In this document: positions 1 to 41,679 of the stretch, in pieces
Position numbering within the stretch: position 1 is the first letter of the stretch
Layout of the letters: each line of letters starts with the position of its first letter
Source of the DNA: Fibrobacter sp.
Lineage (GTDB): Bacteria > Fibrobacterota > Fibrobacteria > Fibrobacterales > Fibrobacteraceae
DNA length: 41,679 nt
Assembly: GCA_024398965.1 (NCBI GenBank)
Contig: JAKSIF010000023.1
Span: 1-41,679 of the forward strand
Direction: 5' to 3'
Program-made: the position numbers and the translations under genes
The notes under the pieces: model-generated
Told to the model about the DNA's origin: nothing
Seen by the model: the letters and a program-made list of their open reading frames with translations, nothing else
Databases searched by the model: none

Positions 1-43
1 CAGTCATCACGAGCAAATTTTCCTTGCTGATTTTTTTAGACAT
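1..43 (-). CDS. 5' end of a leftward gene cut by the window edge
   Basis: Read leftward, an ATG at 43-41 opens a frame MSKKISKENLLVMT that stays open to the window edge. A GAGGT ribosome-binding sequence lies about five bases before the ATG, which supports a real start. Only 14 codons are visible, so no function can be given. It lies 55 nt downstream of the FISUMP lipoprotein gene on the same strand and could be co-transcribed with it. Confidence 0.45.
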   Translation of the reverse strand, partial: MSKKISKENLLVMT

Positions 44-98
44 ATCGACCTCAATGGTTGTATAACGCAAAGCAGTCTCTGTCTAGGCTCCGATTGAA

Positions 99-1205
99 TT
101 ATTCATTCATTACACACCGTACAGAAAAACCATATGTCTTATATTGATCGGATCGAGAATTTCCCGTAGATGATTTCCCCTGTGATCCGGCAACAGCACC
201 TTCTTCGGCATAATTCTTTGATTCTTCAGGATAAAACCAATACGTATAATCGTTAACATCCGAGAACTCATACGCCCAATTATATCCAGCGGCAATTAAA
301 CTATACCCTGTATAGTTAAGCCCCCCAAAAGGGGTCGACCTTACACCTTTCACGCCCGCATCATTTCCATCTGCGTGAACTACAATATAAAAATCATTGT
401 ATGTAAGCAAACGCCAACCATCTGGGCAAATTCCTTGGTGGTTTTCTTGAATCAAGTGAGCACAACTCTTGGTATTACAACTATCGTTGAAGCCCATCAT
501 TTCTGCCCATTGGTAAAGTCCACCGTAATTTGCACATTTTGTGGTATCATTGTCATAGCAATAGCGTTCAACTTTAGAGTTGTCAGATTGATTCTCAGAA
601 CCATCAATCATTATACCAACATTCAAGTTTTCCGCCATAACATCGATTGTTGCCGCTTTATTATTAGTATCTTTTCCTGTCACAGTCAAATACTTGTATT
701 TGCGTTGTTCATATTCAAATACACCATACGAAAGATTTGGACTAGTATAGTCCTGTTTTACGAAGCTACTACTCGAAGCGACTGATGACGAAGAACGCTT
801 CACAGAAGAACTAGACGATCCTACAGAACTACTACTTTGCTTATTGCTTGATGACGAGTTCACCGACGAACTGGACTTAGCTGAGCTGCTGCTGGATCCT
901 TCGACTCCGGCGCTGCCTCCGCTCAGGATGACACTGGATGAAGAACCCAGAATGACAACGGAGGAAGAAGAAGACTTGTCTAGATTCTCGGTCGTGGCCG
1001 AGGATGACATTCGGGAGGAACTGCTAGATTCCCGATCGGGATCGGGAATGACAGAAGAGGATGATTCATCGTCCTCAACAGCGGAACTCAGTGTGCTGTT
1101 TTCACCAGATGCGCTGGTGGAGTTGGAGTCGTCGCCGCAGGCGTTAAAGGCGAACAGCGCAAAAGCGACCGCGCTGGTGATTGTAATTTTTTTGAAAATG
1201 TTCAT
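99..1205 (-). CDS. FISUMP-domain lipoprotein with a serine-rich linker
   Basis: A 368-residue predicted surface lipoprotein. Residues 1-23 form a signal peptide ending in FNAC, with Cys23 the likely lipidation site. Residues 28-150 are dominated by runs of serine (SSSSS blocks separated by short K, V or A stretches), a flexible low-complexity linker typical of Fibrobacter surface proteins. The C-terminal 215 residues carry FISUMP-domain hallmarks: MAENLN, a cysteine pair around CANYGGLYQWAEMM, CPDGWRLLTYNDF, and the closing YGFSVRCV. The domain's biochemical role is unknown to me. The signal peptide (SAVAFALFAFNAC) is nearly the same as that of the next FISUMP gene upstream, and the DNA there is also conserved, which suggests fairly recent duplication. 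No strong Shine-Dalgarno sequence is visible before the ATG at 1205. Family assignment is firm; function is not. Confidence 0.88.
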   Translation of the reverse strand: MNIFKKITITSAVAFALFAFNACGDDSNSTSASGENSTLSSAVEDDESSSSVIPDPDRESSSSSRMSSSATTENLDKSSSSSVVILGSSSSVILSGGSAGVEGSSSSSAKSSSSVNSSSSNKQSSSSVGSSSSSVKRSSSSVASSSSFVKQDYTSPNLSYGVFEYEQRKYKYLTVTGKDTNNKAATIDVMAENLNVGIMIDGSENQSDNSKVERYCYDNDTTKCANYGGLYQWAEMMGFNDSCNTKSCAHLIQENHQGICPDGWRLLTYNDFYIVVHADGNDAGVKGVRSTPFGGLNYTGYSLIAAGYNWAYEFSDVNDYTYWFYPEESKNYAEEGAVAGSQGKSSTGNSRSDQYKTYGFSVRCVMNE

Positions 1206-1273
1206 ATTAAAACTCTGTTAAATGTGGTTATGCGCGGGGATTTTGAAAAAAAGGGCTAGTCACGACACTTGCT

Positions 1274-3427
1274 TTAGTCCTGAACACAACGAATGGACAA
1301 TCCATTAGTTTTACGAATAACCGACATGTCAACATTTTGACCTATCGAGCCAAAACTTATTCCAAAAGCCCCCCCCCCATCGCCACCTTGAGTAGATGTC
1401 CAAAAATAAGCACCCATTCCATAAGAACGAATTTCACGGAGAACGTTATTGTTCCATTCAGCAAGATTTGCCGGTAGAATCGTAAAACCGTAATAATCAA
1501 ATCCATTTCCATTAAACGACCAGTCGCTTTTTGACTTCAATAAAAGGCCGCAACGCGTCTTTTCAGGTGCATAACACTTTAAGGCAGAGAACAGTGTTTT
1601 CCATTCGTTTAAGCTTGGCAAATGCCATCCCGCCGGACAAACCCCGCGAACCTTTTCCGGCAAATCGCATGTATGAAAAAATCCACAACCGCTTCCACCA
1701 TCGCTGAAGATTGCAGCAGAATCAACGGCTGCTGGCCATGTATAATAACGCCCGTAAATATTCCCCGTGTCGGAAATATCCTTATATCCGATAGAACCGA
1801 ACATTGACAATGTGTCGCCGACTTGGTAATTGTAACTTAAATTTTCGGCCATCCAGGTCTGATCCGCAATTTTTACGGTTTTATAAACCTGGCCATCTCT
1901 TTCATCAGTAAATGTTCCGTGTACCACGGTTGCCGTATCAACACCGGGTATGTATTTGCTGACATCTTCAACATGAGTGTAGCCTTTTAAGCAACGGATG
2001 TGCATCATTCTTGTTGTCCCGGAATACACGCCATCGTTACTAAAACTGAAATACCATCCCTCGGCTTTAGAATTTGAAGCCCAGAAGGCTGTATGATAAT
2101 GCAAAACCTTAGAATCTGTACCAGACGGAGTCACTGAAAAGCCGTAATCATCGGTGCCGTTGCCGTTGAAATTCCATCCAATCCTGGACTTCAATTTTTT
2201 ACCGGCAACACTCGCCCCGCCTGCAGTATTAAACAAAGTATTCCAATCTTCGTTACTGGGCAGACGCCAACCTTCAGGACATATACCTCGAACCTGTTCA
2301 TTCGGGGTGCAGCTACCTGTGGAACAGCCCTTTCCGTCATCACCGAAAACAGCTGCAGAATCCATTGCTGCTCCGTATGAATACAGGCGTCCAAAAACAT
2401 CACAAGTCCGAACGGGTTCTGCCTGAAGGTCATAAATATTTGAAATCGACAGGCATGCCCTGTCTTTTTCATAAAGGGTATCCGCGACATAGGCATAGTT
2501 CAAATTTTCTGCCATCCAAGTCTGGTCACCGATTTTTACGGTTCTATATGTTTGACCATCTCGTTCATCAGTGAGTACATCATACTCTACATCTGGATTA
2601 AAGAAGTCCTCCTTGGTTTCTCCACTCCAAAATGGATAAACTTTGGGATCCACTTTAGGTCCACTTTCACCATCATCTTCATCTTTTACACAGCGGACTT
2701 GATTATCGCTCATCCCATGATCAAGGGAACTTGCATAGGTGTAGTATTGATTTGTGCGACCAATAGTAACGACATTATCAGAAGTGCCGTTATACATATA
2801 CTCACCACTTGCAAGTAGATTTGCCTGAATACAATTCCGACTAGAAACTGGTGCAAGAGAAAATCCCAGAGTATCTATGCCGTTATGGCCTTCTAACCAG
2901 CCAAATCGGGATTTTAGCATAATGCCATCTATTTGGTCGTTTTTTCCCGACGCATAGAGTAACTCTTTCAGTTCTCCAAGAGACGGAATATGCCAACCTT
3001 CAGGGCAAATTGTATTCCAGACACGATACAATCTTCCGTAAATTTCACAATTTTCATCTTTTTCGTCGGCACAGCGTGAACCACTTTGCGCGTAATTCAA
3101 ATTTTCCGCCATCCAGGTCTGCCTGCCAATCTTGACGGTCTTGTACACTCGGCCATCGCGTTCGTCAACCAATTCTCCATAGTTAATGTTTGGGTTCAAG
3201 AACTGCGATCTAGATGTAACTTCGGGACACTTAGTCACGGTACTGACATAGGAATTTGCTTTACTGGAAGATGAAGCAATCAAACCTTCCGAGCTACTCA
3301 AAGCACTCGACTCATCAGGTCCATTACTGGATCCAGTCCCATCGCAGGCATTAAATGCGAACAGCGCAAAAGCGACTGCGCTCACCAAGCCAATTTTCTT
3401 AATCGTTTTCACAAAAACTCCAAACAT
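1274..3427 (-). CDS. lipoprotein with three tandem FISUMP domains
   Basis: A 717-residue predicted lipoprotein. The signal peptide ends at FNAC (Cys28) and is followed by a short Ser/Gly-rich spacer. Three FISUMP domains then follow, roughly residues 78-250, 278-480 and 495-717. Each opens with an ERDGxxYxTVKIxxQTWMAENL-type motif, continues with a YGRLY/YGRYY segment and CPEGWxxPS (CPAGWHLPS in the third), and closes with RCVKD, RCLKG or RCVQD. The first domain is the most diverged: it lacks the AAMDSAA segment seen in the other two. The ATG at 3427 is preceded by GGGGGA. The downstream neighbour on the same strand is the single-domain FISUMP gene 68 nt away, so the pair may be one transcript. 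The tandem copies look like internal duplication. Cell-surface location is inferred from the lipoprotein signal; function is unknown. Confidence 0.88.
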   Translation of the reverse strand: MFGVFVKTIKKIGLVSAVAFALFAFNACDGTGSSNGPDESSALSSSEGLIASSSSKANSYVSTVTKCPEVTSRSQFLNPNINYGELVDERDGRVYKTVKIGRQTWMAENLNYAQSGSRCADEKDENCEIYGRLYRVWNTICPEGWHIPSLGELKELLYASGKNDQIDGIMLKSRFGWLEGHNGIDTLGFSLAPVSSRNCIQANLLASGEYMYNGTSDNVVTIGRTNQYYTYASSLDHGMSDNQVRCVKDEDDGESGPKVDPKVYPFWSGETKEDFFNPDVEYDVLTDERDGQTYRTVKIGDQTWMAENLNYAYVADTLYEKDRACLSISNIYDLQAEPVRTCDVFGRLYSYGAAMDSAAVFGDDGKGCSTGSCTPNEQVRGICPEGWRLPSNEDWNTLFNTAGGASVAGKKLKSRIGWNFNGNGTDDYGFSVTPSGTDSKVLHYHTAFWASNSKAEGWYFSFSNDGVYSGTTRMMHIRCLKGYTHVEDVSKYIPGVDTATVVHGTFTDERDGQVYKTVKIADQTWMAENLSYNYQVGDTLSMFGSIGYKDISDTGNIYGRYYTWPAAVDSAAIFSDGGSGCGFFHTCDLPEKVRGVCPAGWHLPSLNEWKTLFSALKCYAPEKTRCGLLLKSKSDWSFNGNGFDYYGFTILPANLAEWNNNVLREIRSYGMGAYFWTSTQGGDGGGAFGISFGSIGQNVDMSVIRKTNGLSIRCVQD

Positions 3428-3579
3428 TTTCCCCCATAAATTTAGATTCCTATAACGCCTTTACCCCCCCCGAATGTAAACTTTATTAAATAGAATGCAA
3501 GTAATCGTCGTTTTTGCAGAAACGCAGCCTTGAAATTTCCCATACGCCTCACCCTGAGACATATAGAACATTTTGCATC

Positions 3580-3850
3580 CTGCATTCGCGTTAGGGATGG
3601 AAGCCGGCCACGGTGGGAGCTTCGCTCCTTGACTTTTCGCCTCGGCAATGACTATGCAAGCATAGTCACTGCACTCGGCTCTGGGTCAATCGAACTCGCG
3701 CGACCCTTGACTTGTGCAGTTGCCTGGAGCGCGAGGCTGAACGGACGGGGAGCGGAGCGAGCCGATAACGCGACAGCCCGACCCCGGCGGCGGTGAGATC
3801 CCCGCTCGGAGGCGGGGATGACAAGCGAGGGATGGAGCCGGGGGAACGCC
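3580..3850. repeat. gene-free GC-rich intergenic region with stacked hairpins
   Basis: The 529 bp between the FISUMP gene (start 3427) and the QueD-like gene (start 3957) hold no convincing gene. Open frames here encode low-complexity Arg/Pro/Ser products. The middle is a string of short inverted repeats: GGGAGC-TTC-GCTCC near 3617, GACTATGC-AA-GCATAGTC near 3648-3665, GCGAGG and GGAGCGGAGCG motifs around 3730-3760, and an AGATCC...GGATGAC hairpin at 3796-3823. The last matches a second copy at 6024-6049. This looks like a composite of intergenic repeat elements. Confidence 0.6.
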
Positions 3851-3882
3851 CAAAAGTCGAGAGCAACCACAAAATTTTCCCC

Positions 3883-3912
3883 TTGTCCTCCCCCCTCTCT
3901 GTTTGATATACT
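3883..3912 (+). promoter_or_regulatory. candidate promoter for the QueD-like gene
   Basis: TTGTCC (3883-3888), an 18-nt spacer and TATACT (3907-3912) resemble a primary sigma promoter. The -10 hexamer is the left part of a perfect 5-5-5 inverted repeat, TATAC-TGCAG-GTATA (3907-3921). A second hairpin, GTTCGC-CAT-GCGAAC (3931-3945), directly precedes the AGGAGG ribosome-binding site. The call is by eye only. Confidence 0.45.
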
Positions 3913-3956
3913 GCAGGTATAACCATCAGCGTTCGCCATGCGAACAAGGAGGAAAT

Positions 3957-4526
3957 ATGAGAAGTTACACAACGTTCAGCCTGCAGTACGCCCACCGTTT
4001 CTACGGTTTCAAGGGAGAGGCGCAGTATCTTCACGGGCATACGGGTATCCTGACCATTGAGGTGGAGGATTCCATCAATGCGGGAGTGAACATGGTGTTC
4101 CCCTGCAACGAAATCCAGAAGACGGCCTGGGACATTCTGCGGAATTTCGACCACGCCCTCATTCTGCGTGAAGATGACCCGCTGCTCCCCGCGATTCTCG
4201 ATGTCTATGAAAAGCAGGGCATCAGGAACGGACATCCGCAAAACAAGATGAAGGGGCCTGCGTTCAAGACGGCGCTGGCCACGGCTTACCCGGATTGCCG
4301 CCTGGTGGTGACGAAGGAGACCATGACGGTGGAAGGCATGATCAAGATTGTCTACGACCTTCTGAAAATGAAGTTGAACATCGCAAAGATTACATTCACC
4401 AGCGGAGTGAACGCCGCCTCCCAGGAATTCCCTGTCACGAGCACAGTCAAGCGCTGTCCCCTCTGCGGAATCGCCTTGGACGAAAACGGCGTTTGTCCCA
4501 AGTGCGGATATAAGGAAAAAGCATAA
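3957..4526 (+). CDS. 6-carboxytetrahydropterin synthase / PTPS-family protein with C-terminal zinc ribbon
   Basis: A 189-residue member of the QueD/6-pyruvoyltetrahydropterin synthase family, enzymes that act on dihydroneopterin triphosphate in queuosine or pterin synthesis. The start is the ATG at 3957, placed behind AGGAGG; an in-frame ATG at 3903 has no such site. Zinc ligands are visible as His13 (YAHRF) and His26/His28 (LHGHTG), and the NFDHALIL segment matches the family's catalytic Asp-His region. The cysteine normally four residues before the HGH histidine is Ala22 here, with Glu21 beside it, as in PTPS-III-like variants where glutamate takes over that role. The C-terminus adds a CPLC-(9 residues)-CPKC zinc ribbon not present in standard QueD. 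The substrate is therefore uncertain. No queC, queE or queF gene is nearby. Confidence 0.82.
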   Translation: MRSYTTFSLQYAHRFYGFKGEAQYLHGHTGILTIEVEDSINAGVNMVFPCNEIQKTAWDILRNFDHALILREDDPLLPAILDVYEKQGIRNGHPQNKMKGPAFKTALATAYPDCRLVVTKETMTVEGMIKIVYDLLKMKLNIAKITFTSGVNAASQEFPVTSTVKRCPLCGIALDENGVCPKCGYKEKA

Positions 4527-4560
4527 TTCGCGATTCGCCCACTCGACGCAAAACAGAAAA

Positions 4561-4597
4561 GGGCTTGAGAATATTTCTCAGGTCCTTTACCTTTACC
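4561..4597. terminator. bidirectional terminator between the QueD-like gene and the xanthine permease gene
   Basis: An 11-bp stem (4561-4571 with 4575-4585, two G-U pairs, loop TAT) is followed on the + strand by TTTACCTTTACC. On the - strand it is followed by TTTTCTGTTTTG. It lies between two convergent genes and can serve both. Confidence 0.65.
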
Positions 4598-4640
4598 AAA
4601 TCATTTTCTCGCCCTGTGCAGCGAGCAAGATTTCAATGAC

Positions 4641-5972
4641 TTAATTTTTCTTTTCTTCGGTAGAGTTGGCTGCGTCTTTTTCCTTGGGCAAAACCAGGTT
4701 CAGAATCACGGCCAGCAGGAACACTACAGCCACGCAGTTTTCTGCGAAGATAGTCTGGAAAATTTGCGGGAATTCCTTGAACATGCCGGCGGCCTGGGTA
4801 AAGCCAAGGCCCACGCTGAGGGAGAGGCTCACGATGACCATGTTGCGCTGGCAAAATCCGCTCTTGGCCATCATGCCAAAACCTGCAAACAAAATGGAGC
4901 CGAACATCATGATGGTGCAGCCGCCAAGCACTGCCTGCGGGATGGTGGTAAGCAATGTGCCGATGGGCGGGAAGATGCCGCCCAAGAGCATAACGATGGC
5001 GCCAGTGGCGATGGTAAAGCGGTTTACCACGCCGGAAAGTGAAGCAAGGCCCACGTTCTGGCTGAAGGAGGTGATAGGGGTGCAACCAAAGATACCGGAG
5101 ATGGTGCTGACGAAACCGTCGCAACTGATGGCGCCGCCCATTTCGGATTTGTGAATTTGACGCTTGAGGGCTCCATTTACGAGAGCGCTGGAATCGCCTA
5201 CAGTTTCCGTTGCAGAAACCAGGAAGATGGCCACCACAGAAAGAATAGGTCCGATGTGGAATTCCGGAGTGAAGGGCAAAATCTTGGGGAGCGCCACGAT
5301 GCTGCAGTTAGAAAGCCCGGAGAAGTCCACCATGCCCATGCAAAGAGCGAGAACGTAACCGACCACGAGGCCCACCAGCACGGAAAGGGAGCGAAGGAAA
5401 CCCTTGGCGAAAACCTGCGTAAGCAGGCAGGTAAGCAGGGTGACGCTTCCGACAATCCAGTTGTGTGTTGCGCCGAAGTCCGCAGAACCCTGGCCGCCGG
5501 CGAAGGAATTTGCGCCGATAGGTAACAACGAAAAACCGATAGCCGTTACCACAGTCGCTGCCACGATATGCGGAATAAGCTTCAGCCAGTATTTTGCGCA
5601 AAGGCCAAGCAAACCTTCCACAATGCCGCCCACAATCACGGCGCCCATGAGGGTGCCCATGCCCTGGGTGGTAGCAATGCCGATGGAAACGGAAAGGAAG
5701 GTAAAGCTGATGCCCATGACGATGGGCAACCTGGAACCGATTTTCCAGATGGGGAAAAGCTGTACCAGGGTGCCGATGCCGGCGATAATCATACAGTTCT
5801 GAACGAGGGCCGCAGTCAGCCCCTTATCCAGATTTACAACCCCGGCAAGAATCATGATGGGGGTGATGTTTGCAACGAACATGGCCAGCACATGCTGCAG
5901 GCCGAAGGGCAAAGCCTTCAGCACCGGCACGCGGCCGTCCAACTGATAAATATTTTCCGATGAATTGTTCAT
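4641..5972 (-). CDS. pbuX: NCS2-family xanthine/uracil permease
   Basis: A 443-residue polytopic inner-membrane protein of the nucleobase:cation symporter-2 family, the usual length for PbuX or UraA. It imports a purine base, most likely xanthine, with protons. The family signature region is visible in the middle: SATETVGDSSALVNG, then GGAISCDGFVSTISGIFGCTPITSFSQNVGL, here cited only as landmarks around residues 255-305. About a dozen hydrophobic segments span the protein. It follows xpt on the same strand with an 82-nt gap that holds two small repeat hairpins. The pairing xpt-pbuX is the classic xanthine salvage operon and is the main reason to favour xanthine over uracil as substrate. The C-terminus is charged (KEKDAANSTEEKKN). 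Confidence 0.87.
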   Translation of the reverse strand: MNNSSENIYQLDGRVPVLKALPFGLQHVLAMFVANITPIMILAGVVNLDKGLTAALVQNCMIIAGIGTLVQLFPIWKIGSRLPIVMGISFTFLSVSIGIATTQGMGTLMGAVIVGGIVEGLLGLCAKYWLKLIPHIVAATVVTAIGFSLLPIGANSFAGGQGSADFGATHNWIVGSVTLLTCLLTQVFAKGFLRSLSVLVGLVVGYVLALCMGMVDFSGLSNCSIVALPKILPFTPEFHIGPILSVVAIFLVSATETVGDSSALVNGALKRQIHKSEMGGAISCDGFVSTISGIFGCTPITSFSQNVGLASLSGVVNRFTIATGAIVMLLGGIFPPIGTLLTTIPQAVLGGCTIMMFGSILFAGFGMMAKSGFCQRNMVIVSLSLSVGLGFTQAAGMFKEFPQIFQTIFAENCVAVVFLLAVILNLVLPKEKDAANSTEEKKN

Positions 5973-5989
5973 AATGATTCCTTAGAACT

Positions 5990-6049
5990 GAATTCTTCGC
6001 TTCGCTCAGAATGACGTACTTATCGTCATCCTCGCGAAAGCGAGGATCT
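5990..6049. repeat. two small hairpin repeats in the xpt-pbuX gap
   Basis: Two elements lie back to back. GAATTCTTCGCTTCGCTCAG followed by AATGAC (5990-6016) resembles a longer copy at 38064-38098 with a different loop. The second (6024-6049, - strand) is AGATCCTCGC-TTT-CGCGAGGATGAC-like and matches the flanks of the hairpin at 3796-3823, with compensating stem changes. These are dispersed intergenic repeats. Confidence 0.6.
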
Positions 6050-6054
6050 AGCAT

Positions 6055-6675
6055 TTACCCCAGTTTCAAATTCGTGTTTTTCAATGGCAGTTCCGGCTGC
6101 TCCCTAAACTTGATGGTCTGGGTTTGCCAATCCATAGATTCAACGATGGCAATGGATTCCACGCGGTAGCCTTCTTCACGCAGGGTGCGGCCCCCCTTCT
6201 GCTGTCCCTTCTCGATGGCGATGCCGAGGCCTGCCACAGAGCCGCCAGCCTGATGAACCAAGTCAATCAAGGCGTGTGCTGCGGCGCCATCTGCCAAAAA
6301 GTCATCCACAATGAGAACCTTGTCGGTAGCCTTCATGTAAGGCTTTGAAATGAACACGTTGTTCATCTTCTTATGGGTAAAGGAGTAGGCCTGAGCCACG
6401 TACTTGTCGTCGGTGCTGTTGGCGGTCTGGCTCTTCTTCGCAAAAACCACGGGCACGTCGTAAAGATGTCCCAGCAGTGTGGCGATGGCGATGCCGCTGG
6501 CTTCAATAGTCAGAATCTTGTTGATTTCCACATCACGATAGCGGCGCTGGAATTCGTAGGCCATCTGGCGCATAATATCTACGTCGATCTGATGATTCAA
6601 AAAGCTGTCCACCTTAAGGATGTTGCCTTCCTTAATGACGCCGTCACGGAGAATCTTTTCTTCAAGAAAGTTCAT
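6055..6675 (-). CDS. xpt: xanthine phosphoribosyltransferase
   Basis: A 206-residue type I phosphoribosyltransferase that converts xanthine and PRPP to XMP in the cytoplasm (purine salvage). It aligns by eye over its whole length with Bacillus Xpt: LKVDSFLNHQID near residues 20-31, ILTIEASGIAIA at 54-65, PVVFAKK at 75-81, and the PRPP-binding loop LIVDDFLADG at 121-130, then GLGIAIEKG. It is about a dozen residues longer than Bacillus Xpt, mainly at the C-terminus. The ATG at 6675 is preceded by GGAAGG. It is the first gene of a probable xpt-pbuX operon. In Bacillus this operon has a guanine riboswitch; none is recognisable in the 120 bp upstream here. Confidence 0.93.
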   Translation of the reverse strand: MNFLEEKILRDGVIKEGNILKVDSFLNHQIDVDIMRQMAYEFQRRYRDVEINKILTIEASGIAIATLLGHLYDVPVVFAKKSQTANSTDDKYVAQAYSFTHKKMNNVFISKPYMKATDKVLIVDDFLADGAAAHALIDLVHQAGGSVAGLGIAIEKGQQKGGRTLREEGYRVESIAIVESMDWQTQTIKFREQPELPLKNTNLKLG

Positions 6676-6794
6676 AGTAGCCTTCCATTGTTATGCCACG
6701 AAAAACTAGTAAATTCCACAAAAGCGACTCATTTCATTTTTTTAAAATGCTTTTAAACCATTTATAAAACAAATCCTTTTCTATATTCCCAGCC

Positions 6795-7223
6795 ATGTTC
6801 GCATACATTTGGCCCATGGCCCTAATCATTTCCTGCAACGTAATCTATCAGATTTGTGCCAAGTCTGTGTCCAAGGGAATGAACCCCTTTGCAGCTCTCG
6901 CCATCACCTACACCGTCGGCGCAATTGCATCCCTCGTTCTTTATTTCATCCTTGGAAAATCCGGCAGCTTGCTTGCTGAATTTAGGCAACTAAATTGGGC
7001 ACCCATTGTTCTTGGGCTTATTGTGGTAGGGCTTGAAGTCGGTTTCATCTTTGCCTATAAGGCGGGCTGGCCCGTAAGCATCGCACAGATTGTGCAGGCC
7101 ACCATTCTCGCTATCATACTGATTTTCGTGGGTTACGGCCTTTATAACGAAGCCATCACCTGGAACAAAGTGGTAGGCATTCTAGTTTGCCTGGCAGGCT
7201 TTGGCCTTATCAATCTAAAGTAA
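6795..7223 (+). CDS. small EamA/DMT-superfamily membrane protein
   Basis: A 142-residue, very hydrophobic protein with about five membrane segments, equal to one EamA repeat. Full DMT transporters have two such repeats, so this one would work as a dimer. Visible features are an N-terminal helix with a cysteine (ALIISCNVIYQICAKS), a GLEVGFIFAYKAGW segment, and a last helix VGILVCLAGFGLINL followed by Lys at the C-terminus. The substrate cannot be told from sequence. It is divergent from xpt; the roughly 120-bp gap is AT-rich. The broken GH26 gene begins 12 nt downstream. Confidence 0.8.
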   Translation: MFAYIWPMALIISCNVIYQICAKSVSKGMNPFAALAITYTVGAIASLVLYFILGKSGSLLAEFRQLNWAPIVLGLIVVGLEVGFIFAYKAGWPVSIAQIVQATILAIILIFVGYGLYNEAITWNKVVGILVCLAGFGLINLK

Positions 7224-7235
7224 AATGAATCTACT

Positions 7236-7771
7236 ATGAAGCTTCTTTTTTTCAAGTCTATTTTAGCAGTGGCAATTTGCATCACCATAAACTGCTGCAG
7301 TTCCACCAAAACGACAAACGATCAAAAGACCGATTCCGCGCCCAAGGCGCAACCAACGTCAAGTGGATCTGGACAACCAACGCCGGCAGCAGCGCTGGTG
7401 CCACCCTCACCGGATCCTACCCCGGCGACGACTATGTGGACTACACATCCATAGACGGCTACAACTGGGGAACCGCACAGAGCTGGTCCCATTGGCAGTC
7501 CTTCTCCGAAGTTTTCAAGCCCGCCTACGACGCACTTTCCGCTTACGACAAGCCCATGTTCCTGGCAGAATTTTCTTGCACCGAACACGGCGGCAGCAAG
7601 GCCGAATGGTTCAAAAACATGTTCGAAGTCCTGCCCACGGAATTCCCGAAAATCAAGGGTCTCGTCATCTTTAGCCAAAGCAAGAGCTACGAAGCCGACT
7701 GGGGCGTAGACACCTCCAACGAAGCCCTGGAAGCATGGAAAGCGGGCATCGCAAAATTCCCCTCTAAATAA
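7236..7771 (+). pseudogene. remnant of a GH26 beta-mannanase lipoprotein gene
   Basis: Two overlapping frames show a broken gene. The ATG at 7236 opens a lipoprotein signal peptide ending in INCC, then a polar linker. This frame drifts into Pro/Thr-rich nonsense and stops at 7454. From about 7322 another frame encodes the C-terminal half of a GH26 catalytic domain: DRFRAQGATNVKWIW, then PGDDYVDYTSIDGYNWG, then KPMFLAEFSCTEHGGSKAEW, where the Glu of LAEF matches the family's nucleophile, to a stop at 7771. The upstream half of the domain, with the HEMN-type acid/base motif, is missing. A deletion joining the leader to the C-terminal part out of frame explains this best. The product cannot be an active mannanase. 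A GH26 gene would suit a plant-cell-wall degrader. Confidence 0.8.
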
Positions 7772-7834
7772 ATTCTTAACCCCACGAAAGTCCAAACAAG
7801 TTTTGGGGATTCTCACGCCTTAATTATCAAGCTG

Positions 7835-8920
7835 CTATTCGTAGTCCTTTACACAGCGAACAGACAGTCTTCTATTTTCATCATCTTCACAGACATAAGC
7901 AACACCTGCAGAACTGTCGCCAAATTCAACACTTGTGGCACAATCATTATTCAGTACATTCCTTGTAGAAGTCCAATATTCCCGCCCCCAGCCTTTTGCT
8001 GAGAACTTGACATAGGCATCATAGCCGTAGCCGACAGACTCCTTCCATTCATCAGAAGTCGGCAAATGCCAACCGTTGCGACAAACTTGCAACGCTTCTT
8101 CAAGAGTATAAAGGCGGCCATACTTTTCGCAATAGGTGGAGTCGTCATTGTAGCACCAGCGCTTAAGATGAGCAGAATCAGTCAAGGAGACCTGTACATC
8201 CAAATTAAAATTTGTCCATACGAGACCATTAAGTTCAACGGTATCAGCATACGTTAAAGGTTCCTTGATTTCAACCAGATCACTAAAGTCCGGCGTGGGA
8301 CCTGTTACTGAAGGACGAACATCAAAATAAAGATAAGTCTCAGCGGTATCCACTAAATCCACCGTGATTACATTCACTGAGATCACATTCTCCGGAAAAG
8401 TCTGCATAGGCTGACGTTCCTCAGCAACTGTTTCGTCGGAGATTGTATCAAGAACCTTCGGATTCTCAATAAAACGTACTTCAAACACTTGATTTTCAAA
8501 CTTTGCAAACTTCGCACCGATAAAACGTTCATCCACGTCAAAATAATGATCGCTAACGCAGGAGCAATTCGTCGCAGCAAAGTCTTTCGAAAAATCATAG
8601 GAAATCACCAGTGTATCGCCTGCCATTTTTGTAATTACGGGAGCGTAAACGGCGCAATAGTCCATAACGGCGGGCAACATGATTTCGTAACTTCCATTAT
8701 TAGGATAAATCACAGCCGGAGCGGTGGTGTCAAAAGACACCGTCTTATACAGAACGATTTCATCCCCCAGGCCAGCCAAACAGGCCCCCATTTTCACCTG
8801 ACCATAATCCGACACCACCAAATCAGCGTCCTCCAACGAAACGGAATTATCAGAAGAACATGCGGCAACTAAAGCAGCAGTAACCAATGCTGCAAAATGA
8901 GCTAATGAATTCTTATTCAT
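7835..8920 (-). CDS. lipoprotein: CxCVSDHYF-type domain plus C-terminal FISUMP domain
   Basis: A 361-residue predicted lipoprotein. The start is the ATG at 8920, behind AGGAG; a longer frame to 8998 lacks this. The signal peptide ends at ALVAAC. Residues around 37-170 hold a domain with MGAC, YEIMLPAVMDYC and CSCVSDHYFDVD. The same pattern occurs in the C-terminal part of the lipoprotein at 10998-12272. The last 130 residues are a FISUMP domain: RWCYNDDSTYCEKYGRLYTL, CRNGWHLPTSDEW, YWTST and LSVRCVKD. It is divergent from the TIGR02147 regulator gene, and its promoter carries a copy of a 13-bp repeat. The shared domain suggests the three lipoproteins of this locus belong to one system. Function is unknown. 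Confidence 0.85.
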   Translation of the reverse strand: MNKNSLAHFAALVTAALVAACSSDNSVSLEDADLVVSDYGQVKMGACLAGLGDEIVLYKTVSFDTTAPAVIYPNNGSYEIMLPAVMDYCAVYAPVITKMAGDTLVISYDFSKDFAATNCSCVSDHYFDVDERFIGAKFAKFENQVFEVRFIENPKVLDTISDETVAEERQPMQTFPENVISVNVITVDLVDTAETYLYFDVRPSVTGPTPDFSDLVEIKEPLTYADTVELNGLVWTNFNLDVQVSLTDSAHLKRWCYNDDSTYCEKYGRLYTLEEALQVCRNGWHLPTSDEWKESVGYGYDAYVKFSAKGWGREYWTSTRNVLNNDCATSVEFGDSSAGVAYVCEDDENRRLSVRCVKDYE

Positions 8921-8975
8921 AAATGGGTCTCCTAACCATATTTTGACCGTGAATCCGGCCAAGTTCTCTGACAAC

Positions 8976-9004
8976 AATATAATCTCGTTTTGTTTCATTT
9001 ACAA
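8976..9004 (-). promoter_or_regulatory. candidate promoter for the leftward FISUMP lipoprotein gene
   Basis: On the - strand TTGTAA (9004-8999), a 17-nt spacer and TATATT (8981-8976) form a good primary-sigma promoter about 55 nt before the ATG at 8920. The spacer contains one copy of the 13-bp repeat TTTTGTTTCATTT (as read on +), so a protein bound there would block RNA polymerase. Confidence 0.5.
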
Positions 9005-9093
9005 GACATTTTGTTTCATTTAGATAAACTTCATTTTCCACAACATACTAAAAAACTCAAATTTTTTAAATTTTTAGCAATTTTGTATCATCT
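8988..9093 (+). promoter_or_regulatory. three direct copies of a 13-bp operator-like repeat
   Basis: TTTTGTTTCATTT occurs at 8988-9000 and 9009-9021 (21 bp apart, two helical turns). A copy with two changes, TTTTGTATCATCT, lies at 9081-9093. All three are in the divergent region between the FISUMP lipoprotein and the TIGR02147 regulator. Copy one lies between the -35 and -10 of the leftward promoter; copy three ends five bases before the -35 of the rightward promoter. The regulator encoded next door is the obvious candidate ligand (inference). Confidence 0.5.
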
Positions 9094-9097
9094 CAAT

Positions 9098-9125
9098 TTG
9101 ATTATCGCAAAAAAATGCTTATATT
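9098..9125 (+). promoter_or_regulatory. candidate promoter for the TIGR02147 regulator operon
   Basis: TTGATT (9098-9103), a 16-nt spacer and TATATT (9120-9125) lie about 28 bp before the ATG at 9153. The surrounding DNA is very AT-rich. Confidence 0.45.
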
Positions 9126-9152
9126 ATAACTGAAGAAAACGAGAATCTACCA

Positions 9153-9968
9153 ATGAAACCGATTATCGAATATCAGGATTACCGCCGCTACATGCAGGAC
9201 TTCTACGAAGAACGCAAGAAGAAGTCCGCCTTTACCTGGCGCGAGTTTTCAAAGATCGCCGGCTTTTCATCCCCATCCTACCTCAAGCTGGTTTGCGATG
9301 GTAAAAGCTCCTTGAGTCGCGTCGGCCTCCCCCGCGTCGCAAACGCCTTGGGATTAACCGGGTTCGAGTACGATTATTTCGAACTGCTGGTGGAATTCGG
9401 TAACGTTAAGGACGATGAAAAGAAAAAGGCAATCTTTGCAGAAATGAACCGCATTGCCAAAGAGCATAAGGTCCGCGTTTTGGAGGCAGACACCTTCGTC
9501 TACTACGAATCCTCTGTAAATTCAATCGTCCGCGAATTAGCCCCCCTTATGCCCGGCGCATTACCTAATGAGATTGCAAAAAAGATTAAGCATGACTACT
9601 CGGCCCAACAAGTTAGAGACGCGTTGTCGTTGTTGACCAAATTAGGTCTACTGCAGGAATCTGGAGAAAACGCCTACCAACAAACAGACAAGGCTCTCAC
9701 CAGTTCCAGCGAGGCAATTCCTTTAGCCGTAAGGAGCATGCATCGTGAGATGGCCGACCTGGCAAAGGAATCCCTAGACAAGGTCGATGTGAGTGAGCGA
9801 AATATTTCCGGTGTTACAATGGGGGTTGACGCCGAAACGCTCACGCGCATTATGGAGGAGGTAGACATTTGCCGCAAGCGCATTATCACCTTGGCAAATG
9901 AATGCAAAAGCATCGACCGGGTATACCGTTTAAATCTACAGCTGTTCCCGCTGACAGAAAAGGTTTAG
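9153..9968 (+). CDS. TIGR02147-family protein (putative transcriptional regulator)
   Basis: A 271-residue cytoplasmic protein of the TIGR02147 family, known as a paralogous family in Fibrobacter succinogenes. The N-terminus has the family pattern YQDYRRYMQDFYEERKK, followed by a helix-turn-helix-like stretch around residues 30-65 (TWREFSKIAGFSSPSYLKLV, then GKSSLSRVGLPRVANALGL) and YFELLVEFG. The middle contains a winged-helix-like stretch (VRDALSLLTKLGLLQE, residues about 150-165), and the C-terminal third is helical with an EEVDICRKRIITLA segment. DNA binding is inferred from these features and the family, not shown. The start codon lacks a strong ribosome-binding site. Two lipoprotein genes follow 9 and then 36 nt downstream, so the three form an operon divergent from a FISUMP lipoprotein. 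Repeats in the shared promoter region suggest it controls both directions. Confidence 0.85.
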   Translation: MKPIIEYQDYRRYMQDFYEERKKKSAFTWREFSKIAGFSSPSYLKLVCDGKSSLSRVGLPRVANALGLTGFEYDYFELLVEFGNVKDDEKKKAIFAEMNRIAKEHKVRVLEADTFVYYESSVNSIVRELAPLMPGALPNEIAKKIKHDYSAQQVRDALSLLTKLGLLQESGENAYQQTDKALTSSSEAIPLAVRSMHREMADLAKESLDKVDVSERNISGVTMGVDAETLTRIMEEVDICRKRIITLANECKSIDRVYRLNLQLFPLTEKV

Positions 9969-9977
9969 GAGAGTTAT

Positions 9978-10961
9978 ATGAAGAGTTCAAAGATCCATAC
10001 ACAGATTGCAACGTACTTCGCTTTTGTCGCAGCACTCCTTTACAGTGCCTGCTCTACAGATGTTGCAGGCACCGACGAGCAGACCAACAATGTTGCAGAC
10101 AACCCAACATCCATCGACACTTGCTCCACAGTCGTTCCCAGGGACACTTCCGAAGTTTCATCCAGTTCCTCTAGTATTGATCAGCCATACAGTTCTTCCA
10201 GCAGCACCATTATTCCTATAATCACGGAACAGTTCAACGTCATCATCGTCAACAGAGACACTATCTACGTAAGTTCAACACACAAGGGCGACATCATCAT
10301 CGACACCGTTTCTACAGGAGCCCCCGTAATCATCCAACCCAGCGAAACACCATTTGATTCATCGGCAGCAGATGACCCCGGCAGTAAAGGAACAGTCGAT
10401 GACGAGCCAACCATCACTGACCCGATTATAGATGTTCCAGACACAAATATTTCCGTTTCCACCGGCGTAATTGACAGTCTTCTCTGCATAATAATGAAGA
10501 CAGACACTCTCGGAACGGAAATTGTCGGCGCTCCAGAAGAAAACCCGATTTCAATACAATTCTACACATCCCAAGGTGCACTAAGTTACAAAAGCGACAA
10601 CAACACACAATCCATCCACTGCGACAGATACAACGGAGAACGCCTCTACTATGATGTAGCCTACTATGGTGGTAAAATTGCCGACAGGGAATTCACATCC
10701 AACGACAGCACCGACATCCGTGAATTCGCTAGCCAGTGTAAAAGTACACAACAATTATACAAGACCGTAATTAGCACTGGCGATATTCCAAGCTACACGA
10801 CAACCCAGTGCGAAGAAGAAATAATCTATGCCTCAGTTCTTGAAAATGGAGACCTCGACCATAACGTCAATCTTTCCTACGTTGACAGTGCATGGCCTGA
10901 ATATGCCGAGAAAATCATCAACTTCTGCACAACAGGTCCAATTCAGGCAATTGCCTACTAG
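9978..10961 (+). CDS. lipoprotein of the TIGR02147 operon
   Basis: A 327-residue predicted lipoprotein. The signal peptide ends at LLYSAC (Cys25). A Ser/Thr/Asp-rich, probably unstructured region with SSSSS blocks covers residues 26-160. The C-terminal 165 residues form a folded-looking domain with scattered cysteines (SLLCIIM, SIHCDRY, FASQCK, TTQCEEE, INFCTTGP). Its end, SYVDSAWPEYAEKIINFCTTGPI, resembles the middle of the next protein (YYADPNWKKYGSAVVNICKGEPI; each quoted only as a landmark), so the two are related. AGGAG precedes the start. I do not recognise the domain. Cell-envelope location is inferred from the signal. Confidence 0.8.
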   Translation: MKSSKIHTQIATYFAFVAALLYSACSTDVAGTDEQTNNVADNPTSIDTCSTVVPRDTSEVSSSSSSIDQPYSSSSSTIIPIITEQFNVIIVNRDTIYVSSTHKGDIIIDTVSTGAPVIIQPSETPFDSSAADDPGSKGTVDDEPTITDPIIDVPDTNISVSTGVIDSLLCIIMKTDTLGTEIVGAPEENPISIQFYTSQGALSYKSDNNTQSIHCDRYNGERLYYDVAYYGGKIADREFTSNDSTDIREFASQCKSTQQLYKTVISTGDIPSYTTTQCEEEIIYASVLENGDLDHNVNLSYVDSAWPEYAEKIINFCTTGPIQAIAY

Positions 10962-10997
10962 CAAATAAATTTTTTCCAAAGGATTATGGAGGTAACC

Positions 10998-12272
10998 ATG
11001 AAAAAGACAATCAAGGCTCTGCTTTGTGGAGCATCTACACTGGCAATATTTGCCTGCTCTGAAGCGGATTCCAATTCTACCGCTCCGGAAGCATCTCGAG
11101 CACAGATAACCACCGACTCAACAGCAAAGGATTCATCAGTAGTCAACCCAGATGCAAGCAACCAGGACAATCTTCCGCAAAACGTTCCAAGCACAGAAAT
11201 TCCAGACGAATCGGACCAATGCCTAACTCGTCCTGATACTGTTAGCGTAGAGCAAGCCGAAGCTTACAAAAAAGAATTCATAGAATCCGTCTTAAAAAGC
11301 GATCGAGTAGACAACGCTGTAGAAATAGACTGTTTCCTTACTCCAGATGATTTTGAAAGAATGGAGCCCTGCGGCCAATCAAGGTATTCCTTGTTAAAAG
11401 GAGACCTCATTCATCTCTGGTTAGGCGAAACAAATACTGTTCGCTGCGAAAGCGATTCCGTTGATCTTATCCGATACGAGATTTCCGTTCCTTACGAATT
11501 CCAGATGTTTGATACAACAGGTCATTTCATCAAGAAACAACTCACGACGAGTAACGAGCAGATTATCGCTGCTTTTGAAACCGACTGCGAAATCGAAGGC
11601 GGAACCAATTCTCTAGAGGAAAACGGGACCCACCTCTGCTCAATCGAGCCTACCGTAAACCCTGATTTCCCAAACTCAATTTACTACGCCGATCCCAACT
11701 GGAAAAAATATGGAAGTGCGGTCGTTAACATTTGTAAGGGCGAACCCATAGATATCAATCCTAGCGCAGTTCCGCCTATCGACTTTGACGATCAAGATCG
11801 CAGGCATCCCAATCAAATCAGGATGGGCGAATGCAAGGCTGAAGATTTCATAGTTCGTTCCGCTTTAGCAAAAGAGGCCGCCACAGAATCCCCCAAGGCA
11901 AAAATCATCACAGATGATGAAGGTAATCATGAAATCATGATCCCCGACGTCAGCGACTACTGCAGTATTGATGTAGGTCTCGTTAGGGAATTGGTTGGCG
12001 AAATACTGTACATCAGATACGACAAGGAATGCAAGGAACACGAAGCACACTTCAATTCCACCGGAAACGAAGGCTGCGACGAAAACGGTTGCATCTTAAT
12101 AGCTCCCACTTACAAACAATTTGACGAAACCTGCTCTCCAGCCGTCGTTTCAAAATGCGTATGCGTCAGCGACCACTATTTCCCTGTTGATTCCGACTAT
12201 TTACGCACAGCAAAATACGTCATTTTCAATGACGTCACCTACCCCATCGAAAATCCTATACAACCTTATTAA
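10998..12272 (+). CDS. two-domain lipoprotein of the TIGR02147 operon
   Basis: A 424-residue predicted lipoprotein. The ATG at 10998 follows GGAGGT; an earlier in-frame ATG at 10986 overlaps that site and is less likely. The signal peptide ends at LAIFAC. After a short Ser/Asp-rich linker, residues about 70-255 resemble the folded domain of the preceding lipoprotein and end in VVNICKGEPID. Residues about 270-424 resemble the first domain of the divergent lipoprotein (7835-8920): RMGECKAEDF, HEIMIPDVSDYCS, and VCVSDHYFPVDSDY, with VIFNDVTYPIENP matching VRFIENP there. The protein thus joins the two lipoprotein types found on either side of the regulator. It ends the operon and is followed by a terminator. 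Function is unknown. Confidence 0.82.
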   Translation: MKKTIKALLCGASTLAIFACSEADSNSTAPEASRAQITTDSTAKDSSVVNPDASNQDNLPQNVPSTEIPDESDQCLTRPDTVSVEQAEAYKKEFIESVLKSDRVDNAVEIDCFLTPDDFERMEPCGQSRYSLLKGDLIHLWLGETNTVRCESDSVDLIRYEISVPYEFQMFDTTGHFIKKQLTTSNEQIIAAFETDCEIEGGTNSLEENGTHLCSIEPTVNPDFPNSIYYADPNWKKYGSAVVNICKGEPIDINPSAVPPIDFDDQDRRHPNQIRMGECKAEDFIVRSALAKEAATESPKAKIITDDEGNHEIMIPDVSDYCSIDVGLVRELVGEILYIRYDKECKEHEAHFNSTGNEGCDENGCILIAPTYKQFDETCSPAVVSKCVCVSDHYFPVDSDYLRTAKYVIFNDVTYPIENPIQPY

Positions 12273-12295
12273 TCTTCTTCTCTCCTTAAAACAGC

Positions 12296-12313
12296 ACAAG
12301 GCGAGAGACGCGC
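12296..12313 (+). repeat. short post-gene repeat (copy 1)
   Basis: ACAAGGCGAGAGACGCGC lies 23 nt after the stop of the lipoprotein gene. A copy differing at one position lies just after typA (25716-25733). Both occur between a stop codon and a terminator on the + strand. Confidence 0.5.
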
Positions 12314-12372
12314 AAGAAAAGCTTTATGATTTTCTTGCATGGCCGAGCCGAAGCTGTTTCTGAAAACAACAA

Positions 12373-12406
12373 CAGCCCCGCACCATTTGGTGCGAGGCCG
12401 TTTTTA
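12373..12406. terminator. terminator between the lipoprotein operon and amtB
   Basis: GCCCCGCACCA-TT-TGGTGCGAGGC forms a strong stem with one mismatch, followed by TTTTTATT on +. On - it is followed by TGTTGTTGTTTTC. It can stop both convergent units. Confidence 0.75.
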
Positions 12407-12420
12407 TTATGGCTTTTAAA

Positions 12421-13830
12421 TTAGGTGTTGCTGAAGATCTGGAAGCCACCGTAGGATTCTTGACCGTGTTCGCTCAGGTCGAGACCGCGGAGTTCTTCCT
12501 TCTCGCTAACACGCAGGCCCATAGTCTTCTTGATGACGATGAAGATGAGGCAAGCGGCCAGGAAGCAGGGGATTGCGTAGGCAACCACACCGAGAGCCTG
12601 AGTTGCGATGTTGAAGCGGCCAGTGTAGTCGAAGATACCTACAGCGAGAGTACCCCAGATACCGTTTACAAGGTGAACGGAGAGAGCACCAACCGGGTCG
12701 TCCAAGCGGAGCTTTTCGAACATGTACACAGCGAGCACTACGATCACACCACCGATTGCACCAATGATCCAGGCGCTGAGCGGGCTAACGGTATCAGCCG
12801 GAGCAGTGATAGCTACGAGGCCAGCCAAGCATCCGTTGAGAGCCATGGTAGCATCGGGCTTCTTTGCGATAATCCAGGAAGTTGCGGTTGCAGTGATGAT
12901 GCCAGCGACAGCAGCGAGGTTAGTGGTCACGAGGATGAGAGAAGTATCGAAGGGGTTGCCAGAGAGAGCGGAACCGCCGTTGAATCCCCACCAGCCGAAC
13001 CAGAGGATGAACACACCGATGGTTGCAAGCGGAACGTTGTGAGCCGGAATAGCGTGAGCCTTGCCGTTTACGTACTTACCGATACGGGGTCCGAGAATCA
13101 GCACGCCAGCGAGTGCGCCCCAGCCACCCACGGAGTGAACCAGTTCAGAGCCAGCCAGGTCGTGGAAGCCTTCAGCACCGAAAGCGGAGAAGTTGGAGAG
13201 CCAGCCACCGCCCCATACCCAGGAGCCAACGATGGGATATACGAAGGCTACGTAGAACAGGGTGAAGACCAGGAAGGAGGAAAGCTTGATACGTTCAGCA
13301 ACAGCACCGGAGACGATGGTTGCAGCAGTAGCGGCAAACATAGCCTGGAACAGCCAGTCGGTGAACAGGGAGAAGTGACCGTTGTAGGCGGCAGTGAAGT
13401 TTGCGGGGTTCATCCAGTCGCCAATGCCGAAGCCGGCGAAACCGAGCCAACCGTTGAATTCACCCGGGTACATCAGGCCGAAGCCCAGGAGTGCGTACAC
13501 GGAAATACCGATAGCGGGAACAGCCACGTTCTTAAAGCAGATGTTGGATGCGCTCTTTGCGCGACAAAGACCGGATTCAACGCAGGCAAAGCCAAGGCCC
13601 ATGATGAACACCAGCATTGCAGAAATCATGATCCAGATATTTTCGGTCATGAAGATTGCTTCGCCCACGGTGGGAGCGGCTTCAGCAGCGGCAGCAGGAG
13701 CAGCTTCGACAGCGGCAACAACCGGTGCGGCAGCTTCAGCAACAGTTTCAGTAACAGCGGCGGCGGCAGCGGAAACGGTGTCAGCTACGGCAGCGGCGGT
13801 ATCGACGATAGTAGAAAGTGTATCAGCCAT
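12421..13830 (-). CDS. amtB: ammonium transporter
   Basis: A 469-residue Amt-family channel for ammonium in the inner membrane. Family landmarks are present: FACVESGLCR in TM1, FQAMFAATAATIVSGAVAER, the substrate-site FHDLAGS, and the two pore histidines in VHSVGGWGALAG and VHLVNGIWGT. Residues 1-59 are an unusual Ala/Val/Thr/Glu-rich extension ahead of TM1, with no clear hydrophobic signal segment. Amt N-termini face the periplasm, so this would be a periplasmic arm or an atypical signal region. AGGAGG precedes the ATG at 13830. The PII gene lies 15 nt upstream on the same strand, the common glnK-amtB arrangement, in which PII plugs the channel when nitrogen is plentiful. Transcription is likely from the sigma-54 promoter before the PII gene. 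Confidence 0.95.
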   Translation of the reverse strand: MADTLSTIVDTAAAVADTVSAAAAAVTETVAEAAAPVVAAVEAAPAAAAEAAPTVGEAIFMTENIWIMISAMLVFIMGLGFACVESGLCRAKSASNICFKNVAVPAIGISVYALLGFGLMYPGEFNGWLGFAGFGIGDWMNPANFTAAYNGHFSLFTDWLFQAMFAATAATIVSGAVAERIKLSSFLVFTLFYVAFVYPIVGSWVWGGGWLSNFSAFGAEGFHDLAGSELVHSVGGWGALAGVLILGPRIGKYVNGKAHAIPAHNVPLATIGVFILWFGWWGFNGGSALSGNPFDTSLILVTTNLAAVAGIITATATSWIIAKKPDATMALNGCLAGLVAITAPADTVSPLSAWIIGAIGGVIVVLAVYMFEKLRLDDPVGALSVHLVNGIWGTLAVGIFDYTGRFNIATQALGVVAYAIPCFLAACLIFIVIKKTMGLRVSEKEELRGLDLSEHGQESYGGFQIFSNT

Positions 13831-13845
13831 TTTTATACCTCCTTA

Positions 13846-14187
13846 TTAGCCAATAGCTTCCGGACCAGTTTCACCAGTGCGGATACGGATACATTGTTCA
13901 AGGTTAGTCACGAAGATCTTGCCATCACCGATGTTACCGGAGCGGGCGCCAGCAATGATTGCATCGATGCAGGGCTTTACGAATTCGTCGTTCACTGCGA
14001 TACGGATGCAAATCTTCTTCAACAGGTTTACTTCAGTTTCCACACCACGATAAACCTGAGTGTGTCCCTTCTGCTGACCGCAGCCGAGAACGTTGGTCAC
14101 AGACATTTTGAAGATTTCGGCTTCGTAAAGCGACTGCTTTACGCTGTTAAGCCTTTCGGGTTGAATGTAAGCTGTAATGAGCTTCAT
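13846..14187 (-). CDS. glnK: PII nitrogen signal-transduction protein
   Basis: A 113-residue PII-family protein, the usual length. It senses ATP/ADP and 2-oxoglutarate and, by its position next to amtB, should regulate ammonium uptake. Landmarks are [13 protein letters not shown] at the start, [11 protein letters not shown] (residues 38-48), and [20 protein letters not shown] in the C-terminal part. The T-loop has Thr at position 51 where enteric GlnB/GlnK carry the uridylylated Tyr; Tyr46 is kept. Control by uridylylation at residue 51 is therefore ruled out, and regulation is probably by ligand binding alone. AAGGA precedes the ATG. The promoter upstream matches sigma-54. The name glnK is chosen for the amtB linkage. 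Confidence 0.93.
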
Positions 14188-14232
14188 GATTTTGTCCTTG
14201 TTAGGGTTTATTTTTGTTTTCGCACTCTATAC

Positions 14233-14247
14233 GCAAAGACCGTGCCA
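14233..14247 (-). promoter_or_regulatory. sigma-54 promoter of the glnK-amtB operon
   Basis: On the - strand TGGCAC-N5-TTGC matches the -24/-12 consensus at all ten fixed positions. It lies about 46 nt before the PII ATG at 14187, leaving a leader of roughly 35 nt. Nitrogen-controlled sigma-54 transcription of glnK-amtB is well known in other bacteria. Confidence 0.8.
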
Positions 14248-14399
14248 ATTTTTTCAGACCCCACGTGACAAACAGAAAAACGCCTTATTTTTTCAAAATT
14301 CTGCATTTTTCATTTTAGAGCAAGCCTCACAAAACAAAAAACGGACTCCTTTACAGGAATCTGTTCTTTACAATTTATGAATCAGAATTTCTATTAGAA

Positions 14400-14510
14400 T
14401 TACAATTTTTGTAAGTCGTAAAGTTCTTGTAAGAAAAATCCTCTACAAACCAGCCCTTATTATTCCAAGTTGCAATAAGATAAGTTTTGTACAAGCTTCA
14501 TTTTTTGTAA
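14400..14510. promoter_or_regulatory. cluster of TTGTA-type palindromes upstream of the sigma-54 promoter
   Basis: Between the upstream gene and the sigma-54 promoter lie TTACAA-TTT-TTGTAA (14400-14414), TTCTT-GT-AAGAA around 14424-14435, TTGTACAA (14487-14494) and TTTTTTGTAAAA near 14502-14513. They sit 150-270 bp upstream of the promoter, where an enhancer-binding activator would bind. They do not match the enteric NtrC consensus. The rest of 14188-14512 shows nothing else I recognise. Confidence 0.35.
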
Positions 14511-14512
14511 AA

Positions 14513-15421
14513 CTACTTCTTCTTACCCTTGGCGGTACCCTTCTTCTTCTTGTCCTTCATTTCTACACGGCGGGAACCGGAGCGAAGACGTTCCCAAGGA
14601 GCAAAGGACATTACGGGAAGCATCAGGGCAAAGAACCATATATTAAACACAAAGAAGTACAAGATGGCTCCCCAGACGGAGGAAGACTTGCCAGCAGCAG
14701 CACCTTCGACGGCGCCCTGAGCCGCACCACCCATATCAAAGGCGATGGCGCAAACCGCCAGCAGGGAAGCAGCCATTACCGGAACAACCATGCGCTTGGC
14801 AGACTTGACCAACGCACCGGCCTGGGGCATGCCCTCACCCAGCAACTTGCCAGCAGAAACAGAGAGGGCCATGGCTCCGGCAAAGCCCAAGGCCGAAAGA
14901 ACTGCCCATACAAGCCAGGATGGTTCCAACGCCGAGGGCATTGCAGCCATCAATCCGGTGAAAAACAGCCAGGAAATAACGAAGGGGAAAAGGCCACAGG
15001 CAAAGCTAAGCTTCACCAGGATAATAGCCACCATGGAAATTACAGCCAAGGCACCGAACAAGGTTACCGGCATGCTTTCGTTTCCGCCAAGGATGTAAAG
15101 GCCACCGAAAGCCAACGCAAAGGAAACCACAGCCGCAATTCCGCTACGCAGGCCACCGAAGACTGCAAAAAGCACCACAGCGGCGATTCCTGCAACGGTC
15201 AGGAACTGGGCACTAGCCCATGCGCCTGCAGCACCGTCAATTTCTGCCATCCACATTCCCAGGGCTTCGGAAGCACCTATGGGAAGAGATGCAACACCCT
15301 GCCAGTTCGTAGCCAAAAAAGACACCGCAGCAACCACCATCACCACGATGGAAATCAGTCTAATGCGGAGTAAAATTTCCAAGACCTTCTGGATCTTGCC
15401 CGGCTTTTCTCTTAAATCCAT
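14513..15421 (-). CDS. polytopic membrane protein of unknown function
   Basis: A 302-residue protein with a basic N-terminus (MDLREKPGKIQKVLEILLRIR), about seven to eight hydrophobic segments rich in Ala, Gly and Val, and a strongly basic C-terminal tail (KDKKKKGTAKGKKK). The ATG at 15421 lies 2 nt after the stop of the PorU-like gene, so the two are almost certainly translated from one message. I do not recognise a family. The linkage to a type IX sortase makes a role in the envelope or secretion apparatus possible, but this is inference from position only. No terminator is visible right after it. Confidence 0.75.
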   Translation of the reverse strand: MDLREKPGKIQKVLEILLRIRLISIVVMVVAAVSFLATNWQGVASLPIGASEALGMWMAEIDGAAGAWASAQFLTVAGIAAVVLFAVFGGLRSGIAAVVSFALAFGGLYILGGNESMPVTLFGALAVISMVAIILVKLSFACGLFPFVISWLFFTGLMAAMPSALEPSWLVWAVLSALGFAGAMALSVSAGKLLGEGMPQAGALVKSAKRMVVPVMAASLLAVCAIAFDMGGAAQGAVEGAAAGKSSSVWGAILYFFVFNIWFFALMLPVMSFAPWERLRSGSRRVEMKDKKKKGTAKGKKK

Positions 15422-15423
15422 AA

Positions 15424-18400
15424 CTACCTCGAAATCAAAAGTTTCTGTTTTTTACTAAATGTCTTCTTGCCAAAGTTTTCAACGGCAGGGACTTCCATTT
15501 TAACCACATAGTGGTACAAGCCGTTAGCCAACAAACGTCCATGGTTGTCGTGACCATTCCAGTGGGTCACACCGGATTCAGCATTCTTCAACACACGAAC
15601 AAGACGACCATTCTGGTTATAAATGAAGATATCAACCTTAGAAGGTCTGTCTACTGCAAGATTCTTGAAATAGAAGGTCGTTCCCTTCTTGCCCATGGGA
15701 TTGGGAACATTGAATACGTCGGAAAGCCCCGCTTCCATATCATCGGATATTTCCACGTTGACCACCTTGACCCAAGCGTTTCCAAGGACATCGGATGCGC
15801 GAACTCGGAACACGTAGCGGCCCGCCGGATAGGCGTCCGCCGAGAATGTCATACGGACCTTAGCGCGTTTTGATGTCTGTTCAATGAAAGGCCAGGGATG
15901 GAAAGGCTCCTGCATTCCGTCCACTTCAAAGGAGATTCCTTCGTCAGCCTGTTCTCTATAGTCTAGAGCCGTGGAATCCTCGACAATAACCTGCAAGCAA
16001 GCCGGAGACTGTAACTTGACCAGTTCCCCGTCGCTAAAGGATGCTGCAACACCGCCACCGTAGCAAGATTGAATCTGGATTGACGGCGGTACGGTATCCT
16101 TAATGGAATCCGCATAGGCAGAAACACCGGAAACAATCAAGCCGTTTTCCCAAACACGCCCCACGGAAGCGTTCCTGGATGAAAACGCCCAGGCAGAAAA
16201 TTCAGCAGCTGTATCACCAAAGGAAATCTTGCGAGGCGTTACGAATTCAGTATTGAAACGGCCATTCTTCACCGGAATTTCTTCGGAGTAGATCAGGGAA
16301 CCCTCGTAGAACACATCTACGTCACGGTCCACAGAAACCAGATTCACAGGCTTGGATGTGCGGCCTTCTGTAAGCATGAGATTGATTCGACCATCCTGCA
16401 TTCCTTCAATGGAGCCAGACAAGGTCATCTTATCCAAAGCCTTCAAAGTATCAAGTTTCTGATCCAAGGTTACCTTCAAATCGGATTTCGGCATTTGGAT
16501 TACAGGTTCACCAAGAAGAACATACTGTTCGCCATTATACCTTTCCCTGGTAAAGGACGATGTCCACTTGCCCTTAGCCTTTACCAACGCATCACCAATA
16601 AAGGAGCCGTTATCAAAAAGTGCATTCTTCATGAAGGCTGTGGCCAAGTCGTTATTGTACTTGGCAAAGGTTTCACGGACAGCGCCAATGGAAGCGATGG
16701 AGCCCACCCCTTCTGCCACAAGGAATTCCTCAGACAGGGAACGCTTGGAGCCTTCGTCGAAACGAGCAACCGTACAGGAGAAGGAGCCAAGAATGGTATT
16801 TCGGCCCCTGTTGGACAAGTTCGAAAGATAGCTAGGCTTCAGCAGGCCTTCGCTAGCCCAGTCCGTCATGGAACCATGGCCGTAATAAGTGGTAAACAGG
16901 GCTCCCTGCCCCATGATGTTCAGTAAGTCCGTTGCAGCTTCCTTCTTCTGTCCTGCAGCATCTTCCTGGTAATCCAGAAGGTAAACCTTCTTCATTCGCC
17001 AGCGCAAGCCCGTCAAGGCAGCCATGCTGTCAATAGCCGCGGCCAGCCTCTCCTGGTATTCCGTATGGCCGGCACCATCTACAAAGCCACTATTGTACGC
17101 GTCGTCGGCAGCAAGCAAAAGATTGGATCGCCAGTCAGAATAGTCCATCTCGCCAAGTTTCTCGTAGTCCTTAGCCTTCTGGATATAGTTTGCGAATTCC
17201 ACGTTGGAAGCAACGGGCAAGCGTCCAAGGGCAATGTCCAAATCATACACACCGTAACGTACGGATTCTCCAGAGTCCAAAGCCATGAAGAAATCTTCCG
17301 TAACATTGTCTTCCTTCTCAAAAGGCGGAATGTAGTTCTTACCCAGCTTGCTGTTGAAAGCCCTGTAGTCATAATGTCCCGCACCAGCCAGCAAAGCGTA
17401 CTTGAAGTTGGGGCAGACAGAACGTACATAGGCAAGGTAATTACGAATAGCCACAGGAGACATGCGGCCGCCAGTATAGTGCCTGTAGATGTCTTCCACA
17501 GCTACAACTGAAGTCGGGATTGAAGAAACCGCTGTACCGCCAGATCTGAAATCGGCAAGGGCAACCGCGGCATCCGCAAATTCAGCAGGAGCAATAATCA
17601 GGTATTCCAGCTTCGAGCTGGGGCTGGTTATATCACGTAGCAGGCCATCAACAGCAAGAGGCTCGGCCTCCACCTTGAGTCCACTGCGATAGGAGTTCTT
17701 CTTGACCGCAAGATAACGGACATCATCAGACAGGCGAACGCTATCCTTGGCAACACCTCCGGCAGCATCCAGAATTCCAACCGGGACGCTGTTCACGAAT
17801 TTCATCACCAGGGAATTGGAGGGCACCGGGACATTGATAACACCAGAAACAGCACCAGGCAGAAGCCATTCCGATGAATCCACCTGAGGGGTCCACTGGT
17901 AGGCTACAGTATAGCCGTCGAAACGGTCGAACTGTCTTTCGTTGGGCAGCATTACCAAGGTATACTGATTATCCTTGGCCATCAGGCCAGGATTGTCCAT
18001 CCTGAAATTTCCTCCAGGGAGAAGAGCTGCCTGGAAGTCTGTCACGTGATTGTGGTTGCTGTCAAAGAGGAATCGAATTCCGGCCATTCGTTCCTTGTAG
18101 CTGTAGCCCGAGAATTTCAAGTCTACAATCTGGTCATCAGGATTTACAGCCTGGCCCGCCCAGACAGAACGATGGGGATGGAAGGTTATAGCAAGATGCT
18201 GGCGACCGCCTTCAACAAAGCCCGGCAGGTTTTCTGTTTCAGGAGTATTCAACACCGACGGGTAGGCATAGGTTGTATCCGTGCGGGCATGCCACAGCCA
18301 GAACCATTCCTTACCCGTAGCAGATTCCCAATCCAGTTCCTTACCGTAGTAGGTGTCTCTCAGGATGGCGTCCTTTTCGGCGCGAACATAGCGCATCCAC

Positions 18401-19518
18401 TCAACGTCATGCCCGGAACCAGAAGCAGATTTCAAGGGCTGCGTGTAGCGGAGCCCCTTCCCCACGCTCTTCCAACCGAAATTAAAGTGCTGGTAAGAGG
18501 AATAGGGAGAGTAAGAATGGAAATAATCCATCTTGCCATTTTCAAAAGTGGAGTCTTCTTGATCGCAGCGTTTCCAGAAGCTGGAACCGTAACCGAAGAA
18601 TATCAGGGTGTCTCCATCATCGAATACGCCATCGGCCTGCGGACTGTAGGGAGAATGGTCCCTGATCTCGATAGGAATTTCAAAAAGGTGGTTTGGATTG
18701 CGGGCGGCCTCGCCAGGAGCCATATCAGCCAATGTATCCGGGGAAGCGCCATAAAGGCAAATCTTATCCACAGGAATGCCATCCAGTTCCTCGTGACGCT
18801 GCATCAGCATCATGGCGTTACGGATAGTCTTGAAATCCACTGCGTAGAGACCGTCTTCGCTAAAGGTGGCCATGTTCTTGTCGCCCACGATGAAGCGGGC
18901 CAGGAATGTCACGTCCTTGGTCTCGTTGGCGGCGGCCTTACGCAGGCTCTTGCGAAGCGCGGACTGGTTTACGCCAAAGCGGGATGCACCCGCCGGATTC
19001 AGCGCACGACCGACGGCACGCTTGCCGGGATTCACGCCCGAGGGCTGACCGTTGAAATGAACCTGCAGTTTGAACTGCTTACGAAGAGAAACCGACACAC
19101 CATTCCTTACGTAAAGAGGTACTCGTATATCGGTAAACCAGAGGCCATCCTTAAGTTCCGGAGTAGACGCAACCACCGGCAGAAACTTCAGGGGTGCATC
19201 CTTGCAGAACGGCTTTCCCAAAGAAACCAGCTTTTCATCGACAACGGAAACCTGTGGCGCACTACTGGACGGCAGGGCGACGCGATAATATCTGAAGGGG
19301 ACTTCGTTTTCATCCTCATAGTGAGCCCCTTCCGGCAAGAACCGGCTTCCCGGAGTTCCCTCTTCGCAGCCATGCACCGACGCATCTACGACAACATCTT
19401 GAAATACGAACTTGCTTCTAGAATCCTCGATAACCTTCGAGGCAAAAGCAGGCATCGCACAAAACAGTCCGCCAAGAAGCAGACCAAGTAACAAATTCTT
19501 TTTTTCGCAAAAAATCAC
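15424..19518 (-). CDS. porU: C25 (gingipain-type) cysteine peptidase, PorU-like type IX secretion sortase
   Basis: A 1364-residue secreted protein. The start appears to be GTG at 19518, 22 nt after the previous stop; an ATG two bases upstream is followed at once by a stop codon. A signal peptide (LLGLLLGGLFCAMPAFAS) ends near residue 27. An extended N-terminal region is followed by the C25 peptidase domain at about 637-1010: LEYLIIAPAEF, ALLAGAGHYDYR, the catalytic His881 in YYGHGS, the catalytic Cys915 in GSFSCTVARFD, and the closing YVLLGEPVIQMP. The last 100 residues are a FlgD-like or type-A sorting-domain-like beta domain (FNVPNPMG, then VDIFIYNQNGRLVR and GLYHYVVKM). In Bacteroidetes PorU removes C-terminal sorting signals of type IX cargo at the cell surface. 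Length and layout fit PorU better than a secreted gingipain, but a cargo peptidase remains possible. It is co-transcribed with a membrane protein downstream. Confidence 0.85.
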   Translation of the reverse strand: MIFCEKKNLLLGLLLGGLFCAMPAFASKVIEDSRSKFVFQDVVVDASVHGCEEGTPGSRFLPEGAHYEDENEVPFRYYRVALPSSSAPQVSVVDEKLVSLGKPFCKDAPLKFLPVVASTPELKDGLWFTDIRVPLYVRNGVSVSLRKQFKLQVHFNGQPSGVNPGKRAVGRALNPAGASRFGVNQSALRKSLRKAAANETKDVTFLARFIVGDKNMATFSEDGLYAVDFKTIRNAMMLMQRHEELDGIPVDKICLYGASPDTLADMAPGEAARNPNHLFEIPIEIRDHSPYSPQADGVFDDGDTLIFFGYGSSFWKRCDQEDSTFENGKMDYFHSYSPYSSYQHFNFGWKSVGKGLRYTQPLKSASGSGHDVEWMRYVRAEKDAILRDTYYGKELDWESATGKEWFWLWHARTDTTYAYPSVLNTPETENLPGFVEGGRQHLAITFHPHRSVWAGQAVNPDDQIVDLKFSGYSYKERMAGIRFLFDSNHNHVTDFQAALLPGGNFRMDNPGLMAKDNQYTLVMLPNERQFDRFDGYTVAYQWTPQVDSSEWLLPGAVSGVINVPVPSNSLVMKFVNSVPVGILDAAGGVAKDSVRLSDDVRYLAVKKNSYRSGLKVEAEPLAVDGLLRDITSPSSKLEYLIIAPAEFADAAVALADFRSGGTAVSSIPTSVVAVEDIYRHYTGGRMSPVAIRNYLAYVRSVCPNFKYALLAGAGHYDYRAFNSKLGKNYIPPFEKEDNVTEDFFMALDSGESVRYGVYDLDIALGRLPVASNVEFANYIQKAKDYEKLGEMDYSDWRSNLLLAADDAYNSGFVDGAGHTEYQERLAAAIDSMAALTGLRWRMKKVYLLDYQEDAAGQKKEAATDLLNIMGQGALFTTYYGHGSMTDWASEGLLKPSYLSNLSNRGRNTILGSFSCTVARFDEGSKRSLSEEFLVAEGVGSIASIGAVRETFAKYNNDLATAFMKNALFDNGSFIGDALVKAKGKWTSSFTRERYNGEQYVLLGEPVIQMPKSDLKVTLDQKLDTLKALDKMTLSGSIEGMQDGRINLMLTEGRTSKPVNLVSVDRDVDVFYEGSLIYSEEIPVKNGRFNTEFVTPRKISFGDTAAEFSAWAFSSRNASVGRVWENGLIVSGVSAYADSIKDTVPPSIQIQSCYGGGVAASFSDGELVKLQSPACLQVIVEDSTALDYREQADEGISFEVDGMQEPFHPWPFIEQTSKRAKVRMTFSADAYPAGRYVFRVRASDVLGNAWVKVVNVEISDDMEAGLSDVFNVPNPMGKKGTTFYFKNLAVDRPSKVDIFIYNQNGRLVRVLKNAESGVTHWNGHDNHGRLLANGLYHYVVKMEVPAVENFGKKTFSKKQKLLISR

Positions 19519-19540
19519 ATTGCCAAAATAGCAAATGTGC

Positions 19541-20398
19541 TTACGGACGAGTAATCAGAAGCTCGCAATAGCCGCTTCCATTGGTCCTAAATTCCACCGT
19601 TTCGCCTTTTACAGTTTTCGTCTTGAACAAGGTGAAGTATTCAGGTGCAAAACCTCGCATAAGAATGGCCTCCAGTTCATCCTTTTTCATCATGAACCTG
19701 GAATTCCATTCACTCATATACCAATGCCAGGGCTGCCAGCTGAAAATGCCACGGGTAGACTGCACAAAGGCCCTCAGCATCAAGGAATACTCGTACTTGA
19801 AATAGTCCTCAAAATCACGGAGAATGGCGTTTTTCTCTACAAAGGTCTTGGTCTTGTATTCAGGATCCAAATGAAGAGGCTCCTCGCCCGTTATTTTATA
19901 TGTAAAACGAATCTCGTGGTCAGTAACCTTTACAGTCAAGTTACGCTTATCTCGATGGACAAATTCAGTTTGGGAAACCTGTTCGTAATCCCTAAAGACA
20001 ACATTCGGAGTCAGCACTGAATTGATAGACAAGGCGGCCGGTTTTGCATCCAGCTTGCCCAGTTCGTAAAAGGCGATCACTTCGCCTCGGCCCTTCTGCA
20101 GAAGAACCGCAGCCAAGGGCTTTTCCCTTTCCACAATAACCCAGACCATTTCCGGCTTGTTATCTGCCTTCAGCATCGGGTCCAGTACAGACATGAGGGA
20201 CGGATCCTTTTCCCCATTTACATCCCATTCCATCCAGGTTCCTGTGCCGCCTACAGAATCCAGCACGGCAAAAAGTCTATCGCCCGAAAAAGGGGCCTTG
20301 GAATCAACGGCACCTACAATGCGAGCCTTTTCCGGAGCGGCGAAAGCAAAGCTTACCGCCACAAGCAAGAACAACAAATAAACAAAAATATTTTTCAT
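19541..20398 (-). CDS. secreted protein of unknown function in the porU cluster
   Basis: A 285-residue protein with a clear signal peptide (IFVYLLFLLVAVSFAFA, cleavage near AFA-AP). The mature part has mixed charge with no repeats or motifs I recognise. Aromatic-rich stretches such as FSWQPWHWYMSEW occur near residues 218-230. It ends 22 nt before porU on the same strand, so co-transcription is likely and a role in the envelope or secretion is possible. Its start codon has no Shine-Dalgarno sequence: a heptamer repeat array begins five bases upstream of the ATG. The product is probably periplasmic or exported. Confidence 0.72.
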   Translation of the reverse strand: MKNIFVYLLFLLVAVSFAFAAPEKARIVGAVDSKAPFSGDRLFAVLDSVGGTGTWMEWDVNGEKDPSLMSVLDPMLKADNKPEMVWVIVEREKPLAAVLLQKGRGEVIAFYELGKLDAKPAALSINSVLTPNVVFRDYEQVSQTEFVHRDKRNLTVKVTDHEIRFTYKITGEEPLHLDPEYKTKTFVEKNAILRDFEDYFKYEYSLMLRAFVQSTRGIFSWQPWHWYMSEWNSRFMMKKDELEAILMRGFAPEYFTLFKTKTVKGETVEFRTNGSGYCELLITRP

Positions 20399-20403
20399 TT
20401 TGG

Positions 20404-20543
20404 AGGTTCGAGGCGCGAGGCTCCAGGTTCGAGGTACGAATCATGAATTATGAATTATGAATTACGAATCCTTCATTCTTCATCCTTCATCTTTCATTCT
20501 TCACCCTTCATCCTTCATCTTTCATTTTTCATTGTTAATTGTC
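20404..20543. repeat. array of 20 degenerate heptanucleotides in perfect register
   Basis: The whole gap between two genes is 20 consecutive 7-mers without a register break. The left nine are of AGGNNCG or AATNATG type (for example AGGTTCG, AATTATG). The right ones are the opposite strand form, CATNNTT (for example CATTCTT, CATCCTT). The polarity switches near 20467-20473, so the array is an imperfect long inverted repeat. It ends at the stop codon of the lipoprotein gene and begins five bases before the next start codon. Confidence 0.85.
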
Positions 20544-21292
20544 TAGAATCCAATGGGTTCGCAAAGCGAGTCGTCAAGGCGGCTGTACTGCAAGTGGTAT
20601 TCCTTGTCAAGCCAGTAGAGAGCCAACTTCTTGTTGCTCCAGCTCTTCTTGACAGCGGTGGCCTCAATGCCCTTGGTAATCAAGGGGACCGTTTCCGCCA
20701 GGTTCAGTTTCCAGTCGTTATCATCCCATTCGAAAAGCATAATGGGCACCTCGGGACTCTTGGCAAGGCCTACACTTCCGCGGTCGTTCTTCACTTTCAC
20801 CGGACCAAGCTTCAAGCTGGTAAAGCGCTGGAACATTCCGGCCTTGGAAAGGAACAGCCAAAGCATCTTGTCTTCGGAAACCTCCCAGAGGTGTTCCCGT
20901 TCATAAAGACGATAGAGGAGAATGGAATAGATTTCGTAGAACTGGCAAGTATCCAAATCCTCTGCGGTATAGCTGACGGCGTGAGCTTCCAGAGTATCCA
21001 GCCAGTATTCAGAAGTATCCGTCAACAGCTTGTACATTTCTTCGGCAGGAGTATCGTTCTGGACAGCAACCAGGAACTCCTGGAACATCTTTTCCAGGGC
21101 GGTTACCTTGTCCTGTTCTCGATCCTGGTGCTTAATGTCCTTTACCTCGGCAGGAGCGCCCAACGTGGCTTCCAGGACAGATTCTTGCTTGGGAGAGGAA
21201 TCCGCCTTGTCTGCAGAGCCTGCACAAGCCGCCAAAAACGCCATGGCGCCTGCAGCAATCCATAGAACTATTTTATTTTTCAGTACATGCAT
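20543..21292 (-). CDS. lipoprotein of unknown function
   Basis: A 249-residue predicted lipoprotein. The start is the ATG at 21292, behind AAGGTAGG; the frame stays open further upstream but has no better start. The signal peptide ends at FLAAC (Cys20). The mature part is acidic and mostly helical (for example ALEKMFQEFLVAVQNDTPAEEMYKLL, cited for residues about 65-90), with one beta-rich stretch near MLFEWDDNDWKLNL. I do not recognise a family. Its 5' end overlaps the start of the divergent release-factor-like gene by six bases. It may be the first gene of the leftward cluster leading to porU, although a heptamer array separates it from the next gene. Confidence 0.75.
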   Translation of the reverse strand: MHVLKNKIVLWIAAGAMAFLAACAGSADKADSSPKQESVLEATLGAPAEVKDIKHQDREQDKVTALEKMFQEFLVAVQNDTPAEEMYKLLTDTSEYWLDTLEAHAVSYTAEDLDTCQFYEIYSILLYRLYEREHLWEVSEDKMLWLFLSKAGMFQRFTSLKLGPVKVKNDRGSVGLAKSPEVPIMLFEWDDNDWKLNLAETVPLITKGIEATAVKKSWSNKKLALYWLDKEYHLQYSRLDDSLCEPIGF

Positions 21293-21778
21293 CGCGATAC
21301 CTACCTTAAAATGACTCTCGACGAACTTCTTCGGGCCTGTAACCTTAAGGGTTTCCAGGGAAGTGGCCCAGGAGGCCAGCACCGTAACAAGACCAATACG
21401 GGAGTCCTTCTTACTCTTCGAGATTTTAATTTAGAAATCAAATCCTGTGAAGGTAGGAGCGCACACGAAAATAAGATACATGCATTGCATAGAATGCAGA
21501 TGGCCCTGGCCCTACAGGTCCGAGAGGAACCCGCAAATCTAGAAATGAAGTTTCCAGGAAGCAATGGCCACCTTCAGCCCTCCAACGCCCTTTTCCCCCT
21601 GTTTGTGGCCCACGTATTCGACATTATGTGCAGCAAGGGGGGCGACACCAAGAAAGCGGCAGAAGCCTTTGGGCTCACCCCCACGGCACTGGTAAAAATC
21701 CTTAGACAGGACAAGGCTTGTGCCACCAAGCTCCAGGGAAACAGACAAAGCAACGGGCAAAAGCCTCTCAAGTTGTAA
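21287..21778 (+). CDS. release-factor-like protein (RF-1 domain, GGQ motif)
   Basis: A 163-residue protein with the peptidyl-tRNA hydrolysis motif of class I release factors: GSGPGGQHRNKTNTGV, with GGQ at residues 29-31, followed by the RSAHENK segment usual in this domain. It lacks the codon-recognition domain of RF1/RF2 and is the size of stand-alone RF-1-domain proteins that free stalled ribosomes or act on peptidyl-tRNA. The C-terminal part (KAAEAFGLTPTALVKILRQD) looks helical and differs from the basic tail of ArfB, so it may be another subfamily. The ATG at 21287 overlaps the divergent lipoprotein start; an in-frame ATG at 21311 would avoid this. Neither has a clear ribosome-binding site, so the exact start is open. 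Confidence 0.8.
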   Translation: MHRDTYLKMTLDELLRACNLKGFQGSGPGGQHRNKTNTGVLLTLRDFNLEIKSCEGRSAHENKIHALHRMQMALALQVREEPANLEMKFPGSNGHLQPSNALFPLFVAHVFDIMCSKGGDTKKAAEAFGLTPTALVKILRQDKACATKLQGNRQSNGQKPLKL

Positions 21779-21873
21779 ACAAAATTTTCCGTTTTTTATT
21801 TCGAAAATACAAGTCCTTTTCCCGGAAACTTCCGTGTTTATAAAGTAGGACCCCAAGAACAAGGAGGTTTTAT

Positions 21874-23106
21874 ATGAGTCCTACTAAGAAATACCGTACC
21901 CTGTTTGGTTCGGCAGTATCCTTGATGTGCGCTGCAAGCCTGTGGAACTGCAGCGACCAGACATCTTCCGAAAAAATCAACGCCGTAGAGGGCGTATCCA
22001 CCAATGTGGCCCTGGCTTTAAACTATGCAGAAACCCCGCTCCTGGACAGCCTTGTATTGGACTGCTACGGAACGGACACCTTGCACTTCGTCCATTCCAC
22101 CGACAACGGCAAGTTCAACATGGACTTGTTCCCCGGAGACCACTGGAATTTCAAGGCAAAGATCTACGCCAACGGCGCCCTGATGCAGGTAGGCGAACTG
22201 GAAACGAAGCTGACCGCGGGCACCAGCGTAAACTTGAACATCCAGATGCACGCCATCGTAGGATACGTGTATATTGAGGTTCCCCTTGGTCTGAATAACG
22301 ATGCGGGAGTCAAGTCCGGCATTATGAAATTGACGTCTGACAAGGACAGCTACAGCATCCCAATGGAGCAGACTGCCAGCAGCGGCGTTTTCAAGAGCGA
22401 CATGCTGAAGCTTGGCGCCAACTATGACGTAGAAATTATCCTGTATGACGCCCTAGGCAAAGAAATCTATAAGTTGACGGATCAGTTCCTGCTGACAGAA
22501 GATAGCCCCGTACCTGACCTTACATTAAATTCTCTCAGAACCCAGGTAGCCCTTGCTGTGAACGCCGCCAGCAACAAGAACGTAAGCCTGTCGCTTCCCC
22601 TGCCGGCAGGTTACCGCAAGCCCAGGATTGACGACCTGCTGATTACAGAAGTATTCCCCGCTCCCGATTCCAAGGACTCTAGCCAGTTCGAGTTCGTGGA
22701 AATCTACAACGGCAGCCTGGATACCCTTATTCTTGACGACTGCTCCATCGGGCTGACCAGCTCCAGCACCCTCAAGACATTCCCTCTGACTGTAAGCGAA
22801 ATCCTGCCGAACCAGGCGCTGGTGCTGGGCAGTTCCATCAGCGAGAAGACTCCAGCCCTGTTCATCAATACCGATGGTTGGGCCGACATGACAGGAACCA
22901 AGGGCGCCGTCGTATTCAAGTGCGACGGCATCACCTTGGACACCCTGTTCTACGCCGGCGAACCAGACAGCCTGCACACCAATGTGGTACCGGCCCTCGG
23001 TAGCAGTAAGTACGGCAGTTCCGCCCAGCTCAAGCTAGACCAGTGGAAGAACCGCGCCGACTCTACAGCCTGGACCCTGGCCCCACCTACCCCAGGCGAA
23101 ATCTAG
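21874..23106 (+). CDS. lipoprotein with a C-terminal lamin-tail domain
   Basis: A 410-residue predicted lipoprotein. AAGGAGG stands before the ATG, a strong ribosome-binding site. The signal peptide ends at SLWNC (Cys26). Residues about 30-240 are beta-rich repeats without a motif I know. Residues about 250-400 form a lamin-tail domain (LTD): LLITEVFPAPDSKDSSQFEFVEIYN followed by LDDCSIGL, IGL and a GxxVFKCDGITLDTL stretch near the end (landmarks only). LTD domains occur in bacterial surface and secreted proteins, often alone or next to nucleases; none is fused here. Its role is unknown. A bidirectional terminator follows. It stands alone as a transcription unit. Confidence 0.82.
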   Translation: MSPTKKYRTLFGSAVSLMCAASLWNCSDQTSSEKINAVEGVSTNVALALNYAETPLLDSLVLDCYGTDTLHFVHSTDNGKFNMDLFPGDHWNFKAKIYANGALMQVGELETKLTAGTSVNLNIQMHAIVGYVYIEVPLGLNNDAGVKSGIMKLTSDKDSYSIPMEQTASSGVFKSDMLKLGANYDVEIILYDALGKEIYKLTDQFLLTEDSPVPDLTLNSLRTQVALAVNAASNKNVSLSLPLPAGYRKPRIDDLLITEVFPAPDSKDSSQFEFVEIYNGSLDTLILDDCSIGLTSSSTLKTFPLTVSEILPNQALVLGSSISEKTPALFINTDGWADMTGTKGAVVFKCDGITLDTLFYAGEPDSLHTNVVPALGSSKYGSSAQLKLDQWKNRADSTAWTLAPPTPGEI

Positions 23107-23130
23107 ACTTACCTCATCCAAAACAAAACG

Positions 23131-23154
23131 CCCCGTTCGCAAATGCGGACGGGG
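23131..23154. terminator. bidirectional terminator
   Basis: CCCCGTTCGC-AAAT-GCGGACGGGG is a 10-bp stem. On the - strand it is followed by GTTTTGTTTTGG, suiting the leftward receiver-like gene; the + side has only a weak T-tract. Confidence 0.65.
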
Positions 23155-23213
23155 TCGTTCAAATGTATCTGGAAATCGAAGCCTAGCTCAAACGAAGAGC
23201 TTGCCCGATTTTA

Positions 23214-23666
23214 TTATGCGTGAATCTGGGTATTTGCGCGTTCTACGTCGAACAGACGGCGGAGAAGTTCGGTACGGGCCGGATCACGTTCTTCAGCCAA
23301 GGTCAACGGGCCCATGTTAATGGCCACCAGGATAGAACCCGGATAATTATTGGCATTCTTGACAAATTCGCTTTCAGAAACACCTTCGGTATAGAAGTCC
23401 ACGACAAAAGTATCCCAGTCTTCGTTTTCAAGCTGTTCCTGGGCTTCGGCCTCAGTCTTTACAGCCTTGATGTTGGCTCCGACCAGCAAGTCGGTAAGGA
23501 CTTCAAGACAAATTTCACGGCGGGTGTCGTCTTCTTCCCAGATCAGGATGCAGCGGTCACTGTAGTCACGGACAACCGGAGTGGAACTTTCGGATTCGTC
23601 GTCAAAGAATTCCTTGGCGGATTCGTCCATTTCTTCATCGTCAAAATTATCAAATTCTTTTGCCAT
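23214..23666 (-). CDS. receiver-like protein with an acidic N-terminus
   Basis: A 150-residue protein starting at the ATG at 23666; the frame upstream runs into repeat DNA and is not coding. Residues 1-35 are highly acidic (FDNFDDEEMDESAKEFF). Residues about 40-150 look like a response-regulator receiver fold: RCILIWEEDD matches strand one with the acidic pair, and DTFVVDFYTEG places an Asp at the usual phosphorylation position. The conserved Lys of beta-5 is not evident, and there is no output domain. It may be a stand-alone or degenerate receiver; I did not identify a partner kinase. Divergent from typA, with a heptamer repeat element between them. Confidence 0.65.
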   Translation of the reverse strand: MAKEFDNFDDEEMDESAKEFFDDESESSTPVVRDYSDRCILIWEEDDTRREICLEVLTDLLVGANIKAVKTEAEAQEQLENEDWDTFVVDFYTEGVSESEFVKNANNYPGSILVAINMGPLTLAEERDPARTELLRRLFDVERANTQIHA

Positions 23667-23683
23667 AGTAGCACAAATATAAC

Positions 23684-23801
23684 AAATGAACAGTGAACAA
23701 TGAATAATGAATAATGAAAAACTTGGCGCTCCGCGCTTTTTTAGAACCGGCAACGCCGGGATTATTCACAATTGTTAATTGTTCATCGTTAATTGTTAAT
23801 T
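23684..23801. repeat. heptamer element with opposed arms around a hairpin centre
   Basis: The left arm (23684-23718) holds five heptamers of NANTGAA type such as CAGTGAA and TAATGAA. The right arm (23760-23801) holds six of the opposite strand form such as GTTAATT and GTTCATC. The 41-bp centre is GC-rich (GGCGCTCCGCGC, then CCGGCAACGCCGG). It fills most of the divergent region before typA. Confidence 0.8.
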
Positions 23802-23812
23802 GGGGAAACTTG

Positions 23813-23848
23813 CCATATATATGGTATTTTTCTAAATTTGCGCGCAAA
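23813..23848. promoter_or_regulatory. two perfect 12-bp palindromes in the typA leader
   Basis: CCATATATATGG (23813-23824) and TTTGCGCGCAAA (23837-23848) have centres 24 bp apart. They lie 30-70 bp before the typA ATG, where the promoter must be. Confidence 0.4.
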
Positions 23849-23880
23849 AATACAACAGTCCTCTATTAAAAGAAGGCCCT

Positions 23881-25713
23881 ATGGATCAATCTAAAATCAG
23901 AAACGTAGCCATCATCGCCCACGTTGACCACGGTAAAACTACCCTGGTGGACCAGCTCCTCAAGCAGTGCGGAACTTTCCACGAAGGTGAAGAAGTCAAC
24001 GAACGCGTGATGGACTCCGACAACCTGGAACGCGAACGCGGCATTACCATCCTTTCCAAGAACACCAACGTGATGTACAAGGGCTACCGCGTGAACATCG
24101 TGGATACCCCGGGGCATGCCGACTTCGGTGGCCAGGTGGAACGCGTTCTCGGTACCGTTGACGGTGTGATTCTGGTGGTGGACGCTTTCGAAGGTCCTAT
24201 GGCCCAGACCCGTTTCGTGACCCAGAAGGCTCTTCAGATGGGCCTCATTCCTATCGTCGTCGTGAACAAGATCGACCGTGACGGTTGCAATCCTCACGGC
24301 GCTCTGGACAAGGTCTTCGACCTGTTCTGCGAACTTGACGCTACTGAAGAACAGCTGGACTTCGACAAGGTGTTCGGTTCCGGCCGTCGCGGTATCTGCA
24401 AGGCAGAAATGGAAGATCCGGATGGCGACTTCTCCATCCTCATGGACAAGATCATCGAACGCATCCCGGCTCCCAAGGGCGATCCGAACGCAGAACCGCT
24501 GATGCAGATTACTTCTCTGGAATACTCCGGCTTCCTCGGTCGTTTGGCTGTGGGCCGCGTCCAGAACGGTCTCTTTAAGCCGGGTCTCACCGTAGCACAG
24601 TCCACTGTTGACGGCAAGTTCAAGAACGTCCGTCTCCAGAAGGTTCTCCGTTACGACGGCCTTACCCCGCAGCCGGTTGAAGAAGCCGGTCCGGGCGACA
24701 TCGTTCTTTTGGCAGGTTTCGACAACTTCGACATCGGCGATACCCTGTCCGATCCGAAGAACCCCCAGGAACTCCCCCGTATCCATATCGACCCGCCCAC
24801 CATCTCCATGATGTTCACCGTGAACACCTCCCCCTTGGCAGGTAAGTACGGTGGCAAGTTCATGACTGGTAACCAGCTCCAGGAACGTCTGGAACGTGCT
24901 CACATGGCTGACCCCGCCCTCCTGGTGGAAAAGGCCGACGGCGCTTCCAACTTCAAGGTTTCTGGCCGTGGTATTCTCCACCTGACCATCCTGGTGGAAA
25001 ACATGCGTCGCGAACTTTACGAATTCACCATCGGTTCTCCCCAGGTGATTTTCCAGAACGACGAAAACGGCAAGTTGCTGGAACCGGTTGAAGAATTCAA
25101 GGTTGAAGTCCCCAGCGAATTCTCTGGCGCCTGCATCCAGGAAATCCAGACCCGCAAGGGCGAAATGACCAACATGACCACCGACGAAAACGACCGCGTC
25201 ACCTTGGAATTCAACGTTCCTTCCCGCGGCCTCATCGGTATCCGTCCCAAGCTCCTGTCCCTCTCTAAGGGTTACGCTGTCAGCCAGTCTATCTTCAAGG
25301 GTTACGAACCGTACAAGGGCGAAATTCCCGCCCGTATCAACGGCGTGCTCATTGCCAAGGAACCGGGCGAAGCTGCAAGCTACGCTCTTTCCAACCTGGA
25401 AGACCGTGGCTACCTCATCATCGGACCGGGTGCAGAAGTTTATCCGGGCATGATCGTTGGTGAACACAACCGCGACGTGGATATTACCGTGAACGTTACC
25501 AAGGGTAAGCACCTTACCAACATGCGTTCCAAGTCCGCAGACGACATGATCCAGCTGACTCCGTACCGCCGCCTGACTTTGGAAGAGTGCGTCACCTTCA
25601 TTAACGAAGACGAATGCATCGAAGTCACTCCGGAAGTGCTGCGCCTCCGCAAGACCGAGCTCGACCCGATCAAGCGTAAGCAGCTCTCCAAGAAGCCGGT
25701 GGAAGAAGACTAA
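23881..25713 (+). CDS. typA: ribosome-associated GTPase TypA/BipA
   Basis: A 610-residue translational GTPase, full length for the family. The G-domain motifs are intact: [10 protein letters not shown] (P-loop, residues 14-23), RGITI (switch I), DTPGHADFG (switch II) and NKIDR. These are followed by EF-Tu-like domain 2, an EF-G-like domain and the family's C-terminal domain with SRGLIGIR and [11 protein letters not shown]-type motifs. It binds the ribosome in a GTP-dependent way and is linked to 50S assembly and stress or low-temperature growth in other bacteria. The coding sequence shows the strong C-ending codon bias of a highly expressed gene. It is a single-gene unit, with a terminator 61 nt after the stop. 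Confidence 0.96.
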
Positions 25714-25715
25714 TA

Positions 25716-25733
25716 ACAAGGCGAGAGCCGCGC
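25716..25733 (+). repeat. short post-gene repeat (copy 2)
   Basis: ACAAGGCGAGAGCCGCGC starts two bases after the typA stop codon and matches 12296-12313 except for one base. It is placed between the stop codon and the terminator, as in the first copy. Confidence 0.5.
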
Positions 25734-25773
25734 GACGCAAGCCGTGCGCCACTCAAAACAGTTATGAAAAAGG

Positions 25774-25798
25774 CCCGCTTTCAAAGCGGGTCTTTTTT
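25774..25798 (+). terminator. typA terminator
   Basis: CCCGCTTT-C-AAAGCGGG is a perfect 8-bp stem followed by TCTTTTTT, a classic intrinsic terminator. Confidence 0.85.
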
Positions 25799-25815
25799 CG
25801 TTCCATCAAACTGCA

Positions 25816-26547
25816 CTAGTGCAAAAATCCCAATCGACCTTCACCACTTTGCAAGTACTGATTCATATAGTCCTTACCGATTTGGCAGGCTTCGGGAAGA
25901 GTCTTGCCCAGGGCAAGGTTCGCAAGGATAGCAGAACTCAAGACACAGCCGGTGCCATGCTTACCGCAACCCGGCAGGCGGGGACTTGCAAACTTGTATT
26001 CATTGCCTTCGTGGAACAGGGTATCGATGGCTTCTGCATCCGTTGTATGGCCACCCTTCATGAGCACAGAAACATCCTTACCCATGACCAGTTCACCGCT
26101 TTGATGAGCAGCCTCTAGCCCAAGGAACTTATATTCATCTGCGTTAGGCGTTACCAGGTCTATCATCTTCATGACAGGCAAGAACTCCGCAGCATCACGC
26201 ATAAAGTGAAAACCGGCGCTGGCACTTGCAATGGGGTCCCAGATGATGAAGGCGTCGGGCGACTTTTCTCGAATGTACTCCACCACACGTTTCAGGATCT
26301 TGGCCTTTTCCACCAGGCCAATCTTTACGTACTTGAAGGTATGCTTTTTGAACAAAGTATCAAGTTGGGCCTCGATACGATCCCAGATGACCCACCCCGG
26401 AGAAACGAACTCGTCTTCATTCTGTTCTGTAAGGGCGGTACATACGGCCTGGCCGTATACACCGAAGTGAGCCATGGTCTTGATATCCGAAATAAAACCG
26501 GCACCGGCACTGCCGTCAAAGCCAGCGATTGTCAAAGCGTAAATCAT
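25816..26547 (-). CDS. thiD: hydroxymethylpyrimidine/phosphomethylpyrimidine kinase (ThiD-like)
   Basis: A 243-residue ribokinase-fold kinase. ThiD phosphorylates HMP and HMP-P in thiamine synthesis. Landmarks are ALTIAGFDGSAGAGFISDIKT at the start (family: AGSDSSGGAGIQADLK), TALTEQN, WDPIASASAG, LVTPNADE, LMKGGH, and the C-terminal GCGKHGTGCVLSSAI, whose GTGC anion hole is typical. The substitutions in the first glycine motif leave room for a pyridoxal-kinase role. The start chosen (26547) places AGAGG about nine bases upstream; an ATG three codons earlier (26556) has that site too close. It is convergent with typA. No other thiamine gene is in the window. Confidence 0.85.
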   Translation of the reverse strand: MIYALTIAGFDGSAGAGFISDIKTMAHFGVYGQAVCTALTEQNEDEFVSPGWVIWDRIEAQLDTLFKKHTFKYVKIGLVEKAKILKRVVEYIREKSPDAFIIWDPIASASAGFHFMRDAAEFLPVMKMIDLVTPNADEYKFLGLEAAHQSGELVMGKDVSVLMKGGHTTDAEAIDTLFHEGNEYKFASPRLPGCGKHGTGCVLSSAILANLALGKTLPEACQIGKDYMNQYLQSGEGRLGFLH

Positions 26548-26635
26548 TTCACTCATGCCTCTAAAATACATAAAAAACACCCTCTGGCAAGAGTTTCCAT
26601 AGGATGTATTTTATTGTAGGCAATTTTGTGTTACG

Positions 26636-27967
26636 CTACATGTAAAAGCCAAGCAGAGCAGCAGTGGTAACGCAGATTAAAATCATCGCGGGAGCAATGG
26701 ACCTACGCATGGACTTTGCGCCAAGGAACACCACAAGGCCGCCCTTTGTCAAAGTATTAGCCAGGCTTGCAAGCAAGAAGGCAAGAACCAACTCCCGGGA
26801 GCCAAGACCGTTCTTAAGGAACATATCGATGACAGAGAAGGCCACGGCATCCATCTCGGCAGCGCCACCGAGGAAACTACAGGCGAGAAGAGCACCCTCC
26901 CCCAGGTACACTCGGGCGGCGTTGGCCACAAACATTACGCAGGTAAAGACCACACCGAACTTGATTGCCGGAAGCAGCTTGAAGGGATTGGAAAAGTCTG
27001 CGGTTTTCGGGCGGTGATCGCGGCCTTCACGAATCTTGAGGAATAAGGCGTAGGCAAGGCTGGGCACCACCGGCAGTAACAGCGGAATGGCCAAGGGCTT
27101 TGCCAAGTCCATACTCAAGGCGATGCAAATCAGGTAAAGCCTTACATACATCACCGACCAGCTAAGAACAATCCCTATGGTGAATTCAGACGCATACTCG
27201 ACGTTCTCGCGGCTGCGACCCGCCAAGTTCAGCGTCAGTGCGGTACTGCTGGCAAGCCCACCCAGCAGGCCGGTAAGCCAGATGCCCTTGCCCGGCCCCA
27301 CCAGTTTAATCAGGACGTAGCCAACAAATCCAATGCCCGAGATGAACACCACAAAAAGCCAGATGGTATGGGGGTTCAAAACCTGCAGGCCGGGCGGGCC
27401 GTACGCCTGGTTCGGCAGGAACGGCAACACCAAAGCAGAAATCACGGCGAACTTCACCGTAGCCAGGATATCCTCGCGAGAAAGCTTCTGGGCAAAACTA
27501 TGGAGCTGGTCCTTGACGGTAAGGACCCAGAGCATCACCACCATAATGACACAGGATTCCAGTAGCCTACTGTACCAGCACAGGGATCCCAGCAGATACA
27601 CGATGACAAGAGCCACGCTGGTGGTAATGCCAGCGATTGCCGGCGACGATACTTCCTTAAGCGACGATACATCCTTCAGCGGTGCAACTTCCTTAGTATC
27701 TTCGCGATGGCTCAATCCAAAGGCAATGTGGCTTGCCATCAGCAGCAATCCGATTACAACAAAGCCAGTCACAAAAGGCGCAGGTCCGTTCATCAAGTCC
27801 GAAAGGAAGGCCGACATGGCTCCACCAAGCCCCACCAGGGTAAAGGTGCGAACACCAGCCGGATGCCTGTCCGCCTGGTCAGAATAGGTATGTTCACGCT
27901 GCAGGCCGATAATCAGCCCAATGCCCAGGGCCGCAGCCAAACGATAAAAAACGCTAAATTCCAACAT
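26636..27967 (-). CDS. MgtC/SapB-DUF4010 family membrane protein
   Basis: A 443-residue polytopic membrane protein. The N-terminal part has the MgtC/SapB pattern: RLAAALGIGLIIGLQRE, then AGVRTFTLVGLGGA. The C-terminal part is the DUF4010 type, with GLLGGLASSTALTLNLAGRS, CSFLGGAAEMDAVAFS and ASLANTLTKGG. Related proteins are annotated as putative magnesium or other transporters without firm evidence. The ATG at 27967 is chosen because the frame beyond it has only a TTG start at 28027. A hairpin with a T-tract lies 27-50 nt upstream in its leader. It is downstream of the GGDEF gene on the same strand, with a terminator between. Confidence 0.82.
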   Translation of the reverse strand: MLEFSVFYRLAAALGIGLIIGLQREHTYSDQADRHPAGVRTFTLVGLGGAMSAFLSDLMNGPAPFVTGFVVIGLLLMASHIAFGLSHREDTKEVAPLKDVSSLKEVSSPAIAGITTSVALVIVYLLGSLCWYSRLLESCVIMVVMLWVLTVKDQLHSFAQKLSREDILATVKFAVISALVLPFLPNQAYGPPGLQVLNPHTIWLFVVFISGIGFVGYVLIKLVGPGKGIWLTGLLGGLASSTALTLNLAGRSRENVEYASEFTIGIVLSWSVMYVRLYLICIALSMDLAKPLAIPLLLPVVPSLAYALFLKIREGRDHRPKTADFSNPFKLLPAIKFGVVFTCVMFVANAARVYLGEGALLACSFLGGAAEMDAVAFSVIDMFLKNGLGSRELVLAFLLASLANTLTKGGLVVFLGAKSMRRSIAPAMILICVTTAALLGFYM

Positions 27968-27993
27968 ATCAAAACCGCCGAACGAAAAAACGC

Positions 27994-28017
27994 CAAAAAC
28001 AGGTCTTTTTGAAGACC
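27994..28017 (-). terminator. hairpin with T-tract between the GGDEF gene and the MgtC-like gene
   Basis: Read leftward, GGTCTT-CAAA-AAGACC is followed by TGTTTTTGG. It would end the GGDEF transcript. Because it also lies only 27 nt before the MgtC-like ATG, it could instead act as a leader attenuator. Confidence 0.55.
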
Positions 28018-28083
28018 GTCTTTTCAATCTATCTTTATTTTTTTGAAAAACCGCCCCGGCTATATTCCAAGTCGGAACGTCGC

Positions 28084-29772
28084 CTAACGGCGAACCAGTT
28101 TTGATTTCATTGCAGACTTTTGGGCGTACATTCTGTCATCAGCCAGATGATAGACGTTTTCTGCCTGCACAGGGCCATTGCCACATTCCCTACGGAAGGC
28201 AACACCATAGGCAACCTCCAGCGAAATAGGCAATTCCACAGTGCTAGCCTTTTGCAAAGATTCCATTCGTTGCAATGCCGGTTCAATGTCACTTAAATGC
28301 TCCGCACGGACAATAGCAAGGAACTCATCTCCACCCATACGAATTGTTGTACCCACTCCCGTAAAGGCAACCTTGAACACCTCGGCAAAGGCCTTCAACA
28401 GTTCATCGCCCATGCCATGGCCATAGCGGTCATTAACAAACTTCAACCCATTCATGTCGATACTGACAATGGCATAGTCCGTAGTCACCTTGTCCAAAAT
28501 GTCAAAGATCTGCTGACACTTTGCACGATTAAAAAGTCCCGTCAGGCTATCCACATAGACCATGGCGGCCAGCACATCCTTTTCTGCCTTGTCCGTAATA
28601 ATCTTATGGAGGTTTACCAAGTAGCTCGCCACCAGGAACATCACGAATACAAGAATTCCCAGCGGGATCCAGGTTTCGCTCAAGAAGGTTACGCTGTACA
28701 GAAAACTGCGGAAAACATTATAGCGAATCAAGTCCAAAAGCGCAATGACTGCAAAAATGAAAACGCCCCATGACAAAAGCTTCCCGGACAAATCCAACTT
28801 TTTCTTTTTTCCAAGGGTTTGGCTTCCCAAATAAATAAAGCCAATCAAAACATACAAATGGAAAACCCCAAGGCATTTTGTATAATGGGCAATATTTAAC
28901 CAATGCAACAGGCTCGCCACCACAAAGAACACAAAGTCAACAGCCATTAAAATCTTGAGTCCCAAAGCTCTATTCTTTCCAATGGAGTTCTGTCGCATAT
29001 CCAAAAGGAATGCGCACAAAGGAATCGGAGCCAAATACAGGGTTGTGTACTCAATCATGGTATTGAAGGCAAAATCTACAGAGAAAAGCTGCAGCACCAT
29101 CATGTAGCACAAAGACCAAAGCCCCAGTAGCAAGGCCAAAAGACCGATCATCATAAAATGGACATGGACCACACCTGAAAAGGCAAGAACCAAAGTTGCC
29201 AGCACAGCAAGAATTCCAAAGAGCACAAGGAACACACCAACGATAATCGTCAGCATGTGATTTGCATTGTAGTCTGTCAGCGCGCCATTTTCAGGAAGCA
29301 CATCAAAATCAGGCATTACTGTAAAGGCATCCTTTTCTTGAGGAACAATCGTCACCGTCAGTTTTTTACCAAGAGCATTCCTATTCAAGAACGCGTAGTG
29401 GAAGCCGCTCCCCACAAAGCCATCGCCGTGGTAATTCTCGCCGAAGGAATAGACGCGTTCATCGCCAGCCACCACTTCCACCACAGAATGATAGGTTCTA
29501 AATCGAAGCACCGGATGAGGACACAAGGTATCTGCCAAAACCTGTTCAAACACAAGTGTGTCGCCCACAGCGATCTTACGGGGTAATTTGTATTCTGAAA
29601 GCGAAGGAATAGACGAAGTCTTTCCCTCAAAGGTCAAATTCCAGCCGGAGTCAAGATGATAGGACGCCGGAGAAATTCCGTTGCCACGGATGCCAAAGAA
29701 CAGCGCAAGCAGAACGGCTATCGCAAGGACTGTCGCCACCCCAAACAATATTTTTCTGCTAACGTTTTTCAC
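28084..29772 (-). CDS. 7TM-sensor GGDEF diguanylate cyclase
   Basis: A 562-residue inner-membrane protein that should make cyclic di-GMP. After an N-terminal membrane anchor (residues 8-27) comes a roughly 140-residue periplasmic domain (7TMR-DISM extracellular type), then seven hydrophobic segments between about 175 and 385, a short linker and a C-terminal GGDEF domain (about 400-562). The active-site motif is intact (MGGDEF, GGDEF at 480-484), and the YVDSLTGLFNR and DMNGLKFVNDRYGH landmarks are present. The inhibitory I-site RxxD expected just before GGDEF is absent, so product feedback through it is unlikely. The frame begins with GTG at 29772; AAAGG is immediately adjacent, so the start is not certain. 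Confidence 0.88.
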   Translation of the reverse strand: MKNVSRKILFGVATVLAIAVLLALFFGIRGNGISPASYHLDSGWNLTFEGKTSSIPSLSEYKLPRKIAVGDTLVFEQVLADTLCPHPVLRFRTYHSVVEVVAGDERVYSFGENYHGDGFVGSGFHYAFLNRNALGKKLTVTIVPQEKDAFTVMPDFDVLPENGALTDYNANHMLTIIVGVFLVLFGILAVLATLVLAFSGVVHVHFMMIGLLALLLGLWSLCYMMVLQLFSVDFAFNTMIEYTTLYLAPIPLCAFLLDMRQNSIGKNRALGLKILMAVDFVFFVVASLLHWLNIAHYTKCLGVFHLYVLIGFIYLGSQTLGKKKKLDLSGKLLSWGVFIFAVIALLDLIRYNVFRSFLYSVTFLSETWIPLGILVFVMFLVASYLVNLHKIITDKAEKDVLAAMVYVDSLTGLFNRAKCQQIFDILDKVTTDYAIVSIDMNGLKFVNDRYGHGMGDELLKAFAEVFKVAFTGVGTTIRMGGDEFLAIVRAEHLSDIEPALQRMESLQKASTVELPISLEVAYGVAFRRECGNGPVQAENVYHLADDRMYAQKSAMKSKLVRR

Positions 29773-29798
29773 CTTTTTTTACCCAAACTATTTTTTTG

Positions 29799-30287
29799 CT
29801 AATCTCGTTCCCAAACTTCAAAGACTGTGGCAAAGTCATTCTTCTCGTCGGCCGGGAACGACTCCTCGCTGACCTTACGCCAACCGTCGCCCCACTCCGG
29901 GAATAAGACATCGCCTTCCACCTGAGCCAGCACCCTGGTCAGATAAAGTTTCTTGACTAGAGGCATCGCTTCCTTGTATACGGCGGCACCACCAATGATC
30001 AGGCATTCTGTTTCGCCAGCTTCCGCCGCCGTCTTAATGGCTGCATCCAGGGAACCGCATACAACACAACCCGGGGCCTCAAAGCTTGGATTGCGGGTCA
30101 GAACATAATTCACGCGGTTCGGCAGCGGGCGACCAATATCGTCGTAGTTCTTGCGGCCAAGGACAATGGAATGCCCGGTGGTAATGGCCTTGAATCGTTT
30201 AAGATCGGCAGACAAGTGCCACGGCAAGTGACCGTCACGGCCAATCACGTTATTTTCAGAAACTGCAACGATAGCGGAAATAAGCAT
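29799..30287 (-). CDS. folA: dihydrofolate reductase
   Basis: A 162-residue enzyme, standard size, that reduces dihydrofolate to tetrahydrofolate with NADPH. Landmarks are ISAIVAVSENNVIG, LPWHLSADLKRFK with the catalytic Asp28, the NADPH-binding VLGRKNYDDIGRPLPNR, and LIIGGAAVYKEAMP. It lies 110 nt downstream of thyA on the same strand, and the two enzymes form one cycle, since thymidylate synthase oxidises the folate that FolA reduces. A heptamer/hairpin repeat fills the gap. A GAGG sequence lies before the ATG at 30287. Confidence 0.95.
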   Translation of the reverse strand: MLISAIVAVSENNVIGRDGHLPWHLSADLKRFKAITTGHSIVLGRKNYDDIGRPLPNRVNYVLTRNPSFEAPGCVVCGSLDAAIKTAAEAGETECLIIGGAAVYKEAMPLVKKLYLTRVLAQVEGDVLFPEWGDGWRKVSEESFPADEKNDFATVFEVWERD

Positions 30288-30302
30288 TAAAACCTCGTAG
30301 TA

Positions 30303-30402
30303 GCCATGAGTATTGAGTTTTGAGCCTTGAGTTTATATAATCGCGCCAAAGGCGCCTTATCTTAACTCATTGCTCACAGCTCATCACTGACCACTGATTA
30401 AA
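30303..30402. repeat. heptamer element between thyA and folA
   Basis: The left arm has heptamers of GNNNTGA type (GTATTGA, GTTTTGA, GCCTTGA). The centre is a GCGCC-AAA-GGCGC hairpin (30343-30355). The right arm has the opposite strand form (TTAACTC, ATTGCTC, ACAGCTC, ATCACTG, ACCACTG). The right arm runs into the thyA stop codon. Confidence 0.75.
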
Positions 30403-31210
30403 CAGCGATGGGGGCCTTGATAGTTGGATACGGATCGTAGTCTACGAGCTCGAAGTCCTCAAACTTGAAGTCAAAGAGGTCCTTGACATCCGGATTCAGC
30501 TTCATGGTGGGGAGTGCTCTAGGAGTACGACTCAACTGTTCATTAACCTGTTCAAAATGGTTAGAGTACAGATGGGTATCGCCCAAGGTGTGAATGAATT
30601 CTCCCGGTTCATAATCGCAAACCTGAGCAAGCATCAAAGTCAACAGCGCATAGGAAGCAATGTTGAAAGGTACACCCAGGAAGGTGTCTGCGCTACGCTG
30701 GTACAACTGGCAAGAAAGCTTACGCTTGCCGGAGGCGCCAACGCCACCCACGTAGAACTGGAACAGGCAGTGGCAAGGAGGAAGGGCCATCTTGTCTACT
30801 TCCGCAACGTTCCAGGCACACACCAGATGGCGGCGGGAATCGGGATTGTTCTTCAAGCTATTCACCAGGTTCTTAATCTGGTCAATGTGGCCACCCTCGG
30901 GAGTAGGCCAGCTGCGCCACTGGTGACCGTAGACCGGGCCAAGGTCGCCATTTTCGTCGGCCCATTCATCCCAGATGGTCACCTTGTTGTCGTGCAAGTA
31001 CTTGATGTTGGTATCGCCTTTCAGGAACCACAGCAGTTCGTGAATAATGGAACGCAGATGCAGTTTCTTTGTGGTCAGGCAAGGGAATCCCTTGGAAAGG
31101 TCGTAACGGCACTGACGGCCGAAGACAGAACGGGTACCGGTACCAGTACGGTCAGAACGGTCTACACCATTTTCCATAATGTCGCGAAGAAGATCTAGAT
31201 ACTGTTGCAT
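30398..31210 (-). CDS. thyA: thymidylate synthase
   Basis: A 270-residue ThyA that methylates dUMP to dTMP using methylene-tetrahydrofolate. The catalytic cysteine is Cys146 in [12 protein letters not shown], the same number as in E. coli. Other landmarks are the phosphate-binding RTGTGT at 21-26, [30 protein letters not shown] and GDTHLYSNH. It is six residues longer than the E. coli enzyme, with a small insertion after FQFYV (GGVGASGKR). No Shine-Dalgarno sequence precedes the ATG; a heptamer array starts three bases upstream of it. folA follows on the same strand. Confidence 0.96.
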
Positions 31211-31213
31211 GGT

Positions 31214-31389
31214 AGTGAAGAGTGAAGAATGAAAAATGAAAGATGAAGGATGAAAGATGCGTAAGGCGAATGCAGCGGCAGAGCTTGCTCTGACATTGCT
31301 GAGCCTAGCATCTAGTAAATGAGCGTAGCGAATTTACCATAGTGAACAATTAGCAATGAACCGTGAAGAGTGAAGAGTGAAGAGTACAA
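31214..31389. repeat. two same-direction heptamer arrays around a hairpin-rich centre
   Basis: Array one (31214-31255) has six heptamers such as AGTGAAG, AATGAAA and GATGAAG. Array two (31341-31389) has seven such as AGTGAAC, CGTGAAG and AGTGAAG. Between them lies an 85-bp centre with CAGAGC-TT-GCTCTG and TAAAT...ATTTA inverted repeats. Array one starts three bases before the thyA ATG, and array two ends five bases from the stop of the next gene. Confidence 0.8.
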
Positions 31390-31394
31390 TCAGC

Positions 31395-31652
31395 CTACCG
31401 CTCACTGTCTACAGAATTAAGTTCACTTGCAAACAGTTCTATACGCTTGTAGGACTTGGCTCCTTCCACTTCCTTTTCTACAAGAAGTCGGTTAAGAGCT
31501 TCTGTCAGCAAATCCTGAGTGTGGCGAGGCACAGGCTTCTTGCCCAGGCGGGCCTTCTGCACCATCTTGTGGTTTAAGTTTTCGGGAAGCATCTCCACCA
31601 GGTCATGGTTGGAGGCGCCAATAGCTGTCAAGATTTCATCGAGCTTAGTCAT
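31395..31652 (-). CDS. small protein of unknown function, possibly DNA-binding
   Basis: An 85-residue protein. The central stretch (MVQKARLGKKPVPRHTQDLLTEALNRL, residues about 30-56) looks like a helix-turn-helix of the lambda-repressor type, with a basic turn and an amphipathic second helix, but this is a weak visual match. There is no signal peptide or membrane segment. The ATG at 31652 lacks a clear ribosome-binding site. It stands between ompA and thyA on the same strand, and the repeat arrays on its 3' side suggest it is a separate unit. Coding status is supported by conserved-looking composition and position only. Confidence 0.6.
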   Translation of the reverse strand: MTKLDEILTAIGASNHDLVEMLPENLNHKMVQKARLGKKPVPRHTQDLLTEALNRLLVEKEVEGAKSYKRIELFASELNSVDSER

Positions 31653-31707
31653 ATAAAGAAAGATACAAAATCAACAACGCCTATTTTGAATCAAGTTCAA
31701 AATGACA

Positions 31708-31738
31708 TCAAAAAAGCCCCGGACTTTCGTCCGAGGCT
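31708..31738 (-). terminator. terminator of the OmpA-family gene
   Basis: AGCCCCGGACTTTCGTCCGA(G)GCT-type stem (31715-31738) is followed on the - strand by TTTTTTGATG. It lies 25 nt after the stop codon of the OmpA-family gene. Confidence 0.85.
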
Positions 31739-31763
31739 TTTGAAACACCTAAGGGTTTAAGGC

Positions 31764-34403
31764 TTAGAAGCTAGTGTTATGACAGCCCATGCCATCGTCT
31801 TCAGGAGTTGCGTAGTGCATTTCGATACGACGGTTCATTTCGCGGCCTTCTTCAGTGGAGTTGTCTTCCACCGGGCAGCTAGAACCAAGACCGATAGCCT
31901 TGATACGCTTCTTGTCGACGCCATTCTTGGCAAGTTCCTTCACCACAGATTCTGCACGCTGCTTAGAAAGCTTTTCGTTAGTCTTTTCCTTACCAACATT
32001 GTCGGTATGGCCCTGAATAACGATCTTGTATTCCTTATACTCTTCAGTATTCAGCTTCTTTGCAACACCCTTAAGAACCATCTTAGCGTTGGATTCCAAG
32101 GTTGCCTTACCGGACTTGAAGGTCACACCGTCGAGCTTTTCAACAGCCTTCTTCGGGCAGCCGAAGCCGTCGTCGCCAGCCACATCCGGGCAGCGGTCGA
32201 TACCGGTACATACGCCTTCGAATTCCTTCTGGAGCTTCTTGTCGGATACCCACTGAGAGCAGATGCCGTCCTTATCGGAGTCCGGATCATCTTCCATCGG
32301 GCAGCCCTTGTTCCATTCAGGACCAGCTTCGTCTTCGCAACGGTCGTAGCCACGGCAGACAGAAGCGAACTGTTCAAGCATCTTCTGCTTGGTTACCCAC
32401 GGAGAGCAGAGGGAGTCGCCATCCGGGTCCGGATTTTCCATCGGACAACCCTGAGCGAAGGCTTCACCAGCTTCGGTCGGGCACTTGTCAACGCCCTGGC
32501 AGATGCCTTCGTACTGATCAAGCATATTCTTTTCGGTTACCCACGGATCGCAGAAGCCATCCTGGTCGGTATCCGGGTTGCCAAGCGGGCAGCCTTCGTT
32601 AGTTGCAGGACCGAATTCGGTCGGGCACTTATCGATACCCTTACAAGACTTTTCAATGTGCCATTCCTTAGCCATTGCTTCGTCTTCAGCAGCCTTTTCG
32701 AAGTAGAAGCCCATCTTCTTCTGGGTCACCCATTCATCGCAAAGGCCGTCGTTATCGGAGTCCGGATCATCCCACGGGCAGCCCTTATTAGCGGCAGCAC
32801 CAGCTTCACCCGGACACATATCGTAGCCCTTACATACATCAGCAAATTCGTTCATGACACCTTCGTCAGTTACCCACGGAGAGCACATACCGTCACCATC
32901 CGGGTCCGGCTGCTTGGTCGGGCAACCATTGAAGGCCTTGGAACCAGCCTGAGCCGGGCATTCATCAATGCCGTCGCAGACATCCTTGAACTTCTTGAGC
33001 ATCTTCTTCTGGCTTACCCAAGGATCGCAAACGCCGTCACCATCCGGGTCCGGTTCGTCAAGCGGGCAGCCATCTTCGCCTTCGCCAGCTTCGTTGGGGC
33101 ACTGGTCGATGCCTTCGCAAACATCGGCAAATTCAGACTGGAAACCCTTTTCTGCAACCCAGGAGTCGCAAACGCCGTCTTCGTCAGCATCGGGATTACC
33201 CAGCGGGCAACCCTTGTTCAGACGATGACCAAAATCATCGGGGCAGTTATCTTCGTCGTCGGTCACGCCGTCGCCGTCACGGTCCTGAGCCAGCAGGAAG
33301 CCGCTCCAGGTAATACCGCCGTATACGGTGTATTCCGGGTTGACACGGGTCTTTTCTACAACAATCTGGTCGACTGCAGAACCGGCATAGCGGTCAGCAT
33401 TTTCCAGAACCTGAACGTTCGGGACGAAGTTTTCGCCACCACCCAGGTAGTAGGAAGCACCCACATGGATGTCGAGACCAACAGGCAGATGGAACACCAA
33501 GGCACCGGTCAACTGCTTCATGTCAAGCTTGTTGTCGGCCTGGCCCCAAACGACACCTTCGTTGGTGAAAACAGGATAGAAGTACTGGTAGTTGTCGGTC
33601 TGCATATCCCAGTAGTATTCAACAAACAGGGAGAGGAAGTCCATGAAATAGACTTCTGCAGCAGCGCTCATGTACGGCACAGACATATAGTCGCCGTTCA
33701 TGACATAGCGGTAACCGCCGTTAACATGCAGCAAGAACGGGAACACGTCCATCTTGTCCAGGTCTGCGGTAAGAGCGATACCACCCTTGAGGGAAGTATT
33801 CTTGGTACCGTAAGGCATGGCGACACCGGTATTCTTATTGATGTATTCCGGTTCGCGGACCCAGAGGCCCTGCTTGGTAGCATTTGCAGTACCGGCAGAA
33901 ACACCACCGAAGATGGCGATGTCCACGGGCTGGTCTTCAGGCAGCGGGAAGCGAATCTTCAAGTCACCCTTGAGGTTGCCGATGTAGCCGGTCTTGACGC
34001 CGGAAATGGCACCCTGGCCATTAACGTCTTCGGCGTTCATCTGATCGTAGTAGACGGGAATGGTAACACCCACGTCGAAGTAGTGCCAGATACCGATGGC
34101 AAAACCGACGTTTGCGCTTGCTGCCAGGAAGTCGTTAATAGGAGCATCCTTAGAGCCCTGGTAGGACTGACCCGGGTACAAAGTTTCGTGAAGTGCTGTA
34201 CCAGTTACGTCGTTATTCGGGAACATGTCATTGCCGAAGGTAGCATCACCCAAAAGGGAGAACACCAGCTTTGAATGTCCGAGAGACTGGGCAGACTGGG
34301 TCTTGTTGACACCAACAAAACCTTCCTTATTTATTGTCTGGGGATGCGATGCAAAGGCAGATGCTGCCAAAGCGAGGGCAAGACCCATAGCTACTTTTTT
34401 CAT
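31764..34403 (-). CDS. OmpA-family outer-membrane protein with expanded cysteine-rich TSP3-like repeats
   Basis: An 879-residue envelope protein. A signal peptide ends near ASAFASH (residue 19). Residues about 25-370 should form an outer-membrane beta-barrel. Residue 373 starts a thrombospondin-type-3 calcium motif (DRDGDGVTDDEDNCPDD), followed by seven longer repeats (about 404-750) of 45-62 residues each. Each repeat has a DxDxDGxC calcium loop, a WVxxKxM segment, VCxGxDxCP and GCP, giving four cysteines per repeat. Residues about 757-866 are the OmpA peptidoglycan-binding domain (IVIQGHTDNVG, then LSKQRAESVVKELAKNGVD and NRRIEM). It should link the outer membrane to the cell wall. AAGGAG precedes the ATG. 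Codon use suggests high expression. The repeats are much longer than normal TSP3 units. Confidence 0.9.
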   Translation of the reverse strand: MKKVAMGLALALAASAFASHPQTINKEGFVGVNKTQSAQSLGHSKLVFSLLGDATFGNDMFPNNDVTGTALHETLYPGQSYQGSKDAPINDFLAASANVGFAIGIWHYFDVGVTIPVYYDQMNAEDVNGQGAISGVKTGYIGNLKGDLKIRFPLPEDQPVDIAIFGGVSAGTANATKQGLWVREPEYINKNTGVAMPYGTKNTSLKGGIALTADLDKMDVFPFLLHVNGGYRYVMNGDYMSVPYMSAAAEVYFMDFLSLFVEYYWDMQTDNYQYFYPVFTNEGVVWGQADNKLDMKQLTGALVFHLPVGLDIHVGASYYLGGGENFVPNVQVLENADRYAGSAVDQIVVEKTRVNPEYTVYGGITWSGFLLAQDRDGDGVTDDEDNCPDDFGHRLNKGCPLGNPDADEDGVCDSWVAEKGFQSEFADVCEGIDQCPNEAGEGEDGCPLDEPDPDGDGVCDPWVSQKKMLKKFKDVCDGIDECPAQAGSKAFNGCPTKQPDPDGDGMCSPWVTDEGVMNEFADVCKGYDMCPGEAGAAANKGCPWDDPDSDNDGLCDEWVTQKKMGFYFEKAAEDEAMAKEWHIEKSCKGIDKCPTEFGPATNEGCPLGNPDTDQDGFCDPWVTEKNMLDQYEGICQGVDKCPTEAGEAFAQGCPMENPDPDGDSLCSPWVTKQKMLEQFASVCRGYDRCEDEAGPEWNKGCPMEDDPDSDKDGICSQWVSDKKLQKEFEGVCTGIDRCPDVAGDDGFGCPKKAVEKLDGVTFKSGKATLESNAKMVLKGVAKKLNTEEYKEYKIVIQGHTDNVGKEKTNEKLSKQRAESVVKELAKNGVDKKRIKAIGLGSSCPVEDNSTEEGREMNRRIEMHYATPEDDGMGCHNTSF

Positions 34404-34523
34404 AGCGTCTCCTTAAAAGTGAGGTACAGACCAAACACAGTACCCCTAATTAACGTGTAAAATATAACTTTTCATATGGTACTCTTGGAATTGTGTATGT
34501 CAAAAATGAGATGTAGCACACAC

Positions 34524-34552
34524 TTTTGGCCCCTCAAAAGGGGTGCAAAAGG
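34524..34552. other. nested inverted repeat between radC and the OmpA-family gene
   Basis: CTTTTG and CAAAAG form outer arms around CCCCT-CAAA-AGGGG. A T-rich run (GTTTTGTTTTTTTT) follows on the + strand, although the neighbouring genes run leftward. The rest of 34404-34600 is AT-rich with a TATATT box near 34460 that could serve the OmpA-family gene. Confidence 0.4.
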
Positions 34553-34600
34553 TCTTTGTTTTGTTTTTTTTACACACAGCTCGGTGTTGAGAAAATCACA

Positions 34601-35326
34601 TCACAAGCCATCAAAACCAGCACCAGAAAACGCAGGTTCAAAAATGCGGGGATAACTCCGGCAAATACTGGTAAAGCCCCGCTTGCCAATAATAACATGG
34701 TCCAGCACAGGAATCTGCAGCACCTTTCCTGCAGCGCAAAGAACTCGAGTAATGGCGACGTCCTCCTCGCTTGGCGCCGTAGATCCCGATGGGTGGTTGT
34801 GGGCGAAAATCACTGATACCGCACGATCCTCGATGGCCTTGACGAAAGCCTCCCTAGGATGTACCGGAGTCTGGTTTACAAGCCCCGTGGTAAGTTCGTG
34901 AACTCGAATAACGTAATTGGCAGAATTCAGGGTTACAAGCACCAAGTGTTCCTGCTCCTCGAACTTGAGGTAAGACAACCTGGATAGAATATCTTCCGGG
35001 CCAGTAACAGGTATAGCCTTGTCACTCAGAATGTAACGGGCGGAAAGTTCCAGACAGGCTAGAATCTGAGAAGCCTTCACCTTCCCTAGCCCACGGATTT
35101 GCCTCAGCTTATCCAGGCTCGGCACCGTCGTTTCTGAAGACAGGAACTGGGCGATACGGCGGGAAAGTTCAAAGACATCGCAGCTCTGAGTCCCGCTCCC
35201 AAGAATCAAAGCCAGCAGTTCCTCGGTGCTCATGGAGGATGCTCCATCCCGCTCAATTTTTTCCCGAGGCAGGAGTTCTCCCGAAATGTGGCAATTTTTA
35301 AGAATCGGATACAGATCATTAGGCAT
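34601..35326 (-). CDS. radC: RadC/JAB-domain protein
   Basis: A 241-residue RadC-family protein, the usual length. A helix-hairpin-helix-like N-terminal region (LRQIRGLGKVKASQILACLEL, residues about 77-97) precedes the C-terminal JAB/MPN domain, whose metal-binding motif is intact (HNHPSG followed by SEED). The family was once thought to act in DNA repair, but its biochemical role remains unclear. It is transcribed leftward, divergent from ilvB and upstream of the OmpA-family gene on the same strand with a 197-bp gap. Confidence 0.9.
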   Translation of the reverse strand: MPNDLYPILKNCHISGELLPREKIERDGASSMSTEELLALILGSGTQSCDVFELSRRIAQFLSSETTVPSLDKLRQIRGLGKVKASQILACLELSARYILSDKAIPVTGPEDILSRLSYLKFEEQEHLVLVTLNSANYVIRVHELTTGLVNQTPVHPREAFVKAIEDRAVSVIFAHNHPSGSTAPSEEDVAITRVLCAAGKVLQIPVLDHVIIGKRGFTSICRSYPRIFEPAFSGAGFDGL

Positions 35327-35672
35327 AATTCATTCCTTTTTTATAAGGGTTTCTATCCTAATACACGTTGATTCGTCATCAAATGTCCACAAGTTCAACC
35401 AAATTTCGCCCCATAAAGGAAGTCAAACGGGGAGTTTTCTTTTTCATTTGTTACAAAAATTCCATGTTTTTCAAAATAAAAATCACCAACTCATCACATT
35501 TTACGCAAATTTCTATCCATTTTTACAAGTTCTCCGTGGTCACAAACACATTTTCACCAAAAACACAGTACTTTTTAGAGAAAAAATTCGTTTACCACTA
35601 GCCATTTTATTCAATTTGACTATATTTTTACAAAAAGAAACTTTAACAAAAACTATCCTAATAGGAAATACT
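35327..35672 (+). other. AT-rich leader region between radC and ilvB
   Basis: These 346 bp hold no convincing gene. They must contain the divergent promoters of radC and ilvB. A TTGACT at 35616-35621 and a TATATT at 35621-35626 are visible, but no well-spaced pair can be chosen. I see no leader peptide rich in branched-chain codons, no T-box and no attenuator hairpin. The 11-mer CTATCCTAATA occurs twice (35353 and 35653). Confidence 0.4.
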
Positions 35673-37391
35673 ATGGCAAACAAACCCTTAAACGGCGCTG
35701 AAGTGATTATCGAATGCCTCAAGCGTGAAGGCGTAGACACCATTTTCGGCTATCCTGGTGGATCAGCCATCCCCATGTTCGATGCCATCCTGGACTCCAA
35801 CATTAAAGTTGTCCTTACTCGTCACGAACAGGGCGCAACCCACATGGCAGACGGCTATTCCCGTCAGACTGGCAAGGTAGGCGTGGCTCTGGTGACCTCC
35901 GGCCCGGGCGCAACCAACACCTTTACCGGCATTTACACCGCCCTTATGGATTCCAGCCCCATCGTTGTGCTGGCCGCACAGACCACCACTCCCAACCTGG
36001 GTAAGGACGCCTTCCAGGAATGCGACACCAGCGGTATGACTTTCGCTGCAGTCAAGCACTCCTACCTGGTGAAGGATCCCAACGATCTTCCCCGCGTCAT
36101 GAAGGAAGCTTTCCACATTGCACGTACTGGCCGTCCGGGCCCCGTGCTTATCGACCTCCCGAAGGATGTTACCGCAGGCGTCTGCACCGCTCCGTTCACC
36201 GACCAGATGGATCTGCCGGGCTACAAGATTCCGACCTACGCTTCTACCGAAAGCGTCGAAAAGGCCGCCGAATATCTCAAGAAGTCCAAGAAGCCCCTCC
36301 TCCTCGTGGGTCACGGCGCCATGATTTCCGGCGCTTCTCGCCAGGTGAAGGAACTTGCCGAAAAGCTCCAGGCTCCTGTGGCCTGCACCCTGCTTGGCCT
36401 CGGCACCTTCCCCACCGATCACGACCTTTCCCTCGGTATGCTTGGTATGCACGGTACCGTGTACGCCAACAAGGCTGTTCTTGACTGCGACCTGATTCTC
36501 TCCATCGGTTCTCGCTGGGACGACCGCATTACCGGTAAGCTGGAAGTGTTCTGCAAGGACGCTATCAAGATGCACATCGACATCGACCCCGCCGAAGAAG
36601 GCAAGGTCCTCCAGCCGGATGTATTCATGTGCGGCGATGCAAAGCTGGTTCTTGAACAGCTCCTGCCTCTCGTTTCCAAGCTTGACACCGCCGAATGGGT
36701 CAAGACCTGCCAGACCTGGAAGAAGCGTTTCCCGCTGACCTACCCCAAGCAGGGCGGTCTCCGTATGCAGCACATTGTGCAGACCGTTAGCGACCTCACC
36801 AAGGGCGAAGCCATTGTTACTACCGACGTTGGCCAGCACCAGATGTGGGTTGCCCAGTTCTTCCACACCAACCATCCCCGTCAGCTCCACTCCAGTGGCG
36901 GCGCAGGCACCATGGGCTTCGGCCTTCCCTCTGCAATCGGTGCAGCCTTCGGTAACACTACCGGTTGGCCCGTCTGCAGCTTCAGCGGTGACGGTGGCTT
37001 CCAGATGACCGAATTCGAATTGGCAACTGCAGCCATCCACAAGCTGCCCATCAAGATCTTCGTGATGGACAACAAGTACCTGGGCATGGTCCGTCAGTGG
37101 CAGGACCTGTTCTACGACAAGCGCTACTCTAGCGTCGACATGCAGGGCAACCCCGACTTCGTCAAGCTGGCAGAAGCCTACGGCATTCCGGGTCTTCGCA
37201 TCAAGCGTGCCGCCGATGCAGAACGCGTCATCCAAAAGGCTCTTGAATATAAGGACGGCCCGATCCTCATCTGGTGCGAATGCGAAAAGGAAGACAACGT
37301 ATTCCCCATGATTCCGGCAGGCGCACCCCTCACCTCCATGATCACCGAACAGCCCAAGGCTCAGCTCGAAAAGCCCACGGGATCGACCTAA
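35673..37391 (+). CDS. ilvB: acetolactate synthase large subunit
   Basis: A 572-residue thiamine-diphosphate enzyme that makes acetolactate or acetohydroxybutyrate, the first common step of Val, Leu and Ile synthesis. The ATG at 35673 follows AGGA; the frame extends upstream, but that part is AT-rich non-coding sequence. Landmarks are FGYPGGSAIPMFDAI, the catalytic Glu52 in RHEQGATHMADGY, GPGATNT, the FAD-region GMLGMHGT, and the ThDP-Mg motif GDGGFQMTEFEL running to DNKYLGMVRQWQ. ilvN follows after 20 nt. Codon use is that of a highly expressed gene. The pair is convergent with the small acidic protein gene downstream. Confidence 0.96.
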   Translation: MANKPLNGAEVIIECLKREGVDTIFGYPGGSAIPMFDAILDSNIKVVLTRHEQGATHMADGYSRQTGKVGVALVTSGPGATNTFTGIYTALMDSSPIVVLAAQTTTPNLGKDAFQECDTSGMTFAAVKHSYLVKDPNDLPRVMKEAFHIARTGRPGPVLIDLPKDVTAGVCTAPFTDQMDLPGYKIPTYASTESVEKAAEYLKKSKKPLLLVGHGAMISGASRQVKELAEKLQAPVACTLLGLGTFPTDHDLSLGMLGMHGTVYANKAVLDCDLILSIGSRWDDRITGKLEVFCKDAIKMHIDIDPAEEGKVLQPDVFMCGDAKLVLEQLLPLVSKLDTAEWVKTCQTWKKRFPLTYPKQGGLRMQHIVQTVSDLTKGEAIVTTDVGQHQMWVAQFFHTNHPRQLHSSGGAGTMGFGLPSAIGAAFGNTTGWPVCSFSGDGGFQMTEFELATAAIHKLPIKIFVMDNKYLGMVRQWQDLFYDKRYSSVDMQGNPDFVKLAEAYGIPGLRIKRAADAERVIQKALEYKDGPILIWCECEKEDNVFPMIPAGAPLTSMITEQPKAQLEKPTGST

Positions 37392-37411
37392 TAGGATAGG
37401 AGATTAGAAAA

Positions 37412-37906
37412 ATGATTAATAACGCACATTCTATTAGTTTGTTGGTTGCAAACCGCCCGGGCGTGCTCGTTCGCATCTCCCTGGTGTTCTCCCGCCGTGG
37501 TTACAACATCGACTCCCTGGTCGTTTCCCCCACGCTTGATCCCAACTTCAGCCGCATGAACATCGTGGCTCACGGTAATCCCGAAATCCTGATGCAGATC
37601 ATCAAGCAGCTCGAAAAGCTGGTTGACGTTGTGCAAGCCAAGGACCACACCAACATGAACGTGGTGGAAAAGGAACTTGCCTTGATCAAGGTTCGTTGCG
37701 CTCCCGAACAGCGTACCGAAATCCTGCAGCTCTGCGATCACTTCAAGGCTGTTACCGTTGACATGACCGAAAACTCCATGATCATCCAGATTACCGGCAA
37801 CTCCGATAAGATCGATGCCATGAAGAGCCTGTGCCAGAAGTTCGAAATCGTCGAATACATCCGCACCGGTAAGGTCATCATGCTCCGCGGTGAAGACAAG
37901 ACTTAA
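37412..37906 (+). CDS. ilvN: acetolactate synthase small (regulatory) subunit
   Basis: A 164-residue regulatory subunit, standard length. The N-terminal ACT domain (ISLLVANRPGVLVRISLVFSRRGYNIDSL starts at residue 8, landmark only) binds the feedback inhibitor valine in homologues, and the C-terminal domain contacts IlvB. GGAG precedes the ATG, 20 nt after the ilvB stop. A terminator follows, placed between two heptamer repeat blocks. Confidence 0.96.
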   Translation: MINNAHSISLLVANRPGVLVRISLVFSRRGYNIDSLVVSPTLDPNFSRMNIVAHGNPEILMQIIKQLEKLVDVVQAKDHTNMNVVEKELALIKVRCAPEQRTEILQLCDHFKAVTVDMTENSMIIQITGNSDKIDAMKSLCQKFEIVEYIRTGKVIMLRGEDKT

Positions 37907-37927
37907 AATCGCTACGCGATTTTAAGT

Positions 37928-38053
37928 AATTATGAATTACGAAGTATGAATTACGAGAAAGCCCTCGGTGATGAACCGGGGGCTTTTTTGCATACGACAG
38001 ATTGCAGCGCGACTATGGCTTAAGTAATTATGAATTACGAGTTACGAGTTACG
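37928..38053. repeat. two same-direction heptamer blocks on either side of the ilvN terminator
   Basis: Block one (37928-37955) and block two (38026-38053) each hold four heptamers of ANNTANG type, such as AATTATG, AATTACG and AGTTACG. TAAGTAATTATGAATTACGA is identical at 37923-37942 and 38021-38040. Confidence 0.8.
37961..37989 (+). terminator. ilvBN terminator
   Basis: GCCCTCGGT-GATGA-ACCGGGGGC forms a 9-bp stem with one G-U pair, followed by TTTTTT. It is a strong intrinsic terminator. Confidence 0.85.
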
Positions 38054-38063
38054 GAACTGCTAT

Positions 38064-38098
38064 GGATTCTTCACGCCTACGGTGTTCAGAATGACGTA
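38064..38098. repeat. GATTCTTC...TCAGAATGACG repeat
   Basis: This shares both ends with the element at 5990-6016 but has a different middle (ACGCCTACGGTG). A degenerate relative follows at 38108-38140. There is no gene in 37907-38165; it holds this element, the heptamer blocks and the terminator. Confidence 0.5.
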
Positions 38099-38165
38099 AT
38101 AATGGTGCGTTCTGAATTATGCGGATTTTTCAGAATGATGTGCAAGCGGGACTTCGGCTTGGAAT

Positions 38166-38579
38166 CTAGAACCCCAGCACTGCTTCAGAGATTTCATTTG
38201 CCTCGTCGGAGCCATTGTCGGCATAGTCAGGATTGAATTCTCCCCAGCCGTCGCTGGTACCGCAGCCAATGCCTACATCAAGGCTAGACCACTTGAAGGC
38301 GGCAAAGACCTTCTCAAAACGTTCCATGAGTTCGGAGAAAAAGTCCTCGGGCATATCCTCTTCGATCATGATGCTTCCGTCCATAGCCAAGAGCTCGCCT
38401 TCGGGCAATTCCTCGAAGCGGCACTCGTACTCGTCCATCATCACGTCGTCCACAGAATACCAATCCCCACAATCTTCACTGGGGAGTTCTGCTTCGGGAT
38501 ACTGTTCCATAATGGCGTCATAGACGGCGGCTAGCTGATCGCTTACACCGACAAAACGCATCAAGACTCTACAATACAT
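38166..38579 (-). CDS. acidic protein of unknown function
   Basis: A 137-residue, strongly acidic protein (many Glu and Asp, for example EQYPEAELPSEDCGDWYS near 26-43) without a signal peptide or membrane segment. GGAG lies seven bases before the ATG at 38579, which supports translation. The C-terminal part has a glycine-rich segment (DVGIGCGTSDGWGEFNP). I do not recognise a family. It is convergent with ilvBN and downstream of ssrA on the same strand, separated from it by the ssrA terminator. Confidence 0.7.
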   Translation of the reverse strand: MYCRVLMRFVGVSDQLAAVYDAIMEQYPEAELPSEDCGDWYSVDDVMMDEYECRFEELPEGELLAMDGSIMIEEDMPEDFFSELMERFEKVFAAFKWSSLDVGIGCGTSDGWGEFNPDYADNGSDEANEISEAVLGF

Positions 38580-38635
38580 TTTTTCTCCAATCGTTTAGTA
38601 TAAATATAACACGATTTTGAACAAAAAGCAAAAAA

Positions 38636-38657
38636 GGCCCCGCTGCGATGCGGAGCC
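38636..38657 (-). terminator. ssrA terminator
   Basis: GGCTCCGC-ATCGCA-GCGGGGCC (one mismatch) is followed on the - strand by TTTTTTGCTTTTTG. It starts ten bases after the 3' end of tmRNA. Confidence 0.8.
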
Positions 38658-38666
38658 TTTTTTCAG

Positions 38667-39023
38667 TGGAGGTGAGGGGAGTCGAACCCCTGTCCAAGAT
38701 ATCATCCCTGTCCATTCCTACAAGCTTTCCCTTCGTATTTGAGATCTCGCCTAATTCACGCCCAAGAAGGTCGGCGCAAACTTCGACCAGCCTAGTAAAT
38801 CTCGATCCCTGCACCCAGGTATTACAGAAACCTATCCCATATTGCGTCCGGACGTACTACCCAATGGGAGTGAGTCGAGGCCCGGCGTAGCCGCTAATTA
38901 GGCTGCGAGTGCGTAGTTTTCTTCAGCACTTATTTTTTTTCAGACTTTTTTACGGGTGCCCTCGTCTGAGACCCCGGCTTGCAACTAACACTTCAGTAAC
39001 CCTGTCGAAACCAGATCACCCCC
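38667..39023 (-). ncRNA. ssrA: transfer-messenger RNA (tmRNA)
   Basis: A 357-nt tmRNA that rescues stalled ribosomes. The 5' end GGGGGTG (39023-39017) pairs with the 3' end CACCTCC (one G-U pair) to form the acceptor stem, with A as discriminator; CCA is not encoded. The T-arm is GACAGGGGTTCGACTCCCCT near the 3' end, and the 5' half begins GGGGGTGATCTGGTTTCGAC, the conserved tmRNA start. The tag reading frame, 38927-38898, encodes AEENYALAA followed by TAA; the resume codon is GCT. The AAxALAA-type ending matches the degradation signal read by ClpXP in other bacteria. Pseudoknot-forming segments fill the rest. Confidence 0.95.
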
Positions 39024-39045
39024 GTTAATTAGTGGATTGACTTTA

Positions 39046-39075
39046 AATATAGTAAACTATTCGCTTAAACGCCAA
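39046..39075 (-). promoter_or_regulatory. candidate ssrA promoter
   Basis: On the - strand TTGGCG (39075-39070), an 18-nt spacer and TATATT (39051-39046) lie just upstream of the tmRNA 5' end. The predicted start is about 15 nt before the mature 5' end, which RNase P would then trim. Confidence 0.5.
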
Positions 39076-39087
39076 CTCCCCCAACTC

Positions 39088-39106
39088 GTGATCTGGTTGA
39101 GACAGG
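39088..39106 (+). repeat. inverted partial copy of the tmRNA 5' end
   Basis: GTGATCTGGTTGAGACAGG matches the tmRNA 5' sequence GTGATCTGGTTTCGACAGG (complement of 39001-39019) at 17 of 19 positions but lies on the opposite strand, 68 bp away. The two arms flank the ssrA promoter. Confidence 0.7.
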
Positions 39107-39136
39107 CCTGTCGACAAAATCTATAATCAAACAGCT

Positions 39137-39145
39137 TTATCCACA
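39137..39145 (+). promoter_or_regulatory. DnaA-box-like nonamer
   Basis: TTATCCACA is a perfect match to the E. coli DnaA-box consensus. It stands alone in the gene-free stretch between ssrA and the epimerase gene, and a single 9-mer can arise by chance. Confidence 0.3.
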
Positions 39146-39198
39146 AACAAAACGCTCATTCCCATGCGGACTACTTCGAGAAGGATAAGGCTATTTGT

Positions 39199-39280
39199 CG
39201 CTTGTTAACGAAAACGTTAACCAATACATCCATTTTCAATCATAATCGCCATTGTTTGTTAACGAAAACGTTAACAAGCG
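39199..39280. promoter_or_regulatory. pair of GTTAACG-AAAA-CGTTAAC palindromes
   Basis: The same perfect 18-bp palindrome (7-bp arms, AAAA loop) occurs at 39204-39221 and 39258-39275, 54 bp apart. The outermost 12 bases, CGCTTGTTAACG (39199-39210) and CGTTAACAAGCG (39269-39280), are also exact inverted repeats of each other. This is the only strong structure in 39107-39358, which otherwise contains no gene. It resembles a pair of binding sites for a dimeric regulator. Confidence 0.6.
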
Positions 39281-39358
39281 CTGAAAACAAGTTCCAAAGG
39301 GAACAACAATCCCGTGATAACAGCTGAATGAAAAAATACAGAGGTAGCGAAAGCCAAA

Positions 39359-40408
39359 CTAAGGGACTAATTTCTTCGCCTGTTCCAACGCAGCGATCAC
39401 CTTGTCGCACCAGGCGTCAAATTCGGGATCTTCTTCCTGAAGTTCCGGATGAGCCAACACATTCTCAATGGTCCTGCGGATACCTTGGTCGAAGCGGATG
39501 GTGGCGCTGAAGCCCGGCACCGCCTTCTTCAGCTTGGAGTTGTCGAACACCACGGAATTTGCCTTGTCTCCAATGAGGCTGCCGGTAAAATCAAAGCCCA
39601 GCGGATCGCCAGCAGCAGCCAGAAATTCGGAAGCAACATGAACGGCCTTCAATTCTACACCCAGCACATTTGCGATTGCCTGGTAAACCTGATTCCAGGT
39701 AACCGTTTCGTCACTGGTGATCTGGAAGGACTCGCCGATAGCGTGAATGTTTCCCATAAGGCCAACAAATCCTTTGGCAAAGTCGCTGTTGTGGGTCATG
39801 GTCCAGAGGCTGGTTCCGTCACCGTGAATGATGACAGGTTTGCCTTCAAGCATGCGCTTGGCCACCTGCCAGCTTCCCTTCTTGCCGTGGACGCCCAGCG
39901 GGATGCGGCGTTCATCGTATGTGTGGCTAGGACGGACGATAGTAATGGGGAAACCTTCTTCGCGATACATGCGCATCAGGAACTCCTCCCCCGCTATCTT
40001 ATTGCGGGAGTATTCCCAGTAGGGATTAACCAAAGGAGTTGCTTCCGTCACGCGGTAATCGGAGAGAGGCTTCTGGTAGGCGCTGGCGGAACTGATGTAC
40101 ATGAACTGCTTGGTCTTATTCTTGAACAGTCGGTAGTCGCGTTCCAACGCGCTGTAGTGGAAAGCGATAAAATCGCAGACCACATCGAAATTCAAGTCGG
40201 CAATCTTTGATGCCACATCAGCTTCGTCGTAAACATCAGCGATAATCTGCTTGACCGCGGCAGAACCATCTGCGAGACTGCTCGACGGCAAGTCCGCTGC
40301 ATTGCGATTGCCACGGTTCAGCAAATAGATTTCCCAGCCCTGTTCCACAGCAAGGCGAGTAATAGCCATGCTGATGGTTCCTGTTCCACCAATAAAAAGT
40401 GCACGCAT
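39359..40408 (-). CDS. NAD-dependent epimerase/dehydratase (extended SDR)
   Basis: A 349-residue Rossmann-fold enzyme of the extended SDR family. The N-terminal nucleotide-binding motif is FIGGTGTIS (residues 5-13), an acidic or basic switch region follows at LLNRGNRN, the ISSASAY segment carries the catalytic Ser, and YSRNK is the catalytic YxxxK. The C-terminal part (FQITSDETVTWNQVYQAIANVLG) resembles the substrate domain of NAD-epimerase-like reductases. Such proteins act on nucleotide sugars or related compounds; the substrate cannot be told here. AGG lies before the ATG at 40408. It is downstream of the alcohol dehydrogenase on the same strand, separated by a heptamer repeat. Confidence 0.88.
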   Translation of the reverse strand: MRALFIGGTGTISMAITRLAVEQGWEIYLLNRGNRNAADLPSSSLADGSAAVKQIIADVYDEADVASKIADLNFDVVCDFIAFHYSALERDYRLFKNKTKQFMYISSASAYQKPLSDYRVTEATPLVNPYWEYSRNKIAGEEFLMRMYREEGFPITIVRPSHTYDERRIPLGVHGKKGSWQVAKRMLEGKPVIIHGDGTSLWTMTHNSDFAKGFVGLMGNIHAIGESFQITSDETVTWNQVYQAIANVLGVELKAVHVASEFLAAAGDPLGFDFTGSLIGDKANSVVFDNSKLKKAVPGFSATIRFDQGIRRTIENVLAHPELQEEDPEFDAWCDKVIAALEQAKKLVP

Positions 40409-40416
40409 AAATACCT

Positions 40417-40506
40417 AATTATGAATTACGAGGTACGAATTACTAGACCTACAACCACAGTAAAGAGTCTGCCAATCTTATAATTCGTACTTTATAATTT
40501 GTAACT
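40417..40506. repeat. heptamer element with opposed arms before the epimerase gene
   Basis: The left arm (40417-40444) holds AATTATG, AATTACG, AGGTACG and AATTACT. The right arm (40479-40506) holds the opposite strand form TATAATT, CGTACTT, TATAATT and TGTAACT. A 34-bp spacer without register separates them. The element lies nine bases upstream of the epimerase ATG and ends eight bases before the stop of the dehydrogenase. Confidence 0.8.
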
Positions 40507-40514
40507 TGCTCGCC

Positions 40515-41679
40515 TTACAGGCGAGCATTTGCTGCAATCTGGTAGATCTTGGTGACGTCGGCGGCCTTCAACGGCTGGAAGCCCCAACCGTCACCCGGAT
40601 TCAGCTTCTGCACCATTTCGGGAATGTCTTCTTCCTTGGCGCCCAGTTCTGCAAAGTTAATGGGCATGCCGATGCTCTTAAGGAAGCTGCGGAAAGCCTT
40701 GATGCCAGCGAGGGCTGTTGCCTTGGGATTTTCGAAATTCATGGCGCAGCCGAACACGCGAGAAGCCATCTGGGCAAAGCGCATGGGATTGTGGTCCACC
40801 ACGTATTCCATCCAGGAAGGCATAATCACAGCGAGACCAGCACCGTGGGCGCAGTCGTACTTGGCACTAAGTTCATGTTCGATGGCGTGGCTGTTCCAGT
40901 CCTGGCCGCGACCTACACCGCAGACGTTGTTGTGAGCCACCATGCCAGCCCACATGATGTTGGCGCGGGCTTCGTAATTGTTGGGGTCAGCAATGACACG
41001 AGGAGCTTCCTTCACCATGGTCATGAGGACAGCTTCGCAAAGACGGTCGGTAATTTCCACTTCAGTAGTGTTGGTGAAGTAGCGTTCAAATACATGTGCC
41101 ATAATGTCGGTGACACCGCAGGCAGTCTGGTAAGCCGGCAAAGTGCAAGTAAGAGCCGGGTTAAGCACAGAGAAACGGGGGCGAATTAGGTCACTACCAG
41201 CACCACGCTTCAGCATGCCGTCAACCTTGGTAATCACAGAGTCGCCGGAACCTTCGGAACCTGCGGCAGCGATAGTCAAGACGGTTGCCACCGGAAGGGC
41301 TGCAGCCGGAGCCTTGCCGCTGTAGAAGTCCCAGAAGTCGCCTTCGTAGGGAACGCCCATGGCAATGGCCTTGGCGCTATCGATAGAGGAACCGCCACCT
41401 ACAGCGAGAACGAAATCCACGCCTTCCTTGCGGCAAATTTCAATACCTTCGTAAACCTTAGTGTCAATAGGATTAGGATGAACGCCGCCCAGTTCCACAT
41501 GAGGAACGCCAGCAGCATCCAAGGAAGCCAACACGCGACCGATAAGGCCGGACTTTACAGCGGAACCACCACCGAAATGAACAAGAACCTTGGTACCACC
41601 ATACTTCTTGACCAAAGCACCGCATTCATTTTCGCGGTCCTTACCAAATACGAATTCCGTGGGGCTGTAAAAGTTGAAA
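40515..41679 (-). CDS. iron-containing alcohol dehydrogenase, 5' end outside the window
   Basis: At least 387 residues of a group III (iron-dependent) alcohol dehydrogenase of the BDH/YqhD type, which reduces aldehydes with NAD(P)H in fermentation. The frame is open to the right edge, where NFYSPTEFVFGKD gives the usual N-terminal start of the family, so only a few residues are missing. Landmarks are FGGGSAVKSG, GGVHPNP, VGGGSSIDSAKAIA, and the metal-site region AIEHELSAKYDCAHGAGLAVIMPSWMEYV, here cited as positions near the middle of the protein with the ligand His residues in HAIEHE and AHG. The substrate is not predictable. The epimerase gene follows on the same strand. Confidence 0.92.
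   Translation of the reverse strand, partial: FNFYSPTEFVFGKDRENECGALVKKYGGTKVLVHFGGGSAVKSGLIGRVLASLDAAGVPHVELGGVHPNPIDTKVYEGIEICRKEGVDFVLAVGGGSSIDSAKAIAMGVPYEGDFWDFYSGKAPAAALPVATVLTIAAAGSEGSGDSVITKVDGMLKRGAGSDLIRPRFSVLNPALTCTLPAYQTACGVTDIMAHVFERYFTNTTEVEITDRLCEAVLMTMVKEAPRVIADPNNYEARANIMWAGMVAHNNVCGVGRGQDWNSHAIEHELSAKYDCAHGAGLAVIMPSWMEYVVDHNPMRFAQMASRVFGCAMNFENPKATALAGIKAFRSFLKSIGMPINFAELGAKEEDIPEMVQKLNPGDGWGFQPLKAADVTKIYQIAANARL

Follow-up and report, generated by a model that had tools for sequence, protein, structure and literature searches.

XRE/lambda-repressor-like regulators such as HigA, P22 c2, 434, the C proteins and SinR carry an N-terminal helix-turn-helix (HTH) domain and act at short palindromes, with operators at their own promoters. 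The TIGR02147 regulator described here shares the N-terminal fold (predicted) and likewise has operator-like sites at its own promoter. Unlike these regulators, it adds a second, winged DNA-binding-like domain and a DUF4423 segment, and most of its sites are asymmetric direct repeats that face the same way. TIGR02147 (Fsuc_second) and Pfam DUF4423, to which the regulator belongs, are annotated only as paralogous and of unknown function. A literature search found TIGR02147 and FISUMP in no paper, DUF4423 in one, and no function for TIGR02147; PMC12546842 mentions a DUF4423 protein of Bdellovibrio. No TIGR02147/DUF4423 description that was found contains the tagged-lipoprotein cassette or the operators reported below. 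The 2011 genome paper of F. succinogenes S85 left cellulase gene regulation unanswered and noted few regulators near cellulase genes (PMC3079729). TIGR02147 is a very large Fibrobacterota family, and a two-gene cassette gives it a testable role.

The window is the whole 41,679-nt stretch of Fibrobacter sp. DNA that was analysed. As the initial annotation had described, a TIGR02147 gene is flanked by a FISUMP lipoprotein gene on one side and two lipoprotein genes on the other (Table 1). Gaps of 9 nt (regulator to partner) and 36 nt (partner to second lipoprotein) separate the genes of the same strand. Lipoboxes place the start of the FISUMP gene at 8920 and that of the second lipoprotein at 10998, not 10986. 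The earlier range for the FISUMP gene implied a start at 8998, which would overrun the operator repeats.

Table 1. Features of the TIGR02147 locus, in window coordinates
Feature	Position	Strand	Evidence
FISUMP-domain lipoprotein, divergent	7835..8920	-	TIGR02145 66.9 bits (cut-off 41.65 bits); PF09603 46.5 bits; lipobox ALVAAC-SSD
Possible sigma-70-like promoter of FISUMP gene, TTGTAA-17-TATATT	8976..9004	-	9/12, consensus match only
Operator-like site 1, TTTTGTTTCAT	8988..8998	+	TGTWTCA-type site in most of 30 orthologues
Operator-like site 2, TTTTGTTTCAT, 21 bp from site 1	9009..9019	+	Spacing 21 in 25/25 orthologues keeping both
Operator-like site 3, TTTTGTATCAT, 72 bp from site 2, adjoins -35	9081..9091	+	Conserved spacing
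Predicted promoter of regulator operon, TTGATT-16-TATATT	9098..9125	+	TATTGAC...TATATT conserved in orthologues
TIGR02147/DUF4423 regulator, 271 aa	9153..9968	+	TIGR02147 303 bits; DUF4423 98 bits
XRE-like HTH domain, regulator residues 8-90	9174..9422	+	AF2 pLDDT ~95; HigA Z 8.9, P22 c2 Z 8.3
Predicted winged-helix domain, regulator residues 111-180	9483..9692	+	Helices, then strands 167-171, 174-177
Partner lipoprotein, 327 aa, second gene of cassette	9978..10961	+	Lipobox LYSAC; orthologues behind orthologous regulators
Conserved N-terminal tag CSTDVAGTDEQTNNVAD, just past lipidated Cys	10050..10100	+	Tag model E 6.8e-12
Second lipoprotein of operon, without tag	10998..12272	+	~115-aa region in common with FISUMP lipoprotein

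The regulator matched TIGR02147 at 303.1 bits (curated cut-off 50 bits) over model positions 1-271 of 272 and is thus a full-length member. DUF4423 matched 23/23 TIGR02147 members aligned from the same genome. Pfam HTH models did not match the window regulator, and HTH_31 matched 1/23 of these members (E 0.009). In the predicted structure the N-terminal domain aligned with HigA over 75 residues (rmsd 2.5), and Foldseek returned several lambda-repressor-like structures with prob 0.97-1.00, bearing out the HTH-like segments noted initially. The second domain resembles the winged helix of MarR/GntR-type regulators, for which Foldseek matches were weak (E>=0.05). Residues 110-267 of the predicted model aligned with 4g6q at Z 8.6 and rmsd 5.7. 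Compared with the C-terminal TPR array of RRNPP proteins, the model has strands at 167-177 and lacks a long helical array, at moderate C-terminal confidence. The predicted architecture is an XRE-like HTH, a winged helix and a C-terminal DUF4423 segment.

The regulator and partner genes form one of ~24 paralogous two-gene cassettes in the genome. TIGR02147 gave 24 matches, nearly all followed by a lipoprotein gene at -14 to +65 nt. By an automatic rule, a same-strand lipoprotein was the next gene within 70 nt for 17/21 TIGR02147 genes versus 12/244 other genes, background counts here and below being drawn from ~360 kb of flanking DNA; by inspection, a lipoprotein is next nearly always. The family occurs in 141/151 genomes of the phylum, with a largest count of 58 matches in one genome. 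Across the phylum a tagged lipoprotein lies directly behind the regulator at ~105/111 loci; it is absent beside three regulators (L038:11080, L088 and L100). A plasmid search for the family gave no match, and a single-protein scan for relatives gave matches in Fibrobacter only.

The reading of all four genes as one unit stood for the window and its closest relatives (L110, L148 and L149), where the FISUMP gene is divergent, and did not extend to the remaining orthologues, which have other upstream neighbours. The pair of regulator and first lipoprotein is near-universal, and the second lipoprotein is present downstream in most orthologues of the locus. The FISUMP member is not general; it is a lineage-specific neighbour, possibly co-regulated. 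The lipoproteins of the two sides had also been said to share domains. This is true of the second downstream lipoprotein, which has the region in common with the FISUMP lipoprotein at 29% identity (E 8e-13), and fails for the partner, whose best match to the FISUMP protein (E 0.03) covers the signal peptide only. Partner and second lipoprotein are alike in only a weak stretch (E 7e-4), and neither matched TIGR02145 at E<=1.

The three operator-like sites keep a fixed arrangement. Sites 2 and 3 are 71 or 72 bp apart in 27/27 orthologues keeping both, and the spacings of 21 and 71-72 stay fixed even though the last site lies at distances of 45 to 169 from the ATG. One orientation accounts for 85/87 sites in orthologous promoters. 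TGTATCA was found in 30/30 promoters of the window group versus 3% in shuffles, and GTGTTC in 36/37 promoters of another subfamily versus 5%, comparisons in which shuffles overstate the significance because orthologous promoters are related by descent. In another genus, where the recognition helix is similar, TGTATCA is present in 5/5 promoters. Subfamilies besides the window group carry different repeated sites (GTGTTC, TGTGGAC), and a paralogue (L034) repeats a different site, TTGTAGTATA, likewise 71 bp apart. The idea that every subfamily spaces its repeats by 71 bp was considered and rejected; the spacing is seen in the window group and in this paralogue and is not general. Among 48 subfamilies compared, most promoters have no recognisable repeat, and TGTATCA is absent from the promoters of several close paralogues. 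The exact 11-mer of site 3 has three copies in the 3.59 Mb genome, of which two belong to TIGR02147 promoters and the third to a FISUMP promoter.

The link between site and regulator is drawn from position and from the pairing of a similar site with a similar recognition helix. Given the subfamily-specific repeated promoter sites, each TIGR02147 protein most likely acts as an autoregulator with local control over its own lipoprotein gene. The best explanation, which we consider probable, is that TIGR02147 is a DNA-binding one-component regulator of its own promoter and the linked tagged lipoprotein. It would act mainly on its own promoter and through it on the closely linked, presumably co-transcribed lipoprotein, a product with a family-wide N-terminal tag and a variable body of adhesin or carbohydrate-binding type. 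For the window, this predicts regulator binding at the three direct repeats (8988, 9009 and 9081), which lie about whole helix turns apart, the last adjoining the -35; binding would set the expression of 9153-12272 and probably also of the divergent FISUMP lipoprotein. The initial annotation had proposed local regulators of lineage-specific surface lipoproteins, and the enrichment of lipoproteins as next genes and the operator-like repeats support this. Our guess slightly favours repression over activation because inverted copies of the site straddle the -35 in related promoters; the window group has a site immediately before the -35, a position that would fit an activator too. With a named regulator family, a readable putative site, a fixed partner and a common tag, control of surface proteins becomes directly testable.

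In nearly all of 30 orthologues the GTDEQ of the tag is retained although its codons change synonymously, so the tag is kept by selection at the protein level. Within its own genome the tag model gave 19 matches at E<=5e-8, all adjoining TIGR02147 genes, and one clear orphan at 2e-4. Out of sample, 22/22 matches at E<1e-3 adjoin a TIGR02147 gene, and the tag was found in 8/8 genomes with TIGR02147 versus 0/10 without. It may be an envelope signal, for surface display or for a common outer-membrane partner, that is unrelated to the regulator, the cassette being an operon duplicated whole. This reading concerns the tag, is compatible with TIGR02147 as a local regulator, and falls somewhat short of an even chance. 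It fits the adhesin-like bodies, with CarboxypepD_reg in 18/32 partners, with LamG, CBM4_9, pectate lyase, LRR and FISUMP domains as well, and with Ig/CnaB-like sandwiches as the predicted fold. The common partner body is alike in predicted fold to Gram-positive CnaB-type surface adhesins and pilins; unlike these, the partner is lipid-anchored in a Gram-negative, and the sandwich fold in common is very widespread. The tag is also uniform although the partners that bear it otherwise diverge, and its variation is not matched by that of the regulator: in a Mantel test on 22 paralogous pairs, tag and regulator distances gave r 0.13 (p 0.13), and the C-terminal part gave r 0.16 (p 0.09), leaving specific tag-regulator co-evolution unsupported. 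However, the tag is missing from the other lipoproteins of the genome, most of the FISUMP ones among them, and weaker matches to the tag model cover nearly only its signal-peptide half.

The near-restriction of the tag to TIGR02147 neighbours would also suit feedback coupled to export, in which the tag is read by the regulator before the precursor leaves the cytoplasm, and poor export or lipidation changes transcription. Close coupling of the genes, which overlap or nearly so across the phylum, would bring both products to the same place, and selection maintains the tag although the stretch is predicted to be disordered (pLDDT<50, residues 23-45). Such feedback is nonetheless unlikely, as the tag belongs to the exported part and its distances do not track those of the regulator. 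It is distinctly improbable that the tag is a docking signal for the cytoplasmic TIGR02147 protein before export, each paralogous pair reporting whether its surface lipoprotein is being made or exported; if true, this would amount to phylum-wide export-coupled control of surface proteins by dozens of pairs.

A unit of regulator and FISUMP lipoprotein, with two large paralogous families cooperating, is rather improbable. The candidate FISUMP promoter overlaps the distal operator repeats (sites 1 and 2), the third exact TTTTGTATCAT forms CTTTTGTATCA-N17-TGATACAAAAG around the -35 of another FISUMP lipoprotein, and FISUMP domains occur in two partners and in the orphan tag protein. Against this, FISUMP genes occupy 3/42 neighbour positions of TIGR02147 genes versus 16/463 for other genes, and 2 of the 3 are the tagged partner itself bearing a FISUMP domain. 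The FISUMP gene is also absent upstream in most window orthologues. FISUMP as a general partner was rejected on the neighbour counts; the proposed enrichment in other genomes was found for lipoproteins in general and not for FISUMP, whose domain is carried by the divergent neighbour and few partners. With one of the three exact TTTTGTATCAT sites in a FISUMP promoter, it is plausible that FISUMP genes are controlled in occasional cases.

A toxin-antitoxin pair of the HigBA type was rejected, since no small cytoplasmic toxin adjoins the regulator and its neighbour is a 327-aa exported-type lipoprotein with a lipobox. Some cassettes lie inside or adjoin CBM6 xylanase and pectin gene clusters.

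The source genome (3.59 Mb in 151 contigs, the window being C23), whose nearest named relatives are Fibrobacter metagenome assemblies, contains 24 TIGR02147 matches, one of them merely a C-terminal piece. The flanking genes of the remaining 23 were inspected. Nearly all have a lipoprotein gene behind them on the same strand, with a gap of -14 to +65 nt. At one exception, L040:15666, the lipoprotein partner is immediately upstream, and at L038:11080 a downstream partner is absent. When a strict rule was applied automatically (a lipobox, the same strand and a gap of 70 nt or less), a partner was found for 17/21 TIGR02147 genes versus 12/244 other genes on the same DNA. FISUMP genes were not enriched among TIGR02147 neighbors in this genome (3/42 versus 16/463 on the same DNA). 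The enrichment that the initial annotation proposed to test holds for lipoproteins in general and fails for FISUMP. The analysis was entirely computational; genes were called with a simple custom script and lipoproteins recognized by regular expression.

The wider survey covered the Fibrobacterota, where the TIGR02147 family is present in 141/151 genomes. A downstream lipobox protein was found by rule at 97/111 loci inspected, a set that counts one gene twice (L002 = L031); here as in the other tests the sequences are related by descent and the counts are not independent events. Among the 97, the protein following L040:15666 is a solute-binding one that lacks the N-terminal tag described below. 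Nine further loci have a tagged lipoprotein with an unusual residue preceding the cysteine, bringing the total to about 105/111. The tagged lipoprotein of L089 lies 300 nt downstream, and L092 stops at a contig edge. No tagged lipoprotein was found beside the regulator at L038:11080, L088 or L100.

The coordinates of the window locus stand as initially annotated except for two start codons, which were reset from the lipobox. The proposed domain sharing was recovered between the FISUMP protein and the last lipoprotein (E 8e-13) and does not extend to the middle one. Adjoining the FISUMP gene, a family 26 glycoside hydrolase fragment lacking the N-terminal part (7277-7771; weak PF02156 match, profile 193-251) is probably a decayed gene.

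Features of the window locus, with predicted operator-like sites
Feature	Position	Strand	Remark
FISUMP lipoprotein	7835-8920	-	start set from lipobox
Predicted operator-like site 1	8988
Predicted operator-like site 2	9009
Predicted operator-like site 3	9081
TIGR02147 protein	9153-9968	+
Lipoprotein (partner, middle gene)	9978-10961	+
Second lipoprotein (last gene)	10998-12272	+	start set from lipobox

The partner bodies are highly divergent and have in common a short stretch directly after the lipidated cysteine, approximately C-x(2-8)-[AS]G-[GT]-x-[TS]-[DE]-[TE]-x-N-x-[IV]. A 42-position model of this tag, built mostly from sequences of this genome, detected 19 places at E ≤ 5e-8 in the same genome, all adjoining TIGR02147 genes and including C1:44410, which had been left out of model building. 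The C30:9920 partner matched weakly, below this set, and nearly all remaining weaker matches cover the signal-peptide half only. Because training and test overlapped in this search, four other genomes were tested. There, 22/22 matches at E<1e-3 had a TIGR02147 gene no more than 300 bp away; 21 of the matches were downstream of it and one was divergent. A second model was built from distant families, and genomes without TIGR02147 were mostly paired with bearers within the same families. It found the tag in 8/8 genomes with TIGR02147 and in 0/10 without. Among 30 orthologues of the window's partner lipoprotein, GTDEQ is almost invariant while its codons vary, all four glycine codons being used, which argues that selection on this tag acts at the protein level.

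The only clear orphan tag (C5:160887-160982, E 2e-4) is on a FISUMP protein. This 739-codon ORF combines FISUMP domains with an N-terminus of the partner type, and its contig has no TIGR02147 match. Neither a TIGR02147 gene nor a tagged lipoprotein was found in the 2.0-2.9 Mb Fibrobacterota genomes of genera g18 and g22 (G032, G036, G038, G041, G053, G056, G064 and others).

CarboxypepD_reg occurs in 18/32 partner bodies; others carry LamG, CBM4_9, pectate lyase, LRR or FISUMP domains. In the AF2 model of L031, a widespread partner, the tag is disordered and links the lipid anchor to Ig/CnaB-like sandwiches. Several "carboxypeptidase regulatory-like" lipoproteins, which may include tagged partners, were listed as lower on cellulose in a proteome study (PMC6851124). 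Some cassettes lie within or adjoin CBM6-bearing xylanase, pectin and esterase clusters (C4:22510-60728; L032, L034, L045, L049); CBM6 occurs in 10/96 cassette neighbors, a count dominated by one large cluster.

The AF2 model of the window TIGR02147 protein (pLDDT 85.9, pTM 0.55) has a predicted N-terminal HTH resembling those of the XRE regulators HigA (Z 8.9) and P22 c2 (Z 8.3). Behind the HTH come a part resembling a winged helix and then a C-terminal segment; the placement of the domains relative to one another is not reliable in this model. Pfam HTH models did not recognize this protein, which may be why TIGR02147 proteins go unlisted as regulators. TIGR02147 and FISUMP are known as names, and our literature search found no paper giving TIGR02147 a function. 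Transcriptional control of cellulase genes was left unanswered in the 2011 genome paper (PMC3079729). At L146:4644-5261 (- strand, C6), a GNAT acetyltransferase is fused in frame to the C-terminal ~56 residues of a protein of the DUF4423/TIGR02147 family, either a natural domain fusion or a recombination scar.

Upstream regions were grouped by regulator similarity, and the conserved repeats differ by TIGR02147 subfamily. TGTATCA occurs in 30/30 promoters of the window group versus 3% of shuffles, and 85/87 TGT[AT][TC]CA sites have the same orientation. Where both sites are kept, one neighboring pair is 21 bp apart in 25/25 and the next 71 or 72 bp apart in 27/27; in three promoters the outer two sites alone were recognized, 92-93 bp apart. 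The last site lies 45 to 169 bp from the ATG and adjoins a conserved TTGAC...TATATT promoter. In another genus, a group whose recognition helix is similar (SPVFLKLV versus SPSYLKLV) has TGTATCA in 5/5 promoters. The L034 paralogue carries TTGTAGTATA twice, 71 bp apart. Elsewhere, the GTGTTC subfamily has its repeat in 36/37 promoters, all 118 sites in one orientation, and in another subfamily a pair of TGTGGAC-like sites is spaced by 23-24 bp. The 3.59 Mb genome has three exact copies of the 11-mer TTTTGTATCAT: one each in the promoters of the window operon and of the C50 TIGR02147 gene, and one upstream of a C7 FISUMP lipoprotein (L147:5030-7168). At this last place (L147:4975-5030; C7:108974 region) it forms a perfect inverted repeat around the -35, CTTTTGTATCA-N17-TGATACAAAAG, matching the operator-like half-site of the window group.

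It is common for XRE-type regulators to bind at sites that overlap the promoter of their own gene. We propose that each TIGR02147 protein would bind the repeats in its own promoter, that such binding would set the level of its tagged lipoprotein, and that in some cases nearby or unlinked lipoprotein genes would come under the same control. The window FISUMP gene may also be controlled by the regulator since the distal site pair overlaps a possible FISUMP promoter. Of the four-gene unit of the initial annotation, the regulator with its downstream lipoprotein is near-universal; the arrangement with the divergent FISUMP gene was seen only in the window, L110, L148 and L149 among loci inspected. 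As for the tag, it could be read by an envelope partner. Alternatively, the regulator could recognize it ahead of export. A Mantel test gave no support for pair-specific recognition (r 0.13, p 0.13).

Two variations in promoter layout were observed. At L133 and L135, two cassettes of different TIGR02147 subfamilies are back to back with a common 258-bp intergenic region containing operator-like sites. In L112-L115, L121-L123, L125 and L130, CCTAAxACCTAA-like repeats between the promoter and the ATG of the window orthologue add ~40-100 nt of leader and leave the operator spacing unaltered.
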